The translations under genes were made by a program, and so were the position numbers. DNA of 64,000 nucleotides from a bacterium (GTDB taxonomy: Bacteria; Eisenbacteria; RBG-16-71-46; CAIMUX01), in the NCBI GenBank assembly GCA_030431975.1, contig JAUIHP010000002.1, forward strand, positions 124,001-188,000. The letters run 5' to 3'. Under the pieces are notes generated by a model. The model had not been told where the DNA came from, made no database searches, and was given only the letters and a program-made list of their open reading frames with translations. This document shows, piece after piece, positions 1-64,000 of this stretch. How positions within the stretch are numbered: position 1 is the first letter of the stretch; the number at the start of each line of letters is the position of its first letter.

Positions 1-890
1 GGATGGAACCGGGAGACGAAGTCATCACCGTCTCCCACACCTTCATCGCAACCGCGGAACCGATCGCCCCGCTCGGTGGCAAAGTGCGATTCGTCGACAT
101 TGACGAAGACACCTACAACATGGACGTCTCGCAGATCGAGAACGCGATCACCGAAAAGACGAAGATCCTGCTTCCGGTTCACCTCTACGGACAACCGGTC
201 GACATGGATCCGATCCTCGAGATCGCGGAGAAGCACGATCTGACTGTCATCGAGGACGCAGCCCAGGCCCACGGCGCGGTCTACAAGGGAGAGCGCGTCT
301 GCGGATCGATGGGCGCTCTGGCCACCTTCAGCTTCTATCCGGGAAAGAACCTGGGCGCGTACGGAGACGCCGGCGCCATCCTCGCAAAGGACGCCGCGGT
401 GGCGGATCGGATGAACCGTCTGGCCAACCATGGTCGGGCCGACAAGTACCTGCACGACGAGGAGGGATACAACTTCCGGCTCGATGCGCTGCAGGCGGCC
501 ATTCTTCGGATCAAACTACGCCACCTGTCCTCGTGGACCGAAGAACGTCGCCGGGTCGCCGCCCTCTATCAGGAACGGCTTTCCGGTTTGAGCGGAGTCA
601 TCGCTCCCAAGGTCGCATCGTTTGCCAATCCGGTCTGGCACCTCTACGTGATTCGGGTACCGGAACGCGATCGCGTTCTGCAGGGCCTGCGCGACTCTGG
701 CATCGACGCGGGCGTTCACTATCCGGTTCCCCTGCATCTGCAGCCGGCCTACCGCTATCTCGGATACGAGGAAGGATCGCTTCCGGTCACGGAGAAAGTG
801 GCAAAGGAGATCCTCTCACTCCCGATCTTCCCGGAGATGACCGAGGCGCAGGTCGACCGCGTCGTGACCACACTGAAGTCCCTGCTCTAG
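1..890 (+). CDS. DegT/DnrJ/EryC1/StrS-family PLP aminotransferase (5' partial)
   Basis: Likely a sugar aminotransferase making amino-sugars for surface polysaccharide. The visible 295 residues follow the family order: the PGDEVI stretch near the N-terminus of the fold, the cofactor-stacking segment IEDAAQAHGA, and the Schiff-base lysine in YPGKNLGAYGDAG. The C-terminal half has the typical VHYPVPLH and LSLPIFPEM motifs. Family members are about 370-400 residues, so roughly 80 N-terminal residues lie left of the window and the ATG at base 3 is internal. The sugar substrate cannot be told from the sequence. A second family member lies at 38463-39671. Confidence 0.93.
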   Translation, partial: MEPGDEVITVSHTFIATAEPIAPLGGKVRFVDIDEDTYNMDVSQIENAITEKTKILLPVHLYGQPVDMDPILEIAEKHDLTVIEDAAQAHGAVYKGERVCGSMGALATFSFYPGKNLGAYGDAGAILAKDAAVADRMNRLANHGRADKYLHDEEGYNFRLDALQAAILRIKLRHLSSWTEERRRVAALYQERLSGLSGVIAPKVASFANPVWHLYVIRVPERDRVLQGLRDSGIDAGVHYPVPLHLQPAYRYLGYEEGSLPVTEKVAKEILSLPIFPEMTEAQVDRVVTTLKSLL

Positions 891-904
891 GGTCCCGTCG
901 AACG

Positions 905-1438
905 GTGGTCGAAGAGCCGCGCAGCCGCGATCGAACTCCCGAAGAGGGTCCGCTTTCGCCGGACCCTTTTCCTCTGCACGCCGTCCTCGACAACATTCGA
1001 AGCGCGTTCAATGTCGGCTCGATCTTCCGAACGTCCGAGGCCGCGCGGTTGGATCACCTCCACCTTTGTGGAATCACCGCGAGTCCCCCGCACGAACAGT
1101 TGGAGAAGACCGCACTCGGCACCTCGTTCCGCGTGCCGTGGACGCATCACCTCCACACCCGGGATGCGGTTCGATCCCTCCAAGCCTCGGGAGTTACGGT
1201 CGTGGCTCTCGAGTTGCGGGAAGACGCCACTCCCATCTATGAACTCGACCTCGATGCACCGCTCGCACTCGTCTTCGGGCATGAGGTCGCAGGAGTCGAT
1301 CCGGAGGTGTTGAAGATCGTAGACGCGGTGGCTGCCCTTCCGATGCACGGACGGAAGAACTCGTTGAACGTCGCAGTCAGCTTCGGGATTGCGGTCTTCG
1401 AGACGCTGCGCCGCTGGGACGCCGCGATCCGTTCCTAG
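905..1438 (+). CDS. SpoU/TrmH-family RNA methyltransferase
   Basis: A compact SPOUT-fold 2'-O-ribose methyltransferase (about 177 aa) acting on tRNA or rRNA with S-adenosylmethionine. The three family motifs are present in order: N-IRSAFNVGSIFRTSEA (motif 1, with the RNA-contacting Arg), LVFGHEVAGVD (motif 2) and the knot segment PMHGRKNSLNVAVSFGIA (motif 3). The reading frame stays open well upstream, but that stretch lies inside the aminotransferase gene and is not conserved-looking. The GTG at 905, 15 bases after the upstream stop, gives the normal length. I see no clear ribosome-binding site, so translation may depend on the upstream gene. The target nucleotide is unknown. Confidence 0.88.
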   Translation: MVEEPRSRDRTPEEGPLSPDPFPLHAVLDNIRSAFNVGSIFRTSEAARLDHLHLCGITASPPHEQLEKTALGTSFRVPWTHHLHTRDAVRSLQASGVTVVALELREDATPIYELDLDAPLALVFGHEVAGVDPEVLKIVDAVAALPMHGRKNSLNVAVSFGIAVFETLRRWDAAIRS

Positions 1439-1462
1439 CCCGATCTACTGCCGCTGGGAGAT

Positions 1463-2323
1463 CTAGTGGAACGGCTCCCAGCGGGGAGCCCAGCCCGGAG
1501 CCAGGTCGTAGAACCGCGTGTCCGGCCTCTCATAGGCGTCTGACGGCTCTCCGACGGCCTTGCCCAGAACAACGGTGACATTGTCCGGTGCGCCGGCGGC
1601 CAGCGCGGCCTGGATCATCCAATCGACCGCCTTCTCCGGCTCGGACTCCGTGACCATTTCGGCCAGGGTCTCGTCGTGGACCGTCTTGGTCAAACCATCC
1701 GTGACCAGAAGGATGCAATCATCGGGTTGCAGTCGAAGGTACCCGTAGAGGATGTCCGGATGCTGCTTCGGACAGACACCCACGCAGCGTGTCAGGACGT
1801 TGCTCGTCGGATGCTCCTCGGCTTCCTCCGGATCGAGACGTCCTTCCTTGACGAGTTCCTGGGCCACGGTGTGGTCGATGGTGACCTGGGACCAGATGCC
1901 CTTCCGAAACCAGTAGAGGCGAGTGTCGCCGACATGACCAAGGTGCACCATGTCGTCGCGAACTTCGACGGCGGTCAGCGTCGTACCCATCTCCTGAAGT
2001 TCCGGCTTTTCGCGACAATGCAGATGAATCGCGTTTCGCGCTTCTTCGAAGACGCGGCGAATTCGCCCTTCTGCAGTGTCATCATCGAAGATGAGAACGC
2101 CCAGTTCGATCACGCCTTCGACCGCCAGTCGGCTGGCGACTTCCCCACCGGGATGCCCGCCCATTCCGTCTGCGATGGCGATGATGGACGCGTCGTCCGT
2201 CATCTCGCCGGTCGGTGTCCAAACCTTGAACGCGTCTTCGTTCTTCTCGCGGACCTTGCCGACGTGAGTTCTCGCGTGGATCTCTAGTTTCAATACGACC
2301 TCGGGGCGCCCATGAGTTTTCAT
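1463..2323 (-). CDS. PP2C-family Ser/Thr protein phosphatase
   Basis: A metal-dependent protein phosphatase (about 286 aa) without a membrane segment. Metal-binding and catalytic motifs are all visible: VREKNEDA near the N-terminus, ADGMGGHPGGEVAS, the GDTRLYW strand, the DGLT aspartate and GAPDNVTVVL near the C-terminus. It probably reverses phosphorylation by a Hanks-type kinase. No kinase is adjacent, the nearest being 40 kb away at 43775. The start is uncertain: the ATG at 2323 has only a weak purine stretch directly before it, and a TTG about ten codons downstream would still keep the fold. It starts about 30 bases after the hairpin at 2354-2384, so it probably has its own promoter. Confidence 0.9.
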   Translation of the reverse strand: MKTHGRPEVVLKLEIHARTHVGKVREKNEDAFKVWTPTGEMTDDASIIAIADGMGGHPGGEVASRLAVEGVIELGVLIFDDDTAEGRIRRVFEEARNAIHLHCREKPELQEMGTTLTAVEVRDDMVHLGHVGDTRLYWFRKGIWSQVTIDHTVAQELVKEGRLDPEEAEEHPTSNVLTRCVGVCPKQHPDILYGYLRLQPDDCILLVTDGLTKTVHDETLAEMVTESEPEKAVDWMIQAALAAGAPDNVTVVLGKAVGEPSDAYERPDTRFYDLAPGWAPRWEPFH

Positions 2324-2353
2324 CCCGCCGTCAGCCGAGACTGAACTTCAGCC

Positions 2354-2384
2354 AAAAACCCCGACGGAGCCGCCGGGGTTTTCG
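2354..2384 (-). terminator. Intrinsic terminator after the acidic-protein gene
   Basis: A GC-rich inverted repeat (CCCCG ... CGGGG, extendable inward by CGG/CCG) is flanked by A-runs on one side and T-runs on the other. It could work in both directions. On the minus strand it lies 27 bases past the stop of the acidic protein and ends in a five-T run, as expected of a Rho-independent terminator. Confidence 0.7.
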
Positions 2385-2410
2385 ATACTAGCCCTTATGT
2401 GCGGGGGATG

Positions 2411-2656
2411 TTAGTCGAAATCCTCTTCGTCATCGTCATCCCAGTCTTCGTCATCGAGATCGCCCCCGGCACCCCAGTCCTCGTCGTCATCATCGTCCGA
2501 GTCGTCGTCGTCGGAGTCGTCCTCGTCCCAATCGTCATCGTCGTCCCAGTCGTCGTCCTCTCCATCGTCATCCAGATCGTCGTCGTCCCATTCATCATCC
2601 GGATCGTCATCGGACCAGGAAGACGACGTCTCTTTCTCAAACCACTGCCTCGACAT
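2411..2656 (-). CDS. Very acidic small protein (81 aa), unknown function
   Basis: About half of the residues are Asp, interspersed with Trp, Glu and Ser (repeats of the kind DDDDW and DEDD), and there is no signal peptide or hydrophobic segment. The N-terminus MSRQWFEKETSSSWS is the only non-repetitive part. An ATG with a good ribosome-binding site (GGAGGG, 9-base gap), a stop and a terminator behind it argue that it is a real gene rather than a repeat artefact. The DNA is a run of GAC/GAT codons, so it can vary in length by slippage. Possible roles are binding cations or mimicking nucleic acid, but nothing here shows which. No family is recognised. Confidence 0.6.
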   Translation of the reverse strand: MSRQWFEKETSSSWSDDDPDDEWDDDDLDDDGEDDDWDDDDDWDEDDSDDDDSDDDDDEDWGAGGDLDDEDWDDDDEEDFD

Positions 2657-2826
2657 GGACTCAAACCCTCCTCAGACGCCGGGTCTCAAGCTTCTTATCG
2701 ACTGTGGCGAGGAGTTTTCGGTTCCCCCCCCAAAACTGTCAAGACAAAGATTCTCTTCTCGCGAGTCGATCCGGGAAGTTCCTATTGTACGTACTTGACC
2801 GACGACGGCCGTCCATTCTAGGCGAC

Positions 2827-4371
2827 ATGGGAGAGCCAATCTTGGTTTGGAAGATCAGTCCGCAGGCCGAAGGGCCCGTCCTCGTCTGCGCCGTCGTGTG
2901 CGCCGTCTCGTGCGCCCTCGCATGCGTCCTCGCAACCATCCTCGCCGGGCACTTCACATCCGCGTCGGCAACGACAACTACGGACCCGTCGGTTGAGTGG
3001 TTCCGCCTGCAACTTCATGGAAAAGACGCCGGGTTCCAGGAGAAGAGAACGACCCGCAACGGGTATCACTCCGTTTCTGTTCTTCTCATCGAGCGCGACG
3101 GCGAAGCGTTGGCCCTGTCGCAGGAAGAGACGTTCACCGCCACTGCCCTGCCTCGGCTGGATTGGCAGTTTGTCCTGGCGCCGGGCGACACGTTGCGACG
3201 GAGCGCACTCTTCGCTCCCGACTCCGTTCGCATCTTCGACGGGAACGGTCGGGCCCTGAAAGTCATCACGCGCCCGGAGTCGCTGCTTCTTCCGGACGAG
3301 CGGGAAGCCGAGTTTCTCCGGGCCGCACAAGCGACAGCCACACGGCCGGCCGAGCTTGGCTTTCATCGATTGCTACCGGAGCTGGAAACCGTGGTCCGGA
3401 TCCGCGCAGAACAGGAAGTCCCCCGGCCAAACGGGACCGCGGCCGGTGCGTGGAATCTGAGCGTCGTCGACGCCCCCCACCTGGACACGCGGGAATGGCG
3501 TGACGAGTCCGGCCGGCTTCTACGATGGGAGAGCCAGAGTTCCGGGTGGTCCGCAGAGCGGACCCCGACGCGCCCCGCAGTCCCGGAGACTCCCGCCCAG
3601 TTGGCCCGTCGCGACCGGGAGCCGACCGTCGGTTTTCGTTTTCTCCCCCGAGCGACCTACCCGAAGCTCGTCTACCGAATCCAACGATCCGAGGGGAGCC
3701 CCACCCTCCCACCGCACCCCACAATCAGGGCCCAATCCGGGTCCGCCGGAGCGAGTGGAGACGTGACCGACGTCTCGGTCCACGCACTGGCGCTGCCTAG
3801 GGCGGACACTCCAAGAGTCGGTGACACGGGCTCTGCCGAAGAGGGGCGCCCGGGCCATGAGGCGCTCGCTGCGACCGAATGGGTGGATTATGACCACCCG
3901 GTCTTTCGTCCCCTGTTGGCCGGAATCGATTCCGATTCCGATTCCGATTCCGATCCCGATGCCAATGCCGAGCCGTGGATTCATGCAGGGCGTCTCGTCC
4001 AACTTGTGCACCAAAAACTCCGCCCGAGTGCCGGATCCCATTTTGCAAAGGCCTCGACCGCGCTCCTTCAAGGTCACGGGGACTGCACAGAGTTCGCGGT
4101 GGTCCTGGCGGCACTGGCGCGTGCCTCCGGCCTTCCCACCCGTTTCGTCGCCGGATGGGTCGGGATCGACAATTCGATGGGATACCATTTGTGGAATGAG
4201 GTGTATATCGATGGGGCATGGTTCGGGCTCGACGCCGCGCTCAACCGCTTCCCCACGGATGCCAGATATGTTCCCATGGTGGTTTCTTCGCCGGACCGGG
4301 ATGACCCGGTTCAGCTGTTTCGGGAGCTGGCGGCCTTCGGTTCGATTCGGATCGAAGTCGTCACCCCCTAA
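2827..4371 (+). CDS. Membrane-anchored transglutaminase-like protein with intact triad
   Basis: About 514 aa. An N-terminal hydrophobic segment (residues 14-40, many Ala/Val/Cys) acts as signal or anchor. A middle region of about 300 residues follows with no recognised fold, then a transglutaminase core. The triad is Cys420 in HGDCTE, His454 in YHLWNEVY and Asp469 in FGLDAAL, as in bacterial transglutaminase-like peptidases and amidases. The ATG at 2827 was chosen because the anchor follows directly; an ATG at 2704 is in frame but adds a non-conserved basic stretch. An Asp-Ser repeat sits just before the core. It is followed at 4402 by a related protein with a broken active site, suggesting a joint role in the envelope. 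The substrate is unknown. Confidence 0.75.
   Translation: MGEPILVWKISPQAEGPVLVCAVVCAVSCALACVLATILAGHFTSASATTTTDPSVEWFRLQLHGKDAGFQEKRTTRNGYHSVSVLLIERDGEALALSQEETFTATALPRLDWQFVLAPGDTLRRSALFAPDSVRIFDGNGRALKVITRPESLLLPDEREAEFLRAAQATATRPAELGFHRLLPELETVVRIRAEQEVPRPNGTAAGAWNLSVVDAPHLDTREWRDESGRLLRWESQSSGWSAERTPTRPAVPETPAQLARRDREPTVGFRFLPRATYPKLVYRIQRSEGSPTLPPHPTIRAQSGSAGASGDVTDVSVHALALPRADTPRVGDTGSAEEGRPGHEALAATEWVDYDHPVFRPLLAGIDSDSDSDSDPDANAEPWIHAGRLVQLVHQKLRPSAGSHFAKASTALLQGHGDCTEFAVVLAALARASGLPTRFVAGWVGIDNSMGYHLWNEVYIDGAWFGLDAALNRFPTDARYVPMVVSSPDRDDPVQLFRELAAFGSIRIEVVTP
3927..3961 (+). repeat. Hexanucleotide GATTCC microsatellite inside the transglutaminase gene
   Basis: Five to six copies of GATTCC encode a (Asp-Ser)n linker directly before the transglutaminase core. 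The unit is a multiple of three, so copy-number changes would only lengthen or shorten the linker. Confidence 0.85.
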
Positions 4372-4401
4372 AACGTAGCCGTGCTTCGAGGAGTCCCTTC
4401 A

Positions 4402-5721
4402 GTGAGGTTTTTCGCTTCGTTCGTCTGCAGCGTCGTAGTGGCGGCGCTTCTGCCCATGGGAACGGCTTCGGCCTTTGAGGATGTCGAAGTTCGGGCCATC
4501 GTCCGTAACCAGGTCTCTCCGGAGGACTACCCGGGGGCCGGGGGCGTTTGGATGGCAAGGCTGGACGAAATCACGATCGACGGCGGCGGCGGAATGGTCG
4601 GCCGGACCCATCTTCTGGCCCGTGTCTTCGACCCGGCATGGGGCCGGGAGCAATTCGGACCGTTCACGATCGACTACTGGTCCGAGAACCAGGCCGTTGT
4701 CGTGCGGAAGGCATCGATTTACAAGTCACCGGACGAGGCCATCGCGCTGCCCAAAGAGTCCGTGACCTTCGTCGCTTCTCCTCTTGTCGAAGGAATCGAA
4801 CCCTACTCCGCACTTCGCCGGCTCCAGGTCGACTTCGGAGAACTCGAACCCAATGACGTCGTCGAGATCGTTCTCGAGAAACGGAAGCGCCCCCGAGGCG
4901 GGGACTTCAGCGTGCAGTGGCTCGTTCATTCCTTTGGTGCGAACGACCCGGTGATCGAACAACAGCTGCGACTGCGGGCTCCCAATGCACTGAAGCCCGA
5001 CATCACGACCGTCGGGCCGAGGGTGCCCAGTACACGCTATGCCGACGGAGGGTTCTTCCGCAGGGAATGGCTCAACGGACATCTGGCGCCCGTAGACGGA
5101 GGCGTCGAGGAAGCCCTCTTTGGAAGAGTGCAACGAAACCCGGCACTCGGGGACAGCACCGGAAGCATCGTCGTCTCCAGTACGGGCTGGCACTATCTCA
5201 GCAAGTACATCGGGAGACAGTGGGGTTTCATCCTGGCCGAGGACGGAGGCGAGCTCAACCGGACTGTCGGAGACCTCATCGAAGGTAAGGACGACATGAT
5301 CGAGCGGGCTCGCGTCCTCGAGGAGTTCGTTCAAAAGGAGATCCGAACTCTCGACATTTCCACCGCCATCACCGGAATGCGACCTCTACCCTGCCGTGAC
5401 GTCCTCGCCAGCGAGGCAGGCACTCCCATCGACAAGTCGATGCTTCTTCTGGCCATGCTCCGTGCCGCCGGCATCGATGCGCAACCCACGATGGTCCGGA
5501 CCAAGGCCGGAGTTTGGGACGAAAAGGTCGCCTGCCCGGACCAACTGGATCGCGTCCTTCTCCACGTGGACCTCGGACGGGAGCTCTGGCTGGATCCTTT
5601 GGACTCGGAAGCGCTCCCGCCGTCACAGGGATTCCTCATCGGCCTCATCGATCCCAACGCACCGGACGTGGACACGGATGCCCTGGGATTGTTCGAATTC
5701 CCCGGCAGGGAAGCCCGCTAG
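4402..5721 (+). CDS. Secreted DUF3857/transglutaminase-fold protein, catalytically dead
   Basis: 439 aa with a clean signal peptide (MRFFASFVCSVVVAALLP..TASA). The N-terminal half resembles the DUF3857 beta domain (tyrosine- and glycine-rich, with FGELEPNDVVEIVLEKR). The C-terminal half has the transglutaminase-like layout: helix ARVLEEFVQKEIRT, then RDVLAS, then LLLAMLRAAGIDA, then LWLDPLD. Where family members have the catalytic Cys (GDCKDK), this one has GTPIDKS with Pro342. The His strand reads LDRVLLHV with Arg384 at the His position. Only the Asp remains, so it is probably a binding domain. The GTG at 4402 has GAGGAG nine bases upstream, better than the GTG at 4381. It ends two bases before the convergent motB stop. 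Confidence 0.7.
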   Translation: MRFFASFVCSVVVAALLPMGTASAFEDVEVRAIVRNQVSPEDYPGAGGVWMARLDEITIDGGGGMVGRTHLLARVFDPAWGREQFGPFTIDYWSENQAVVVRKASIYKSPDEAIALPKESVTFVASPLVEGIEPYSALRRLQVDFGELEPNDVVEIVLEKRKRPRGGDFSVQWLVHSFGANDPVIEQQLRLRAPNALKPDITTVGPRVPSTRYADGGFFRREWLNGHLAPVDGGVEEALFGRVQRNPALGDSTGSIVVSSTGWHYLSKYIGRQWGFILAEDGGELNRTVGDLIEGKDDMIERARVLEEFVQKEIRTLDISTAITGMRPLPCRDVLASEAGTPIDKSMLLLAMLRAAGIDAQPTMVRTKAGVWDEKVACPDQLDRVLLHVDLGRELWLDPLDSEALPPSQGFLIGLIDPNAPDVDTDALGLFEFPGREAR

Positions 5722-5722
5722 C

Positions 5723-6487
5723 TCACTGGCCCTGGTAGCGAACGACGATCGAGATGCGGCGATTGCGCGTGCTGAAGGGGCGTTCCTTGTCGAGCAGGTT
5801 GCGATCCGCATAACCGACGACGCGAGCAATGCGGGTTGGGTCGACTCCGCCCGCTTCCAGAACCCGACGCGCCGAGTTGGCGCGGCGCGCACTCAGTTCC
5901 CAGTTCGTCGTGGTCCCGCCGGCAAAAGGACGCGCGTCCGTGTGGCCTTCGACGATCACTTCGTTTGGTAGATCGGCCAGGACCTGGGAGATCGACCCCA
6001 GAAGCTTCTTCGTCTTGTCGGTGGCCTCTTCCGAACCCGTGAGGAAGAGCGGGGTGTGCTCCTCGTCGTGAATCTGGATACGCAGCCCCTCATTCGAGAG
6101 TTCGATCGAAACCTGGCCGTCGAACTCACTCAGCGTCTCATCCTGATCGATGGCAGCTTGGATCGCCTGGGCGGAACGCATGAAGAACTCCTCCTCCATT
6201 TCCCGCTGCTCGCTTTCCGTGCCGCTCGACTCCTCGTCCCCTCCGCCCTGCAGCTCTCGCTTGGCCTCGATCTGGGCCAGGCGCTCCTGAAGGGCGATCG
6301 CACCCTCGGCGGAAAGGAATCCGCGGCCTTCACCGGGAAAGATGCTGGGATTGTTGAAGTAGGCGGCCACCGCAGCCTTCGTCTCTTCGCTGGAACTCAG
6401 GAGCCAAAGGACGATGAACAACGCCATGAGCGCTGTGACGAAGTCGGCAAAGGCGACCTTCCATGCTCCACCGTGATGCGTTGCCAT
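5723..6487 (-). CDS. motB: Flagellar motor protein MotB (stator, peptidoglycan-binding)
   Basis: 254 aa. The N-terminal plug and membrane segment contain AFADFVTALMALFIVLWLL, with the proton-carrying Asp at about residue 15. A variable Glu-rich linker follows, then a C-terminal OmpA/MotB domain with VIVEGHTDARP, a LSARRANSARRVL helix and a YADRN...NRRISI tail for binding peptidoglycan. With MotA it forms the stator ion channel. The charged stretch before the membrane helix is short but ends in the common HHGGAWK motif. GGAGAG lies ten bases before the ATG. The gene is 88 bases downstream of motA. No other flagellar gene is visible here, so use in gliding or another motor cannot be excluded. 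Confidence 0.92.
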   Translation of the reverse strand: MATHHGGAWKVAFADFVTALMALFIVLWLLSSSEETKAAVAAYFNNPSIFPGEGRGFLSAEGAIALQERLAQIEAKRELQGGGDEESSGTESEQREMEEEFFMRSAQAIQAAIDQDETLSEFDGQVSIELSNEGLRIQIHDEEHTPLFLTGSEEATDKTKKLLGSISQVLADLPNEVIVEGHTDARPFAGGTTTNWELSARRANSARRVLEAGGVDPTRIARVVGYADRNLLDKERPFSTRNRRISIVVRYQGQ

Positions 6488-6575
6488 CCTGATCGATCTC
6501 TCCTGACCGCCGCCCGACTCTCCGCCGGGTCTGACCCGCCGCTCTCGCGGTCACCGACGGGTTTGTCTCAGCCCG

Positions 6576-7433
6576 CTAGGCTGCGCGGAGCTGCTTGCAG
6601 GCGTCTTCCACCGAATCCCGTTCGGGACGGAGATACGAGAAGAGAGCCCGCCTCGAGGTCTCGACGACGACGACTGGGGCCTTTCCTTCGGCGAAGGCCA
6701 CGATCCCGTGCTTGATCGCTCCGTAGAAGTTGCCCATGTCATGCTGCTCCTGCTCCATGGCGATGACCACAGGCTGGGCGAAGCCGTACGAAACGAGGAT
6801 TCCCAGAAACGTACCAACTAGGGCCACGGCGACATGGTGCCCAATTTCCTCGGGGCTTCCGTCGAGGTGTCCCATGGTGATGATGATTCCCAAAACGGCC
6901 GCGACGATACCGAGACCGGGAAGGGAGTCGGCCACAATGTGGAGGATGTGCGGAAAGGCGTGCTCTTCCTGGTGATGAGCTTCCAACTCTCGATCGAGCA
7001 TCGTGCTCAACTCTTCGGGGGTGACCGCACCGTCAACCTGAAGTCGGAGTGCGTCGGTGAGGAAATGGAGCATGTGTTTGTCTTTGAGAATCTTCGGATA
7101 GTTGGAAAAGATGTCGCTGCTCTTGGGCTCAGTGATGTGACTCTCCAGCGCGATGACTCCCTCCTTCTTGACGAGAAGAGCCAGCTGGAAGAGGCAGACC
7201 AGCACTTCCTGAGCGTACTTTGCACTGTAGGAGGACCCCTTGAGCGGCGCCATGGCCCGCCCGGCCAGCTTCTTGAACTGATGCGGCAGCGCCATGATGA
7301 GGGTCGCGCCGGTGGCCGCTCCGAAGATGACCAGGACTTCGTAGGGCTGGATGAGGATTTCCAGGTGTCCGCCGGACAGGACGAAACCGCCGGCGACCGC
7401 GCCGAGCACGATGATGAACCCAACAAACCGCAA
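6576..7433 (-). CDS. motA: Flagellar motor protein MotA (stator)
   Basis: 285 aa with four membrane segments: a first pair at the N-terminus (VGFIIVLGAVAGGFVLSGG, then PYEVLVIFGAATGATLIMA) and a second pair around residues 165-215 (GLGIVAAVLGIIITM and VALVGTFLGILVSYGFAQP). A long cytoplasmic loop lies between them. The helix-3/4 region matches the MotA signature, including the proline of PGLGIVAAVLG that faces the MotB Asp. The start is TTG with GGAGGT eight bases upstream. It is the first gene of a motA-motB operon. Confidence 0.93.
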   Translation of the reverse strand: MRFVGFIIVLGAVAGGFVLSGGHLEILIQPYEVLVIFGAATGATLIMALPHQFKKLAGRAMAPLKGSSYSAKYAQEVLVCLFQLALLVKKEGVIALESHITEPKSSDIFSNYPKILKDKHMLHFLTDALRLQVDGAVTPEELSTMLDRELEAHHQEEHAFPHILHIVADSLPGLGIVAAVLGIIITMGHLDGSPEEIGHHVAVALVGTFLGILVSYGFAQPVVIAMEQEQHDMGNFYGAIKHGIVAFAEGKAPVVVVETSRRALFSYLRPERDSVEDACKQLRAA

Positions 7434-7523
7434 GGTCTGCTACCTCCAAGTACCCTGACTTTCTTCCCGCAATCTGACTGTCGACCCTCAGGGAACGGTT
7501 CTTGAGGTTGGGCTGGCCGCCCC

Positions 7524-7586
7524 CGGACGAGGGGGCAATTCATTCCCGCGGACGAGGGGGCGCTTCACTCCTGCGGACGAGGGGGC
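7524..7586. repeat. Three direct repeats of 13 bp, period 25 bp
   Basis: The 13-mer CGGACGAGGGGGC occurs at 7524, 7549 and 7574. The copy at 7574 is the last coding stretch of the Ig-repeat gene (APPRPQ). The other two lie in the gap before motA, which otherwise holds only the motA ribosome-binding site. Confidence 0.85.
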
Positions 7587-10500
7587 GCTTCCACTGTGGT
7601 GAACGTGGCCCGATAGCGGTCAATCTCCGGGGTACAGGGATCCTGGTCGAACGGCCGGCCGTTGGTATCGACCAGGCCCTCGAGGACGTCGATGGTGTAG
7701 AAACGGTCCGGCGTCAGAGCCTGGCCCAGTTCGAGGATGACCTGCGAGTCCGACTCCCCGAAGCGGATGTCGGACAGGTCCACGGGAATGAGCCCGCCGA
7801 GGCGGAGCCGGAAGTAGTCGGTGCTGAGGGTGCTGTCCGGAATGGCGCGTGTCAGGTCGATGACGACCTCCGTCAACAAAGTGTCGACGTTCGAGGCTCC
7901 ATTTGCGGGTTCTGACCCAAGCACGCCGAGGGCGCAGAACGAGACACCGGAGGTGTCCGCACTCCAAAGCGTGTCATCGTCCCTGGCCATGAGAATGACC
8001 CGGTAGGACTCGTTGCAATCCTCCGCGTCCATGAGGCCGTCCCCGTCGTTGTCGATCCCGTCGCAACCGGCAAAGTCGAGGCAGGGATAGCCGTGGGACT
8101 GGACGTAATCGGCCGGCTCCGGGTTCTCGATGAACGTCTCGGTGCCATCTCCCCACTGGAACCAGAGGGTTTCGATGACCCCGTCCGGATCCACCGTTCC
8201 CGAGGCATCGAACGTGACCCAGGTCGTGTCCGCGCAAACCGAAGGGCCGAGCTCCACATCGGGAAAGTCGCCGACCAGGAAGGAAGACTCGAACGACTCG
8301 TTGTCCGGAGTGTCCGGATCCTGATCGAGCGGATTGCCGGCCAGGTCCTGCAGGAAGAAGTCTGCGCGCACGCGGTACTCGAAGCCGGGTTGCAACGGAC
8401 TCGTCGGGGTAAAGAAGAACGTTCGGGCCTCATCGTCCCAGGTGATCTCGCCATCCCCCGGATATTCGAGACTGCCCTCGACGCGGGAAACCGAGAAGTG
8501 AAGGTCGTTGAACGTGGACGTCATCATCGGTTCGTTGAACCCGAGACTGATGACGACCTCCGGCACGACGCCCTCGGCGCCGTTCTCCGGGAACACGCTC
8601 ACGACCATCGGCGGCATTGTGTCGTCCGCCGTCACGAACTCCCGGACGTAGGAGTCCACTTCGCCCGTCTCGGGGATCTGGTCGAAAACGTTGCCGAAGA
8701 GGTCCGTGACCCCGTCTAGCTCCATCCGGTAGTCGGTCGAAGGCAGCAGCAACACATCCGGGTTGACGAGAAGCGTCTCGGGAGCGACCCAGCTCGTACT
8801 CACGGACACTTCTTCTCCGCCGATCTCGAACAGACGCAGATCCCCGGCCTCCAACGAGCCCGGGTCGATCGCCTCGCTGAACACGATCCGCGGCTGCGTG
8901 TCCTGTGGAACCGGCTCGTCCTCGAAGACCGTGTTCAGGACCGTCGGCGGGACGTTCTCGTCTCGCACCGTGAACTGCGACACGTAGGAGTCCAGCTCAT
9001 CGGTGTCGGGAATCTGATCGAAGGGATTGCCCAGAGTGTCCGTCAGCACCGAGTCGACGACCACCCGGTACAAGGTCGAGGTCAGGAGGGGCTCCGCCGG
9101 CTCGAGACGCACTTCTGCCGGAGATGTTCGTGTACGTCCGCTCAGCGCGACTTCGACATCGTCGCCGCGGAAGAGGCGAACACCGCCGAGACTCGCATCT
9201 GCCACAGCTTCGTCGAGCACGACGGTGGGTTGCACCTCCGGCTCGACGTCGACGGCGCCGTCTTCCGGGGACACCGAAACGACGGCGGGTCCGACGCGGT
9301 CCCTTTCCGTCCGGAAGCTCGACTGGAACGGTTCGAGCTCCGACGTCGACCGGTTCTGGTCCAACGGATTCCCCCATCGGTCGGTGGCCGTGGTCGCGAC
9401 TTGCAGAAGGAAGACCCGGTCCTGCTCCAGGACCGCGTTCGGAGTGAAGGTCGCGCGCGCGCTGTCTGCAGCCACCACGACCATTCCATCGACCGGAAGA
9501 GCCATCTCATCGCGTAGGGTGATCGCTCCCGGGATGGACGCCGGATTCATCGCTTCGTCGAAAAGCACTTCGATCGAGGTCGCAGCGGACACGTCCTCTT
9601 CGCCGTCGGCGGGACTGACGGCGACGACCGAAGGCGAAACACGCTCGTGGTCGATGGTGAACGTGCTCTTCCATCCCTGCCGTTTCGGCAGGTCGGGATC
9701 CTGATCGAGACGGACGTCGAAGTCGTCGACGACCCAAGTCGTGATTTCGACCTCGTACGTGCGCAAAAGAGTGAAAGCTTCCACTGGAGTGAAGGTGGCG
9801 CCCTGTCGATCCGGGTCGACATCCAGACGGCCAATCAGCGGATCGCCACCCAAGGGTCGTACCAGGAACGTCTCGACGTTGACCGAACTCGGAAGGACTT
9901 CCTTCGTGAACCGGACCTGCACGATCGATTCCGGATCCACGCCGGTCGCATCCGGCGCAGGCTCGACACTCGCCACCTGTGGGGGAATCGAATCCGGCCG
10001 AGTCGTGAAGATGCTTTGGAAAGCCTGTCGTCCGATCAGATTGAGGTTCTGATCGAGAACACTCCCCTCCACCGTGCGCACGCCTTCGTTGAGGCGGACG
10101 GTGTACTCGGTGAAGACATCGAGATCCTCGACGGGATCCAGAGTGAGTGTCCGTCCGTTGCCGGAAAGCAAACGCAGCACCGAGATGGGCTCACCACCCG
10201 CCAGGAGTTGAGCCGAGCCTTCGGTCACACTCGTCGGATCCGCCGCGAGATTGAACTCGATGGCAATTTCTGCGGTGGGTTCGACCCGGCCTTCGTTGTT
10301 GCGGGGCGTGACGCCGACGACCTGTAGGTTCTCCTCCGCGCGAAACTTGGAGAACCAACGCTGGAATCCCGGAGTGTCCGGGTCCTGATCGAGAGGGATA
10401 CCCTCGGCATCGAGGATCCCTGTCGTCAACTCCAACTCGTATTCTGTTCCCTGTTCGAATCGGCTGGCCGGCACAAAGGTGAACACCCGATTGCCCGGCT

Positions 10501-12061
10501 GCACGGTGATGACTCCGTTGATGCTGGCCCCCACCGGCAGCTTGCGCACACGGAACGTGGTTTGGCTGACGACGGTCGAAGGATTCATCTCCCGATCAAA
10601 CGTCACGACGACATTGTCGAAGGTCGGATGGTTCCGCTCGTCAGGTGCGGGAACGGCATCGACGATCCGTGCGCCAGCCGGCTGGTCTTCCGTCCGGAAG
10701 GAAGACGTGAAAGGTTCGAAGATCGGGATCTCCGTCAGGGGATCCTGGTCGAGCGGTTCCCCGAACAAGTCCAGTACGTCTGTCGTGACTTCGACGGCAT
10801 AGTTGGTCTCGTAGCCGAGGGGCACGGTTGGAACCAAGGTCAGGGTTGCGGTCTGCGCGTCGAAACTCCGGGTCACGGCCACATCGGAGCCGGTCTCCGT
10901 CTCGAGCACGACCGACTCGTTCGTCACCGTGCTTTCGTCGATCTCCCGATTGAACCGGATCTGGACTTCTGAGCCGATCGGGACCGATGCTTCCCCGGAT
11001 TCGGGATCCACCGACAAGACGAGGAGAGGGTCGTAGTCCTGGACCGCAAACTCGAACGCGTAGCCCTGAAGTCCCGGCTCCTCGGCGTCCTGATCGAAGG
11101 GGCGGCCCAGAACATCTTCCACCCCAGGATCGATCTCGACACGGTACCGGCGGCCCCGGCGGAGCGGCGCCTCGGGCTCGAGCGTCAGGAGCGTGGCGTC
11201 GCCGCGTCTGTCGATAGCGACGGGATCTTCCAACGGCAGCTCGAGCAGGCGGACGGTCTCGTCCGACAAAGTCGGCCAGTTCATGTTCCGGTCGAACTCG
11301 ATACGGGGTTGAACCGTGTCACCAACGGCGGAGGCCTCGTCGGGCGGTTCGGTCGACACGATGAACGGCAGGTCGCGAACGTCCTCGGCAAGAAAGGCCC
11401 TCGGTTCGCTGTGGCGCGACCAACCCCGAACCAACTCGGCCCGCACTCTGTAGATCAACGGTTCGCCACCGGCCGCGAAGGACCGCTCCCTTCCCCCGCG
11501 TAGCTGAAACGTAAAGGAGGTATCGGCGCTGCTGTAGGTTTGGCTTTCCTCCCCGATTTCTTCCAGGACTTCGTAGCCCAACGCACCGGGGATCGGAGTC
11601 CACGACACCTCGTAGTCGAGGTCGCCGGGCATGGCCGTAATCGGATGTAACGCGGGAACGGTGTTGGTCAGCGCCACCTCGACCCGACTGGTACGAGCCG
11701 CGCGAACCTCGACACCGTCTACCTCTCCCAGGGCCGTCAGTCCGCGGGCTCTCTCCCCCTGCGAATCGATCCACAAAGCGACGCTGAGATCGTCCGTTTC
11801 TTCGAGCCGAAGGTCGAACTCAAGATCATCGTCGACGAGTAAGGGTCGACGCTCGCGAATCCGAAGCTCCGGTCCCTCGACGAGAAGATGCAACGAATCC
11901 AGCAGTCCCGGGAACGGAGCACGCTCATCGACACGCCAGGTCAGATCCACGTCGCCGGCGCCGTTTCGACCGGCGTCCTCGCTGCACTGCATCGTCGACA
12001 GTGCGAGGAGCATCAGCCCCCCGATCACTATCAGGCGCCTCATTGCCATCAAGCGCCTCAT
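7565..12061 (-). CDS. Giant surface protein with about ten Ig-like (Big_5) repeats and a PKD domain
   Basis: 1,498 aa. After a hydrophobic leader (RRLIVIGGLMLLALSTMQC, a weak lipobox) comes a fibronectin-III-like domain, then about nine SbsA/Big_5-type Ig repeats. Each starts with P-DG/E--V and a strand like IEFDR-MN and ends in a conserved LDQDP-T...FTS-F motif. A PKD-like domain (FDASGTVDPDG, FQWGDGT) then follows, interrupted by a calcium-loop-like insert (GIDNDGDGLMDAEDC), and a tenth Ig repeat closes the protein. The ATG at 12061 overlaps the upstream stop as ATGA and has AGGA nine bases upstream; in-frame ATGs further up fit less well. Probably an extended adhesin or scaffold outside the cell. 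It is the last gene of a four-gene coupled operon. Confidence 0.85.
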   Translation of the reverse strand: MRRLMAMRRLIVIGGLMLLALSTMQCSEDAGRNGAGDVDLTWRVDERAPFPGLLDSLHLLVEGPELRIRERRPLLVDDDLEFDLRLEETDDLSVALWIDSQGERARGLTALGEVDGVEVRAARTSRVEVALTNTVPALHPITAMPGDLDYEVSWTPIPGALGYEVLEEIGEESQTYSSADTSFTFQLRGGRERSFAAGGEPLIYRVRAELVRGWSRHSEPRAFLAEDVRDLPFIVSTEPPDEASAVGDTVQPRIEFDRNMNWPTLSDETVRLLELPLEDPVAIDRRGDATLLTLEPEAPLRRGRRYRVEIDPGVEDVLGRPFDQDAEEPGLQGYAFEFAVQDYDPLLVLSVDPESGEASVPIGSEVQIRFNREIDESTVTNESVVLETETGSDVAVTRSFDAQTATLTLVPTVPLGYETNYAVEVTTDVLDLFGEPLDQDPLTEIPIFEPFTSSFRTEDQPAGARIVDAVPAPDERNHPTFDNVVVTFDREMNPSTVVSQTTFRVRKLPVGASINGVITVQPGNRVFTFVPASRFEQGTEYELELTTGILDAEGIPLDQDPDTPGFQRWFSKFRAEENLQVVGVTPRNNEGRVEPTAEIAIEFNLAADPTSVTEGSAQLLAGGEPISVLRLLSGNGRTLTLDPVEDLDVFTEYTVRLNEGVRTVEGSVLDQNLNLIGRQAFQSIFTTRPDSIPPQVASVEPAPDATGVDPESIVQVRFTKEVLPSSVNVETFLVRPLGGDPLIGRLDVDPDRQGATFTPVEAFTLLRTYEVEITTWVVDDFDVRLDQDPDLPKRQGWKSTFTIDHERVSPSVVAVSPADGEEDVSAATSIEVLFDEAMNPASIPGAITLRDEMALPVDGMVVVAADSARATFTPNAVLEQDRVFLLQVATTATDRWGNPLDQNRSTSELEPFQSSFRTERDRVGPAVVSVSPEDGAVDVEPEVQPTVVLDEAVADASLGGVRLFRGDDVEVALSGRTRTSPAEVRLEPAEPLLTSTLYRVVVDSVLTDTLGNPFDQIPDTDELDSYVSQFTVRDENVPPTVLNTVFEDEPVPQDTQPRIVFSEAIDPGSLEAGDLRLFEIGGEEVSVSTSWVAPETLLVNPDVLLLPSTDYRMELDGVTDLFGNVFDQIPETGEVDSYVREFVTADDTMPPMVVSVFPENGAEGVVPEVVISLGFNEPMMTSTFNDLHFSVSRVEGSLEYPGDGEITWDDEARTFFFTPTSPLQPGFEYRVRADFFLQDLAGNPLDQDPDTPDNESFESSFLVGDFPDVELGPSVCADTTWVTFDASGTVDPDGVIETLWFQWGDGTETFIENPEPADYVQSHGYPCLDFAGCDGIDNDGDGLMDAEDCNESYRVILMARDDDTLWSADTSGVSFCALGVLGSEPANGASNVDTLLTEVVIDLTRAIPDSTLSTDYFRLRLGGLIPVDLSDIRFGESDSQVILELGQALTPDRFYTIDVLEGLVDTNGRPFDQDPCTPEIDRYRATFTTVEAPPRPQE

Positions 12062-13173
12062 CGGGTCCATTCCTGCGACCACGATGCAGAGAGCCCGAAT
12101 CCGGAAATGTCTCGCCCTTCCCGCACCTGTCCGGCGGAGTACTCAACACCCACAGAAACGTCGCTGGCGCCGACACTCCAACCGATCCCGGCTGAAGGCG
12201 TGATCCAGTCGGAACGCCCGAGGGCGGACGAAAAGCCACGGTGATGGGTGCCACCGAGTCCGACCCTCCAGCTCCAAATGTCTTCCACGGCCCATCCCAG
12301 CTGCCAACGGAAACGGTTCCCTCCGCGAACGAAACCGGGCTCGAGAAGAAGATCCGGGTCGACGCTTCCCGCAGAGACGAAGAGCATTTCCAGGCCGACG
12401 GAAAGATCGCCTGTGGCCAGAGCCAGCCGCGCGTCGGAACCCACGCCGACCTCGGAGCCGAGATCGAAAGCCGGTGATCCGCCCACATCCTCGCTGCGAC
12501 CGGACTGCCACCAGACCTGGTGATGGAAGAGGGCCAGAGAGGTGGCCTGATCCAGTCCGAACGCGAGTCCCGCCGCCATCCCCCCGGACGCGTCGAGGCC
12601 GTCGTCGCGAAGATCGTAGGCGCCGGAACTTGCGACGTGGGCCCCGGCCACGCCGATCAGTCCTCTCTGTTCGAAGACAACGCCCTGGGCCGCGGCATGG
12701 AAACGGTGTCCCGTTCCCAAATAGCTTGCGGGCAGGTTGAGGACCGGCTCGGCGACGCGCGAAAGGACGCGCGTTTCGTCCAGTTCATACGGTCCCTGTT
12801 CCAGGATCCAGTCGGCACCGACCTCGAAGCGGAAACGGTTGTCCCAGGCAAAGCGGGACGCGCCGATGCCGAAACGGGAGAGCCCGGAAAGTTCGTGGGT
12901 GCCTGCGTCGTCCGACACTTCCGACTTTGCGAAGTCGAGGGAAAGGTCGAACTGCCACGGCTCGAAGTCTGCTTCCGCACGGATGGGGATAACGGTCTGG
13001 TCGACGCCGACCTCTTCGATATAGGTTTCGTAGGTCCACGACCGGACGATGGCGCCGGCTTCGGTTCGAATTTGCGCGGACGCGGAACCGACCGTTCCTC
13101 CGACCGTCGCCCCGGCGGTCGCAAGGGTGGCCGCGCCGACCACGAATGCCCGGATGGGACCCGGCGCGCTCAT
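12058..13173 (-). CDS. Predicted outer-membrane beta-barrel protein
   Basis: 371 aa with a signal peptide of about 33 residues (VVGAATLATAG...GSASAQ). The rest is many short alternating strands with Gly/aromatic girdles (WQFDLSLDF, FRFEVGADW, LALFHHQVWW, FRWQLGWAV) and ends in a strand rich in Trp (LSASWSQEW), as expected of a 12-16-strand porin-like barrel. No specific family is recognised. Start and stop overlap both neighbours by four bases (ATGA), so it is co-translated with the TolB-like protein upstream and the Ig-repeat protein downstream. It may anchor or export the latter. Confidence 0.65.
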   Translation of the reverse strand: MSAPGPIRAFVVGAATLATAGATVGGTVGSASAQIRTEAGAIVRSWTYETYIEEVGVDQTVIPIRAEADFEPWQFDLSLDFAKSEVSDDAGTHELSGLSRFGIGASRFAWDNRFRFEVGADWILEQGPYELDETRVLSRVAEPVLNLPASYLGTGHRFHAAAQGVVFEQRGLIGVAGAHVASSGAYDLRDDGLDASGGMAAGLAFGLDQATSLALFHHQVWWQSGRSEDVGGSPAFDLGSEVGVGSDARLALATGDLSVGLEMLFVSAGSVDPDLLLEPGFVRGGNRFRWQLGWAVEDIWSWRVGLGGTHHRGFSSALGRSDWITPSAGIGWSVGASDVSVGVEYSAGQVREGRDISGFGLSASWSQEWTR

Positions 13174-14570
13174 TGCTCGACGCCCCGGATGATCAAACGT
13201 CCCCTCGACCCGACAGCCTGCGTTGCATTGCGCGCACCGAAACCCGGAGACGCCAGTCCCTGACGAAGCCTGAGAAGAGACGCCTTGGGATCGAGGGTCG
13301 GCGTCCGCAGCCAGGACTGCAACCAGTCGGCCTCCAACTGCTCGCGACCGGTTCGGTCCTGCGTCGCATGAAGGAGGGAAAGCATCGGCCAGTCCAGGAC
13401 CTGGGTTGGCATCTCGTCCCAGGTCTTCGAATCGATACGACCGAGTCCGCGGTCATAGAGCAGCCGGGTCCGGGCCGCCGCGTTCCAACTACCCAGCCCC
13501 AACTCCGGAACACGGGAGGACCAGGGACTGAGCCGGCCTCGTCCCACGGCGACGATCTCGGACGCCGCGCGGGCGGCCGCGGCCGAGGTTCGGTTGAGGG
13601 GAAAGTCGAACTCGATCGGGCGGTCGTGAACCGGAAGGCCCCGCGCGTCGACCAGACTCATCTGAATCGAGACCTGCGACTCGTCGATCCGGTAGGTGCC
13701 CCGAAGCGCGCGCTTTGCGCCCAGTCGCGACAACAACTCGGGTACGCCGTCCGGGGTCAGCGGAGGAGGAGGAGTCGCCATCCACTCGCGGACCACGTTC
13801 TCCAGACGACGAAGTGTGGCCAGGTCCGCCTGACCGCTCTCATACAGTCCCTGATTGCGCTGAAAGAAGACGATGGCCTGGGCCGGTTCGGTGATGTCCG
13901 ATCCACCGACCGCTTCCGGCAGGAGGCGCAGCCGGCCGGACAACCCGACCGTTGTGTTGATCGGCTGCGCTCCGACGCTGCGCGGAAGACGAACGCCGTC
14001 CCTTCCGTCGACGGTATCGAGAGCGAGGAGCGTCGACGCCATCGATGCCGGACAAACGGAACTGCCTTTGAGGTAGTCGTAGAGAAGGTAGGACCAGGCC
14101 AGGCCGTAGAACTCTCCTCCAGTCGTCGCACCGAGTGGCTCCAACGGCAGCAGAACCAGTCCAGCCGGTCCCCCCGTCGCCTCGGTCGATCCTTGCCGCC
14201 ACCGCTGGTACTGGGCGTCGGCCCTGGTCCGTTCGAATTCGCGGCGACGCAGGACGGAAAGAACGCCGACATCATCGTCCCCGCCGGCGGCCTCGACTTC
14301 GTGGAAACGACAGCGCGCCCTTTCGACCCGACCCTGCTCGGCTTCGGCCCATGCCGCCATGTACCCGGCTCCGAGATCGGACAGGTCTTTGACCAGCAGA
14401 CTGTCGAAGACGGCCTGCGCCCGGGACCATTCCTTCAAGCGAAGAAGATCGACGCCGGCCTGACGCGGGTCCACGTCCCGGGCCACGGCGGAAGTCACGA
14501 TCGAAACGAGCGCGATCAGGGAAGCCGCGATGACGACAGAAAGCTTCGATCTGGGAGCGCGCCCTCTCAC
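13170..14570 (-). CDS. Secreted TPR-like plus TolB/CsgG-like domain protein
   Basis: 466 aa with a signal peptide (LSVVIAASLIALVSIVTSAVA). A short helical TPR-like repeat follows (LLRLKEWSRAQAVFDSLL, GYMAAWAEAEQGRVERA). The middle resembles the TolB-N/CsgG/FlgO fold: LVLLPLEPLG, then ...YGLAWSYLLYDYLK, then LGAKRALRGTYRIDESQVSIQMSL and VDARG. The last 100 residues are helical and unassigned. The GTG start overlaps the upstream stop (GTGA), and the stop overlaps the barrel gene start (ATGA). Such domains often act as periplasmic or outer-membrane assembly subunits; the role here is inferred from the fold and neighbours only. Confidence 0.55.
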   Translation of the reverse strand: MRGRAPRSKLSVVIAASLIALVSIVTSAVARDVDPRQAGVDLLRLKEWSRAQAVFDSLLVKDLSDLGAGYMAAWAEAEQGRVERARCRFHEVEAAGGDDDVGVLSVLRRREFERTRADAQYQRWRQGSTEATGGPAGLVLLPLEPLGATTGGEFYGLAWSYLLYDYLKGSSVCPASMASTLLALDTVDGRDGVRLPRSVGAQPINTTVGLSGRLRLLPEAVGGSDITEPAQAIVFFQRNQGLYESGQADLATLRRLENVVREWMATPPPPLTPDGVPELLSRLGAKRALRGTYRIDESQVSIQMSLVDARGLPVHDRPIEFDFPLNRTSAAAARAASEIVAVGRGRLSPWSSRVPELGLGSWNAAARTRLLYDRGLGRIDSKTWDEMPTQVLDWPMLSLLHATQDRTGREQLEADWLQSWLRTPTLDPKASLLRLRQGLASPGFGARNATQAVGSRGRLIIRGVEQ

Positions 14571-15310
14571 TGGGCTCCGCCGGCAACGGGGACGCTGCGG
14601 GCGGCCCGCGTCCGATCGAGCATCTCGCTCGTCCAGGTCGCCAAGTCGAGAGCCAAGTCACTCCGGGAGAGGAGTTCGCTCCATTTGGCTCCCGAGAGAT
14701 CGAAAAGCCAGAGTGCGCCGCGATCTTCCGAGTCGAGATACAAATCGCGGCCGTACTCGACGGCCGTGACTTCGGTCTCATCGATCAGGACGAGGGCCGG
14801 AGTCGAACGAGTCGGCGCGAGCGGTGCGCGGGGATCGATCAGGATCGAAGCTCCGGCTCCTCTTTCTTCGGCGACCCGAAGTGCCACCGATGCGGTCGGG
14901 CCGACGCCGACGACGGCGATTTCTGCACCGACACCGAGTTCATTCTGCAGCGCCGAGAATCCGGACCGGGCCCAGGACAACATCGCATCGGGCGAAGTCT
15001 GTTCCGGCAGGACCAGAACCGTCATCCCTTCGTCGAACCACTCCGCGACAAGGACAGTTCCGACGTCCGCACTTCCGCTAAGGAAGACGACTCCTTCAGC
15101 AGCCCCGAAGGGCTGCCGATAGAGAAGAGCGTCAGGGTGGGTTCCCAGCTCAAACGGGACCGCCGACACCGTCGCCCCGACGTGGCTCGCTTCGGCCTTC
15201 GGACTCGCGGGAACGGAAAGATCCACCGGTTCTTCCGCCGTCGAAATCGAAGGGAACGAGATCGCAACGGAGACGGTACATAGGACTAGGAAGCTCCAAA
15301 CACGCCGCAC
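14567..15310 (-). CDS. Secreted alpha/beta-hydrolase-like protein lacking the nucleophile
   Basis: About 247 aa with a signal peptide (MRRVWSFLVLCTVSVAISFP). Strand-turn-helix pattern VVFLSGSADVG, MTVLVLPEQ, IAVVGVGPTASVALRVAEE, ASILIDPRAP and PALVLIDE resembles a dienelactone-hydrolase-type alpha/beta fold. At the nucleophile elbow the usual G-x-S-x-G is GVGPT, so hydrolysis is unlikely. The GTG at 15310 is chosen because AAGGA stands ten bases upstream and the signal peptide follows; a TTG at 15361 is in frame but has no such support. It is the first gene of the coupled envelope operon. Confidence 0.5.
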   Translation of the reverse strand: MRRVWSFLVLCTVSVAISFPSISTAEEPVDLSVPASPKAEASHVGATVSAVPFELGTHPDALLYRQPFGAAEGVVFLSGSADVGTVLVAEWFDEGMTVLVLPEQTSPDAMLSWARSGFSALQNELGVGAEIAVVGVGPTASVALRVAEERGAGASILIDPRAPLAPTRSTPALVLIDETEVTAVEYGRDLYLDSEDRGALWLFDLSGAKWSELLSRSDLALDLATWTSEMLDRTRAARSVPVAGGAQ

Positions 15311-15393
15311 GATCTCTGATTCCTTGTGTGGGACGTCGGTGTGATAGGCTGGGCGAATCAACGGCGGTTCTCCTCCGTCGCTAGGACAGGCAA

Positions 15394-15726
15394 ATGATGG
15401 AATCCGAAGACACGCGCAGCCAAGACCTTCTCGGCTACGACGAGCAGACGGAAACCTGGTTCATCGATACCAAGGAATCCGGTCGTCTCGTCCTGTCCCG
15501 TCCATCCCTCGAGCGGCTTGTCGGACTTTACAATCGCATCCACAAAGGCCGTCCCCTGCAGCTCATGGAGCAAAGGGAAATGCGCCGTATCGAAGAGTCG
15601 CGCAAGCGCCACTCCGAAACGCTTCGCGATCTTCATCTGCTCCAACACCGTCGCTCCCAGCGGAAACCCATCGGGTTGGCCAAGCGGGTCTGGCGACGGG
15701 TCATCTCGATCCTCCGTCATCGTTGA
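15394..15726 (+). CDS. Small basic hypothetical protein (110 aa)
   Basis: No family recognised. The N-terminal half is acidic (MMESEDTRSQDLLGYDEQTE), with a compact segment ETWFIDTKESGRLVLSRPSLERLV. The C-terminal half is strongly basic and helical (REMRRIEESRKRHSETLRD ... RRSQRKPIG), which could bind nucleic acid or the membrane surface. AGGA lies seven bases before the ATG. It is the only plus-strand gene here, and its last 26 bases overlap the ccmD end tail to tail. Confidence 0.5.
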   Translation: MMESEDTRSQDLLGYDEQTETWFIDTKESGRLVLSRPSLERLVGLYNRIHKGRPLQLMEQREMRRIEESRKRHSETLRDLHLLQHRRSQRKPIGLAKRVWRRVISILRHR

Positions 15727-15853
15727 GGCGGGATTTGATCCGGGCGATCTCGGCTTGAACCGTTCCCAGCCGGCCTCCCATCCGAAACAGATAGAAGCCC
15801 AGGACCAGCCAGATGAGGCCGTAGGCCAGCATCAGGTACTGCATCGATGTCAC
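15701..15853 (-). CDS. ccmD: CcmD-like heme exporter accessory protein
   Basis: 50 aa: one membrane helix (LMLAYGLIWLVLGFYLF) followed by a basic/acidic coiled helix (LGTVQAEIARIKSRL). This is the size and layout of CcmD, which helps release holo-CcmE from the CcmABC complex. The GTG at 15853 overlaps the ccmC stop as GTGA and has GAGAGGA just upstream; the ATG at 15844 has none. It is the last gene of the ccm operon. CcmD has little sequence conservation, so the call relies on position and shape. Confidence 0.7.
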   Translation of the reverse strand: MTSMQYLMLAYGLIWLVLGFYLFRMGGRLGTVQAEIARIKSRLNDDGGSR

Positions 15854-16539
15854 AGCGTTCCTCTCGTTTGCAGCTCCGCTTCCGCGGAATCCAAATCGGC
15901 TTCGGCGCAAGCCAGGCTCCACCGCTTCACGATGAGGCTGAAGAGCAGCAGGGTCAGTACCAGCATCGAAACCTGAAAGGCGACTTCCATCTGCGGATCC
16001 AGACCTCCCCGTAGGACGGTCGGTTTCGGATGGTGGACGTTGAACCAGTGCGCGGAGTAGTAGACGATGGGCACGTTGAGCGCGCCCAGGATTCCAAGGA
16101 CGGCAGCGAACCGCGGTAGTCGCGGGTCCCCCGCAAGATACGTCCTCAGGAAGAGATACGAAGCGAAGATCAACCAGAGCATCAAGGTGCTGGTCAGCCG
16201 CGCGTCCCAGGTCCACCACACGCCCCAGGCCGCCTTGGCCCAGACCGGGCCGGTCAGAAGAACCAGTGTGCAGTAGAGGAAGCCGACCTCGACCGCCGCA
16301 TGGGAGACCCGGTCCCACGAACCGTCCCGCCGGACGAGATAGCCGACCGAGCCGATGAGAACGACGCCAAACGCCAGGAAAGAGCCCAGCGCGAAGGGGA
16401 CGTGGAAGTAGAAGATTCGTTGGACGTCACCCATCGTGGCTTCTCTGGGGGCGTAGACGAACGCCATGTAGAGCGCGAAGATTACGCCCGGCAGGACAAG
16501 AATGTCCGCGACGCGGGCCAGGGTGAGCAGCTTGTTCAT
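15850..16539 (-). CDS. ccmC: Heme exporter/transfer protein CcmC
   Basis: About 229 aa, six membrane segments. The tryptophan-rich heme-handling motif WGVWWTWDARLTS lies near residue 110, flanked by conserved His residues (IFYFHVP before it, YYSAHWFNVHHP after it), which ligate heme in the periplasm. It loads heme onto CcmE. The ATG at 16539 is preceded by GAGGG; a longer reading frame upstream lacks a membrane-like start. The gap to ccmB is 74 bases. Confidence 0.93.
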   Translation of the reverse strand: MNKLLTLARVADILVLPGVIFALYMAFVYAPREATMGDVQRIFYFHVPFALGSFLAFGVVLIGSVGYLVRRDGSWDRVSHAAVEVGFLYCTLVLLTGPVWAKAAWGVWWTWDARLTSTLMLWLIFASYLFLRTYLAGDPRLPRFAAVLGILGALNVPIVYYSAHWFNVHHPKPTVLRGGLDPQMEVAFQVSMLVLTLLLFSLIVKRWSLACAEADLDSAEAELQTRGTL

Positions 16540-16613
16540 CTTCCCTCTTCCAAGTTCCCTTCGGTCCCGGTGGAGTCCCTCCACGCCCGTTCATTCCACG
16601 CGCGCGCCGGGAT

Positions 16614-17294
16614 CTACTCCTCGAGCATGACGTCGAAAAGCAGCGTACCCGCGACGACGAACACGACGTCGAAGACGAGAATCAGCGTCCACCAGTCGGA
16701 TCCCTCCGACATCGGACGCCCGGTCAGGGCAAAACCTGTCAACTCCACACTGGCCACGACGATCGGTACCCAAATCGGATAGAGCAGGATCGGAAGTAGA
16801 ACCTCCCGCAGTCGACTGCCGCTCGAGATCGTGGCCAAAAGCGTACCCACGGCTGCAAAACCGACCGTTCCGGCGAATGCTATCAATGCCAACTCAGGCA
16901 GACAAGGGAGCACCGTGACCCGAAGAAGAATGGAAAAGACGGGGATCGTCATCGCTTCCATCGTCAGCAACAGCAGCAGGTTGACGACGAACTTGGAGAG
17001 GTAGATTGCGCTCCGGTCGACGGGGGCGAGAAAGAGCGCGGCCAGGCACGCGTTTTGACGCTCCACAGCCATCGTCCGATGAAGCGCCAAAACCCCGGTA
17101 AACGTGAAGGCAATCCAGAGGAAGCCCGGCGCCTCCACTCCAGGGTCCATCTGGCGAGCCTGAAAGGCAAAACCGATGACCACGACGAGAAGCAGTGAGA
17201 AGAGCGCCATCGAGGTGACGTTCTCCCGGCGACGCCATTCCAGCCGCAGGTCCTTGGCGATCAGAGCCGCGACGGTGCCCCAGAAATGTCTCAC
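16614..17294 (-). CDS. ccmB: Heme ABC exporter membrane subunit CcmB
   Basis: 226 aa with about six hydrophobic segments. It starts with the family-typical cytoplasmic stretch IAKDLRLEWRRRENV and contains ALHRTMAVERQNACLAALFLAPVDRSAIYL, the CcmB signature loop, and a late PILLYPIWVPIV helix. It pairs with CcmA in the ATP-driven step that frees holo-CcmE. The GTG start overlaps the ccmA stop (GTGA). Confidence 0.92.
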   Translation of the reverse strand: MRHFWGTVAALIAKDLRLEWRRRENVTSMALFSLLLVVVIGFAFQARQMDPGVEAPGFLWIAFTFTGVLALHRTMAVERQNACLAALFLAPVDRSAIYLSKFVVNLLLLLTMEAMTIPVFSILLRVTVLPCLPELALIAFAGTVGFAAVGTLLATISSGSRLREVLLPILLYPIWVPIVVASVELTGFALTGRPMSEGSDWWTLILVFDVVFVVAGTLLFDVMLEE

Positions 17295-18022
17295 CGCCGG
17301 CTCTCCCGGGACCGGGTCCGATCGGCGCCGGCAAAGATCTCGCAATAGGCCTCGTGGACCTGGTCGGGACGGCCCGGATCGAGGTCCGACAACCGCACCT
17401 TTCCTTTTTCCAGCCAGCCGATTTGATTGGCGACCCGAGCCAGGTGCGGCAGGTCATGCGTGGTCAGAAAGATCGTCACGCCGGCTTCCCGGCGGCGGAC
17501 GAGCAGATCGGACAGAATTCGGACTCCATCCGGATCCAGTCCGGAAAAGGGCTCGTCCAGCAGCAGCAGGCGAGGCTCCGGCAAGAGGGCTCGAGCCAGG
17601 GACAGACGTTGGGTCATCCCGCGGCTGAAATCGCCAACCGGCTTCTCCCCTGTCCAGTCGAGGCGAATCTCCTCCAGACCCTGACGGACCCGCTGCTCGA
17701 CCCGGTCCAGTCCGTAGAGTCGGGCCGTCAGCGCCAGATTCTCGGCGGCACTCAGGCCTTCGTAGACCATGCTCTCGTGGGCCACCAATCCGATCCGGGC
17801 CCGAGATTCCCGCACCGAGCGGCCGATAAGACGGATCTCTCCGCGCCGCGGCCGGGCCAGGCCGGCCAGAAGGCGAATCAGCGTCGATTTGCCTGCGCCG
17901 TTCGGGCCGAGAAGAGCGAACCCGTCCCCGGACTGCAGAGACAGGTCGACACCACGCAGGACTTCGGGTCCACCAAAGTCATGGCGAACCCCGCTCACTT
18001 CCAGCAACACGTCTTGGCTCAC
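17291..18022 (-). CDS. ccmA: Heme ABC exporter ATPase CcmA
   Basis: 243 aa ABC ATPase: Walker A GPNGAGKST (about residue 38), Q-loop region near GLVAHESMVYEGLSA, signature FSRGMTQRLSLA, Walker B LLLLDEPFSGLD and switch His in TTHDL. The SRGM variant of the signature is usual for CcmA. Start GTG overlaps the preceding stop (GTGA), and the stop overlaps ccmB in the same way, so subunit ratios are probably set by coupled translation. Confidence 0.94.
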   Translation of the reverse strand: MSQDVLLEVSGVRHDFGGPEVLRGVDLSLQSGDGFALLGPNGAGKSTLIRLLAGLARPRRGEIRLIGRSVRESRARIGLVAHESMVYEGLSAAENLALTARLYGLDRVEQRVRQGLEEIRLDWTGEKPVGDFSRGMTQRLSLARALLPEPRLLLLDEPFSGLDPDGVRILSDLLVRRREAGVTIFLTTHDLPHLARVANQIGWLEKGKVRLSDLDPGRPDQVHEAYCEIFAGADRTRSRESRR

Positions 18023-18777
18023 GTTCGCGGGGTCTCGGACGACTCGGTGGGTACGACTCCAGTCAGCGTGTGCAGTTTCTGAAGAAGGCTTCGACGGACA
18101 GAGCGATAGTCCCCTTCTTCGATATCGCGGTCGGAGTACCGCAGATCGAGCGCGGCGATATCCCGCAAAAGGGCATCCACCGCTCGCGGACGAGCGGCCC
18201 CTTCCGAACCGTTCACCGAGAGGCGATCCCGGCGGTAGGCATTGAGGATGGGAAGAAGGAAGAGGGCAAGAATCGTGGCCGTGATCGCGACCATCGCCGC
18301 AGGGTTCGGCGGAACCGGCGAACCCATCGGGGGCCGGGTCGTCGTTGGCTGGTGTTGGTGCACATCCCCTTCCATCGGTGGAAGAGGCGCCGCGTTGCGG
18401 GCGACGAGGAAGTTGAACTCGACTTCCGTCTGCCCGTCCTCGAAAGAGATCGGCGGACCGAGGAAGTCCCGATCGAAGTAGGCCACGCGGACGACGTACT
18501 GATACCCCGGATCGGTCTTCAGTCCGGTGAACTCGTACTCACCCCGGGGCGTCGCGACCGTGCTCTTGTGGGTGAGCTCATTGGTGTCGTCCCGAAAAAC
18601 CAATGTCACTTCGGCGCCACCCGCCAACGAGTCCGGGTGCTGTGCGGTAAAGAGCTGGCCTTTGAGGACGCCATCGGCCGCCACGGCCGGCCCCCCCGCC
18701 ATCAGGACAAGGGCGAATGACAGGACAAGTACGGGGTAGATTCGAAGTCGGCAGTTGGACGCATCAGGTTTAGGCAA
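18019..18777 (-). CDS. Membrane protein of the ccm operon with Ig-like domain, unknown
   Basis: 252 aa. Signal peptide (LRIYPVLVLSFALVLMAGG...AVA), then a beta domain like carboxypeptidase-regulatory/transthyretin folds (LKGQLFTAQHPDSLAGGAEV, GEYEFTGLKTDPGYQYVVRV). A Pro/His linker follows, then one membrane helix (MVAITATILALFLLPIL) and a cytoplasmic helical tail. Start is TTG at 18777: GGGAGG stands seven bases upstream and the start overlaps the preceding stop by eight bases. It lies between the CcmI-like gene and ccmA with no gaps, so a role in cytochrome c maturation or heme handling is likely but unproven. It is not a standard Ccm component. Confidence 0.65.
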   Translation of the reverse strand: MPKPDASNCRLRIYPVLVLSFALVLMAGGPAVAADGVLKGQLFTAQHPDSLAGGAEVTLVFRDDTNELTHKSTVATPRGEYEFTGLKTDPGYQYVVRVAYFDRDFLGPPISFEDGQTEVEFNFLVARNAAPLPPMEGDVHQHQPTTTRPPMGSPVPPNPAAMVAITATILALFLLPILNAYRRDRLSVNGSEGAARPRAVDALLRDIAALDLRYSDRDIEEGDYRSVRRSLLQKLHTLTGVVPTESSETPRT

Positions 18778-19132
18778 CGGGCGCCTCCCGCTCCAACCGG
18801 CGTCGCATCCGTGCGATTTCCTCTTCAATGGACTCGGACGTCCAGCGGTCTTTGGCTTCCAACTCTTCCATGATGGAGAGAACTCGTGCTTCCGCCTCGG
18901 AGTAGGCAATGTGGAAGTCTTCCTCGGTCAGTTTGCCCGTCCGTTTGTCGAAACGCAGATCCCGCAGCAGCTGCACCAGGGTCAGACGCTCCTCCTCGAG
19001 CCGAAGGCGGCGGCTCTGCTCCCTGGCGTGTTCCCGAGCCGCCCGGGAACCGATAGGCGACAGAACCGAGAGGACGACCAGGGCGGCAAGAATGGCGAAG
19101 ACTACGATCGCGGCGACACTACTCGCACTCAC
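18770..19132 (-). CDS. CcmI-like membrane-anchored helical protein
   Basis: 120 aa: an N-terminal membrane helix (VAAIVVFAILAALVVLSVLSP) followed by charged coiled-coil. The segment LLRDLRFDKRTGKLTEEDF resembles the DLEFDYETGKLSEEDY-type motif of the CcmI N-terminal region. The TPR part of full CcmI is missing. GTG start two bases after the ccmH stop. It probably helps CcmH present apocytochrome, by analogy. Confidence 0.65.
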   Translation of the reverse strand: MSASSVAAIVVFAILAALVVLSVLSPIGSRAAREHAREQSRRLRLEEERLTLVQLLRDLRFDKRTGKLTEEDFHIAYSEAEARVLSIMEELEAKDRWTSESIEEEIARMRRRLEREAPVA

Positions 19133-19134
19133 TT

Positions 19135-19992
19135 TCAGTCGTCCTCCAGTTCACGGGCCAAACGTTCGCGCAGGATGTGTCGACGCTCGTCCGGATCGGC
19201 GACATCGGCGACCGGTGATCCGGTTGAGGCCGAAGGACGGCTGAGATCCGATCCGGATGGACGACCCGCTGCCGCCGACTGGACCTGACCCGGCTGCGGG
19301 TGCGTGTCCTCATCCTCGATGTCCGCCAGAAAGTCTTCGATGACCGCCGGGCCCGGATCTCCAATGTCTTCCCGCCGCAGGTTCAGGCGAGGTCGGTCCG
19401 CAGTTTCCGATCGAGGTGATGAACCCGGGGCAGAGCCTCCGGAAGGGACGGAACCGGCGCCACCCGCCGGGGCGGAACCTCCCGCTGCAACGCGGGCCCG
19501 GTTGGACTGTCGAAGAAAGCCGGAAAGAAGTCCGCCCCCTACGAGGAGGGCTCCGATCGGCACCGCCCAGGCCAGCACGTTGAATCCCGTTTTCTCCGGG
19601 ACGGCCAGGATCCACTCACCGTACTCGGCAACGAAGGACGCAACGATCTGCTCCTCGTTCTGCCCCTCGGCCGCATACCGCCGCATCTTCGTCTTCGCTT
19701 CGGTCGCGCCGCCGCAGTAGGAGCCGGAGAGAGGCTTTCCTCCGCAGTTCTCGCAGGGATTCATGAGCGCTGCTTCGAGCTTGGCGAAATCTACCTGCGG
19801 CGACGGCTGCGCCTCTGCTCGTCCCTGTTCCTGTCCCTGTGCCAACGCACTCGACGATTCCGCCGATTGCGACCATGCCGGGCCCATCCAGGAGAGGCAC
19901 AGCGCGGCAACGCCCACCAAGGCCACGCAGCCCACCCAGGCGGACACCCGAAGGCGACACGCAGGAAGCGGCTTCAGAAACTTGATACTCAT
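19135..19992 (-). CDS. ccmH: CcmH-type cytochrome c maturation thioreductant
   Basis: About 285 aa. Signal/membrane helix, a Gln/Ala-rich stretch, then the CcmH domain: FAKLEAALMNPCENCGG (CxxC near residue 80), a further Cys in SGSYCGG, and the helix EQIVASFVAEYGEWILA. A membrane helix follows (VLAWAVPIGALLVGGGLL), then a long, unusual Pro/Ser/Gly-rich cytoplasmic tail of about 130 residues ending in DERRHILRERLARELEDD. The CxxC keeps apocytochrome cysteines reduced. The ATG at 19992 overlaps the ccmF stop (TGATG); a GTG one codon earlier is also possible. Confidence 0.85.
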   Translation of the reverse strand: MSIKFLKPLPACRLRVSAWVGCVALVGVAALCLSWMGPAWSQSAESSSALAQGQEQGRAEAQPSPQVDFAKLEAALMNPCENCGGKPLSGSYCGGATEAKTKMRRYAAEGQNEEQIVASFVAEYGEWILAVPEKTGFNVLAWAVPIGALLVGGGLLSGFLRQSNRARVAAGGSAPAGGAGSVPSGGSAPGSSPRSETADRPRLNLRREDIGDPGPAVIEDFLADIEDEDTHPQPGQVQSAAAGRPSGSDLSRPSASTGSPVADVADPDERRHILRERLARELEDD

Positions 19993-21941
19993 CACGCGGC
20001 CACCTTTCGACGACGTGTCGGCAGCAGGACGAGTACACCGCCCAGGACCATGACGATGGCTCCGATCCAGTACCAGCTGACCAACGGATTCCAGTAGAGC
20101 TTGAGGCTGGCCCGTTCGGTCTCTTCGTCAATGGTCGCAAGGATGAGATAGAGATCCGATCCGACCGTCGCATGAATCGCCACTTCCGACGCGAGCTGCT
20201 TGTTCTTCATGTACCAGTCTTTGCGCGGCATCATCACCGCCACGTCGACGTCGTTCTCCCTCAGCAGGACGTCGGCCGCGACCTTCTCGACCGAAGGCGT
20301 GCGCTCGTAGTGAAGCCCACGATAGGTCAGATCGTAGTTGCGGAAGCTCCATGTCTCGCCGCGGGCCAACGTGGTTTCCGCTTCCTGCGTGAAGGCTGCC
20401 CCGGCGAAACCGATGAAGATGATGACGACCCCGATGTGAACGATGTACCCGCCGTATCTGCGTTGTCCCTTGCCAAACAGGCGGAAGAAAGCCAGGACCG
20501 GATTCTCGCCGTGCGCCGACATGCGCGCGCGAATCCCTCTCCAGAACTCGATGAGAACGGTTCCGGTGACGAAGACGCACAAGCCGAAGGTGACCAGCGC
20601 ATAGGAGTGAACGACCCCGAAGGCGAGCAGGACGAGCACCGCTCCAACCATAAGTCCGACCGGAACGGAGAAGATCCGTCCCAATGCCGACCAGGAGGCG
20701 CGCCGCCATGGAATGAGGGGCCCGATCCCCATCAGCAGCAGGATGCCCAGCCCGATCGGAATCATGAACTGGTTGAAGAACGGCGGACCCAGGCTGATGC
20801 GCTTTCCGGTCACCATCTCGGCGAACATCGGGTGCACGGTTCCATAGAGGACTGCGAACGCCCCCCCGAGCAGGATGAGATTGCCGAAAAGGAACGCCGA
20901 CTCTCTGGACAGGTAGGAGTCGAGATGATTCTCACTCTTGAGATCATTGCGCCGCCAGATGAGCAGTCCTGCGCTCACGACGATGGTCAGGATGAGAAAC
21001 GCGCCGAAGTAGTAGCCGATGTTCGACTGCGCGAACGAGTGCACCGACGAGATGAGCCCGCTTCGGGTGATGAACGTTCCAAAGATGGTCAGGATGAACG
21101 TGGTCAGAATGAGGACCATGTTCCAGATCTTCAGCATCTGCTTCCGCTCTTGGATCATCGCGGAATGAATGTAGGCGGTCCCTGCCAACCACGGCATGAA
21201 GGAGGCATTCTCGACCGGGTCCCAGGCCCAGTAGCCTCCCCAACCCAGTTCGAGGTAGGCCCACCAACCGCCGAGCACGTTTCCGGCGCCGAGGAAGATC
21301 CAGCCGACGATGGCCCACATGCGTGCCTTCTTCAGCCAGGCGTTGTCGAGTTGGCCAGAGATGAGCGCGCCCACGGCAAACGCGAATGGAACGGTGAACC
21401 CGATCATGCCCAGATAGAGGCAAGGCGGGTGGATGACCATGGCCGGATGCTGCAGAAGAGGATTCAGGCCCACACCGTCCGGCGGAATGAAATCGGCCCG
21501 TCGGAACGGATCGGAACCGAAGATGACGATGGCGAGGAAGAAGACCTGCACCACCATGAGGGTGGCCAGGACCGGCCCCATCAGCGTGACGCCGTCCCTT
21601 CGGTGACGCAGTGCGACCAATGCGCTGTACATCGAGACGAGCCAGCCCCAGAACAAGAGTGAACCCGACTGTCCACCCCACAGCGCCCCGAGCTTGAAGA
21701 AGAGCGGCATGTCCCGGTCGCTGTTCCCCCAGACGTACTCCATCTGGTAGTCACCGACGACAAAGGCATAAACGATGCCGGCGCAGGCCAGGGACGTGAA
21801 GAAGGCGGTTCCCCAGACGGCATGCCGGGCCGAGTCGTGAAGGTCTTCACGCCGACCTCGATATGCCAGCACGGCCAGAACCATCGCCAACGCGCCACAG
21901 CCCAGGGCCGCACACATCGAGTAGTAACCAAGTTCGATCAT
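19992..21941 (-). CDS. ccmF: Cytochrome c heme lyase subunit CcmF
   Basis: 649 aa with about 14 membrane segments. The WWD domain (WWAYLELGWGGYWAWDPVEN) that holds heme lies near residue 235, preceded by LFFKLGALWGGQSGSLLFW and the HPAMVIHPPCLYLG histidines. Further His residues (YGTVHPMF, FGVVHSYA) match the family. The C-terminal periplasmic part carries the GETWSFRNYDLTYRG region. It transfers heme from CcmE to apocytochrome with CcmH. It is 39 bases downstream of ccmE. Confidence 0.96.
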   Translation of the reverse strand: MIELGYYSMCAALGCGALAMVLAVLAYRGRREDLHDSARHAVWGTAFFTSLACAGIVYAFVVGDYQMEYVWGNSDRDMPLFFKLGALWGGQSGSLLFWGWLVSMYSALVALRHRRDGVTLMGPVLATLMVVQVFFLAIVIFGSDPFRRADFIPPDGVGLNPLLQHPAMVIHPPCLYLGMIGFTVPFAFAVGALISGQLDNAWLKKARMWAIVGWIFLGAGNVLGGWWAYLELGWGGYWAWDPVENASFMPWLAGTAYIHSAMIQERKQMLKIWNMVLILTTFILTIFGTFITRSGLISSVHSFAQSNIGYYFGAFLILTIVVSAGLLIWRRNDLKSENHLDSYLSRESAFLFGNLILLGGAFAVLYGTVHPMFAEMVTGKRISLGPPFFNQFMIPIGLGILLLMGIGPLIPWRRASWSALGRIFSVPVGLMVGAVLVLLAFGVVHSYALVTFGLCVFVTGTVLIEFWRGIRARMSAHGENPVLAFFRLFGKGQRRYGGYIVHIGVVIIFIGFAGAAFTQEAETTLARGETWSFRNYDLTYRGLHYERTPSVEKVAADVLLRENDVDVAVMMPRKDWYMKNKQLASEVAIHATVGSDLYLILATIDEETERASLKLYWNPLVSWYWIGAIVMVLGGVLVLLPTRRRKVAA

Positions 21942-21980
21942 CCGTTATCGCTCCCAGTTCAATCCTGCGGACGATTCGAA

Positions 21981-22436
21981 TCAGACTCCCGTCGACTCGG
22001 CGGTAGGAACGTCACCCTCTTCCATCTCGGCCTCGTACTTGGACGGGCACTTGGCCATGAGGAAGTCCGCCTCGAAGGAGCCTTGGCTGGCCAGGGTTCC
22101 CTCGACGACAACCTCACCATTCTCCGCGAAGGTATCGGGAACGATGCCGGAGTAGACGACCGGGACGACCGTCACTCCGTCGGTCATCTTGAACTCGAGC
22201 GTCAGTTCGTTCCGCTCGATCGTTCCCGGAACGACGTTTCCTTTGACCCGGAGGCCTGAGACGTCGGCGCCGCGACCCTTGGCCGCAAGTTCGGTCGGCG
22301 AGATGTAGTAGACCATGGCGTCCTTGGCGCCCCGGGCCACGAGGACACCGACGGCGGCGGCAACGATCACGAGCCCGATGAGGAAACGAAATCGACTGGC
22401 TTTTGCCGTATTCGTGGAAGCGGTGTCAGTATTCAT
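21981..22436 (-). CDS. ccmE: Heme chaperone CcmE, Cys-type (CxxxY)
   Basis: 151 aa: N-terminal membrane anchor (FRFLIGLVIVAAAVGVLVA), then the OB-fold domain (LRVKGNVVPGTI, VVPVVYSGIVPDTF, VVVEGTL). Instead of the usual heme-attaching His in HxxxY, the end of the fold reads AKCPSKYEAEM, giving Cys130 and Tyr134. CcmE with CxxxY is known from archaea and some sulfate reducers. It is the first gene of the ccm operon; AAGGAG lies 11 bases before the ATG. Confidence 0.93.
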   Translation of the reverse strand: MNTDTASTNTAKASRFRFLIGLVIVAAAVGVLVARGAKDAMVYYISPTELAAKGRGADVSGLRVKGNVVPGTIERNELTLEFKMTDGVTVVPVVYSGIVPDTFAENGEVVVEGTLASQGSFEADFLMAKCPSKYEAEMEEGDVPTAESTGV

Positions 22437-22493
22437 GATTCGATCGGCTCCTTGCTTTCAAGGTCTGCTTGTGACGCAGCGGGCTTGCGCGGT

Positions 22494-23321
22494 TCACGGC
22501 CTGCGTGCTTCCAGACGTACAACAATGTCTTCGTCGAGGTCCATCGAACCGGGCATCCACTCCTCATCCCGTCCCCCATGGTAGTCGGTCCCACCGGTTT
22601 GTTCGAGTCCCCACCGTTCGGCCAAACCCTGCAGTTTACGGACTGTAGCCGGGTCGTGGGAAGGATGATGTACCTCGAGACCTGCCAATCCCAACGAAAC
22701 CATGACCTCGAGGAGACCGTCCAGACGGTAGATTCCCGGATGGGCCAGAACAGGCACCCCTCCCGCTTCCAGAATCACCTTGAACGACTCCTCCAATGAG
22801 ACGGTCTCCTTCGGAACGCAGGCCGGTCCTCCATCCCCCAGGTAGTCCCGGAACGCGACGAGATAAGACGAAACCCAGCCGTTTTCGGCCAGCTCGCGGG
22901 CGATGTGGACCCGGCCCACATTGCCCTGTTCGGCCCTCCGTCGGATCCGCTCCACGTCCACGGGCATCCCCAGCAACTGCAACCGGTCCACGATGCGCCC
23001 AAGCCGCCGGAGGCGCGAGTCGCGGATACCCCGTAAGAGGTTTCCGAGCGTCTTCGACTCCGGATCGAGGAAGTACGCGAGCAGATGCAGGTCCTGTCCG
23101 TTCTCGTACACGCTGAGTTCGGTGGCGCAAATCAACCGGATGCCTCGCTCCGCGGCAGCAGCGTTCGCCTCGGGCCAAGCTTCGATCGTGTCGTGATCGG
23201 TAATGGCGGCCGTTGTCACCCCGGCGTCGGCGAGGAGACCGACGATGTGCTCGGGCGGATGGAGTCCGTCCGAGTAGTGGGTGTGAAGATGTAGGTCGAT
23301 GCGACCGGCCATTCGGGTCAC
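22494..23321 (-). CDS. PHP-domain phosphoesterase (TrpH/YciV-like)
   Basis: 275 aa. Metal-binding PHP motifs: DLHLHTHYSDG near residue 9, AITDHDT, CATELSV, VLAHPG near residue 190 and TGGTDYHG near the C-terminus. This layout fits the family of 3',5'-nucleoside bisphosphate phosphatase/5'-3' exoribonuclease. The GTG start overlaps the dnaE stop (GTGA), so it is translated together with the polymerase. The natural substrate cannot be read from the sequence. Confidence 0.88.
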   Translation of the reverse strand: MTRMAGRIDLHLHTHYSDGLHPPEHIVGLLADAGVTTAAITDHDTIEAWPEANAAAAERGIRLICATELSVYENGQDLHLLAYFLDPESKTLGNLLRGIRDSRLRRLGRIVDRLQLLGMPVDVERIRRRAEQGNVGRVHIARELAENGWVSSYLVAFRDYLGDGGPACVPKETVSLEESFKVILEAGGVPVLAHPGIYRLDGLLEVMVSLGLAGLEVHHPSHDPATVRKLQGLAERWGLEQTGGTDYHGGRDEEWMPGSMDLDEDIVVRLEARRP

Positions 23322-26300
23322 CCCGCCTGCGCCCCGGCCGTCCCGGTCGAATGGGCCACTCCGGCGCCTGGGCGGGAGGCGGCTGCGTGCCCGGATTCAT
23401 GGCTCGACTCGGCCGCCGAATCCCGCGTCGGATTGGAGCTCGGCGCCGGCCCCGGTGTCGCGGATGAGCCTGGCGCAGAATCCGGTGACGCTGACGTCGT
23501 CGGACTTTGGGTCGGAGGGATCCGGCGCGGTTCCTGACCGAAGACGTCGAGACTGCGGAATCCGCCCTTCTCTCCTGCGGTCACGCGCACCACGTGATCA
23601 CCACACAGGGTCTTCAGCTTCGCCACGAGATCGCTTCCGGGCAGAACGCGGATCGATCTCGTCTTTGCGATGACGCCGTCCAGGTCGCGATGATTCACGT
23701 GCAGATAGACGGGACAAGCGCCGGGATGTGCCTGCAAACACTCTCGAATCTTTTCGAGATGATCCTCCGGCTGATCCGTGCGGACAGCGACATGCAGGGA
23801 GAGGCGCCCCAGTTCCATCTGCCGCGCCAGCGCCGAAGCCTCTTCCAGAATCAGTTTGGGACTCTGTTCCTTGCGTTTCGAGTACCGTCCTTTCGCCAGA
23901 ACCGGACCGCCGTGCTCCAACGCAACACGAGCTCTTTCCAAGGGCTCCTCGAAGCAGAGTGCCTCGACGACACCACTCGCGTCCTCGAGTGCGAAGAAAG
24001 CCATGGTCCGGCCCTTGCGATCCTGTGAAATCTTGAGTCCAACCGGAAGTCCCAGGATCTTGACCTCGGTCCCATTGTCTTTGGTCAGGCAGTCGGCACA
24101 AGTGATCGATCCCAGTCCCTGCCCCACGGTGCGGTACTCGTCGACGGGGTGCCCACTGACGTAGAAGCCGAGCGCGAGTTTTTCCTTCTCGAGTCGGTCC
24201 AGCGGATCCCAGGGCGGAATGTCGGCCATTCTCGGGCGCGGAGCTTCGGCCGCGTTGCCGCCGCCGAAGAGCGACACCTGCCCCATCTCGCGCTCCCGCC
24301 GTCGCCGGCCCGCCCACTCCAGAACATTGGCCAGAGATTCGGCGAGCACCGACCGCGTTTCTCCCAACTCATCCAGGGCTCCAGCCCAGATCAGTGCCTC
24401 GAAGCACTTCTTGTTGACCGATCCGCCGTCGGCGCGCTCGGCCAGGTCATAAAGATCCTGGAACGGACCGTTGGCGGTCCGGTTGTCCGTCAACGCGAGC
24501 ACCGCCGAACGCCCAACCCCTTTGACTGCTCCCAGTCCGAAACGAATCTTGTCACCGGCCGCACGGAACCCTTCCTGCGAAGCATTGATCGAGGGCGGAA
24601 GGACCTCGATCTTCATCCGCCGGGCTTCGGCCAAAAGAATGAGAAGCCGATCCGGCTTGTTCATTTCGGACGTGAGCGCTGCCGCCATGAACTCGACGGG
24701 GTAATGCGCTTTCAGGTATCCCGTCTGGTAGGCGACCAGCGCATAGCCTGCGGAGTGCGACTTGTTGAAACCGTATCCCGCGAAGTGCGCCATCAGATCA
24801 AAGACAGAGGTCGACGTCTTTTCCTGGATCCCCTTCTCGGTCGCGCCGGCCACGAAGTTCACGCGCTGCTCGTCCATGACCGACTTCTTCTTCTTGCCCA
24901 TGGCGCGACGGAGAAGGTCGGCTTCGCCCAACGAATATCCGGCCATCGCAGAGGCGATCTGCATGACCTGTTCCTGATAGACGATGACGCCGTAGGTATC
25001 TTTGAGAATCGGCTCGAGCACGGCGTGCTCGTACTTGATCTTCTTCTCTCCCTGCTTGCGCAGGATGAAGTCGTCGACCATGCCCGAACCGAGCGGACCC
25101 GGACGGTAGAGCGCGTTCATCGCGATGAGGTCGTCCAGAACCTCTGGCTTCAGCTTGCGCAGGTACTCGACCATCCCCGAAGACTCGAACTGGAAAACGC
25201 CGACGGTCCCACCGTCTGAAAAGAGCTGGAACGTAGCCTCGTCGGTCAGCGGCAACTCGTCGAGATCGATCTCGATCCCCCGCTCGGCCAACATGGCCAG
25301 GCAATCTTCGAGGACGGTCAGCGTGCGCAACCCGAGGAAGTCCATCTTGAGAAGACCGATCTTCTCGCAGGCCACCATGTCGAACTGCGTCGTGATTTCG
25401 TCGTGTCCCGCGCAGTGCAAAGGAACGTACTCGGTCAGATTGGACGGCGTGATGATGACGCCGGCCGCATGCGTCGAGGCGTGGCGGGACAGCCCTTCGA
25501 TGACCAGGGCGGTGTCGATCAGTTCGCGAACCTGTGGATCACTCTCGAAACGTTGTTTGAGATCGGGAGACTGCTCGAGGGCCTTGGCAAGCTTGATTCC
25601 GATTTCCTCGGGAACCATCTTGGCCAGACGGTCCACGTCCTGCGGACCCATCCCCATGACGCGACCGACGTCGCGAACCGCAGCCCGCGCGGCCATGGTT
25701 CCGAAGGTGATGATCTGACAGACGGTCTCGGCCCCGTACTTCTCCACGACGTACTGAATCACGCGACCGCGTCCGCGGTCGGAGAAGTCGACATCGATAT
25801 CCGGCATCGAAACGCGTTCGGGATTGAGAAAGCGTTCGAAAAGAAGCTGGTACTGCATGGGATCGATGTTCGTGATCCCGGTCGAGTAGGCGACGAGGCT
25901 GCCGGCGGCACTGCCGCGCCCCGGCCCGACAGGGACGTTGATCGACCGCGCATACCGGATGAAGTCCATGACGATGAGGAAGTAACCCGAGTACCCCATC
26001 TGTTTGATGATGCCGAGTTCGAAGTCGAGTCGTTCCGTGATCTCCGGCGTGATCTCGGCGTAACGGTCTTTCAGACCTTCATGACAGACGTGAGCCAGGT
26101 AGGCGTCGAGGTCTTCGAACTCCGGAGGAACGGGAAAGGGCGGCAGCTTCAGCTTGCCGAACTCCATCTCGACATGGCACTGGTCCGCGATCTTCCGCGT
26201 GTTTTCGATGGCTTCCGGATAGTCCTCGAAAAGGTCCCGCATCTGATCGGGACTCTTGAAGTACATCTCCCGCGTCTCGAAGCGGAATCGCTTCTCGTCC

Positions 26301-27010
26301 ATCTTCTGACCGGCGGTACCAATGCAAAGAAGAGCGTCGTGGGCTTCCGCGTGGTCTTCCCGCAGATAGTGGACGTGATTCGACGCCACCAGCTCGATTC
26401 CAAGCTCGCGGCCAAGGTCTGCGGTGCGCCGCACCCACTGACGATGATCGGGCAGACCGTGATCGACGAGTTCGAGATAACAATCCTCGCCGTAGATCCC
26501 ACGCAGCCGCTCGGCAGCCTCCCGCGCCCGCGGGAAGTCGTCCGCCTGCAGCGCCCGCGCGACCGGACCAAAGAGCCCACCGGAAATGGCAATGAGTCCT
26601 TCGCGGTGTTTCTGCAAATCTTCCCATGTGACTTCCGGGCGGTACTCGTGGTCTCCGAGATATCCTTCGCTCGAAAGTTTCATGAGTTGGCCGTAGCCAT
26701 GGTCATTGCGGGCCAGAAGAACGACCGAGTCATGGAGATGGAGGCGGAAGCGCAACTCGTCCCAGGCCTTTTGTCGTTCCGGGACCGGCTCCCGGCGCAG
26801 CAGCACCTCGGTGCCCAGGATCGGACGAATCCCCTTGGCCGTGGCCTGCTCGAAGAACTCGACGGCGCCGAAGATGTTTCCGCGGTCGGTCAGGGCCAGG
26901 GCGTCCATCTCCATCTCTTCGCAGGCGTCGAGAAGGTCCGGAATCCGGCAGGCTCCGTAAAGAAGGCTGTAGTGAGAATGCGTATGCAGGTGAATGAATG
27001 GAGCGGGCAA
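23318..27010 (-). CDS. dnaE: DNA polymerase III alpha subunit
   Basis: 1,230 aa. N-terminal PHP domain ([15 protein letters not shown]...), polymerase core with [14 protein letters not shown] and the catalytic aspartates PDIDVDFSD near residue 400, and [24 protein letters not shown]. A helix-hairpin-helix region ([12 protein letters not shown]) is followed by an OB domain ([15 protein letters not shown]). The last 75 residues are an atypical Ser/Pro/Gly/Ala-rich tail. The TTG start follows GAGGGG by eight bases. A TATAAA box lies about 45 bases upstream on this strand without a clear -35, a possible promoter. It is the main replicative polymerase. Confidence 0.97.
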   Translation of the reverse strand: [1230 protein letters not shown]

Positions 27011-27135
27011 GCTCAGATCCCCTCAAACGAAGGTGCTGCATTGATTTATAGGTGAAGTCCCCTACCTTTGGTGTTGACACCCTATCATGAGGCAGAGTTT
27101 GAGTGTCCTGTTTCAAGACTTCGTCATCACTTTCG

Positions 27136-27252
27136 GCAGCCCCTTTCGCCGCAGGCTGCGTTAGACGTTCGGTTGATACAGGTGGGTCGATCTTCTAGTT
27201 TTGAAAGCCGTTACCGGGGAACCAAGCCACGAACGGCAAGTGACGAACCCCC
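27136..27252 (+). promoter_or_regulatory. Structured leader: hairpin plus potential pseudoknot at the ribosome-binding site
   Basis: The 258-base gap between dnaE and the next gene holds one hairpin (GCAGCC 27136-27141 with GGCTGC 27154-27159). A second stem, GCCGTT (27207-27212) with AACGGC (27232-27237), follows. The loop of the second stem contains GGGG (27216-27219), which can pair with CCCC (27248-27251). That would form an H-type pseudoknot ending directly before the Shine-Dalgarno AAGGAGGA (27253-27260). It may be a translational riboswitch or protein-binding leader. I could not match it to a known class. Confidence 0.35.
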
Positions 27253-27271
27253 AAGGAGGAATCTCGTCGTG

Positions 27272-27886
27272 ATGCGTACCAACTCTCGAGTGGCTGCCGT
27301 CGGATTCGAACCGTCGGACCCGACCGTTTACCATCCACGTCCGATCCGGAAGGCGGCCTGTAGCGACGGTCGTTCGTCTGGACTCGACACCCTTACCGTT
27401 GCTTTACGCCGAGGCGTCACCGCTGTCGTCACGGCGGCACTGCTGCTCAGCACCGTCGCTCCCGCGACCGTCGATCGGGCTCGTGCAGACTCCGAGATCG
27501 TTCGCGTTGCCAAGAGCTCGCTCTACGGTGGCGCATTGGGCCTACTCCTCGGCGGCGCCGTCGCTCTGGTCAAGGACAAGGACCGGGACGACGCTCTGCG
27601 ATGGGGACTGGTCATCGGAGTCTTCGGCGGCTTTGCCTGGGGCGTCTACTCGGTCAGTTCCGGACGGGATGATTTCTTCGACCAGGCCGGTCGAACGACT
27701 TTTGATCCGTCTCCGTACCTGCTCGGCGCGGTCACGGCCGACGAGACAGCGGAGGACGCGACGACGTCGTTCCGCCGACCGAGTGCCCTGCGGACGACGA
27801 CAGGATCGCGCAGCGAGTTCACTCCCCACCGTGCGCCGTCCCTGCCGGATGGCGCAGCGTCTCATGCCGCCCATCTCGCCGAATAG
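27272..27886 (+). CDS. Small membrane/secreted hypothetical protein (about 204 aa)
   Basis: A hydrophobic signal-like segment (VTAVVTAALLLSTVAPATV) around residue 50 is followed by a Gly-rich double helix (LYGGALGLLLGGAVALV and WGLVIGVFGGFAWGVYSV) separated by a charged turn (KDKDRDD), resembling a glycine-zipper hairpin. A polar tail ends the protein. The ribosome-binding site AAGGAGGA at 27253-27260 serves either GTG 27269 (spacing 8) or ATG 27272 (spacing 11). Its end overlaps the start of the next gene by 23 bases. Function unknown. Confidence 0.6.
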   Translation: MRTNSRVAAVGFEPSDPTVYHPRPIRKAACSDGRSSGLDTLTVALRRGVTAVVTAALLLSTVAPATVDRARADSEIVRVAKSSLYGGALGLLLGGAVALVKDKDRDDALRWGLVIGVFGGFAWGVYSVSSGRDDFFDQAGRTTFDPSPYLLGAVTADETAEDATTSFRRPSALRTTTGSRSEFTPHRAPSLPDGAASHAAHLAE

Positions 27887-30329
27887 AACAACGGCGACAG
27901 GCCGGCTCGCGGCCACTTTGACTCTGCCGTTGAAGGCCGCGATCCGCGCGGCCTTCCGCATCCGCGCACGGCTTCGTCCGACCGGAGTCTTTTCGGCCCC
28001 ACTGTTTTCTGCCCGACTGTTTCCGGCCGGAGTCCGTTCGACTGTGCTCTTCCCGACGATCGCCCTACCCTTCGTCCTCAGTTTCGTCGCTTGCAGCCCG
28101 GACGCTCCGAGTTCGAACGTTCTTCTCATCACTTTGGACACGACGCGCGCCGACCGGCTCGGATGCTTCGGTTACGATGCGGCTCACACGCCGCACCTCG
28201 ACGAACTGGCGGCCTCCTCCGTTCGCTTCGACGAAGCCCTGACCGCGGTCCCCGTCACCCTTCCTGCCCACTCGACGATCCTCACCGGGCAGTACCCCCT
28301 GCGTCACGGAGTCCGCAACAACGGCAGCTATTCCCTGCGAGCGGATCGCCGCACTTTGGCCGAGGTGTTCTCAGAACATGGATACGAGACGGCCGGCTTT
28401 GTCAGCGCCTACGTCCTCGACCAAAGCTTCGGGACCGGCCAGGGTTTCTCTACCTATGACGACGAGCTCTTCAACGAACGGACCGGGGCCGAAACGACGG
28501 AACGTGCTCTACGATGGTTGGCGGATAGAGACGGCGGCCGACCGTTCTTCCTTTGGGTGCATCTCTTCGATCCGCATCTGCCGTGGACGCCACCGGAGTG
28601 GTCTCGCGAGCTGGACCTGCCCGATGACTACGACCGTGAGATCGCCGAAGCCGACCGTTGTGTCGGTGACCTGCTGCAGGCCCTCGGTTCCGATCTGGAA
28701 AACACGACCGTGGTCGTCGTCGGCGACCATGGAGAGGGGCTCAACGATCACGGGGAATTCGAACACGGAATCTTTCTCTATCCGGAAACCATGAGGGTCC
28801 CCTTCCTGCTTCACCTTCCGGAAGGTGCGCACGGCGGAAAGACGGTGACCGAGCCCGTCGCCACCGCCGACATCTTTCCGACCCTGCTCGAAATCACGTC
28901 CGTTCCGGCCCGCTCTGGTTCCACGACCTCACCGGCGGAAGAGATCGACGGCGCATCGCTTCTCCCGCTCATCGAAACCGGAACTCCTCCGCAACGTCGT
29001 GGGATCTACATGGAGACGGTCTATCCTGAGGAGAACTTCGGTTGGGCCCCCCTGACCGCGTTCCGTTCGCAGCAGTGGAAGTGGATCGACGCTCCCCGTC
29101 CGGAACTCTTCGACCATGCGAACGATCCGCTGGAGACGATCAATCTGAGGGAGTCGCGTCCTGACGACGCTCGTTCCTTAGGCGACCGGCTGGCCCGTTT
29201 CGTCGCCGGCTTCCCGGAACTCCCCTCGCAAGCGCCGCAGGATCTCAGTCCCGAGGCCGAAGAGCGTCTGCGTTCGCTCGGCTACCTCTCCGGTGGTTCC
29301 GAGATCGACGACTCCGGACCGCGTCCCGACCCTAAGGACATGATTGCCATTCACGAAGACTACGAAGCGGCCAAGAAGGCCATGGACGAGACCCGCTTCG
29401 CCGACGCCGTCCCTCATTTCCGGACGGTCCTGGAACACAATCCGGAGAACCACACCGCCCGGCTGGGACTGGGAACGGCCCTCGTCCGCATCTCGGAGTA
29501 CGAGGAGGCGAAAGACGTCCTAGGGCCGGCGCTGGAGGCTCGTCCGCGCAACACGACGGTGCAGGCCGCGCTCGCCGACGCGGCCTTCGGACTGTTTGAC
29601 TATCAGGGAGCGCTGGAGCTCTACAGGTTGGCGGAGGCGGATCCTTCTCTCGGAACGCGGCACGTTCCGTCACGGATCGTGACCTGCCTGCACCGGCTTG
29701 GCCGGAGCGCCGAAGCCCGAGAACTCTTGCAACGCTACGCAGGCCGGCCGGAGGACGCGGGCTTCTGGCGCGACTTCGAAGGCCGACTGTCCCGGGACGC
29801 GGCCGTTTCGGCCAGGATCGCTCCCGACGCCGATCCCTCTGCGGTCACCGGCCCCGAGGTTCTGGATCGCGCCCTCGCATCCGCCGCCGTCGGCATCACC
29901 GCCGAAGCCGTCCGTTGGCTGCAGACGCCGGTTCAACCGGCCGAGGCCGAAGCGAAACGTTTGGAGTACCTGGCCCGGCTCTACGCCGAGTCGCGTCGCC
30001 CCGCGCTGGCGTTGGAGGCCTTGGCCTCACTCCAGGCCGCGGGCGTCGATACGTCGCCTCTGCAACCGTTGGAAGCCCGGCTCCTCGCAGAGACCGGACA
30101 ATGGACTGCAGCTCTTCAGGCCTACGAAGCCCTGCCCGCGACCCTGGAGCGGGAACACGCACGCATCCGCACTTTGGCGGAACTCGGACGGATGGAAGAG
30201 GCCCTTCAGGTTCTGGACGGACTGGAGTCGGCCGGACAGCTGGACTTCTCGAAGCTCCTGGTGGCTCCGGAGTTTCAGACGTTGCGGGAGGATCCGGCCT
30301 TCATCGATTGGAGAGCGACGCGACGCTGA
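27864..30329 (+). CDS. Alkaline-phosphatase-superfamily (sulfatase-like) protein with TPR repeats
   Basis: About 821 aa. After a basic leader and a hydrophobic helix (VLFPTIALPFVLSFVACS) comes a sulfatase-fold domain: NVLLITLDTTRADRLGCFGY with the metal Asp, TLPAHSTILTGQYPLRHGVR at the nucleophile site, and VVVVGDHGEGLNDHGEFEHG with metal ligands. At the Cys/Ser of true sulfatases there is a Thr, as in phosphotransferase and TPR-sulfatase relatives, so sulfatase activity is doubtful. The last 350 residues hold TPR helices (AVPHFRTVLEHNPENHTARLG and more). The ATG at 27864 is the first start that includes the membrane helix; the exact start is uncertain. Confidence 0.78.
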   Translation: MPPISPNRTTATGRLAATLTLPLKAAIRAAFRIRARLRPTGVFSAPLFSARLFPAGVRSTVLFPTIALPFVLSFVACSPDAPSSNVLLITLDTTRADRLGCFGYDAAHTPHLDELAASSVRFDEALTAVPVTLPAHSTILTGQYPLRHGVRNNGSYSLRADRRTLAEVFSEHGYETAGFVSAYVLDQSFGTGQGFSTYDDELFNERTGAETTERALRWLADRDGGRPFFLWVHLFDPHLPWTPPEWSRELDLPDDYDREIAEADRCVGDLLQALGSDLENTTVVVVGDHGEGLNDHGEFEHGIFLYPETMRVPFLLHLPEGAHGGKTVTEPVATADIFPTLLEITSVPARSGSTTSPAEEIDGASLLPLIETGTPPQRRGIYMETVYPEENFGWAPLTAFRSQQWKWIDAPRPELFDHANDPLETINLRESRPDDARSLGDRLARFVAGFPELPSQAPQDLSPEAEERLRSLGYLSGGSEIDDSGPRPDPKDMIAIHEDYEAAKKAMDETRFADAVPHFRTVLEHNPENHTARLGLGTALVRISEYEEAKDVLGPALEARPRNTTVQAALADAAFGLFDYQGALELYRLAEADPSLGTRHVPSRIVTCLHRLGRSAEARELLQRYAGRPEDAGFWRDFEGRLSRDAAVSARIAPDADPSAVTGPEVLDRALASAAVGITAEAVRWLQTPVQPAEAEAKRLEYLARLYAESRRPALALEALASLQAAGVDTSPLQPLEARLLAETGQWTAALQAYEALPATLEREHARIRTLAELGRMEEALQVLDGLESAGQLDFSKLLVAPEFQTLREDPAFIDWRATRR

Positions 30330-30381
30330 CGGTCGGATCCAGAACTCCTCGGTAATCGCGAAAGCGGTCTCGCCGGGACTT

Positions 30382-30430
30382 CTACATCCGAAGCCTGCAT
30401 CCGGAGCCTGCATCCGGAGCTACATCCGAA
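30382..30430. repeat. Four-unit short repeat in an A-B-B-A arrangement
   Basis: In the 107-base gap between two convergent genes lie CTACATCCGAAG, CCTGCATCCGGAG, CCTGCATCCGGAG and CTACATCCGAAG in a row. All share the core CATCCG. No terminator hairpin is evident in the gap. Confidence 0.75.
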
Positions 30431-30436
30431 GCGAGG

Positions 30437-31426
30437 TCACTCCTTGGTCGTCTCTTTCTTCGGAGCGAAGAGCGTCTTCAGAGTTCCCCAACTCGTCTCT
30501 TCGATCGGCGTCACCGTCCCGGTCGACCATTCGAGTCCCAGGGCGCTCCAGAGAGCCACGCGCGAATCACCGACCGCGACAAAGTCGCTTTCTGTGTAGG
30601 CGACGTCGTTCAGACCGTACTCGACTCCCGTGATCTCGGGGGTCGCAACGGACTGCCATGCCGAGAAGTTGGCCGCTGAGTAGAAGGCGACCGGACCGGC
30701 CCCGACGACGACCGTCACCGTGCCGGCGCGTGATGCTCCATGAAGGTCCGACTCCGTCCCGAGATCGAGAGCGGTCCAGACCGTGCCGCCGGCCTCACCG
30801 ATCCAGGCGGCTCCGCCTGCGCCCACGGCGAGAAATCGTCCGTTGCTGTCCGTCGTCACCGCTTGGAGATCGCGCGTCTCTCCGACGTCGACGACGGACC
30901 AGGTCGTTCCGTTCAACCCGCCGCGAAGGATCGTGCCGTTGGCTCCGACTGCAACCGTCGAGGTCACGCCGTTCGTCGCGACGGCAAAGAGGTCTTCCGT
31001 CGTCGGGCTGGTCACCGTGACCCAATTCCCAGCCTCCCGGTTGACGGATCGAAGGATGGCCCCAGCGTCCCCGACGGCCACGAGCTGGGACCCGGTTTGT
31101 GTCACGCCGCGGAGCGGGACGGTCGTGTCGGCTCTTTCGACGAATGCAGAGGCCTCCGCGCTGGCGGAACGCCACACGGTTCCGTCATCGGCGACGACGA
31201 CGAAGAAGCCGTCGTTGACAGCCACGACCGCCGTGTAGTTGCGCCCCCCTTCGGTGCCCGAGGCGGGTTCCCAATCCCGGTGTGTCGCCGAGGCAAACCA
31301 GATCGCATTCTCCGCGGCAATGACGGCCGCACTCTGATTGCCGGCCACGCCGTAGAAGTCCGTTTGGGCGAAAGCCAGCCCCGATAGGATAAGGCCACCC
31401 AAGCCGGCCAGGAATCCGCCGGTCAT
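30437..31426 (-). CDS. Secreted beta-propeller (YCF48/BNR-like) protein
   Basis: 329 aa. Signal peptide (MTGGFLAGLGGLILSGLAFA), then six to seven repeats of about 45 residues with the pattern VAVG--G-ILRS----W, for example LVAVGDAGAILRSVN, TVAVGANGTILRGG and FLAVGAGGAAWIG. These are blades of a propeller like the photosystem-assembly factor YCF48. The last 25 residues are basic (LFAPKKETTKE). The ATG at 31426 was chosen because the signal peptide starts there, eight bases after the upstream stop. It probably binds a protein or sugar in the periplasm; function unknown. Confidence 0.7.
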   Translation of the reverse strand: MTGGFLAGLGGLILSGLAFAQTDFYGVAGNQSAAVIAAENAIWFASATHRDWEPASGTEGGRNYTAVVAVNDGFFVVVADDGTVWRSASAEASAFVERADTTVPLRGVTQTGSQLVAVGDAGAILRSVNREAGNWVTVTSPTTEDLFAVATNGVTSTVAVGANGTILRGGLNGTTWSVVDVGETRDLQAVTTDSNGRFLAVGAGGAAWIGEAGGTVWTALDLGTESDLHGASRAGTVTVVVGAGPVAFYSAANFSAWQSVATPEITGVEYGLNDVAYTESDFVAVGDSRVALWSALGLEWSTGTVTPIEETSWGTLKTLFAPKKETTKE

Positions 31427-31434
31427 TCCGGCTC

Positions 31435-32706
31435 TCAGCCGTCGTCCGAAGTTTCGGCTTCCGTCGCCACCACCGGCACCTGCAGGGTGACCGAACCGAT
31501 TCCAAACTGGTGGGCATCGACGATCTTCATTTCGATGTCTCGAATCGTACATACCTCTCCCTCCTGCGGGATGCGGCCGAAGTGTTTGAGCAGAAGACCG
31601 GCCAGGGTGTCGAATCGACCCTTGGGCAGATCCAGGCCCAGCTCTTCGTTGATGTCGTCCAGATCCGTGAGGGCATCCACCACATAGGTGCCCGGCGAGA
31701 TCTCCCGGATCTTACGCCCCCCTACCTCATGCTCTTCGGCCATTTCACCCACGATCTCCTCCACGATGTCCTCGAGGGTGACGACGCCGACGCAAGAGCC
31801 GAATTCCGAGACGACTACGGCCATCGTCTGTTGTCCTCTCTGAAGCTCGACCAGCAGTCGGTCGACCCGCTTGGTCTCCGGAACGAGGAGGGCCGGACGT
31901 ACGTAGTGTTCGAGTTCATCCCGGGGCTCGCGATCGAACAGGATGTCCTTCATGTTGACGACGCCGAAGATCTTGTCGATCCGCCGTTCATAGACGGCCA
32001 GTCGGGTGTAGTTGTGGCGCTTGGAGAGCGCCTTGGCCACGGAGATGGAGCTGTTCTTTTCGATGGCCACGACGTCGGCGATTGGAACCATGACCTCGCG
32101 AGCCGTCGTTTCCCGGAAGGCCAGAAGGGATCCCAGCATCTTCTTTTCTTTGAGCCCGTGCCCGGTGTCCCCGGACACGTCGCGCACGATGTGCTTGAGA
32201 TCCTCCCGCGTCACCTGCGGCTCGTTCTTGGCTCCCTTGACGACCCGAAGCACGGCCCGAAGGACGAGCCGAATGGCTGCGGTCGCAGGCAGGAAGAGCT
32301 GCTCGGTGGCCTGAATGGCCCTCGCGTTCTTCGCGATGAAGCGGTCGGCGTTTTGCGACCCGTACACCTTGGGAACGATCTCACCGAGGACGAGAATGGC
32401 CAGGGTCGTGACGAAAGTGGCGAAGGCCGTCGCCCGCCAACCGATCCCGAGCCACTGTTCGACGAGTGACGTGGCGAAGGCCGCCGTGGCCAGATTGAAA
32501 AGATTGAGGCCGATCAGCATCGTGGCCAGCACCTGCTCCTGTTCGCGCAGGAGTTCGAGCGCCAGCTTGGCTCCTCCCCGACCGTGCTTCGCCCACTGCC
32601 GCAGAGTCAACCGGTTGGCCGAGATGATCGAGATCTCGACGGCTGAGAAGTAGGCCGAACCGGCCACGCCGAGCACGATGAGAATCGGATAGATCAGTTC
32701 GCTCAT
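31435..32706 (-). CDS. CNNM/CBS-domain membrane protein (HlyC/CorC family), copy 1
   Basis: 423 aa. An N-terminal CNNM (DUF21) domain with about four membrane helices (AGSAYFSAVEISIISANR, AFATFVTTLAILVLGEIVPK) is followed by two CBS domains (REVMVPIADVVAI, VVVSEFGSCVGVVTLEDIVEEIVGE) and a CorC_HlyC domain (YVVDALTDLDDINEELGLDLP). Family members transport or regulate magnesium or sodium; which ion is not visible. It lies 12 bases downstream of a paralogue. Confidence 0.88.
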   Translation of the reverse strand: MSELIYPILIVLGVAGSAYFSAVEISIISANRLTLRQWAKHGRGGAKLALELLREQEQVLATMLIGLNLFNLATAAFATSLVEQWLGIGWRATAFATFVTTLAILVLGEIVPKVYGSQNADRFIAKNARAIQATEQLFLPATAAIRLVLRAVLRVVKGAKNEPQVTREDLKHIVRDVSGDTGHGLKEKKMLGSLLAFRETTAREVMVPIADVVAIEKNSSISVAKALSKRHNYTRLAVYERRIDKIFGVVNMKDILFDREPRDELEHYVRPALLVPETKRVDRLLVELQRGQQTMAVVVSEFGSCVGVVTLEDIVEEIVGEMAEEHEVGGRKIREISPGTYVVDALTDLDDINEELGLDLPKGRFDTLAGLLLKHFGRIPQEGEVCTIRDIEMKIVDAHQFGIGSVTLQVPVVATEAETSDDG

Positions 32707-32718
32707 TCGTGGTCCACC

Positions 32719-34059
32719 CTAGTGTTGGCTTTCCGGGTGGTCCGGGTCGATTTCGAAAGAGCGACCGGCCGAGCCGAAACCGGGTATGACCCTTGGGGTG
32801 TGCCGACGGCGAAGGGACTCGGGAATCTCCAGCCGGACGCGAACGACGCGGTGGCGACTCGTCTCCAGCACCTTGAAGACGACGTCGTTCCAGACGATCT
32901 CGGCGCCCTTGTGCGGAATCCCCCGGTGAATCGCGGAAAGAAAGCCGTTCAGCGTGACCGCGTCATCTTCCGGCAGCTTCAGCCCGGTCATTTCGTTCAG
33001 TTCCTCGATGTTCGCCTGGCCGGACACGGAGTAGATCCCGAGGTCGATCTCCTCGATGTCGTCATCATCTTCAGAGTCGGCACGGAACTCGTCGTGGATC
33101 TCTCCGACCAGTTCCTCGAGAAGGTCCTCACGGGTGACCATTCCCACGGTCTCGCCGTATTCGTTGACCAGCACCGTGACCGAGGTGCGCGACTTCTGCG
33201 TCTCGTAGAAGATGCGGGAGATGAAGGCTCGCTCCGGAAAGATGGCAATGGGGCGCACGAGTTCGGCAATCTTGGTCTCCGGGTGCAGCAGGAACTCCCG
33301 CGTCGGCAGATACCCGATGACCTGATCGATCGTGTCTTCGTAGATCGGGATGCGCGCATGCCGGGCTTCGATGACGATCTCCTCGAGTTCCTGCCGGTCC
33401 ATCTCGACGGAGGCCGCCACCATGTCGACCCGCGGAGTCATCACTTCCTCCGCTCTCGTCGAAGAGAACTCCATGATGTTCTGTGCCAGCCAGGTCTCCC
33501 GCTCGCTGATGACGCCTTCCTGGTCGGCGCCTTCGAGCAGGCTGCCCAGTTCTCCACGGGAAAGGACCGGGGTCGGCTCCATCCCCGCGTTCTCCAAACG
33601 GAGCAGGCGCAGGACTCCGTCACTGAGAAAAGAAGCCACACCGATGAGCGGCGCCAGAACGACCTGAAGGAACACCACGGGCCGCACGGCCAAACGGCTG
33701 ACGGTTTCGGGATTGTTGACGGCAATCGACTTGGGCGTGACCTCTCCCACCAGAAGGACGGCCACCGTCGTCACGAGAATCGAGATCTCGACGCCGCCAT
33801 CGTCGAAGAGCCGCAGGAAGAGACTGGTCGTCAGAGCGGAAAGAGCGATGTTGACCAGGGTGTTGCCGACCAGCAGGGAGGTCAGCAACCGACTGGGTCG
33901 GGAGAGTTGATCGACAATTTGCGCAGACGTGGGACGGCTGTCCCGCTCCAGCCGACGAAGCTGGACGCGGTCGAGCGAAAAGAAAGCCGCCTCGACCCCG
34001 GAAAAGAACGCCGAGAGTAGGAGGAGGACGATGAGAGTCGGAAGCTGGGTATCCAACAT
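32719..34059 (-). CDS. CNNM/CBS-domain membrane protein (HlyC/CorC family), copy 2
   Basis: 446 aa with the same order as its downstream neighbour: CNNM helices (LIVLLLLSAFFSGVEAAFFS, VTTVAVLLVGEVTPKS), CBS pair (AEEVMTPRVDMVAA, VLVNEYGETVGMVTREDLLEELVGE) and CorC_HlyC domain (YSVSGQANIEELNEMTGLKLP). An acidic insert SEDDDDIEE lies before the last domain. In both copies the GEV/IxPK motif ends the membrane domain. The pair may form a hetero-dimer. It is divergent from ppiD, with a 133-base gap that must hold both promoters. Confidence 0.88.
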   Translation of the reverse strand: MLDTQLPTLIVLLLLSAFFSGVEAAFFSLDRVQLRRLERDSRPTSAQIVDQLSRPSRLLTSLLVGNTLVNIALSALTTSLFLRLFDDGGVEISILVTTVAVLLVGEVTPKSIAVNNPETVSRLAVRPVVFLQVVLAPLIGVASFLSDGVLRLLRLENAGMEPTPVLSRGELGSLLEGADQEGVISERETWLAQNIMEFSSTRAEEVMTPRVDMVAASVEMDRQELEEIVIEARHARIPIYEDTIDQVIGYLPTREFLLHPETKIAELVRPIAIFPERAFISRIFYETQKSRTSVTVLVNEYGETVGMVTREDLLEELVGEIHDEFRADSEDDDDIEEIDLGIYSVSGQANIEELNEMTGLKLPEDDAVTLNGFLSAIHRGIPHKGAEIVWNDVVFKVLETSRHRVVRVRLEIPESLRRRHTPRVIPGFGSAGRSFEIDPDHPESQH

Positions 34060-34115
34060 GGAGTCGGAGGATTGGTTCCCCTTTCAGCCTCTATCCTACC
34101 CGTGATTCCAGGCCG

Positions 34116-34144
34116 TTGTCCCCCACCAAAGAAATCGATAGACT
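34116..34144 (+). promoter_or_regulatory. Possible sigma70-type promoter for ppiD
   Basis: TTGTCC (34116-34121) and TAGACT (34139-34144) are separated by 17 bases, about 50 bases before the ppiD start in a divergent gap. The match to consensus is only moderate. Confidence 0.3.
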
Positions 34145-34192
34145 GCCGGTTTCGGTAGAAACTCCGGTTTGAATCACAGAGGGACCAGCTAG

Positions 34193-36004
34193 ATGTTCGC
34201 CGAGCTTCGCAACAATACGAAAATGTTGATCTGGGTCGTGGTTATCGCCTTCGTGGGCCTCATCTTCCTGGCCTGGGGCGCCGACTTCCAGCTCGGCCGT
34301 CAAGCCGGAGGGGGCGTCGCCGCCCCCGGCGAAGCCGGCAAGGTCGACGGTGAGCCCATATCCATGCTGGACTACCAGCGACTCGTGGCGACCACCGTCC
34401 AGAGTCGCTCCCAGCAGACCGGCCAGGCGCCCGACGCCCAGGCCCAGGTCGCGATTCAGGATCAGGTCTGGCAGAGCCTGGTTCAGGAAACGGCGCTGCG
34501 CAAGGAAGCCCGCAAGCGGGAAATTCAGGCGACCGACCCCGAAGTCGTCTACGCCGTCATGAACCAGCCCCCGGCCGAGCTGGCCCAACTTCCGCAGTTT
34601 CAGACGGACGGCCAGTTCGATCTGGCCAAGTACCAGGCCCTGCTCCGGAGTCCCTCCTTCGACACCATCGCACTGGAGGCCCAGTTCCGGCGCAACCTCC
34701 CCCTCGAGAAGCTACAGCAGCGCATCATGGGCACGGCCGTGGTCTCCGAGAACGAGCTTTGGAATCGCTACCGGATGCAGAACGAGAAGGTGAAGATCAG
34801 CTACGTTCTGGTTCCGTCCGGCAATTTCACGGTCAACGAGGCGGGAATCGACCAGACGGACATCGAGGCGTACTACGAAGCGCACAAGGACAACTACAAG
34901 ATCGCGCCTCAGGCCAAGATCAACTACGTCCTTTTCCCAAAGCGCCACTCGGTGACCGACTCGCTCGAGGCCTACAACCTGATCGCGGGTCTGCTCGACG
35001 ACTTCAAGTCCGACCGTTCGACGATGGAAGACATCATGGCCTACTCCGAGGCGCCCCCGACGCAGAAGGGCGGGACCACGGCCACCTTTATCTCCCCGAC
35101 CATTCTCAAGCCGCAGGTTCGGGCCGTCGTAGCCGGACTGCCGGTCGGTCAGGTCAGCGACGTCATCATCGAACCAAGCGGTTTTCACGTCGTTCGCGTC
35201 GAGGAAGAGCGTGAGGACGAGACGGCCGGCAAGCAGATCAAAATCAGCGATCTCTACGTGCCCCTTCGCGCCTCGCAGGCCTCTCTGCAGGCAGCGTTCG
35301 ATGCCGCACGCCAGTTCCGACTCGATACGGGCCCGGGTGAATTGGCCGCCAAGGCCGAGGAGAACGGCCTGACCCTGAGTTCGACCCCGCCCTTCACGCG
35401 CGGCGCCTTCATTCCGGGAGTCGGTCCTTCCGCACAGGTCATGCAGTTCTCCTTCACCGCCGACGTCGGCGACGTTTCCGTCCCGGTGGAGCGCCCGGGT
35501 GATTTTCTGATCGCCGAACTCGTGGATCGGACGGACGAGCGGATTCAGGACCTGGCCGAAGTTGCCGACCGCGTCCGCCGGGAAACGGCGACTCAGAAAC
35601 GTCTCGATCAGGCCAAAGCCGCCGCGGAAAGACTCCTCGGCCGGATTCGCGCGGGAGAAGAGATGCAGGCCGTGGCCGAGTCCGACTCGCTGGCCAGCTT
35701 CGAAACCGTCGAAGACATCACGCGGCTGGGCTTCAGCCGGGGTGTGGGCAACGATCCCGAGATCCTGGGCCCTGTCTTCGCTTCGGAAGCGGGTCTCATC
35801 GACCGGGTTCTCAGCGCCGCCCGCGGCGCCTTCATCATTCGCGTCGACGAAAAAACGCCGGCCGACCGTGCCGAGTTCGACTCCCAGAAGTCGGCTCTGC
35901 GCGAGCAGGTGGCCAGCCAGAAGCAGGGACAGGCCATCTCTTCCTGGGTTCAGGCAGTCACCGAAGGAGCCACCGTCCAGGACTACCGGACCGGTGTCTT
36001 CTAG
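34193..36004 (+). CDS. ppiD: PpiD-type periplasmic peptidyl-prolyl isomerase/foldase
   Basis: 603 aa. One N-terminal membrane helix (MLIWVVVIAFVGLIFLAWG), then a SurA-N-like chaperone region (YQRLVATTVQS..., VWQSLVQETALRKEA). A parvulin-like domain around residues 250-345 includes GGTTATFISPTI and PVGQVSDVIIEPSGFHVVRVEEER, and a second weaker parvulin-like part follows (FSFTADVGDVSVPVERPGDFLIAEL). It helps outer-membrane proteins fold after secretion. GAGGGA lies about nine bases before the ATG. The downstream glycosyltransferase start overlaps its end. Confidence 0.88.
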   Translation: MFAELRNNTKMLIWVVVIAFVGLIFLAWGADFQLGRQAGGGVAAPGEAGKVDGEPISMLDYQRLVATTVQSRSQQTGQAPDAQAQVAIQDQVWQSLVQETALRKEARKREIQATDPEVVYAVMNQPPAELAQLPQFQTDGQFDLAKYQALLRSPSFDTIALEAQFRRNLPLEKLQQRIMGTAVVSENELWNRYRMQNEKVKISYVLVPSGNFTVNEAGIDQTDIEAYYEAHKDNYKIAPQAKINYVLFPKRHSVTDSLEAYNLIAGLLDDFKSDRSTMEDIMAYSEAPPTQKGGTTATFISPTILKPQVRAVVAGLPVGQVSDVIIEPSGFHVVRVEEEREDETAGKQIKISDLYVPLRASQASLQAAFDAARQFRLDTGPGELAAKAEENGLTLSSTPPFTRGAFIPGVGPSAQVMQFSFTADVGDVSVPVERPGDFLIAELVDRTDERIQDLAEVADRVRRETATQKRLDQAKAAAERLLGRIRAGEEMQAVAESDSLASFETVEDITRLGFSRGVGNDPEILGPVFASEAGLIDRVLSAARGAFIIRVDEKTPADRAEFDSQKSALREQVASQKQGQAISSWVQAVTEGATVQDYRTGVF

Positions 36005-37313
36005 GCGCCGGGTTCCGGGCGCAATTGACGGCACCAGCCAGCCTGGGAGTTCGGAGGAGACAGGCGCCGACGGGCCGCTGACGGTGCTGCTCGTCTACGC
36101 GCAGTCCGTCTTCTGGTCCATGGGTGAGGGCAAGGGAGCGATCGCGTTCTCGAAGACCCTGGAGATCCTGCACCGACGCGGGCATGGCGTTCACGTTTTC
36201 CTGCCTTCGCCGGACGGAGAGCCGGACCGCGAAGACGAGTACCACGGAGCCCGGCTTCACTTTCGACGCGCGCCCGGACGAATGATCCCGCGCGCGCGAC
36301 TTCCCCTTCCCCACCGACTCTGGGAACGCTACTCCGTATGGCGTCGCTACCAGAACTGGGCCAAGGAGGAGGGCGCACGCCTGGCCAAGGAGTTGAAGCC
36401 GGACCTCTTCATCGCCCTCGGTGACTTCGAGGCTCCGGTCGCGAGCGCCCTGGCGCAGCAGTTCGACAAACCCAACGTCACGCGCTTCTACGGAGACTGG
36501 CTGCCCAACCGCAAGAACGCGAAGTTCTACGCCAACTTTCCGACCATTGCCGGATACCGAGCCCCCGCCACGGCCTACCTGGTGACGAATGACGGATCGC
36601 AGGGAGACGTTTCCGCGCGGCTCCTCGGCGTACCGCAGGACCGGTTCTATTTCCTTCGGAACGGGCTCGACTTCGAACGCTTCCAGCCCGGCCCGCCCGA
36701 GCGCAACGTGCGCGCGGAACTCGGTCTCGGTCCGAATCAGCCGATGGTCATGACCGCGACCCGCCTCTCGCAGGAAAAGAAACTCGAACGGGTCATCGAT
36801 GCGTTTCCGCAGGTTCTCTCCCGCATTCCCGAAGCCACCCTCGTCATGGTCGGCGACGGAGAGGACCGCCCACACTTGGAGGAGCAGGCCCGGGCCCTCG
36901 ACCTGACTGACCGCGTTCTATTTCCCGGCGCAGTCACACAGGACGCCATCGCCGACTACTGCCGCAGCTCCCAACTCCTCGTTTCCATTTTGGATCGAAC
37001 GAATGCGAGCAACCCGGTCTTTGAAGCCATGGCCTGCGGGCTTCCGGTCCTCGCTCTCGACACCGGTTCGACGAGCGAAGTCGTCGAGGACGGGGAAAGC
37101 GGTTGGCTTCTCTCCCCCGAGCGGATGCACGAACTGCCCTCGCGGATTGCCGACCTTCTGGAAACACCGAGCGAGCTTCGAAGAGTCGGACACCAGGCTG
37201 CACGCCGTATCCGGGAGTTGCTGGTCACCAGAGAAGAGCGGCTCGACTTCGAGCTTCGGCTTTACGAAGCGGCGGGCCGACGGCAGCCCTTGCCAAAGTG
37301 GACGCGTACCTGA
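35994..37313 (+). CDS. GT4-family glycosyltransferase
   Basis: About 439 aa, GT-B fold. The N-terminal half starts VLLVYAQSVFWSMGEGKGA (donor-side loop). The C-terminal half has LSQEKKLERVIDAFPQV, LVMVGDGEDRPHLEEQ and the nucleotide-sugar motif VFEAMACGLPVLALDTGSTSEVVED (E-x7-E). It transfers a sugar during surface polysaccharide or lipid-linked glycan synthesis; donor unknown. The GTG at 35994 overlaps the ppiD end by 11 bases and has AGGA 11 bases upstream. A GTG at 36084 is a plausible alternative. It ends in a TGATG overlap with the next gene. Confidence 0.85.
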   Translation: MSSRRRVPGAIDGTSQPGSSEETGADGPLTVLLVYAQSVFWSMGEGKGAIAFSKTLEILHRRGHGVHVFLPSPDGEPDREDEYHGARLHFRRAPGRMIPRARLPLPHRLWERYSVWRRYQNWAKEEGARLAKELKPDLFIALGDFEAPVASALAQQFDKPNVTRFYGDWLPNRKNAKFYANFPTIAGYRAPATAYLVTNDGSQGDVSARLLGVPQDRFYFLRNGLDFERFQPGPPERNVRAELGLGPNQPMVMTATRLSQEKKLERVIDAFPQVLSRIPEATLVMVGDGEDRPHLEEQARALDLTDRVLFPGAVTQDAIADYCRSSQLLVSILDRTNASNPVFEAMACGLPVLALDTGSTSEVVEDGESGWLLSPERMHELPSRIADLLETPSELRRVGHQAARRIRELLVTREERLDFELRLYEAAGRRQPLPKWTRT

Positions 37314-38344
37314 TGGCTTCGAACTGGAAAACGCTGCACGACACGAAAGAACTCCAGGAGTCGGGCAGCGACGGTTCCCGGTTGTGGGCCCGGATCCTCG
37401 ACGCGCATCCGGAGGAAGCCACGATTTTTCACACCCGGGAATGGGGCCGTCACGTCGCTTCGGCCTTCCCCCAACTCGAGGACCGTTCCTTCCTGTTCGA
37501 AGTCCAGTCCTCGTCCGGTGTTTCTCAGCACGTCCTTCCGCTGTTCGCATGGGTTCGTGCCCGTGGGTTACTGACCACGGAACAGTCCTCGTTTCCGTTT
37601 CAGTACGGCGGGCCGATTCCTGCAGTGGACGCCGCCGGAGATCCGGTTCTTCCGCGGGTGCTGGAACGATTGGGACAAAGACAGGCTTCGTTTCGAATTG
37701 CCGGGAACCCCTTTGGGACTGTCGCAGCAACGAACGGCACCCTTCCCAACGGCTGGACGGTGTCCGAGGACTACACCCACCTGCGAAGCCTTCCGGAAAC
37801 GGACAGCGCCTTCTGGGACGACGAGCTGAAACCCGGCCGTCGCAACGACGTCCGCCGAATGACGAAGAAGGGACTCCTCCTCGAGGACGGAAAGCCGGAG
37901 GACGTACCGGATCTCTACCGGCTGTACCTCGAGTCCTTCGACCGTTGGGGCGGCCGCCCCGCCTTCGTTCATCCGGAGGCGTACTACGGAAGACTCGGGG
38001 AGCTACCGAAAGGCTGGACCCGGTTTACCGTTGCCCGATGGGAAGGCCGCACGATCGGGGGTGTCATGGCTCTTCGCTACGCCGGGAAGGTCCACTACCT
38101 GGCCGGATACATCGACGCCGAGTTCCGAAACCTCCGGGCCAACGTCCTGCTTCAGATCGACAGCATCCGTCACTCCATTGCGGGGGGTTACCGCATCTAC
38201 GACTTCCTCCCGAGCGGAGGCAACCCGCCCGTGGAGGCGTTCAAGGAAGGATTCGGCGGGGCCCGCATCCCCTTCCCCGTTCACGAAAAGTCGTCCTTGG
38301 CCCACCAGGTCGTGCACTCTCTTCGCCGTGGACGCGGGCGTTGA
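37313..38344 (+). CDS. FemAB/GNAT-like acyltransferase of the glycan cluster
   Basis: 343 aa. The FemAB-like (Acetyltransf_6) pattern is visible: TIFHTREWGRHVASAFPQ near the N-terminus, FWDDELKPGRRNDVRRMTKKGL in the middle, the acceptor helix VPDLYRLYLESFDRWGG, and a GNAT core with GGVMALRYAGKVHYLAGYIDAEFRNLRANVLLQ. Such proteins transfer amino-acyl or acyl groups and are common in exopolysaccharide and exosortase loci. The start overlaps the glycosyltransferase stop (TGATG). Acyl donor and acceptor are unknown. Confidence 0.8.
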   Translation: MASNWKTLHDTKELQESGSDGSRLWARILDAHPEEATIFHTREWGRHVASAFPQLEDRSFLFEVQSSSGVSQHVLPLFAWVRARGLLTTEQSSFPFQYGGPIPAVDAAGDPVLPRVLERLGQRQASFRIAGNPFGTVAATNGTLPNGWTVSEDYTHLRSLPETDSAFWDDELKPGRRNDVRRMTKKGLLLEDGKPEDVPDLYRLYLESFDRWGGRPAFVHPEAYYGRLGELPKGWTRFTVARWEGRTIGGVMALRYAGKVHYLAGYIDAEFRNLRANVLLQIDSIRHSIAGGYRIYDFLPSGGNPPVEAFKEGFGGARIPFPVHEKSSLAHQVVHSLRRGRGR

Positions 38345-38462
38345 TCGATCGTCGTCTTCGACTCTGGTAAAATCATCTGAAGCCCAAGAAGCAGCCGGCG
38401 GAGCACGGAAACAAATCCCAAAGGGACTCTTGCCGCAATCGGCCACACGAAAGGAACCACGC

Positions 38463-39671
38463 TTGACGGATCGATCACGTGAGCCTCTGGCGATCGACGG
38501 GGGCTCTCCCATCCGGGACGACTACCTCATCTTCGGTTCTCCTGACCTGCGCGAGCCGGAGATTGCCGAAGTGACGGACGTCCTCCGGAGTGGTTGGATC
38601 GGAACCGGGCCCCGGGTCCATCGGTTCGAATCGGACTTCGCCTCCTACGTCGGCGCGCCGCACGCGGTCGCACTCGGTTCGTGTACAGCCGGGCTTCACC
38701 TCTCTCTTATCGCTCTCGGCGTCCGGCCCGGGGACGAGGTCATCGTTCCGAGCATGACCTTCGCCGCCACGGCAAACTCCGTCTGCCACGTCGGCGCCAC
38801 GCCGGTTCTCGTCGACTGCGACCGCGACACGCACAACATCGATCCGGAAGCGGTCCGCGCCGCCATCACAGAACGGACCAAGGTCATCGTTCCCGTTCAC
38901 TTCGCGGGCCGCGCGGCAGAGATGGATGCGTTGCTCGCCCTCGCGAAGGAACACGATCTACGCATTCTCGAGGACGCCGCCCATGCAACGGAGACGATCT
39001 ATCGCGGGCGAAAGGTCGGGACGATCGGCGACTGCACGGCCTTCAGTTTCTACGTGACCAAGAACGTCGTCACCGGCGAGGGCGGAATGGTGACGACGGA
39101 GGACGAGGAGGTCGCGGCGTGGATCAAGGTGGCCGGACTTCACGGAATGAGCAAGGACGCCTGGAAGCGCTACTCCGACGACGGTTTCCGTCACTATCAG
39201 ATCGGATTTCCGGGATTCAAATACAACATGACCGACATCCAGGCCGCGCTCGGGATTCATCAACTGGCCCGGGTCGAGGAGTGTTGGAAGAAGCGAGAGC
39301 AACTGTGGAAGACCTACATGGAGGCCTTCCGTGACCTCCCGGTGTTCCTACCGGCCCCGGTCCCGACCGGCGACAAGCATGCCTACCACTTGTTCATCCT
39401 CGTTCTCGACACGGATCGACTTCGCATGAGCCGTGACGAGGTCCAGCAGGCACTGCACCGGGAGAACATCGGAACCGGAATCCACTACCGGGGAGTTCAT
39501 CTCCATCCCTACTACGCCGAACGTTTCGGATATGAGCCGGAGTCGATTCCAAACACCCACTACATCAGTGAGCGCACGATCAGCCTTCCCTTTTCCTCGA
39601 AGCTGGCTGAAAGCGATGTTCGGGACGTCGTCGACGGCGTTCGCAAGGTCCTGCTCGCCGCAGAAAAGTAG
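38463..39671 (+). CDS. DegT/DnrJ/EryC1/StrS-family aminotransferase
   Basis: 402 aa. PLP-enzyme motifs: ALGSCTAGLHLSLIALGV and GDEVIVPSMTFAATANSV, the cofactor segment ILEDAAHATE, the Schiff-base lysine in FSFYVTKNVVTGEGGM, and GFKYNMTDIQAALG. It probably makes an amino-sugar for the glycan built by its neighbours. The TTG at 38463 has AAGGA eight bases upstream and gives the usual length. It is related to, but not a duplicate of, the partial gene at the left edge. Confidence 0.93.
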   Translation: MTDRSREPLAIDGGSPIRDDYLIFGSPDLREPEIAEVTDVLRSGWIGTGPRVHRFESDFASYVGAPHAVALGSCTAGLHLSLIALGVRPGDEVIVPSMTFAATANSVCHVGATPVLVDCDRDTHNIDPEAVRAAITERTKVIVPVHFAGRAAEMDALLALAKEHDLRILEDAAHATETIYRGRKVGTIGDCTAFSFYVTKNVVTGEGGMVTTEDEEVAAWIKVAGLHGMSKDAWKRYSDDGFRHYQIGFPGFKYNMTDIQAALGIHQLARVEECWKKREQLWKTYMEAFRDLPVFLPAPVPTGDKHAYHLFILVLDTDRLRMSRDEVQQALHRENIGTGIHYRGVHLHPYYAERFGYEPESIPNTHYISERTISLPFSSKLAESDVRDVVDGVRKVLLAAEK

Positions 39672-39679
39672 GAACGACC

Positions 39680-41014
39680 GTGAGCCTCGGAACTGAAAAC
39701 TGGCGCGGACGAACGGCCCCCGACTCCCTGGGCCGCGTGGTCCTCGTCATCGGCTTTCTCATTCACGTGGCTCTGTTCTCGAGTTTGATCACCGGATGGG
39801 CCGACCGTTTCTTTCTGGAGGCAGAGACCGCATACGGTCAGGCCGCCGACTACTTCGGAATCCATCAAGCTGGCCAGAACCTCCGTGACGGAAACTCCAT
39901 CTACGATTCGCACCACTTTCAAGGCGAAGCAGACCTCGTCGTTCCGTACTTCTACTTCTATCGCTACCTTCCGCCCACGGCCTATCTCTCCGCTGCCTAC
40001 GGCGCCGCCTTTTCCCCCTGGACGGGCTATTGGGTCTGGGTGGTCATCAACGAGATCGTTCTGCTTCTGTTTCTCGCGTCCGTCGCGAGGTACCCCGGCC
40101 TTCCCTCCTCGACACGCAATCTGCTCATCGGCGTCCTCCTCGGCTTCACTCCCTTCTACCTCGAGCAGTGGATGGGACAGTACTCCGTGGTCATGACGCT
40201 CTTTCTGTGGCTGGCCTTCCGCGATGTGCTGCTGCGGCCGGAGGCCTACGCCGTCGGTGCGGACAAGGTTCGAAGTGTGGGCCGGTGGTTCACGAACGGC
40301 GGCTTCTGGGGATGGACCGGTTCTCTCGTGCTGAAGTCGTTTTCCGCCCTCTACGCGCTTCCGATGATTCGGCGCGGCCACTGGAAGCCGGTTCTTCTGA
40401 GCTTCGGCCTGGTCGCCGTCGTCTGCGGACTTCACTTTGCGCTGCATCCGGCCGAGCTAAAAGAATTCCTGCGCCTGAACCTGCGACCGACCCCGCCGCA
40501 GATCAGTCCCGTTCGTTACGGACCGATCGCCGTCGTGCATCTACTCGTGATCAAAGCTCTCGGCGAGAACGCACACCAACCCGTAGACTTGATCCTCAAG
40601 TCTTCGCCGCTCTTTCATATCCCGATCTACATCTGGGTACTTGGCGTGGGGCTGCTTACCGCGTGGGTCACCTGGACGCACGCGCGTCGCGTTCCGCTCG
40701 AGCGCTTCTTCGCGCTTTGGTCCGTCGCGTTCTTCCTCGTCTTCAAGGACGTCTGGGAGAACCATCACTTCATGCTCATCCCGGCCATTCTGGCGGGGAT
40801 CCTGACTTCCCGTTCGATCTGGCCCTGGCTCATCCTCGTCTGGTTGGCTCTGCCGTCACTGAACTTCGTCGACCCGCAGTTCTTCGCGCAGGTCCCGATG
40901 GACACCTGGCCACCGTACTGGTGGCTGCTGCACCACGTGTTCTATGCGATCCCCGTCCTCATCTTCTACGGCTGGTGCGTGTGGTGGTGTCGACAGGACG
41001 AGCCGGAGTATTGA
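39680..41014 (+). CDS. GT87-like (DUF2029) multi-pass mannosyltransferase-type protein
   Basis: 444 aa with about ten membrane helices. It begins with VVLVIGFLIHVALFSSLITG and has a first periplasmic loop with DYFGIHQAGQNLRDGNSIYD. This is the DUF2029/GT87 pattern in which an early Asp helps sugar transfer from polyprenyl-phosphate. Later helices include FFLVFKDVWENHHFMLIPAI and WPPYWWLLHHVFY. The GTG has TAGGA six bases upstream. It is the last plus-strand gene of the glycan cluster, eight bases after the aminotransferase. Confidence 0.75.
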   Translation: MSLGTENWRGRTAPDSLGRVVLVIGFLIHVALFSSLITGWADRFFLEAETAYGQAADYFGIHQAGQNLRDGNSIYDSHHFQGEADLVVPYFYFYRYLPPTAYLSAAYGAAFSPWTGYWVWVVINEIVLLLFLASVARYPGLPSSTRNLLIGVLLGFTPFYLEQWMGQYSVVMTLFLWLAFRDVLLRPEAYAVGADKVRSVGRWFTNGGFWGWTGSLVLKSFSALYALPMIRRGHWKPVLLSFGLVAVVCGLHFALHPAELKEFLRLNLRPTPPQISPVRYGPIAVVHLLVIKALGENAHQPVDLILKSSPLFHIPIYIWVLGVGLLTAWVTWTHARRVPLERFFALWSVAFFLVFKDVWENHHFMLIPAILAGILTSRSIWPWLILVWLALPSLNFVDPQFFAQVPMDTWPPYWWLLHHVFYAIPVLIFYGWCVWWCRQDEPEY

Positions 41015-41027
41015 GCGAGTCGCGAGG

Positions 41028-41969
41028 TCAGCCGCGGCGTGCGCCTACAGCCAGAATTCGGTCTCCCCATCGGTTGAGGAGCCGGCTCGTCGTGTGGGCT
41101 GCAAGTTGGAGTGCGACCTTCCCTGCGTTCTCCACTGGACTCCCGCGCAGTCCCATCTTGGATATTGGAACGGCCCCGACTCGGACGGTGCGGACATCGA
41201 AGCCGGCGGCCTCCATGGTCTTCTTCAATGTGGCCGGAACAAACTCCATCAGGTGGTAGGGCGGGATTCGTAGGCACTTTTCCCTGCCCAAGGTCGCGTA
41301 GGCCTGCAGGCCCAGACGAGCAGACCACAGACTCATCGTGGATGGAACTGCGACAGCGATCGCTCCCCCGGGGCGTAACCACGAGTGAATGACCCTTAGG
41401 GATTCGACCGGTTCCGGAAGGTGTTCCAAGACATCTCCGAGAAAAACGGCGTCGGCCGTCCCCTGCGGAAACTCCTCCTGGCGAATCGCTCCCTGGCTGA
41501 CATCGAGACCCAGTTCAGTCCGAGCGAACTGAACAGCGTACTCGGACAGTTCCAAACCGCGCACCGACCACCCTAACTCTTGCATCTCTTTGAGCAGGAA
41601 TCCCGGACCACAGCCCACTTCGAGCAGAAGACCACGGTCGGGACGGACATCTCGGAGCGTTTCGTCCAATCGACGCGCCCCGTCTGTCCGCAGTCCTTCC
41701 CCCTCTTGGGCCATGGCCATGTACGACTTCGGACCGTGTGCCCCGTAGTCGGACTCGGAGGAGTTGAAGTACTCCTCGCTGTACATCTCCACAATCTCCC
41801 GGTCCGAAGGACGAGGAGAAACGAAGGTCAGACCACATTGGTCGCACCGGACGCCGTAGAGTTTCCGACCCTTGAAAGCGTAATAAAACGGAAGTCTTCG
41901 GTGGTCGAGGGACTGGCAGAGCGGGCAAGGATGGGCCCGTGGTCGGGTTTGTTCGGCAACTTCTGACAT
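41028..41969 (-). CDS. SAM-dependent methyltransferase with N-terminal zinc ribbon
   Basis: 313 aa. A Cys4 knuckle CPLCQSL...VRCDQCGLTFVSPRP, typical of methyltransferases in glycan clusters, is followed by a class I Rossmann fold: LLLEVGCGPGFLLKEM (SAM-binding), VRGLELSEYAVQFAR, and ADAVFLGDVLEHLPEP. It is convergent with the GT87-like gene 13 bases away. It may methylate a sugar of the same glycan; the substrate is not visible. Confidence 0.87.
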   Translation of the reverse strand: MSEVAEQTRPRAHPCPLCQSLDHRRLPFYYAFKGRKLYGVRCDQCGLTFVSPRPSDREIVEMYSEEYFNSSESDYGAHGPKSYMAMAQEGEGLRTDGARRLDETLRDVRPDRGLLLEVGCGPGFLLKEMQELGWSVRGLELSEYAVQFARTELGLDVSQGAIRQEEFPQGTADAVFLGDVLEHLPEPVESLRVIHSWLRPGGAIAVAVPSTMSLWSARLGLQAYATLGREKCLRIPPYHLMEFVPATLKKTMEAAGFDVRTVRVGAVPISKMGLRGSPVENAGKVALQLAAHTTSRLLNRWGDRILAVGARRG

Positions 41970-42010
41970 GACGAAAGACGCTACGGCATCTCTCGCGATC
42001 TTTCAAGAAA

Positions 42011-42045
42011 GAGCCACCGTGCAGGAGTAGCCCGCGCGGTGGCTC
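42011..42045 (-). terminator. Rho-independent terminator after the beta-helix gene
   Basis: A perfect 9-bp stem (GAGCCACCG with CGGTGGCTC) with a 17-base loop. On the minus strand it is followed by TTTCTTG, and it lies 39 bases past the stop of the beta-helix gene. Confidence 0.75.
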
Positions 42046-42083
42046 TAGGAGTTTCCGGCTGCATTCAGCAGCTGCACGAGCCG

Positions 42084-43616
42084 CTATCGAATCACGAGTT
42101 TCTTCGATGAACTCCCCGCAGGAGAGCTGATACGGACGGCGTAAACGCCGTTCGGCAGCCTCGGGTCCTGGAACTCCGAGACATGCTGTCCCGATTCGTA
42201 CCAGGCGCGTCCCAGGTCAAACCTTCGACCATCAATAGCGAAAGCTGTGAAGTCGACGAAGCCCGGAGTCGCGATCTCGAACGACAGAGTGAAGGCATCG
42301 CTGGCGGGGTTCGGAGCAATCGAACCCAACCGTAGCAAGGCAGTTTGGGCAACCTCGGGTCCGGTCACATCCGCCGCCGTACACCCAACGTCGAAAGCCC
42401 CGATCCGACCGCATGTTTCATCATCCGGATGATTCCCCGGGAGGCAGGGCGAGCTGTCCAATAGTGAGTAGTCATCGGACTCGGCCGCACAGAAGAGAGG
42501 GTCGTCGACAAAGTTTCCGTCGGCCCCAACGGGGCTCAAGCAGCCATCCGTCACACCGAACGGGTTGTCCCAGAACGTGGAGCATTCCACATTCACCTGT
42601 CCCGCACAGTAAATGGCCGGACTCGAAGGAGAACCAACGACGATGCACTTCTCCAACTCGATAGACGAATAGGACGAAGCGGCATCACCAAACCGGTCTG
42701 CCCAGTTGCCCACGAGTGTCGAGTTCTGAACCCTCGCGCTTCCGCCGTCAATGACGTGAATGGCACCGCCATCGAGGGCTGCGGAGTTGCGGACGAACAG
42801 GCACTCATTCGCAATGAGGTCTGCTTCGTGAACACGGATGGCACCACCATGTCTTCCTGTTGCACGGTTGTCGATAAAGACAGACCGGACAACAGTAAAG
42901 TCGGCTCCGAACCCGCCGGCATTGATGGCAGCACCCGCGCGACTTGAGTTACCGATGAATGAACAATCTTGGATTACGCTTCCGAGCGCCAGATGGAGAA
43001 CTCCGTCGCCCGTCCCAGCCCGGTTGTTTTCGAAGTGAGACCGGAACAACTTGACGCCGCTCGATGCACCTGCGATCGCGCCTCCGTAGCGTTCGGCTTC
43101 GTTCCCGATGAATTCACAGTCTTCAACAACGATCACGCCCGACTCGAGGTAGATAGCCGCCGCGTAGTTCGCCCAGTTGTCGATGAACCGGCAGTCCCGG
43201 ATGGTTGGCGTCGTGTTGAGAAGATAGATCGCGCCTCCTCGGCGGTCACCCGCGACGTCGTACCCCGTCCCGTTGCGGATGGTGAACCCCGCGAGAACAG
43301 TAGCCAAACCCTGCCCATCCTGGAGCACAAACCCGGTACCGTCCGTCGGTTCAATAATTGTCACATCCGGCCCGTTCTCAGATTCGATCGTCAGCTGCTT
43401 GTCCAAGAGGTCGACGGTTTCGTCGTAGATTCCGGGAGCGACGAAAATCGTCGATCCGGTCTCGACGTCGTCCACGGCCGCTTGGATCGTGAGATAGTCC
43501 CCAGTTCCGTCCGGCGCGACTCGGACGATCACGGCAGCGAAGCCGTCATCACCAAAAACCAAAACACCAACAGCAAGAAGTGGAAGAAGCCGTTTCGCGC
43601 ACGAGGGGAGCCACAT
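42084..43616 (-). CDS. Secreted parallel beta-helix protein with C-terminal sorting-type domain
   Basis: 510 aa. Signal peptide, then DGTGDYLTIQAAVDDVETGSTIFV as in pectate-lyase/NosD-like beta-helices, and repeated coils of the kind VVEDCEFIGNEAERYGGAI. The last 80 residues (LGSIAPNPASDAFTLSFEI ... LPNGVYAVRI ... SKKLVIR) match FlgD-like/type IX secretion C-terminal sorting domains. It probably binds or cleaves polysaccharide at the surface. No catalytic residues can be named. GGAGG stands six bases before the ATG. It is divergent from the kinase gene. Confidence 0.8.
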   Translation of the reverse strand: MWLPSCAKRLLPLLAVGVLVFGDDGFAAVIVRVAPDGTGDYLTIQAAVDDVETGSTIFVAPGIYDETVDLLDKQLTIESENGPDVTIIEPTDGTGFVLQDGQGLATVLAGFTIRNGTGYDVAGDRRGGAIYLLNTTPTIRDCRFIDNWANYAAAIYLESGVIVVEDCEFIGNEAERYGGAIAGASSGVKLFRSHFENNRAGTGDGVLHLALGSVIQDCSFIGNSSRAGAAINAGGFGADFTVVRSVFIDNRATGRHGGAIRVHEADLIANECLFVRNSAALDGGAIHVIDGGSARVQNSTLVGNWADRFGDAASSYSSIELEKCIVVGSPSSPAIYCAGQVNVECSTFWDNPFGVTDGCLSPVGADGNFVDDPLFCAAESDDYSLLDSSPCLPGNHPDDETCGRIGAFDVGCTAADVTGPEVAQTALLRLGSIAPNPASDAFTLSFEIATPGFVDFTAFAIDGRRFDLGRAWYESGQHVSEFQDPRLPNGVYAVRISSPAGSSSKKLVIR

Positions 43617-43635
43617 GGAAAACCTCCGATCGTAG

Positions 43636-43658
43636 TCCGCAACCCCAACGGTTGCGGA
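43636..43658. promoter_or_regulatory. Perfect 9-bp inverted repeat upstream of the beta-helix gene
   Basis: TCCGCAACC and GGTTGCGGA separated by five bases, about 20 bases before the beta-helix start. It could be an operator or an RNA hairpin in that gene's leader. Confidence 0.45.
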
Positions 43659-43683
43659 ACTAGAAGAGTCCGCGTCGGAGTCC

Positions 43684-43700
43684 GCTGAAAGGATTTCAGC
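43684..43700. promoter_or_regulatory. Palindrome GCTGAAA-GGA-TTTCAGC in a divergent promoter region
   Basis: A 7+3+7 perfect inverted repeat in the 158-base divergent gap between the beta-helix gene and the kinase gene. Its size and AT-rich half-sites fit an operator for a dimeric regulator. No clear -35/-10 pair was found in the gap. Confidence 0.4.
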
Positions 43701-43774
43701 GATTTGATTCGTAACGGTGAGAGGGTGGTCCGCCCGATGGTCTCGGACTAAGATCCCCCAGTCAAGGAGGCGGA

Positions 43775-45547
43775 TTGACGAGCATGATCGGACGGCGCAT
43801 CGGCCGTTACGAAATCACAGGCGAGATCGGTCGCGGCGGAATGGGCATCGTCTACCGGGCCACCCAAACCACGCTCAACCGAATGGTCGCCGTAAAGATG
43901 CTCCCGCTGGCCTTCGCCGCCACCACCGACATGTTGGCGCGCTTTCGCCGTGAGGCGGAGACCCTGGCCCGGCTCAGCCACGAGAACGTCGTCCATGTCT
44001 ACGACATCGAAGAGCTGGACGGGAACCACTTCATCATCATGGAGCTGGTCGACGGACCGTCGCTGGGCAGAATCCTGCGGCAGCAAACGAAACTCGATCC
44101 TGCCGTAGCCCGTGATGTCGCCCTCGGTGTTGCCCGTGGACTGGCTGCGGCGCACGTGCAGGGCATCGTCCACCGTGACATCAAGCCGGACAACATCCTC
44201 TTCAGCTCGAGCGGACGGCCGAAGCTGACGGACTTCGGCATCGCCCGCGCCGACGATGCGCATCTCGAAACACAGACTGGCTCCCTTCTGGGCACCCCTC
44301 ACTACATCTCGCCGGAGCAGGCCCGGGGAGAGCGAGCCACGCAAACGTCGGACATCTACTCGATGGGGGTTCTTCTTTTCGAAATGCTGGCCGGGGAACG
44401 TCCTTTCTCCGGGAGAAATGCGGTCGACCTCTACCTCAAGCACCTGCAGGAGGAAGCGCCCGAGATTCGGCAGAAGGTGCCTCAGTTGACCGAGCCCTTT
44501 GCCAAGCTCGTCGACGCCTGCCTGGCCAAGTCGGCAGAAGAACGTATCGCCGACGGACCGACCCTGGTGGCCGAGCTGGAGTCCTTGTCTTTGAATCCGC
44601 CGCCTGGGAAGGCGCTCCGGGACGTGTTTCCCACGTTCGCCGCGGCGACTCCCGAAGGCACGGAAGGCCGCGTCTCCCGACCAGAGACAACACCGGAAGA
44701 GAAGCACGCCGCTGAAGCGGAGACGGAGCATCTCTCCGATCCGGGTGCGCGTTCCGATCGGGGCGCACGCTCCGATCCGGGCGTGCGTTCCGATCCGGGT
44801 GTGCGCTCCGCTGCCGGGGCGGGTGCGGGTGCAGATGCAGGAGGCGCTCCGCCGGCCCAGCGCCGCCCGGGTACACCGCCGACCCACGCTCCACGTGGTT
44901 TTCCGCCGAGACTCTGGATACCGACGATCGCGATTCTCGCGTTGGCCGTCGCGCTGGGACTGCGTTTGCTCCCATCCGGAGAGGAAAGCGGGCCGGAAGG
45001 CCCAGCCTCGGCAGAATCCTCCCTCCCCACTGGTTCGCCCGACGGGGCGGAGGGCAGCCCGGTCTCCGTTCCACCACAGGTCGAAAACCCGACCTCAAAC
45101 CCCGACTCTGTCCGGCAGAGCCCTGCCGGGACACCAACGCCAGGCGACGGTTCTTCCGCCAAATCTCTCTCCGCCGAGGAACGACGCCTCGCCTCGGCAA
45201 AGATCTTCCGCCTGCTCGCGGGTTTTGCGACGGATCTCGAAAGGTCCGGCCCACATGAGGCACTCTCTTCCCGTATTCTTGCCGACACCGGTCCGGATCT
45301 CGCAGAGGAGCTGGCAGCGATTCTGGGAGACTATCGCTCGCTCTCGGGAGAGAGCTCGGATATGAAGCCGACGGTGTTCGAACCGGGTCCTCGGGCACGT
45401 GTCCGCTTTGGTCAGACTCTGCGTCTCACGCGGGAGAAACGAGGCGCAGTGACCGAAAACGAGACCATCGAGGTCCACTACGATTGGTGGCTCGTCCCGG
45501 TGGATGGGGACTGGAGGATCGCCGAAGGAACGGCGACCCGGAGGTAG
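43775..45547 (+). CDS. Hanks-type Ser/Thr protein kinase, membrane-anchored
   Basis: 590 aa. Kinase motifs in order: glycine loop GEIGRGGMGIVY, VAVKML lysine, IVHRDIKPDNIL catalytic loop near residue 132, LTDFGIAR, and GTPHYISPEQARGE. A Pro/Gly/Arg-rich linker with tandem repeats follows, then one membrane helix (LWIPTIAILALAVALGLRLL). An outside domain of about 190 residues ends in IEVHYDWWLVPVDGDWRIAEG, resembling SnoaL/NTF2-like sensor folds. AAGGAGG is four bases before TTG 43775 and 13 before ATG 43784, so the start is uncertain. The next gene is its likely antagonist phosphatase. Confidence 0.93.
   Translation: MTSMIGRRIGRYEITGEIGRGGMGIVYRATQTTLNRMVAVKMLPLAFAATTDMLARFRREAETLARLSHENVVHVYDIEELDGNHFIIMELVDGPSLGRILRQQTKLDPAVARDVALGVARGLAAAHVQGIVHRDIKPDNILFSSSGRPKLTDFGIARADDAHLETQTGSLLGTPHYISPEQARGERATQTSDIYSMGVLLFEMLAGERPFSGRNAVDLYLKHLQEEAPEIRQKVPQLTEPFAKLVDACLAKSAEERIADGPTLVAELESLSLNPPPGKALRDVFPTFAAATPEGTEGRVSRPETTPEEKHAAEAETEHLSDPGARSDRGARSDPGVRSDPGVRSAAGAGAGADAGGAPPAQRRPGTPPTHAPRGFPPRLWIPTIAILALAVALGLRLLPSGEESGPEGPASAESSLPTGSPDGAEGSPVSVPPQVENPTSNPDSVRQSPAGTPTPGDGSSAKSLSAEERRLASAKIFRLLAGFATDLERSGPHEALSSRILADTGPDLAEELAAILGDYRSLSGESSDMKPTVFEPGPRARVRFGQTLRLTREKRGAVTENETIEVHYDWWLVPVDGDWRIAEGTATRR
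44737..44810 (+). repeat. 18-bp tandem repeats in the kinase linker
   Basis: About four imperfect units, based on CGTTCCGATCCGGGTGTG, encode RSDPGV/RSDRGA in the juxtamembrane linker. The frame is kept, so copy number could vary without loss of the kinase. Confidence 0.75.
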
Positions 45548-45569
45548 TTTGGAAGAAAGGGAAAGCAGA

Positions 45570-46673
45570 ATGGCAGCGAACTCGGTTCGCTACGGGGCGG
45601 CGTCACACGTCGGACAGGTTCGGGGTCGCAATGAGGACTCCTACCTGGTTTGGGTGGCCGACGAAGAGGACGAACGCCAGGCCGAGGCTGTCTTTCTGGT
45701 CGCGGACGGAATGGGCGGCCACGACGCGGGTGACGTCGCGAGCCGCTTCGTCGTTTCCGAACTCGAGCGCGCCATCGCCACCGACCGCACGTTTATCACT
45801 GACCAAGTGTTCTCCGCGCTTCCGAAGTGGTTTTCCGGCGTCAGCACCTCCCTACAGGGATTGGCCGAAGAGCGCGGCGCCAGCCGCGGAATGGGAAGCA
45901 CCGCGACTCTCGTTTCCATCATCTCCGGACACCTGGTCTTCGCGCACGTCGGCGACTCGCGACTGTACCGGCTCCGTAGCGGGGACTTTGAACAGCTGAG
46001 CCTCGACCATTCCTTTGCGCAGGAACAAAGACGTCGCGGGCTTCTGACCGAAGAGCAAGCCGCGCACCATCCGCAGCGAAACCTTCTCACGCAGGCACTG
46101 GGCGTAGACCGCGAACTCGACGTTCAAGTCGAGGAACTGGAGTGGCAGGACGGGGATCGTTATGTCCTTTGCAGCGACGGGCTCTACGGACCGGTCAATG
46201 ACACCCGGATCCGGACGATCGTCGGAATGTCCGACCTTCAGGAAGCGGCCGAGATGCTGGTCGCGGAAGCCAACCTGGAAGGCGGCCCGGACAACATCAC
46301 GGCGATCGTCTTCGAGATGATCGGCGAGGGGACGCCGAGTCCACCTCTCCAAAAAGTTCAGGCGGTGGCGGATGACCAACTCCCCACCGACCCCGGGATT
46401 CTCCCCGTGCCCGAGACGGCAAGCGCGGCGCACTCCGGATCCGAGGAAGCGGACGCCTACCCACGCGCTGCGTCGGGTCTCGATGGTGTTCATGGATCAC
46501 CGACGGAAGAAGGTGACGACGCCGAGCGGCAACGACGTCTGGCCGAATTGGCCGGTCTGGACGAAGCTCAGAGTGCGGGGGGCCGGCCGACCTGGCTGTG
46601 GCCGACCGTGGCCGTGGTCGTGATCACCGGCCTGGCACTTCTCATCTGGACCTGGGTACGCTCTCAGGGATGA
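45570..46673 (+). CDS. PP2C phosphatase with C-terminal membrane anchor
   Basis: 367 aa. Motifs: RNEDSYLVW, LVADGMGGHDAGDVASR, FAHVGDSRLYR, LCSDGLYGPV and GGPDNITAIVFE. An acidic Pro/Ser linker of about 90 residues follows, then a membrane helix at the very end (WLWPTVAVVVITGLALLIWTW). It probably dephosphorylates the kinase encoded 22 bases upstream or its targets. AAGGGA precedes the ATG by eight bases. Compared with the soluble PP2C at 1463 it has the added anchor. Confidence 0.92.
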   Translation: MAANSVRYGAASHVGQVRGRNEDSYLVWVADEEDERQAEAVFLVADGMGGHDAGDVASRFVVSELERAIATDRTFITDQVFSALPKWFSGVSTSLQGLAEERGASRGMGSTATLVSIISGHLVFAHVGDSRLYRLRSGDFEQLSLDHSFAQEQRRRGLLTEEQAAHHPQRNLLTQALGVDRELDVQVEELEWQDGDRYVLCSDGLYGPVNDTRIRTIVGMSDLQEAAEMLVAEANLEGGPDNITAIVFEMIGEGTPSPPLQKVQAVADDQLPTDPGILPVPETASAAHSGSEEADAYPRAASGLDGVHGSPTEEGDDAERQRRLAELAGLDEAQSAGGRPTWLWPTVAVVVITGLALLIWTWVRSQG

Positions 46674-46705
46674 GGTCGGGTCGCGACGGGTCACACCCTC
46701 GCGGA

Positions 46706-46891
46706 TCAGACGGAACTCTTGGTTTCCCGGTCATCCTCGGTCCTCTCCGGAACCTCGTCCTTGACCGAGTTCTTGAACTCCCGAATTCCCTGCCCCATTC
46801 CCCTGGCCAGCTCCGGAATCCTCTTCGCGCCGAAAAGGACCAGGATGATCAGGAAGATGACCAGAATCTCACGAATGCCCACGGGGCCCAT
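46706..46891 (-). CDS. tatA: Twin-arginine translocase subunit TatA/E
   Basis: 61 aa: a short N-terminal membrane helix (ILVIFLIILVLFGAKRIPEL) with the conserved FGxKRIPEL turn, an amphipathic helix (ARGMGQGIREFKNSV) and an acidic tail. It forms the pore-like assembly for folded proteins with TatC, whose gene is 8 kb away at 54917. AAGGAG lies seven bases before the ATG. It is convergent with the phosphatase gene 32 bases away. Confidence 0.93.
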   Translation of the reverse strand: MGPVGIREILVIFLIILVLFGAKRIPELARGMGQGIREFKNSVKDEVPERTEDDRETKSSV

Positions 46892-47094
46892 GCGTTTCTC
46901 CTTCGAGGATCGACCCTTCGCCGCAAGGCCCAGGACCGATGAGACTAAACCTTTATCACATGGCGACTTGACCCGAACAGTAGAGAGACGACTTCAGCTC
47001 TTTGGTGACTGTCCCGGAGTCGTCGCGGGTCACCGCGCCTTTCAAAACGTCTCCCCCGCCAAGTGAACCATACCTAAGGACGCAGGAAGCCGCC
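46892..47094. other. 203-base gap with a small inverted repeat
   Basis: Non-coding stretch between tatA and the LytR_C gene, both on the minus strand. It contains GGTGAC...GTCACC around 47012-47033 and a TGTGATAAA stretch (minus strand, near 46960) that could be a -10 element for tatA. No convincing -35 is visible. Confidence 0.4.
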
Positions 47095-47661
47095 TTAGGG
47101 TTCCGACCCCTCCCGGGTCATTCTATCGGCCAGGTCGGTTCCGAGGACGACCCGAACGTCTCCGCCCGAGACCCGCTCGTCGCCAAGCTGGATCTTCCCA
47201 ACCTGATACCGGTCCCACAGGTGGAGGAAAACCTCCCGCGCGGCTTCATGATCGTCGCTGTGGGCCAGAATCACCGTCTCGGCATAATCGTAGCCATCGG
47301 CATCACGGTAATCCAGCACATCGAAGCGCTCCCCGCGGAGTTCCGTCGCGAAGTTCCGAGCCAACCCGTCGACACCACACCCGTTCTCGATAACCACTGC
47401 GATCCGGTCGACGGGAAACTCATTGCCGAAGGACGGCGCTGGAATCGGGGCATCCGGTGGATCCATCGGCTGGGAGAGCTCGGTCGGGGGTCCGCTGATC
47501 GGAATCTCCGGCGAGTTGTCCCGATCCGAGAATCGACTGGCGATAGAAAGCCCGAACGTAAGAATGACGAGCAGCAGCACAAGTGCCGCCATTCCTTCGA
47601 AGGCTTTTCCGGGCGATCGCTTGCCCTTGCGACGGCGTGTACTTTTCTTACGTCGTGCCAT
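47095..47661 (-). CDS. Membrane-anchored LytR_C-domain protein
   Basis: 188 aa. A strongly basic start (MARRKKSTRRRKGKRSPG) precedes one membrane helix (GMAALVLLLVILTFGLSIA). A Pro-rich linker leads to a LytR_C domain (IAVVIENGCGVDGLARNFATEL, FDVLDYRDADGYDYAETVIL). In other bacteria this domain sits at the end of LytR-CpsA-Psr cell-wall ligases; here it stands alone. The ATG at 47661 has AAGGAG nine bases upstream. It may bind envelope polymers; function unproven. Confidence 0.72.
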   Translation of the reverse strand: MARRKKSTRRRKGKRSPGKAFEGMAALVLLLVILTFGLSIASRFSDRDNSPEIPISGPPTELSQPMDPPDAPIPAPSFGNEFPVDRIAVVIENGCGVDGLARNFATELRGERFDVLDYRDADGYDYAETVILAHSDDHEAAREVFLHLWDRYQVGKIQLGDERVSGGDVRVVLGTDLADRMTREGSEP

Positions 47662-47787
47662 CTTCCGCAACTCCTTTGCGTGCGACGGTCGGCGCCAGCG
47701 AGTTTCAGCGCGATCCTTGCGCCCCACCTCGACCCACCTCAGCGTGAACGGCGGCGCCGGCTCTTGGTGTCCTGCGTCAGTAGGACA

Positions 47788-48948
47788 CTAGGACCGAATG
47801 ACCCCCAGCAGGCGCTCTTTCGTTTGCTCCAAAGACTCGGGGAGGACGTTGACCTTTGCCACCAGCGGCATGAAGCTGCTGTCTCCCGCCCAACGCGGAA
47901 TGGCGTGCAGCACGAGTTGTCCCGACGGATCCCCGGAGTCGAAGCCCAGGTTGATTCCTTCCGGATCGTACGCCTGACGAAGCCATCCCTCGGCTTCCCG
48001 GCCCAGTCGGAACAGAGACTCGCGCCCCCGGTCGTCCAGTGACTCGAAGAACACGGTCGGTTCCTTCGGCGTGATCCAAAGATGCCCGGAATTGTAGGGG
48101 TGCGGAGCGAGCGCCACAATCATCTCGTCGCGTTCCAGAAGAACCAGTTCGTCGCGGCGGTTCTCCAAGGCGTCGAGAACCGTGGAACCCCACTCCCCTT
48201 CTCCGGCTTCCCGCCGTCCGCGATGGACGGCGGCGGCATCAGCCAACTGCTCCGGCGTATTGATTCCGGAGATCTCTTCCGGATCTTCGATCTCCATGAT
48301 GCGGGCAGGGAGTCCCGCCTCCCGAATCATCTCCAGCGTGTCGGTGAGATAGTACTCACCCTGGGCATTGTCGTTCTTGAGCTGCGCGAGCGCGTCGAGA
48401 AGCGGGCCCAGCTTGAACGCATAGATCCCGGAGTTGATCTCGTTGTTGGCGCGCTGATCCGCGGCCAGGTCCTTGTCCTCGATGATGCGAAGAAAGCCGC
48501 CGGCGTCGTCGCGGAAGACGCGCCCGTACCCGCTGGGATCTTTCAACCTCGCTGTCAGCACGGTCACGCCGTGGTCACCGAGTTCATGTCGTTCCATGAG
48601 TTGTCTAAGTGTCGACGGACGGAGCAAAGGAACGTCGCCATAGAGCACGAGAAGAGAACCGTCCCGGGATTCCAAGTGTTCGCGCGCGCAGATGACGGCG
48701 TGACCCGTGCCCAGCTGCGGCTCCTGCAGCGCGTAGGCAAGGCCCTTGTCGGCATGGGCCTCTTTAACCGCCTCGGCCTGGTGCCCGACAACCACGATGG
48801 TGTGGTCGATCCCGAGCCGACGCGAAGTGTCGACGACGTGGGTCAGGAGCGGTCGTCCTTCCATCGGATGAAGAACCTTGGCCAGGTCGGACTTCATCCG
48901 CGTGCCCTTGCCCGCGGCGAGAATGAGTGAGGTCCAGTTCTGCTTCAA
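47788..48948 (-). CDS. Fusion: GlmU-type sugar nucleotidyltransferase + HIT-like domain
   Basis: 386 aa. Residues 1-235 are a nucleotidyltransferase with the GlmU pattern: LILAAGKGTRMKSDLAKVLHP, LGTGHAV, LVLYGDVPLL, GYGRVFRDD and NNEINSGIYAFK. Instead of the left-handed-helix acetyltransferase of GlmU, residues 250-386 form a HIT-fold domain (LLERDEMIVALAPHPYNSGHLWITP, AIPRWAGDSSFMPLVAKVNVLPESLEQT). In HIT enzymes the site reads GHLHxHVVPRW; here it reads GQLVLHAIPRW, so two of the three histidines, including the catalytic one, are gone (Gln344, Val346, only His348 kept). It starts one base after the panC stop. It probably makes a UDP- or other NDP-sugar, with the HIT part regulating or binding nucleotide. 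Confidence 0.85.
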   Translation of the reverse strand: MKQNWTSLILAAGKGTRMKSDLAKVLHPMEGRPLLTHVVDTSRRLGIDHTIVVVGHQAEAVKEAHADKGLAYALQEPQLGTGHAVICAREHLESRDGSLLVLYGDVPLLRPSTLRQLMERHELGDHGVTVLTARLKDPSGYGRVFRDDAGGFLRIIEDKDLAADQRANNEINSGIYAFKLGPLLDALAQLKNDNAQGEYYLTDTLEMIREAGLPARIMEIEDPEEISGINTPEQLADAAAVHRGRREAGEGEWGSTVLDALENRRDELVLLERDEMIVALAPHPYNSGHLWITPKEPTVFFESLDDRGRESLFRLGREAEGWLRQAYDPEGINLGFDSGDPSGQLVLHAIPRWAGDSSFMPLVAKVNVLPESLEQTKERLLGVIRS

Positions 48949-48949
48949 C

Positions 48950-49807
48950 TCAACTTCCTTTCGGTGCCTGGATCCAAACGTTGTCTATCAGGCGAGCTTT
49001 GCCCAGGTAGTAAGCCACGGCAAGGACGAGCTTGCCGGAAAGCTTTCGAACGCGGCCCAGATCCTCCCGGGAAAGAATCTCGATGTAGTCGATCCGGCCC
49101 GGGCCATCCTTCAGCAACGACTCGACCCGTTTGACCGCACTCGCGGCCGTCTTGATTTCACCGGCCTGAACCAACTTTCGAACTTTGGAGAGCGCGCGAA
49201 ACAGTTCCGGCGCAAAGGCGCGCTCTTCCGTCGTGAGATAACTGTTTCGCGAACTCATGGCCAGCCCGTCTGCTTCCCGAACCGTCGGACAGACGACGAC
49301 TTTGACCGCAAAATCCAGGTCTTCGACCATCCTCGTCAGGATCACCGCCTGCTGGAAGTCCTTCTGACCCAGATAGAGCCGATCCGGTCCGGCGGCATTC
49401 AGCAACTTGGTCACGATGGTCGTCACTCCGGCGAAGTGACCCGGCCGACGCGTTCCGCACAGCGCCTGATCGAGTCCATCGACGACGACGCGGGTCGCAA
49501 ACTCCCGGGGATAGAGGTCGGCCGCAGCGGGCTCGTAGACAAAGTCGACCCCTTCGCTCCGGAGGAGTCGACGGTCCCGCGCCAGGTCACGCGGATAGGA
49601 CTCGAAGTCCTCTCCCGGCCCGAACTGCAGCGGGTTGACGAAAATGCTGGCCACGACAACGTCGTTGTCGCGGCGAGCCCGACGAACCAAAGAAAGATGG
49701 CCTTCGTGGAGAAAGCCCATCGTCGGGACGAACCCGACGGATTCTCCTTTGGAACGGGCGGAGCGAACCGCCGACTGAAGCCGCCGGGCCGAACGAATTC
49801 GTTTCAA
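48950..49807 (-). CDS. panC: Pantothenate synthetase PanC
   Basis: 285 aa. Joins pantoate and beta-alanine with ATP. Motifs: FVPTMGFLHEGHLSLVRRA (HxGH adenylate site), IFVNPLQFGPGEDFESYPR, VTTIVTKLLNAAGPDRLYLGQKDFQQ and MSSRNSYL (KMSKS-like). The start is TTG overlapping the panB stop (TTGA), with a GAAGAG stretch just upstream. Together with panB it gives pantothenate for CoA; coaX lies 4 kb upstream in the same direction. Confidence 0.96.
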   Translation of the reverse strand: MKRIRSARRLQSAVRSARSKGESVGFVPTMGFLHEGHLSLVRRARRDNDVVVASIFVNPLQFGPGEDFESYPRDLARDRRLLRSEGVDFVYEPAAADLYPREFATRVVVDGLDQALCGTRRPGHFAGVTTIVTKLLNAAGPDRLYLGQKDFQQAVILTRMVEDLDFAVKVVVCPTVREADGLAMSSRNSYLTTEERAFAPELFRALSKVRKLVQAGEIKTAASAVKRVESLLKDGPGRIDYIEILSREDLGRVRKLSGKLVLAVAYYLGKARLIDNVWIQAPKGS

Positions 49808-50736
49808 CTCTTCTTTCCCCGGCTTGGGGACTTCCGGCTCGCCTTCTTCGTCCGTGTCGTTTTCGCCCGAGTCGCTTTCGTCCGGGTCGACGAGGATGCG
49901 GACGAAGACGGGGACGCCGTCGACGAGGTCGTCTTGCTGGACGTATCCCGGTACTCGTGCTCCGAGGCGGGGAACTTGCCCTGGCGGACCTCCGCGCAGT
50001 ACTTCGCGGCGGCTTCGACGATCGTCTTGCCGACGTGGGCGAATCGTTTGACGAAACGCGGAGCAAAGTCAGGGTCCAACCCGAGCAGATCGTTGATGAC
50101 CAGGACCTGACCGTCACAACCAGCCCCGGCTCCGATCCCGATGGTCGGAATGGAAGCGGCCGCCGTAACCCGAGCCGCCAGCTCGGACGGAACCTTCTCC
50201 AGAACGAGCAGGAAGCAACCAGCGTCCTCGAGGATCCTGGCTTCCTCCAAAAGGCGGTCTCCTTCCTTCCCCTTCCCTTGCAGCGGATACCCGCCAAGCG
50301 CGAGGACGGACTGCGGCGTCAGTCCCAGATGTCCAACTACGGGAATGCCGGCTTCGACGATGCGACGAATGGCGGCCGCACTCCGTTCTCCTCCCTCGAG
50401 TTTGACGGCATCGGCGCCCGACTCTTTGACGATGCGCCCCGCCGACTCGAGCGCCCGGGCCGGGCTGATCTGAAAGGAGAGAAATGGCATGTCGACCACG
50501 ACCAGCGCTTTCGGCTTGGCGCGCATGACGGCGCTGGCGTGGTGAATCATGTGCTGAAGGGTGACCGGCACGGTCGTCTCGTATCCCAGGACGACGTTAC
50601 CCAGACTGTCACCAACCAAATAGAGAGGCACGCCCGCCTGATCGAGAAGCTTGGACATTGTGTAGTCGTAGCAGGTGAGCATCGGGATCTTGTCCCGGCC
50701 CTTCATCTGCCGAATGTCGCGTGTGGTCCATCTCAT
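49804..50736 (-). CDS. panB: Ketopantoate hydroxymethyltransferase PanB with basic tail
   Basis: 310 aa. Family motifs: DKIPMLTCYDYTMSKLLDQA, YLVGDSLGNVVLG (Mg-binding), VDMPFLSF, AVKLEGG, PVVGHLGLTPQS and GIGAGAGCDGQVLV. The enzyme part ends near residue 264. About 45 residues of Ser/Thr/Lys/Arg-rich tail follow (TRTKATRAKTTRTKKASRK), which PanB normally lacks. The ATG at 50736 has GGGAG seven bases upstream; the GTG two codons earlier is less likely. Confidence 0.94.
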   Translation of the reverse strand: MRWTTRDIRQMKGRDKIPMLTCYDYTMSKLLDQAGVPLYLVGDSLGNVVLGYETTVPVTLQHMIHHASAVMRAKPKALVVVDMPFLSFQISPARALESAGRIVKESGADAVKLEGGERSAAAIRRIVEAGIPVVGHLGLTPQSVLALGGYPLQGKGKEGDRLLEEARILEDAGCFLLVLEKVPSELAARVTAAASIPTIGIGAGAGCDGQVLVINDLLGLDPDFAPRFVKRFAHVGKTIVEAAAKYCAEVRQGKFPASEHEYRDTSSKTTSSTASPSSSASSSTRTKATRAKTTRTKKASRKSPSRGKKS

Positions 50737-50779
50737 GGGCACGCTCCCTTCCGCCGCATTCTTGCGACCGTTTTTGCGG

Positions 50780-51415
50780 CTATCCAGCGGGATTGTAGTA
50801 CGCGGTCCCCTTGTCGTGCGAAAGGATCCTCTGAATCAGTTCCTCACGCTGCGACTCTTCCGCCACGACATCGATCTCGTTCGTGTTGACGACCAAAACG
50901 GGCGCGTCCTGGTAGTGAAAGAAGAAGTAGTCGTAGGCTTCCCGCAAGGTTTCCAGGTAATCGGGATCGATGTTGCGCTCGAAGTCCCGTCCCCGCTTTT
51001 CGATTCTCTTCAGGATGGTCGGAAGCTCGGCGCGCAGGTAGACCACCCGGTCCGGCCGCGGCAGGTCCCGCTCGAGCAGAGGAAGGATCTGGTCGTAGAG
51101 TTCCATCTCTGCATCAGCCAGGTTGATCGAAGCGAAGATGCGGTCCTTCTGAAACAGATAGTCGGAAACGACCGCGGACTGGAAGAGATCCCGCTGCACG
51201 AGCGCCGACTGTTGCCGGTAACGCGAGAGCAGAAAGAAGAGCTGCGTCTGGAACGCGAACCGGACGCGGTCTTCGTAGAAGGAGGCCAGGAACGGATTCT
51301 CCTCCACAACTTCCAGCACCGGCGTTGCCTGCAGACGCCGGCTGAGCATCTGCGTCAGGGTCGTCTTTCCAACTCCGATGACGCCCTCGATGGCGATGAA
51401 CTGACCACCTGCCAT
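50780..51415 (-). CDS. Deoxynucleoside kinase (dNK/dGK family)
   Basis: 211 aa. P-loop FIAIEGVIGVGKTTLTQ at the N-terminus, EENPFLASFYED, QTQLFFLLSRYRQQ, then VVSDYLFQKDRIFA (in place of the DRS motif) and the RGRDFERNID lid. It phosphorylates deoxynucleosides for salvage; base preference cannot be told. The ATG at 51415 overlaps the folK stop (TGATG); a longer reading frame upstream runs into folK and is not needed. Confidence 0.9.
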   Translation of the reverse strand: MAGGQFIAIEGVIGVGKTTLTQMLSRRLQATPVLEVVEENPFLASFYEDRVRFAFQTQLFFLLSRYRQQSALVQRDLFQSAVVSDYLFQKDRIFASINLADAEMELYDQILPLLERDLPRPDRVVYLRAELPTILKRIEKRGRDFERNIDPDYLETLREAYDYFFFHYQDAPVLVVNTNEIDVVAEESQREELIQRILSHDKGTAYYNPAG

Positions 51416-51984
51416 CAGACGGGCTCCCGGTTGGCGGGAAGATGGCGCCACGGGTACTCGCTGCACGTCAGGCCGTCTTCACCGGTGAACGGACCGTAGA
51501 GTCGAACGTCTCCGGGCCCCACTTGCAAGTTGGTCAGCAGCGCGGCTGCGGAACGGCCGAGCACAGGATGCCGCCAGTGCGGATCGATCTCGCAGAGCGG
51601 AACGAGGACGAAGGCGCGTTCTGACATTCTGGGGTGAGGCAGCGTCAGCTCCTCGGTTTCGAGGACCGTTTCGCCGACCGCCAGCAGGTCGAGGTCGACG
51701 ACGCGGTCACCATCCCGGTCCGGATCCCCGACGTCCGGCCGGCCCATCTCCGTCTCGATGGCCTGGAGCACGGCCAGGATCTCCTGCGGGGTTTGCGATG
51801 ACTCCGATTGAAGGACAGCGTTGAGGAAGTTGGCGCCGAAGCCCGTGCCGACGGGACGGGTTTCGTAGAGATGTGACACGCGGACGGGAACGAGACCCGC
51901 CTGCCCGAGCTTTTGGACGGCGGCGGAAAGCCAGGCCGCCGGATCCGGAACATTGCTGCCGAGACCGATCCAGACTGGGTTCAT
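51415..51984 (-). CDS. folK: 6-hydroxymethyl-dihydropterin pyrophosphokinase FolK
   Basis: 189 aa. Motifs: WIGLGSNVPDPAAWL, VSHLYETRPVG, ANFLNAVLQSE, IETEMGR and RVVDLDLLAVGE (Mg-binding DxDLL), PHPRMSERAFVLVPL. The last 25 residues (GPFTGEDGLTCSEYPW...) are beyond the usual end. Its start overlaps the folB stop (ATGA), so the two folate steps are coupled. Confidence 0.94.
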   Translation of the reverse strand: MNPVWIGLGSNVPDPAAWLSAAVQKLGQAGLVPVRVSHLYETRPVGTGFGANFLNAVLQSESSQTPQEILAVLQAIETEMGRPDVGDPDRDGDRVVDLDLLAVGETVLETEELTLPHPRMSERAFVLVPLCEIDPHWRHPVLGRSAAALLTNLQVGPGDVRLYGPFTGEDGLTCSEYPWRHLPANREPV

Positions 51985-52340
51985 CGGGTCCGATCCAGGG
52001 CCACCTCGACGTGATCGAGATTGGCATCGAAAGGAAGGCTCTTCTTCCGGAGGCGCGCGGTGATGCGGTGGATGGGCGGGAATTCCGCAAAGACCGCCGT
52101 GACGATCTCGTGGGTCAAAGACTCGATGAGATGGAACTTCCGGCTTTTGCTGACCGCCTCGACGACGCTGTAGACTTCGGAGTAGTCGACGGTGGCGGAG
52201 ACGCGATCTTCCCGAGCGGCTTCAGTCAGGTCGAGGTAGATGTCCAGATCGATGGCGACTTTGTTGACGCCCTTCTTCTCCCACTCCGTGACCCCCAACC
52301 GGGGAAAGAGAATCATCTCCGACAGAGTGAGACGATCCAA
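51981..52340 (-). CDS. folB: Dihydroneopterin aldolase FolB
   Basis: 119 aa, the normal length. LTLSEMILFPRLGVTEWEKK (active-site region), TVDYSEVYSVVE, FHLIESLTHEIVTAVFAEFP and RITARLRKKSLPF match the family, with the catalytic Lys in the last motif. The TTG start follows AAAGGAGAG by about nine bases. It lies three bases after the chaperonin gene. The product feeds FolK next door. Confidence 0.92.
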   Translation of the reverse strand: MDRLTLSEMILFPRLGVTEWEKKGVNKVAIDLDIYLDLTEAAREDRVSATVDYSEVYSVVEAVSKSRKFHLIESLTHEIVTAVFAEFPPIHRITARLRKKSLPFDANLDHVEVALDRTR

Positions 52341-52343
52341 ACG

Positions 52344-53948
52344 TCAGCTCTCCTTTCCGCCCCCCTCTTCGCTATCGGGGCGATCCGCGACCAGAGTCTC
52401 GGTCGTCAGAATGAGTGATCCAATGGAGGCTGCGTTCTGAAGCCCAGTCCGCACCACCTTGAGAGCGTCGAGAATACCCACTTCCGACAGAGAACCCAAA
52501 GCCCCCGTTTCAGCATCGAAGCCGAAGTCTCCCTGGCCGGAAAGCACCTGGTCGACGACGGACCGGCCATCGTAACCCGCGTTCTCGGCAATGGTGAAGA
52601 GCGGGGCCTCCAGAGCCTTGCGGACGATCTCGATCCCGGCCTGTTCGGCCTCGTCCTCCGCCTTCAGCGTGGACAGGGCAGCTCCGGCACGCAGCACGGA
52701 GACACCGCCGCCGGGAACGACACCCTCCTCCATGGCCGCCCGGGTCGAGGCCAGCGCGTCCTGGGCGCGGAAGACGTGATCTTCGATCTCCAGGTCGGTG
52801 GTTCCTCCGAGTTCGAGGACGGCAATGCGGCCGGTCAGGCGGGCCAGACGCTCCAGGACCCGCTCCCGCTCGTATTCCGAGCCGCTCTCTCCCAGGAGGG
52901 ACTCGAGACCCAGCTTGCGCTCTTCGACAGTTTCGTGCGCTCCGCCGCCCTCGATGATAGTCGTCCCATCCCGGGTCACGACGGCCCGGGCCGCCCGCCC
53001 CAGGTCTTCGAAGGTCACGTTTTCGAGCTTCATTCCCTGGATTCGCGAGACGAGTTGAGCTCCGGTCGCCACGGCCATGTCTTCGAGGATCTGCGTCCGC
53101 CGCTCACCGAAAGCAGGCGCCTTGACCGCGACCACGTCCAGCGCGCCGCGAAGTCGATTCATGACCAGGGTCGCCAGGGCTTCGCCCTCGATATCTTCTG
53201 CCACGATGAGGAACGGAGCCTTGTGAGCGGCCACCTCCTCGAGAATCGGGATCAGCGGAACCAGGTCTGTGATCTTGAAATCACAGAGAAGGATTCGGGG
53301 GTCGTCGAGCACCGACTGCATGCCGCCAGGCTCGGTGACGAAATAGGGAGAGAGATAACCCCGATCGAACTCGAAACCGCGCGACCACCGGAGCCGGCTC
53401 TGACGGCCCACACCTCGTTCGACACGAACGATGCCGTAACTACCGACCTCGGAGAGGGCGTGGGCGACGTGAGTGGCCACCGGCTTCGCCTGCTTCGAGG
53501 CCAAGGTCGCGATCCGCTCGAGTTCTTCGCGGTCTTCCACCACGAGCGCTTCGGAACGGAGGACGTCGATGACAAAGTCGACGGCGCGCTCGATTCCACG
53601 GCGAAGACGGATCGGATTCTCGCCCGCACTGACCGCCATCAAGCCCTCGGAAACGATAGCCTGGGCCAGCAGCGTGGCCGTGGTCGTCCCGTCTCCCGCC
53701 GTCTCCTGGGTCTTCGTGGCGACTTCCCGGAGCAGCTGGGCGCCGAGATTTTCGTAGGGATCGGCAAGGTCGATCCGGCGGGCGATGGTGATCCCGTCGT
53801 TGGTCAGGACGGGGACCTCGTTGGGTCCGTTGAGGATAACGTTGCGACCGCGTGGCCCCAAGGTCACCTTGACGGCGTCCGCCACCTGGTCCACCCCACG
53901 TTTCAGGGCCATGCGAGCCATGTCATCGAAGCGAAGCATCTTGGCCAA
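52344..53948 (-). CDS. groL: Divergent GroEL-like chaperonin
   Basis: 534 aa. Conserved GroEL motifs: ADAVKVTLGPRGRNV, TNDGITIARRI, ETAGDGTTTATLLAQAI (catalytic Asp), GYLSPYFVTEPG, VAVKAPAFGERR, and RAQDALASTRAAMEEGVVPGGG with the second ATPase Asp. The Gly/Met tail of housekeeping GroEL is absent; the end is EEGGGKES. No groES is adjacent. Start TTG at 53948 (MAKMLRFDD...) is seven bases after GGAGGT and aligns with the family start; the GTG nine bases upstream overlaps the spacing. A strong hairpin sits one base before the ribosome-binding site. It may be a specialised second chaperonin. Confidence 0.9.
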   Translation of the reverse strand: MAKMLRFDDMARMALKRGVDQVADAVKVTLGPRGRNVILNGPNEVPVLTNDGITIARRIDLADPYENLGAQLLREVATKTQETAGDGTTTATLLAQAIVSEGLMAVSAGENPIRLRRGIERAVDFVIDVLRSEALVVEDREELERIATLASKQAKPVATHVAHALSEVGSYGIVRVERGVGRQSRLRWSRGFEFDRGYLSPYFVTEPGGMQSVLDDPRILLCDFKITDLVPLIPILEEVAAHKAPFLIVAEDIEGEALATLVMNRLRGALDVVAVKAPAFGERRTQILEDMAVATGAQLVSRIQGMKLENVTFEDLGRAARAVVTRDGTTIIEGGGAHETVEERKLGLESLLGESGSEYERERVLERLARLTGRIAVLELGGTTDLEIEDHVFRAQDALASTRAAMEEGVVPGGGVSVLRAGAALSTLKAEDEAEQAGIEIVRKALEAPLFTIAENAGYDGRSVVDQVLSGQGDFGFDAETGALGSLSEVGILDALKVVRTGLQNAASIGSLILTTETLVADRPDSEEGGGKES

Positions 53949-53962
53949 ATCACCCACCTCCT

Positions 53963-53987
53963 AAAGGGGCCGTGCCGCGGCCCCTTT
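53963..53987 (-). terminator. Perfect 10-bp hairpin between coaX and the groEL-like gene
   Basis: AAAGGGGCCG and CGGCCCCTTT enclose a five-base loop. On the minus strand it is followed by TTTAGGAGGT, so it could end coaX transcription or form a structure one base before the chaperonin Shine-Dalgarno. It lacks a long T-run, so termination is uncertain. It is not a CIRCE element. Confidence 0.55.
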
Positions 53988-54047
53988 GGTTCATCGGCGG
54001 AGCCGGATTGCTTCTGAGGGATCTCTGAACCTTGATCGCAGGTCTTC

Positions 54048-54122
54048 AGGGCTTGGGCTTGGGCTTGGACTTGGCCCTGGCCCTGGCCCTGGCCCTTGCC
54101 CTCGCTCTGGCCCTGGCTCAGC
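54048..54122 (-). repeat. Hexanucleotide GCCAGG-type repeat directly after coaX
   Basis: About eleven 6-base units (GCCAGG, GCCAAG, CCCAAG on the minus strand) start two bases past the coaX stop. They stay in the coaX frame and would encode (Gly-Pro)n then (Ser-Pro)n if the TAG were read through. Confidence 0.8.
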
Positions 54123-54920
54123 CTAGCGGCGTCGCGGCCGGATCGGGGAACGTTCGGCGACGATGCGGAGGCCTTCGAGGGTCAGCTCGGGCACGACCTT
54201 GCGGATCGTCTTGGACTCCGGCCCCAGTACGGCGGCCAGGCCACCGGTTCCAATGACACCGGCGGTCGATCCGAGTTCCTTGCGGATGGCAGCCACCAGC
54301 CCGTCGATCTGGGCGACGGCCCCTAGGACGACGCCGGACTGCAGGCACTCCCGCGTCGTCTTTCCGATGACGCGGTCGGGGCGGTTGAGTTCCACGGCTC
54401 CCAGTCGGGCCGTTCCCTGAAACAGCGCTTCCGCAGCCGTGACGATTCCGGGAGCGATGATTCCGCCGAGATAGCGTGGTCCCTCTCCCACCACTTCGAT
54501 GTTCGTGGCCGTACCCAGGTCGACGACGATGCAGGGCAGACGGCTGATTTCGGCGGCCGCCACGGCATTGACGATCCGGTCCGATCCCACCATGGCCGGC
54601 TCGGGAACGTCGATCGTGAGCCCCGGAACGTTCTCGCCGGTGACGACCAGAGGTTCGGTCCCGGTCCAGTCCCGCAGAAGCCGGATGAACGTGTTGGTCC
54701 TCGCCGGGACGACCGAGGAGAGAGCCGCCCAGCCGCCGTCGACGACGTCGGAGAACGGACTCAGGACACCGTCGAGGAGGGCTCGGATCTCGTCCTCCGT
54801 CCGCTCTTGCCGCGAGGAGAGGCGAAAGCTGTGGACAAGGGTCTGCTCCCGGTAGACGCCGAGGGCAATGCGGGTGTTCCCAATGTTGACGGCCATCCCG
54901 CCGGGTCGCTCACCCGTCAT
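54123..54920 (-). CDS. coaX: Type III pantothenate kinase CoaX
   Basis: 265 aa, acetate/sugar-kinase fold. MAVNIGNTRIALGVY (phosphate-1; the usual DxGNT Asp is Asn12 here), AMVGSDRIVNAVAA, CIVVDLGTATNIEVV (phosphate-2 Asp present), and YLGGIIAPGI. It phosphorylates pantothenate, the product of PanB/PanC encoded nearby. The ATG at 54920 overlaps the tatC stop (ATGA) and has GGAGGT five bases upstream. After the TAG the frame continues open for 43 codons. Confidence 0.92.
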   Translation of the reverse strand: MTGERPGGMAVNIGNTRIALGVYREQTLVHSFRLSSRQERTEDEIRALLDGVLSPFSDVVDGGWAALSSVVPARTNTFIRLLRDWTGTEPLVVTGENVPGLTIDVPEPAMVGSDRIVNAVAAAEISRLPCIVVDLGTATNIEVVGEGPRYLGGIIAPGIVTAAEALFQGTARLGAVELNRPDRVIGKTTRECLQSGVVLGAVAQIDGLVAAIRKELGSTAGVIGTGGLAAVLGPESKTIRKVVPELTLEGLRIVAERSPIRPRRR

Positions 54921-56239
54921 TTCGGACCTCCTTCCTTTTTGGGGCTTTCATCGGCACTCCCAGAACCCGTGGCGCTGCCGCCGTCGCGATCACCGTCGCT
55001 GGCGTCGCCGCCGTCAGGTTGGCGGTCGCTGCCGTCGCTCTGGTCGCTCTCGTCGCTCTCGTCGCTGTCGACGCCGCCGTCACGTTTGCGGTCGCGGTCG
55101 CCGTCGGCCGGAGGGCCGAACCGGGCCCGCGGATCTTCTCCCTGCTCGACGAAGCGACGCGGACTGGACGGCGGCTCGGAAAGTCCGCCTTCGTCATCCC
55201 AGTCCTCGGACAGAGTCGACCAATCAGCTTCGCGCTCCCATTCGTTGCCTCCGGGGACGGGCGAGGCAGGAGGTGCTTTGGGCGTCGCGTCGTCCCGTGG
55301 ATCGGAGTCCTGGTTGGCCGACTCCGGGTCGTCGTTTGGAGGTACGTCGTTCGCAAGGACATCGCTCGGAACTACGTCGTTCGGAGGTTCGTCGTTCGGA
55401 GGTTCGTCGCTCGGAGGTTCGTCGCTCGGAGGTTCGTCGCTCGGGGGTACGTCGCTCGGGGGTACGTCATTCGGGTCGTTGGGATCGCCTGCATCAGACT
55501 CTTCCTCGCCGCGCCCCCGAACAATGGCGAGAGAGATAAGGATCGAGATGAAGTAAAGAGCGACGATCGGCGCCGCCAGGATGATCTGCGACGGCCCGTC
55601 TCCCGGCGTCGCCACCGCGGCGACGATAAGAATCCCCACGATGGCATGACGCCACTTCGAAATGAGAAAGGAGGGCGTGACGATGCGGACCACCGTCAGC
55701 AGAGCGACGACCAGCGGGAGCTGAAAGAGAATGCCGCAGGCAACCGCCAGTTTGATGATGAAGTCGAAGAGATAGTCGACCGACATGATCGGACGCACGT
55801 GCTCGGTGGCGAAGGCCAGGAGCATCTTGACCATGGTCGGGGTCAGGACGAGATAACTGAAGGCGGTCCCGACGATGAACAACAAAGTCGAGAAGACGAC
55901 CATTGGCAGGACGAGCTTTCGTTCCTGCTCGAGCAGTCCGGGCACGATGAAGTTCCAGATCTGGAACATGACGAAGGGCAGGCTGGCCAGAAGTCCGAGG
56001 AGCAGCGAGACCTTGATGCGGACGAAGAACGCCTCCATCGGCTTGATGGCCTGCGCCTCGGTTACATGCCGAACGACTACGTAGTCGACGACCTGCCCCG
56101 AAAAGGCATAGGCCACCAGCGCACTGACCATGACCGCGGCAAAGACCGCAAAGAGAGCCCGACGCAACTCCTCGAGGTGCTCGAGGAAGGGCATCTCCTT
56201 TTCTTCCGGCCCGCGAACCTTCGAGAGGAGGCGTTTCAC
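54917..56239 (-). CDS. tatC: TatC with a 200-residue acidic tail
   Basis: 440 aa. The first 240 residues are a normal TatC: EMPFLEHLEELRRALFAVF, six membrane helices, PMEAFFVRIKVSLLLGLLASLPF and ATPGDGPSQIILAAPIVALYF. TatC recognises the twin-arginine signal. The remaining 200 residues are an acidic, Pro/Ser/Asp-rich tail with repeats (PSDEPPSDEPP) and DESDESDQSDGSD, which would lie in the cytoplasm. Usual TatC is about 250 aa. Start GTG has only a weak ribosome-binding site, 15 bases after the smc stop. Confidence 0.92.
   Translation of the reverse strand: MKRLLSKVRGPEEKEMPFLEHLEELRRALFAVFAAVMVSALVAYAFSGQVVDYVVVRHVTEAQAIKPMEAFFVRIKVSLLLGLLASLPFVMFQIWNFIVPGLLEQERKLVLPMVVFSTLLFIVGTAFSYLVLTPTMVKMLLAFATEHVRPIMSVDYLFDFIIKLAVACGILFQLPLVVALLTVVRIVTPSFLISKWRHAIVGILIVAAVATPGDGPSQIILAAPIVALYFISILISLAIVRGRGEEESDAGDPNDPNDVPPSDVPPSDEPPSDEPPSDEPPNDEPPNDVVPSDVLANDVPPNDDPESANQDSDPRDDATPKAPPASPVPGGNEWEREADWSTLSEDWDDEGGLSEPPSSPRRFVEQGEDPRARFGPPADGDRDRKRDGGVDSDESDESDQSDGSDRQPDGGDASDGDRDGGSATGSGSADESPKKEGGPK
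55337..55472 (-). repeat. 15-bp tandem repeats in the tatC tail
   Basis: Units of GGAGGTTCGTCGCTC (plus strand) and variants occur about nine times, encoding PPSDE/PPNDV. The unit keeps the frame. Confidence 0.8.
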
Positions 56240-56254
56240 TCCGGGTTGATCGCC

Positions 56255-59200
56255 TTATGCGTGATCCGTGGGCTCGTCAACGGCGCTCCGACCGGCGGGC
56301 GGCGCATCCGTGGCTAGATCGAGGTCGTTCTCGTTGAGACGAACGGAGACGATCTTGGAGACACCCGGTTCTTCCATGGTGACACCAAAGAGGTTCTCCG
56401 CGACCTTCATCGTCTTCTTGTTGTGCGTAATCATGATGAACTGAGTCTTCTTCGCCATGTGGCTGAGCATGGTCAGGAAACGATCGAGGTTGGCGTCGTC
56501 GAGCGGCGCGTCGACCTCGTCGAGCAGGCAAACCGGACTCGGCTTGAACATGTAGAGCGAGAAGAGCAGCGCGATCGCCGTCAAGGACCGTTCACCGGTC
56601 GAAAGAAGACGCACCGACTCCAGGCGCTTGCCCTTCGGACGCGCGCTGATCTCGACGTCACTCTCCAGCGGGTCGTCGCCGACCAGACGCAAGGACGCCT
56701 CACCACCGGGGAACAATTCCTGAAACACGTCGATGAAGAGACGCTGCACTTCGTCGAAGGTCTGCTGGAACATCTCTCCGGCCGTCACATTGATCTGGCG
56801 GATCGTTTCGAGCAGATTGTTCCGAGAATCGTGAAGGTCCCGCGCTTGCTTGGAGAAGAAGTCGAGACGCTCTTTCTGCGTTTCGTACTCTTCCTCGGCG
56901 AGGTAGTTCAGCATTCCCATTCCCGCGATCTTCTTGCGCAGGAAGTCCATGCGAAGAACCCGTTCTTCCTCTCCGAGTGCCGCATCCTCGTCGGTCAGTT
57001 GCACAACCGGACGGGGCTTGGCCGCAACCCGCTTCGAAGCGATGGGCTCACCGGTGTCGGGATCGATGCGCGGGGCGTCACCCTCTTCCCCATCGCCGGA
57101 CGGTGCGGTCGCCGTCTCCGCGCTCGCGACGACGGCAGCGGCGTTCTCGGATTCCTTGGGCTCGGCTCCGTCAGCCGGAGTCCGGTGGGTCGTCGTCGTG
57201 TCCGTTGCATCGTCGTCCGCATCCTCGTCGTCGTCGTCGTCGAGGTCGGCGTCGGAAACGGTTTCCGGCTCGGGCTCAGGAAAACCGTCTTCCTTCGTCC
57301 ATGCGGCCAGGTCGACCCGATGTTCTTCCTGCACCCGCTTCCGAATCTGGTCGGCTTCAGCTCGGGCTTCGACGCGGGCCATTTCGTCCTGGTGCAGTCC
57401 CTGAACGATTTCGTGAAGGCGGGATCGCTCGGACTTGAGCTGGTCTTCCAGATCCGCGATCAGAACCTGAGACTCCGCATGCTCGTCGCGGGTGCCGCGG
57501 ACCTGGTCCTCGATTTCTCGCCGGCGACCTTGCAGTTCCTCCAAACTCGATCGGAGTTCCTCGATGCGGGAGTCCGCGGCCGACGCTTCTTTCGTCCGCT
57601 CTTCGATGAGTCGTTCGATCTCGGAAACCGACTCGCCTTTCTCCCCTTCCTCCTTCTCCAGCCGTTCTTCGAGAGACTGCAGCTCGCGGAGGTCGTTCTC
57701 GAGCCGGAGCGCTTCCATTTCCCGCTCGGTCGCTTCCCGAACTTTGAGGTCCTTCTCGGTCTCGAGTTCGGCGACCTTCCCGCGCAGGATATTGAACCGC
57801 TCCTGCACTTCGGTGGAGTCTTCACCGGACTGCGCCACCGCGGCGGTCAGGCTCGTGATCTCTTCCGCGACACGAGAGAGTTCGACTGAGAGATCGGACT
57901 GTTCCTGATCGAGTCGGGCCTGCTCCTCGTCGAGCATCTTGAGTTCGGTGCGCAGCGAGCTCGAGCGCTCTCCCACTTCGGATCGACGAGACTGTGCGGT
58001 CTGCATTTCCGCGGAAACGGTTTCGTACTCCGAGACCAGGGTCCTGAGAGAGGCTTCCAACTCTTCCTGTTGCTGCGAAAGACTCGTCAGCTCCTCGTCC
58101 AGTTTGACGAGCCGTTCCGTCAGCGCTGGGATCTCCTGCTCGCGGCTGAGGATGGCCGCTTCCCGGGTCCGGGTTCCGCTGAGGTGAATCGCGCCGTCGG
58201 CTTCGAAGAGCAGACCTTCCGGCGAGGCGACGCGACGACCCTTTCGGTCCATCCGCGCAGCCTCGGCGTCACCGGAGACCTGGCTCGTCGCCGAAAGGTA
58301 ACGAACGAACGGCGCGGCTGCGTCGCTCGCGTCAAAGAGAGCTTCGACGTCGGCATCCCCGTCTTCGTCCTCCCCGGCCTCGGCCAAAGGGAAGAAGGTG
58401 ACGCCGCCCAACTGTTCTTCGCGAAGCCGGCCGATGATGGCAATGGCCTGCGCTTCGTCTTCGACCAGAACCCACGAAACGCGGTCACCGAGGAGTGCGC
58501 GACCCAGATCCTGCCCATCGCCGCGCAGTCGGACTTCTTCCCCGACGACTCCGACGAAGCCCGGAAGGTCTTCCCGATTCTCCAGCATCCAACGGACGGT
58601 CGCGTCGAATCCTTCGTGGCGTTCGTGCTGTTCTTCGAGCACGGCCAAGCGGCTGGCGACTCCGGCGCGGTCTCGTTCCAAACCGTTCCGCCGATCCTCC
58701 CAGGACTCCCCCGTCTCTTCAGCTTCGGCGCGGGCACCTTCCAGCCTCGAACGCTCCGTGCGGAGTTCTTCCAACCTCGTATCGAGGGACTCCGACTCCG
58801 TTTCCAGTTCTCCCAGCTCGGCGCCGCTCTTTTCGCGTCGAAGGACAAACGCTTCCAGATGACCGGCCAGGGCCGCCAGGCGCCGCTCGTTTTCGACGCG
58901 GCGCGACTCCCGGCCTTCGAGTTCTTTTCGCGTCTCACTGTGGCTCGACTTGAGGTCGAGATTCATCTGCTGGACTTCTTCCAGCTGCTCGCGATGCTGC
59001 CGCAAGTCGTTCTCGGCTTCGCGTTGCAGACCCAGCGCCTCTTCGAAGCGCCGGCGGGACGAAGTCAGTCGCTTCTCCATCTCGACGTGGCGCGGACGAA
59101 GCTCGATGCGTTCTTCGCGAACTTCATGAAGCCGGACCCGGTCTCTCTCCAGACGCTGCCGTAGATCCGCCTCCTCGCGGGTCCAGGACTCATTGCGAGT

Positions 59201-60124
59201 CGCAAGGACCTGCATTTCCTCGTGCGCGGACGAGACGGCCTGGCTGGCCTCGTTGAGGTCGCGTTGGCGCTCCGTGAGCTGATCACCGAGCTGAACGAAG
59301 ATCTGCCGGCTCTCGCCATGCTTCGCTTCGAGGACTGCGATGGTGGCATCGAGTTCCTGCTTCTGCTCCTCGTTCTGCTTGCGGATCGCGGCCACCGCTT
59401 CCGTCTCTTCGGTGAGAGCGCGCCAACGTTCGAGGGCATGTCTCACTTCCAGGCGATCCAACTCGTCCCGAAAGACTCTCCAACGCCGAACCTTCCCCGC
59501 CTGGCGGGCCAGGCTTCGGACTTCGCGCTCGATCTCGCGAATCATGTCCTCGATGCGAACAAGGTCGCCTTCGACCGCCTGCAGCTTTCGGGACGCGTCC
59601 TTGCGACGTTGTTTGTAAAGAACGATCCCGGCGGCCTCCTCGAACAGGAAGCGACGGGCCTCGTCCTTGTCGGACAGGACCTGATCGATCATGGAACGTT
59701 CGATCACGGAATAGCCGTGGCTTCCCAGCCCCGTTCCCGAGAAGAGTTCGCGAATGTCACGAAGCCGGCAGGCGTTCTTGTTGATCGTGTACTGCGTGTC
59801 GCCGGATCGGAAAATGCGCCGCGCCACGCCCACCTGGGTGTACTCGACGGGAAGGCGACCCTCGTCGTTTCGCATGGTCAGGGTGACTTCGGCCATCCCC
59901 ATCGGCTTGACCGCTCGCGTCCCTTTGAAGATGACGTCCTGGACTCGCTCACCACGAAGGTTGCGGACGTTGGACTCACCGATGACCCACCGAAAAGCAT
60001 CGGAGACGTTGCTCTTGCCGCAACCGTTCGGTCCGACGATGGCCGTAATCCCACGGGCGAAGGGGATCTCCGTTCGGTTGGGGAACGACTTGAAGCCGTA
60101 CAACTCGAGTTTCTCTACGTACAA
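56255..60124 (-). CDS. smc: Chromosome partition protein SMC
   Basis: 1,289 aa. Walker A IVGPNGCGKSNVSDA near residue 32, long coiled coils, hinge around residues 500-690 (LPGFVGVVGEEVRL, GRALLGDRVSWVLVEDE). The C-terminal head has signature RLLSTGERSLTAIALLFSL, Walker B CLLDEVDAPLDDAN and FIMITHNKKTM. The signature reads LSTGE rather than LSGGE. An acidic Asp/Glu/Thr-rich insert (residues about 950-1025) lies in the second coiled coil. TTG start with GGAGG eight bases upstream. It organises and segregates the chromosome. Confidence 0.96.
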   Translation of the reverse strand: MYVEKLELYGFKSFPNRTEIPFARGITAIVGPNGCGKSNVSDAFRWVIGESNVRNLRGERVQDVIFKGTRAVKPMGMAEVTLTMRNDEGRLPVEYTQVGVARRIFRSGDTQYTINKNACRLRDIRELFSGTGLGSHGYSVIERSMIDQVLSDKDEARRFLFEEAAGIVLYKQRRKDASRKLQAVEGDLVRIEDMIREIEREVRSLARQAGKVRRWRVFRDELDRLEVRHALERWRALTEETEAVAAIRKQNEEQKQELDATIAVLEAKHGESRQIFVQLGDQLTERQRDLNEASQAVSSAHEEMQVLATRNESWTREEADLRQRLERDRVRLHEVREERIELRPRHVEMEKRLTSSRRRFEEALGLQREAENDLRQHREQLEEVQQMNLDLKSSHSETRKELEGRESRRVENERRLAALAGHLEAFVLRREKSGAELGELETESESLDTRLEELRTERSRLEGARAEAEETGESWEDRRNGLERDRAGVASRLAVLEEQHERHEGFDATVRWMLENREDLPGFVGVVGEEVRLRGDGQDLGRALLGDRVSWVLVEDEAQAIAIIGRLREEQLGGVTFFPLAEAGEDEDGDADVEALFDASDAAAPFVRYLSATSQVSGDAEAARMDRKGRRVASPEGLLFEADGAIHLSGTRTREAAILSREQEIPALTERLVKLDEELTSLSQQQEELEASLRTLVSEYETVSAEMQTAQSRRSEVGERSSSLRTELKMLDEEQARLDQEQSDLSVELSRVAEEITSLTAAVAQSGEDSTEVQERFNILRGKVAELETEKDLKVREATEREMEALRLENDLRELQSLEERLEKEEGEKGESVSEIERLIEERTKEASAADSRIEELRSSLEELQGRRREIEDQVRGTRDEHAESQVLIADLEDQLKSERSRLHEIVQGLHQDEMARVEARAEADQIRKRVQEEHRVDLAAWTKEDGFPEPEPETVSDADLDDDDDEDADDDATDTTTTHRTPADGAEPKESENAAAVVASAETATAPSGDGEEGDAPRIDPDTGEPIASKRVAAKPRPVVQLTDEDAALGEEERVLRMDFLRKKIAGMGMLNYLAEEEYETQKERLDFFSKQARDLHDSRNNLLETIRQINVTAGEMFQQTFDEVQRLFIDVFQELFPGGEASLRLVGDDPLESDVEISARPKGKRLESVRLLSTGERSLTAIALLFSLYMFKPSPVCLLDEVDAPLDDANLDRFLTMLSHMAKKTQFIMITHNKKTMKVAENLFGVTMEEPGVSKIVSVRLNENDLDLATDAPPAGRSAVDEPTDHA

Positions 60125-60201
60125 ACTTTTGGCCTCCGCTTACTAGCAGGTCGTCACCGATACGCGTTTTTCAGGCACGATCGATTCCTCGGTTACACCC
60201 A

Positions 60202-63200
60202 CTAACGTGAGTCAGAGTTGGCGTCCGGTAGCGCAACGGGAAGAGGGTTGCCGAGGCCACCCCTGCCGGCCACGTAGGCTTGGCGAATTCCCCACTCGAC
60301 CATCCTGCCGAGTGCGTGCGCGCGGGCCTCCTGTGACGTGGCGAACTGCCCCGTCACGACCCGAAACCATTTCCCGCGTCTTGGAATGTCGACTTCGACG
60401 ATATGTACATCGAGGCCGCGGTCACGCAGTCGCGCCACTTCCGTGTCGGCGCGTTCCTGCGTCTGAAACGAACTGAGTTGGATGACGAAGCCGGTCCCGG
60501 ATTCTACCGGGCGAGCCGCAGATCCGTTCGAGGTTGCGACGCGATCGTCATCCATGGATGAGGTCGACGTGGGAGCGCCCACAGCTTCAGAAATCGCGCT
60601 CATGGAATTCGCCGGGACGTCTTCCGTCGCGGCGACCATCGATCCGTTCTCTTCTTCGTCCGAAGTCTCTTCTTCGTCCGACAGCCCGGTCATCGATCCG
60701 ACCGACTCTTCATCCGACGGTGCGGTCATCGATCCGACCGGCTCTTCATCCGAAATTGCGGTCACAGATCCGACCGGATCGGCGCCCGGAATCGACGGCC
60801 GTTCCGGCGTTGCGTCAGAGCCCCCATAGGTGCGCGGCTGGGAAACGAAGCGCGAGTCTTCAAGGACGCGATCGTCTTCCAGGCTTGCCGCTGTCTCGAC
60901 GTCCTGGGCCAACAGTCCATTCCCGATAGAGGCACCCGAGTTCATGGAACCGGAGTCCCTGTTCCCGTCGGTGTCCGGAGCCGAGGCATCGGTACCGTTC
61001 GGATCGCTTCCCGCCGGATCCGAAGTCTCGCCGGTCTCCTCCAAACCACCCGGGGCGTCTTGAGTGGCGGGCGAATTCGTCGTTTGCGTTTCGGCGGGGC
61101 TGAGCCCGACCAGAACCTTGAAGTCCTCGACCGTTCGACCGGTGGCAAACCAGAAAAGCGTGGACAACGCGAGAATTGCCGCAGCCACGCTGAAGATCTG
61201 GACGACGACGCGACCGTTGTTCTTTCGATGCTGCTCCCGTTCCCACATCGTCATGAGGGGAACGACCCGTTCCCCTGCCGCGGCGGCCGGAGAGATCGGC
61301 TCCTCCGGTTCTGCGGTCAGTTCGTCAATCGAAACGAAACCTGCCGCCGGCTCGAGTTCGGAATCGAGTTCGGGCTCGGGATCGGCGGCCGGTCGGGATG
61401 ACGGCGTCGCCACACGGGACTTCCAATCGGAATCCTCATTTGCCGGAACGCGCCAGCTGTCGTCCACGGCAGCAGAACCCGAATCCGACTCGATGTCCTC
61501 GTCCCCGTACTCGCCCTCGTCCTCGTCAGAATCGTCCTGGAACGAAGAAACGTCGTCATCCGGATCGTCTTCGTCTTCGTACCAGTCCGGCTCGTCCCAA
61601 TCATCGTCGTCATCAAGATCCGACTCCGCGATCGTAGAGGCTTCGGCAGACTCGAATGGGCTGTTCTCTTCGGGAGTGGCCGTTTCCTGCGAAGTTGGAG
61701 CGACAGCTTTCCGGAGCTCGGCGTCGGCTGACGGTTCGGTATCTGAGACCGGCTTGACCTCGTCTGCAGACGGGGCCTCGGCACCCGTTTCCGAACGAGA
61801 CACCGCCCCGAGATCGAGGTCGGCAATGGGGCGGGAAACAGCGGCGAGGTCCAAGTCGACCTCACGAGGGTCCGGGCCGTCGGAGCCCGATCCGACTTCG
61901 TCGGCGCGGGAGCCGGCTCGCTCCGATCCGTTGGAGTCGCCGCCCGCGGATGTAGCGGCAACAGCGGTCGCCGGCGTCGCCCCGTCCGTACGGCGCCCCT
62001 TCTTCTTCCGCTTCTTGTCTTTCCGGCTCCGCTTTCTCTTTGAGGAGTCATCGGACGCGGTGGAACGGCTTCCCCCTGCGATCGCAGGGTCTCGCGAAGT
62101 ATCGGGCTGCACGTTTGGCAGCACGTTCGGCTGCACGTTCGGTTGTGCGTTCGGTTGTGCGTTCGGTTGTGCGTTCGGCTGCGTCCCCGGTTCCCCGCCG
62201 GAATCCGTCGCATGCGAGTTCGTCCCAGACTCGTTTCCGCGCCTGGTCGCTTCGCCGTTCTGCGGGGCTCCGCTTCCCTTCTGATACGGGCTCGTCGGCG
62301 ACTTCACGCTGAGATGAGCCCAACTGGTCTGCGTCACTTCGCGTTCTGGGTCGACAACTTCATGACGTTCCTGCGAGTCCCCATCGTCCTCCGAAATGAC
62401 GGGAGGCCGTGTCGGTGGTGGGACCGCAGCACGAATCTTGGCCCCGGAACTCGCCTTGGAATCTGCCCAGATCGATCCCGGCTTGCTGCGCCCGCCCGGC
62501 GCACGGGCGGAAGAGGGCGCCGGCGCCGCCGGGCGCGGCTTGTTGGACAAAGACTCCGCTCTGGCGCCGTCCGAACCGGTGACCGGTCCGATGGCGATGA
62601 TTCCGAGGAGCGGATGGCCCGCGCCCTGAAGCTGTCGTGTACACGCCTCCAACTCGAACGGAGAGTGATCCCGGAAAGACGCAACGAAGGCCACGCCGTC
62701 GAACGTCTTCTCACGAGGAAGGGCTGCACCCAGTTCTTCAGGGAGGGACTCCACCCAAAGAAAGGTCCAGTCCCCTCCAATCGACTCCTCGGGCGCTGAC
62801 ATGGAACCGGAGCGGGGCACGACCAGTCGGACACCTTCCAGGTCGGTCGAAACGGCGACGTCGTTGGGACCGATTCGATCTCCCAATCGCTCCCGAGCAA
62901 CTTTGGGAAGCGCGTAGGTCCGCGCACTTCCCTGCGGAGGAAGAAGCGCCCCGATCTGCGGTCCGCCAAGGAGGACCTCTCCACCGCCACGGGCCAATAA
63001 CTCGGCGATGCCGACAGCCCAGGGAAGTTGCTCCATGCCTCCATAGGGGGCTGCAAACCAAATGACGCTGTGTTGGGACGAGGATCCGAGATGGGCCGAG
63101 ATTCGGCTCCACGCGGAACCCGACGGGACGGGACCCGCGGCGCAGGCGGCAAGTCGCGTGTGCCGAACGAGCGCGCGCGCATCCGGCTCCGCCTGGCCCA

Positions 63201-63255
63201 GGAGTTCAAGTCCCAGGCGCTGGGCAGCGTCCTCAGCGGTTCGGAAGTAACTCAC
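60202..63255 (-). CDS. Large SPOR-domain membrane protein with an unusual N-terminal domain
   Basis: 1,017 aa. Residues 1-240: alpha/beta domain with VIWFAAPYGGMEQLPWAVGI and GGGEVLLGG, loosely like a ParA/MinD-type ATPase whose P-loop is lost. Residues 240-680: disordered region with QPNA repeats, a KRKRSRKDKKRKKKGRR patch and an Asp/Glu stretch. Membrane helix about 683-706 (VVVQIFSVAAAILALSTLFWF). Residues 925-1000: SPOR domain (FVIQLSSFQTQERADTEVARL, KWFRVVTGQFATSQEAR) that binds denuded peptidoglycan at division sites. The GTG overlaps the selA stop (GTGA). It may link division to cytoplasmic partners. Confidence 0.8.
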   Translation of the reverse strand: MSYFRTAEDAAQRLGLELLGQAEPDARALVRHTRLAACAAGPVPSGSAWSRISAHLGSSSQHSVIWFAAPYGGMEQLPWAVGIAELLARGGGEVLLGGPQIGALLPPQGSARTYALPKVARERLGDRIGPNDVAVSTDLEGVRLVVPRSGSMSAPEESIGGDWTFLWVESLPEELGAALPREKTFDGVAFVASFRDHSPFELEACTRQLQGAGHPLLGIIAIGPVTGSDGARAESLSNKPRPAAPAPSSARAPGGRSKPGSIWADSKASSGAKIRAAVPPPTRPPVISEDDGDSQERHEVVDPEREVTQTSWAHLSVKSPTSPYQKGSGAPQNGEATRRGNESGTNSHATDSGGEPGTQPNAQPNAQPNAQPNVQPNVLPNVQPDTSRDPAIAGGSRSTASDDSSKRKRSRKDKKRKKKGRRTDGATPATAVAATSAGGDSNGSERAGSRADEVGSGSDGPDPREVDLDLAAVSRPIADLDLGAVSRSETGAEAPSADEVKPVSDTEPSADAELRKAVAPTSQETATPEENSPFESAEASTIAESDLDDDDDWDEPDWYEDEDDPDDDVSSFQDDSDEDEGEYGDEDIESDSGSAAVDDSWRVPANEDSDWKSRVATPSSRPAADPEPELDSELEPAAGFVSIDELTAEPEEPISPAAAAGERVVPLMTMWEREQHRKNNGRVVVQIFSVAAAILALSTLFWFATGRTVEDFKVLVGLSPAETQTTNSPATQDAPGGLEETGETSDPAGSDPNGTDASAPDTDGNRDSGSMNSGASIGNGLLAQDVETAASLEDDRVLEDSRFVSQPRTYGGSDATPERPSIPGADPVGSVTAISDEEPVGSMTAPSDEESVGSMTGLSDEEETSDEEENGSMVAATEDVPANSMSAISEAVGAPTSTSSMDDDRVATSNGSAARPVESGTGFVIQLSSFQTQERADTEVARLRDRGLDVHIVEVDIPRRGKWFRVVTGQFATSQEARAHALGRMVEWGIRQAYVAGRGGLGNPLPVALPDANSDSR
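60682..60783 (-). repeat. 36-bp tandem repeats in the SPOR-protein gene
   Basis: Three units encode V-GSMTA-SDEE-type repeats in the periplasmic linker before the SPOR domain. Confidence 0.7.
62107..62181 (-). repeat. 12-bp tandem repeats (QPNA) in the SPOR-protein gene
   Basis: About six units of GGTTGTGCGTTC (plus strand) and variants encode QPNA/QPNV in the cytoplasmic linker. Confidence 0.8.
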
Positions 63256-64000
63256 CGGAGTCCCTCCATCGCTGCGACGAGATCGTCCTCGTCTCCCTCC
63301 AGCAGGGTTCGGACATCCAGGAGGAACCGTCCTCCCTCGATCCGGCCGACGATGGAAGGGGTTCCTGTGCGCAGACGCAAAGACAGGTCATCAGGACGGA
63401 GCGGCCCCACCACGGACACCGCGCGTGATTCCAGTTCCTGTCCCGGAAGTGAGCCGCCGCCGACCTCGGCCACGCTTTTCACCACGTCTACCGTCCAATC
63501 CTGCCCCAGGGTGCTTCGAAGCCGATCTCTCAGCCGCATCGCTGCGTTCTCGAGAGTCGCGGGTTCCGCGGCCAACATCCGAACCAGGGGGACTTTACGA
63601 CGAAGCTCCTCCGGCGGCAGCAGGAACATCTCCAGAGTCCGTTCCAATGCGGCCAGGGCCGTTTTGTCGAGGCGAACGACCCGGGCGACCGGATGCGAAC
63701 GCAGTCGATCGATCCACGTCTTCTTCCCTACCAGGATTCCGCCCTGAGGGGCACCCAGGAGTTTGTCCCCGCTGAAGGCCGCAATGTCGGCGCCGGCCCG
63801 AAGTGAATCCTGAACCCGAGGCTCGCCGAACGTCAGTTCTCCGTGCTGGTCCAGGGCTCCGCTCCCCAGATCCTCGAAAAACGGAACGCCGTGTTCCCTT
63901 CCCAGGGCGGCCAGATCTTCGGAAGACGCCTCCTCGGTGAACCCGACCATCTTGAAATTGCTGGGGTGCACTTTGAGGATCAGCGCCGTATCCGGCCCGA
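63252..64000 (-). CDS. selA: L-seryl-tRNA(Sec) selenium transferase SelA (5' part beyond the window)
   Basis: The C-terminal 249 residues. PLP enzyme converting seryl-tRNA(Sec) to selenocysteinyl-tRNA with selenophosphate. Visible: KVHPSNFKMVGF, PFFEDLGSGAL, the PLP lysine in AAFSGDKLLGAPQGGILVG, and ARVVRLDKTALAALE. The reading frame is open to the window edge; about 200 N-terminal residues are missing. The stop overlaps the next gene (GTGA). Confidence 0.94.
   Translation of the reverse strand, partial: GPDTALILKVHPSNFKMVGFTEEASSEDLAALGREHGVPFFEDLGSGALDQHGELTFGEPRVQDSLRAGADIAAFSGDKLLGAPQGGILVGKKTWIDRLRSHPVARVVRLDKTALAALERTLEMFLLPPEELRRKVPLVRMLAAEPATLENAAMRLRDRLRSTLGQDWTVDVVKSVAEVGGGSLPGQELESRAVSVVGPLRPDDLSLRLRTGTPSIVGRIEGGRFLLDVRTLLEGDEDDLVAAMEGLR

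Follow-up and report, generated by a model that had tools for sequence, protein, structure and literature searches.

The locus raises the question of what a transglutaminase-fold protein without catalytic residues is retained for, and whether the triad-bearing protein encoded directly upstream is its partner. The gene lies at 4402-5721 on the forward strand of the window (the whole 64,000-nucleotide stretch of DNA that was analysed) and its product is here called P0001; the upstream gene encodes P0002. A sequence-only reading had taken the two as an active/inactive pair, hinting at a two-subunit enzyme or a substrate-binding partner.

Domain layout and predicted structure of P0001

P0001 has 439 amino acids, encoded from a GTG start at 4402 to a stop codon ending at 5721 (+), and a ribosome-binding-site-like GAGGAG is found at 4388-4393 (+), 5′ of the start. 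Residues 1-24 (4402-4473, +) were read by eye as a probable signal peptide, and we infer that the protein is exported. The alignable part of the P0001 orthologs begins at a common F/Y-x-D-E-V-like motif. Pfam places a DUF3857 domain (PF12969) at residues 68-230 (4603-5091, +) with 47.7 bits against a gathering cut-off of 24.6, and a Transglut_core match (PF01841) at residues 290-364 (5269-5493, +) with 24.6 bits, which is barely above its cut-off of 23 and counts against the explanation preferred below. With both domains above cut-off, the DUF3857/transglutaminase layout claimed earlier holds. On the opposite strand, MotB and MotA genes (5723-7433, −) are convergent with the P0001 gene, an order kept in genomes G001 and G002, and a giant protein with Big_5 Ig-like repeats in 10 stretches is encoded at 7565-12082 (−); several genomes of the order keep it next to P0001.

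The best structural match of a P0001 model predicted from eight orthologs (pLDDT 84.3, pTM 0.85) was 3kd4 (Foldseek E 9.9e-27), superimposed over nearly the whole length with Z 31.9, rmsd 3.0 and 352 aligned residues. The ortholog profile of P0001 picked out the same entry (E 1.6e-13), its sole match among solved chains. It is BDI_1141 of Parabacteroides distasonis, entered as a 'putative protease', with the same DUF3857 plus transglutaminase-fold layout as P0001, but it comes from a different phylum and is 15% identical over the structural alignment. The C-terminal domain of P0001 resembles the transglutaminase-fold cysteine proteases 3isr and LapG with Z about 10 over 129-138 aligned residues, although their Cys-His pair is missing in P0001. 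The DUF3857 sandwich (window 4474-5190) resembles ribophorin I of the oligosaccharyltransferase (OST) and the N-domains of M1 aminopeptidases with Z about 9-10, a level of likeness that may reflect no more than a common arrangement.

Loss of the catalytic residues in P0001 and its orthologs

Alignments place Pro342 (codon 5425-5427, +) in the catalytic Cys column and Arg384 (5551-5553, +) in the His column, and the triad acid Asp398 (5593-5595, +) is retained. When the profile of the P0001 orthologs was aligned with that of triad-bearing DUF3857 proteins (probability 99.5), GTPIDKS of P0001 was matched to GDCKDK and its QLDR to the F-D-H motif, so that the residues and the profile-profile alignment agree on the two substitutions named by the sequence-only reading. 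Cysteines occur in P0001 at positions 9, 331 and 378 only, and P0001 is the only one of the eight orthologs with Cys at the columns of Cys331 (in RPLPC) and Cys378. The sole His near the site, His388, is likewise unique to P0001, and the invariant His70 lies within the DUF3857 half. An alternative active site using Cys331, Cys378 or His388 is excluded because none of the three is conserved, and with it falls the objection, raised in the sequence-only reading itself, that another Cys/His such as the Cys of RPLPCRD might occupy the site. Judged by its residues P0001 is a pseudoenzyme, as first called.

P0001 matches were found in 12 of the 47 genomes of the phylum; a contig scan with the P0001 sequence alone as query gave no match. 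Eight loci, that of the window included, have neighbours in common with the window, namely a SpoU methylase, a PP2C phosphatase and MotB/MotA or the giant Big_5 protein in varying combinations. In the genomes G000 (the window), G002, G001, G003, G004, G009, G006 and G007, in this order, the Cys column holds P, P, T, P, S, P, P and R and the His column R, R, R, H, V, R, R and R. The catalytic Cys is absent from all eight syntenic orthologs and the His from seven, the G003 ortholog retaining it, which counts against the preferred explanation. Asp398 is invariant in all eight, as are Gln381 and His70. These eight orthologs rule out that the residues were lost by a recent mishap or through a sequencing error. 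From the alignments, the substitution of Cys and His is beyond chance and their loss is old and stable. The G001 ortholog frame opens with a long poly-Ser stretch.

In a sequence alignment inspected by eye, the Cys, His and Asp columns of the triad are occupied in 3kd4 by Pro, Thr and Ser, so the one solved structure matched is a pseudoenzyme too. Since the orthologs are without Cys/His and 3kd4 is without a triad, P0001 can be placed in a conserved set of pseudo-transglutaminases.

P0002 as a candidate partner

P0002 (2827-4371, +) is the first gene of a likely two-gene unit and has the full triad ascribed to it earlier, Cys420, His454 and Asp469. Its Transglut_core match is strong (58.7 bits) and Pfam found no DUF3857 in it; by domain content it is a different kind of transglutaminase from P0001. 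An Asp-Ser repetitive run lies ahead of its transglutaminase domain at about 3930-3960, and a P0002 model from two sequences (pLDDT 30.2) was unusable.

That the two proteins make up a dedicated enzyme of two subunits, with P0001 to present the substrate and P0002 to catalyse, is conceivable but rather doubtful. The genes are on the same strand with 30 nt between the P0002 stop and the P0001 start, so co-transcription is likely, and in G004, from another family of the order, a P0002 ortholog lies upstream and overlaps the P0001 ortholog by 4 nt, each aligning end to end with its counterpart in the window. The host genome, G000 (97% complete), has six Transglut_core matches and two DUF3857 proteins, neither of which bears the triad. 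The second of these, a DUF3857-transglutaminase on contig C50 at 170285-172447 (L035:7286-9448), has Val for the Cys and keeps His and Asp; a relative of this protein in G002 (C547) is also without the Cys. Any catalytic partner of P0001 in G000 would therefore be of another kind, with P0002 the nearest and first candidate.

Against a dedicated enzyme, P0002 adjoins P0001 in only two of six informative loci (G000 and G004), which also counts against the preferred explanation. It is absent upstream of the P0001 orthologs in G001, G003, G006 and G007, where the upstream flanks are readable; the contigs of G002 and G009 end about 0.5-1.4 kb upstream with no P0002 there and are outside the six. 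Among the phylum genomes searched, G004 alone yielded a full P0002 ortholog. Proteins resembling P0002 elsewhere were ruled out as orthologs because they match it in the transglutaminase core only, and several of them have, by eye, a repeat-rich N-terminal half unlike that of P0002. The pair thus co-occurs at two loci and not at the other four, an obligate P0001/P0002 enzyme is unsupported, and P0001 is independent of P0002 in most of its range. P0002 is also without the DUF3857 domain, and the two genes may be neighbours through inherited synteny, like the PP2C and SpoU genes beside them. The idea of an active/inactive pair is therefore weak for P0002 as the partner.

Tandem DUF3857-transglutaminase loci

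The same idea fared far better in tandem DUF3857 genes, where 'active' denotes that the triad is present in the sequence. Pfam DUF3857 gave 37 matches in 17 of the 47 phylum genomes, tandem pairs among them. At each of 11 loci in the phylum, being all tandem loci seen in the P0001-match and Pfam DUF3857 searches, exactly one protein has G-[DV]-C-K-D with His and Asp and one is without Cys/His. An independent test covered 30 of 80 genomes reached via named loci (Bacteroidota, Pseudomonadota, Verrucomicrobiota and others), taking places with two close DUF3857 matches plus the L169 pair from the set of 80 loci. Exactly one member bears the triad at all 18 tandem loci obtained in this way; at L195 two dead members lie beside it. 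One triad-bearing protein accompanied by one or two Cys-/His-less proteins was accordingly found at 29 of 29 tandem loci (11 in the phylum and 18 elsewhere).

One ORF of 1314 amino acids (L201:1608-5549, +), from the same genome as L140, fuses an active with an inactive DUF3857-transglutaminase. Its first half is active (GVCRD, FNH, MDPT), and its second half, which has a very long branch in the tree, is without Cys/His at those columns. Among 44 inactive rows, one gene being counted twice, 13 have Arg and 13 have Tyr at the His column, 32 retain the Asp, and the Cys column holds A, V, P, S, D, R, T and others with no conserved nucleophile. The junctions of the phylum pairs are mostly tight, with a 4-nt start/stop overlap in 8 of 11. 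Taken together, the 29 loci and the fusion strongly suggest from sequence that an active and an inactive transglutaminase work as a pair in tandem DUF3857 genes.

Single triad-bearing DUF3857 genes are common, with only one DUF3857-transglutaminase ORF in 78 of the 80 loci; of the other two, L127 has one gene broken into two ORFs and L169 a tandem pair plus a single gene. A dead partner is therefore no general need of the family, which counts against the preferred explanation. A common neighbour of the tandem loci L087, L089, L090, L092 and L094 was not found by Pfam among 10 flanking proteins. A TIR-domain ORF lies directly 3′ of the tandem pair at L090 in G010 (L090:9530-10294, +).

Phylogeny of the inactive proteins

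The eight P0001 rows formed a clade with support of 100/99 in a tree of 47 rows, sister (98/95) to seven Cys-less proteins, a group that takes in the dead members of one tandem system and of which six are in a tandem pair. Together they make up a 15-row, all-inactive group, supported by 98/95 in this tree and by an SH-aLRT of 94 in a tree of 85 rows. The inactive label required three changes on either tree, versus shuffled means of 16 (47 rows) and 28.8 (85 rows). In the 85-row tree, active and inactive clades could be matched in four sets, two in the phylum and two among the tandem loci elsewhere. Support near the root is weak in the trees, which counts against the preferred explanation.

The inactive tandem-pair members (for example L089:7002-8921 and L085:383-2377) are the sister clade of P0001 in both trees and have lost Cys and His alike. 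They adjoin a triad-bearing DUF3857 protein whereas P0001 does not, a difference that again counts against the preferred explanation. They are also of about 640 amino acids or more with a C-terminal part that P0001 is without; the G003 ortholog of P0001 (L028) has this part. The data fit an old split between catalytic and non-catalytic proteins that would have been inherited together as pairs, with the P0001 line now without an adjoining DUF3857 partner.

Probable role of P0001

On balance P0001 is probably a secreted non-catalytic protein, of a clade akin to the inactive pair members, and most likely acts by binding. Binding is made probable by the lost catalytic residues together with close relatives that include the dead halves of pairs in several bacterial groups. 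In the periplasm or on the cell surface, the beta-sandwich and the dead transglutaminase domain would bind a substrate, be it a protein or a peptide, or would bind and modulate an active enzyme of the transglutaminase fold. This role is proposed on the model of prozyme and other activators that are dead paralogs. P0001 may be a detached non-catalytic subunit with P0002 as a possible present partner. A more specific account, which we hold only tentatively, would make the tandem DUF3857 genes of Bacteroidota and this phylum an ancient two-subunit periplasmic enzyme whose dead subunit presents the substrate or activates the catalytic subunit, the two being fused at times, with P0001 as a dead subunit that became separated from its first partner and was re-paired with the unrelated P0002.

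It is improbable that P0001 is an enzyme relic, in decay or dispensable. The loss of the catalytic residues would be expected of a relic, as would fast divergence, the orthologs being 19-39% identical to P0001, but they are open frames at this identity in seven other genomes, which indicates a gene under selection, and the eight intact syntenic copies have 14 invariant columns and the predicted fold is confident over the full length. Least probable of all is an enzyme still acting through different residues, for which the invariant Asp398 and the recurrent Arg or Tyr at the His column could be cited, since the Cys column of the inactive rows offers no conserved nucleophile and Cys331 and Cys378 are, among the eight orthologs, confined to P0001. 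The preferred reading therefore remains a non-catalytic, binding protein.

Comparison with known systems

DUF3857 is a domain of unknown function, and the sole structure matched, 3kd4, is labelled a protease yet is without a triad. Many 'transglutaminase' or 'protease' labels in the DUF3857 family are on dead proteins, and such annotation should be read with caution. In the literature available to the search, a single paper mentioned 'DUF3857', in the neighbourhood of lolA, and no paper was found on DUF3857 active/inactive pairs in a search that also took in inactive or pseudo bacterial transglutaminases. '3KD4' gave one relevant paper among the texts available, as a fold match for vasohibin, and the literature search found no paper on BDI_1141. 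The rule of one active and one dead protein at 29 of 29 tandem loci leads to the testable hypothesis of a heteromeric enzyme.

Dead proteins of the papain and transglutaminase folds have been described before, among them EPB42, FBXO21 and menin (PMC10318531), and P0001 is therefore no new kind. Activation by a catalytically dead paralog of the prozyme type is described for the AdoMetDC and the deoxyhypusine synthase of trypanosomes (PMC5201418, PMC3663545). What the prozyme systems have in common with the DUF3857 tandem pairs is an enzyme paired with its own dead paralog. The folds of the prozyme systems are unrelated to the transglutaminase fold.

Follow-up and report, generated by a model that had tools for sequence, protein, structure and literature searches.

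A GlmU-type pyrophosphorylase fused to a predicted HIT pseudoenzyme domain throughout a bacterial order

In the window, the 64,000-nucleotide stretch of DNA analysed here, one gene encodes a GlmU-type pyrophosphorylase joined in frame to a HIT domain that has lost its catalytic residues. The HIT part is a predicted pseudoenzyme domain that arose through fusion of operon genes and occurs lineage-wide; what we infer concerns its function. The fusion is a trait of the whole order, which consists of uncultured bacteria, not an oddity of one strain.

Domain architecture of the fused gene

The gene and its parts are as follows.

47788..48948, minus strand: 386-aa fusion of a GlmU-type nucleotidyltransferase with a degenerate HIT protein; SD-like AAGGAAG upstream of a TTG start
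48214..48948, minus strand: GlmU N-terminal pyrophosphorylase domain, residues 1-245; NF010935, alignment with bona fide GlmU, Foldseek GlmU matches
48157..48213, minus strand: linker, residues 246-264, from alignments; CxxC zinc-knuckle in other fusions, W253 and T256 in the window
47806..48156, minus strand: HIT-fold domain, Ap4A-phosphorylase-like, residues 265-381; NF052622 match, AlphaFold2, Foldseek to 3ANO
47905..47919, minus strand: former triad Q344-L-V346-L-H348; zinc-ligand His changed to Q, nucleophile His to V, third His kept
47920..47937, minus strand: phosphate-binding loop remnant, residues 338-343, from the HIT alignment; 6 residues versus 11 in unfused HITs

The sequence preceding the TTG start is purine-rich. 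The GlmU model NF010935 covers residues 4-277 (E 1.9e-85), and TIGR01173, the model of bifunctional GlmU, matches residues 8-269 (E 7.1e-80). At 269 bits, the latter match lies below the curated score of 366.85, and the protein is without the C-terminal left-handed beta-helix acetyltransferase domain. The ATP adenylyltransferase model NF052622 covers residues 266-380 (E 3.4e-15) with 58.7 bits; an intact operonic HIT scores 134, and both are below the curated 290 bits. Pfam HIT scores 18.7 bits on the window fusion, slightly under the cut-off of 21.5.

AlphaFold2 predicts two confident domains for the fused family (pLDDT 89.1, pTM 0.87), and Foldseek matches the N-terminal half of the model to GlmU structures. 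For the HIT part modelled alone, the top Foldseek match is M. tuberculosis Ap4A phosphorylase 3ANO (E 8.7e-12, TM 0.80), followed by Zn-bound HIT, FHIT and HINT structures. The HIT part is thus predicted, by two AlphaFold2 models and Foldseek, to have the HIT fold. The nucleotidyltransferase-HIT fusion proposed by the first-pass annotation is borne out by the profile matches and by both structural methods, and the structure prediction that it suggested for the HIT part gives the expected fold.

The pyrophosphorylase domain is ~40% identical to GlmU and keeps all of its motifs. Specifically, LAAGKGTRM, KVLH, LGTGHA, YGDVPL, GYGR, EDKD, NEINSG and GINTP are intact in the window when compared with bona fide GlmU, and the active-site motifs are kept in nine of the ten fusions known in the order. 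The remaining fusion, that of genome G009 (L040:1474-2640, L073), has a degenerate pyrophosphorylase, with LAAGKG changed to LGAEHG (LGAEHGAKK) and YGDVPL to LSSSVC, and a better kept HIT half. The G009 assembly is without panC and the adjacent upstream contig, and an intact tandem pyrophosphorylase copy could be missing from it.

Unlike GlmU, the fusion has a HIT domain and no left-handed beta-helix acetyltransferase half. The first-pass annotation took the one to have replaced the other. This is ruled out by the unfused relatives across the class, which have a stand-alone GlmU N-domain and are without the acetyltransferase half too. Bifunctional GlmU over the cut-off is found in none of 47 class genomes. 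In the 20 nearest genomes there is no close match to the acetyltransferase half, with weak hexapeptide-type matches only, and no GlmM over the cut-off. In the window's genome these searches find no close GlmU C-domain and, apart from the fusion, no other close GlmU-like pyrophosphorylase. The genes found do not account for a route to GlcNAc-1-P.

Operon setting and origin of the fusion

The gene lies within a conserved operon.

49804..51984, minus strand: panB, dNK and folK, upstream in the operon and conserved there (Pfam, synteny across the class)
48950..49807, minus strand: panC, directly upstream (Pfam Pantoate_ligase, E 2.7e-101)
47095..47727, minus strand: LytR_C-domain protein, conserved downstream neighbour (PF13399, E 7.1e-11, synteny)

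The panC stop adjoins the TTG start codon of the fusion gene. The order folK-dNK-panB-panC-nucleotidyltransferase-HIT-LytR_C is conserved among the class regions compared. Outside the window's order, the same operon slot in the class holds the nucleotidyltransferase and HIT as separate adjoining genes: the pyrophosphorylase gene is separate in the other class members, and a separate HIT gene comes next in nearly all of them. In genome G014 the pyrophosphorylase gene is flanked by panC and LytR_C, and no HIT gene is recognised there. In a Krumholzibacteriota MAG (L033:4465-5812), the pyrophosphorylase and HIT are overlapping but separate ORFs after the same dNK-panB-panC order; in the HIT and nucleotidyltransferase trees this region is not clearly nested inside the window's class. 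On the plus strand of the window, at 43775-46673, ORF translations reveal overlapping Ser/Thr protein kinase-like and PP2C-phosphatase-like genes, convergent with this operon.

Whole-genome searches find the in-frame fusion in all ten genomes of the order that have the gene, spread over four families; an eleventh genome, G002, 68% complete, gives no match to it. Each half forms one fused clade (100/99 in the HIT tree, 97/94 in the nucleotidyltransferase tree), consistent with one fusion event. A search of named genome contigs, whose scan reaches close relatives only, finds no fusion outside the order and one adjacent pair, that of the Krumholzibacteriota MAG. The matches listed in a viral fold search are of pyrophosphorylase type, glycosyltransferases or single HITs, with no GlmU-HIT fusion among them.

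Relatives outside the order have the two genes side by side but unfused, and a sequencing or assembly error, or a frameshift, could in principle have joined them, as the first-pass annotation had warned. The identical in-frame fusion is open in ten independent genome assemblies, which rules out an artefact for practical purposes. A strain-specific loss, the other caveat raised there, is ruled out by the same ten genomes; none of the ten fusions has an intact triad. A stand-alone GlmU N-domain (UDP-GlcNAc pyrophosphorylase) gene and an adjoining Ap4A-phosphorylase-like HIT gene would appear to have fused once, in the ancestor of the order.

Residues lost and kept in the fused HIT domain

The 10 fused HITs were aligned with 16 unfused HITs of the operon and 7 paralogues. 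With GQLVLHAIPRW of the window placed against GHLHWHVVPRW, the triad is Q344-V346-H348, in agreement with the Q-L-V-L-H first read from the sequence. The middle His, the nucleophile, is H in 16/16 unfused HITs and 7/7 paralogues and V, A or G in 10/10 fusions, none of which has an HxHxH motif. The ribose Asn is likewise N in all 16 and all 7, and A, S, H or E in every fusion. The distance from the NxG motif to the triad is 11 residues in all intact HITs versus 5 or 6 in all fusions, from which the AGAG loop is gone. The Asn and the AGAG loop we take to be nucleotide contacts, as in FHIT-type structures.

HIT-type catalysis by the fused domain is very unlikely on this alignment, in line with the annotated prediction of a catalytically dead domain. 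Ap4A phosphorolysis by the window fusion in particular is predicted to be absent because the nucleophile and the phosphate loop are lost. Other features are kept. In 10/10 fusions PRW-x-GD is kept, as are the N and G of PYN-G, whose second residue is Y or F, and the PE motif's E; 13 HIT columns are invariant across them. The kept motifs would be compatible with a structural role.

The third triad position is only H, Q or E among the ten fusions, and V, A and G at the nucleophile position are uniformly small, not random. The HIT pocket might thus have become an altered active site that carries out or helps with a different reaction, such as handling pyrophosphate or a nucleotide on behalf of the pyrophosphorylase, and the better kept HIT half of G009 would suit this idea. 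We regard it as improbable, since the phosphate loop is deleted and the alignments of the fusions reveal no new conserved polar residue in place of the lost nucleophile.

In E. coli GalT, a HIT-superfamily uridylyltransferase, the zinc ligands are Cys52, Cys55, His115 and His164, of which His164 begins the HPH motif, and the nucleophile is His166 (PMC5081055). Counterparts of these ligands, namely CxxC, a His and the triad's first His, occur in every unfused HIT, in all paralogues compared and in 9/10 fusions, which in this respect have the ligands of GalT; the nucleophilic second His kept in GalT is lost in the fusions. The window fusion alone has W253, T256, P297 and Q344 at the four positions, and all four ligands are absent. 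Q344 occupies the first-His position, which by homology with GalT is that of a zinc ligand and not the catalytic one, and the decisive position for catalysis is V346. The reading that Q in the triad means lost catalysis is corrected accordingly. Q344 is best read as part of a zinc-site loss in the window's lineage, atop an order-wide loss of the nucleophile. In alignments, mycobacterial Ap4A phosphorylases are without CxxC and the third ligand and keep the first His, which indicates that the HIT fold tolerates zinc loss.

A second HIT gene at a different locus is present in 10/11 order genomes. Where read, these copies have an intact HxHxH and AGAG loop, and CxxC is present. In the window's genome the gene lies ~8 kb before the window (G000:C10:115583-116014; L114, L135), with an intact HIHLH, AGAG loop and CxxC. 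Together with one family f6 copy, the order's second copies form their own clade (93/84), apart from the operonic line; the ten order copies alone are supported at 99/92 in the HIT tree. The second gene may have freed the operonic copy to decay, if cause ran in that direction. The same genome also encodes a HINT-like protein (L137).

Constraint and possible role of the fused domain

The ratio of HIT to nucleotidyltransferase distance is 1.6 within fusions versus 0.7-0.9 among unfused pairs, indicating that the HIT part accelerated ~2x relative to its partner after fusion. Between fused pairs, HIT codon mismatches average 0.42, 0.37 and 0.61 at positions 1, 2 and 3, a pattern that resembles that of the nucleotidyltransferase half; position 3 is near saturation, so that the comparison is a qualitative sign and gives no rate. 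The lower variability of positions 1 and 2 indicates that the HIT domain is still selected, less strictly. With a fold that appears to be under selection and catalytic residues lost clade-wide, the fused HIT shows the traits that define a pseudoenzyme domain.

The faster evolution, the further loss in the window (no zinc ligand of four) and the intact paralogue at hand could instead point to a neutral leftover, in which read-through joined the genes, the second HIT gene took over catalysis and the fused domain is merely tolerated. This is quite unlikely: the fused HIT is open and alignable in ten genomes from four families at a mean distance of 2.3 substitutions/site among the nine that were measured, the first two codon positions are constrained, and the invariant columns hold in every fusion.

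We lean, by a small measure, towards a single ancestral fusion that yielded a pseudoenzyme HIT acting as a structural or oligomerisation module of an active pyrophosphorylase. After loss of the nucleophile, phosphate loop and ribose contact, the fused HIT would have become a non-catalytic module that probably stabilises or positions the still-active pyrophosphorylase. Such a role fits best because the fold core is kept, the zinc site is kept in nine of ten fusions, and the constraint is relaxed yet real. Against it, the kept third position and PYN make some ligand binding possible. Moreover, G009, with its degenerate pyrophosphorylase and kept HIT, is at odds with a role confined to assisting the pyrophosphorylase, unless its assembly misses an intact copy.

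An allosteric sensor, as the first-pass annotation envisaged, would be a dead HIT with retained binding of Ap4A, AMP, UMP or a similar nucleotide, by which UDP-GlcNAc synthesis is tuned. It would account for the constraint on the domain, for the kept PYN-G segment and third triad position, and for an unfused version that is probably an Ap4A-type enzyme beside the same gene. However, the known nucleotide contacts are precisely the lost parts: the ribose Asn, the nucleophile and 5-6 AGAG-loop residues are gone in 10/10, and with them every placeable nucleotide-contact motif. The annotated claim that the domain still binds nucleotides is hence weakened and not supported, and control by a nucleotide is rather unlikely. 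Unlikelier by a shade is the broader proposal that a former Ap4A-cleaving enzyme is a pseudoenzyme regulator built into a UDP-GlcNAc pyrophosphorylase, which would tie the synthesis of cell-wall precursors to a nucleotide alarmone or metabolite order-wide, one member having lost the zinc site.

The structural reading can be set beside known HIT proteins. By sequence and by structure alike, the HIT part matches the mycobacterial Ap4A phosphorylase Rv2613c best (NF052622; 3ANO, 3WO5, 6AF2), and it has a PRWxGDxNF tail in common with that enzyme; in contrast to Rv2613c, the fusion has lost the nucleophilic His, the Asn that binds ribose and the phosphate loop, and is joined to a pyrophosphorylase. 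NitFhit (1EMS) is a nitrilase-Fhit fusion, in which a HIT protein that is separate in other lineages is fused to an unrelated enzyme and keeps its catalytic His. The fusion described here is likewise a HIT-enzyme fusion, but its catalytic His is lost. In the literature searched, which covered few subscription journals, we found no paper naming a GlmU-HIT link.

The order and its relatives provide a natural series, from separate, apparently active operon enzymes through one fusion to uniform catalytic loss in a retained fold, alongside an intact spare gene at another locus. The series makes it testable whether HIT enzymes encoded beside glmU genes act on UDP-GlcNAc synthesis.
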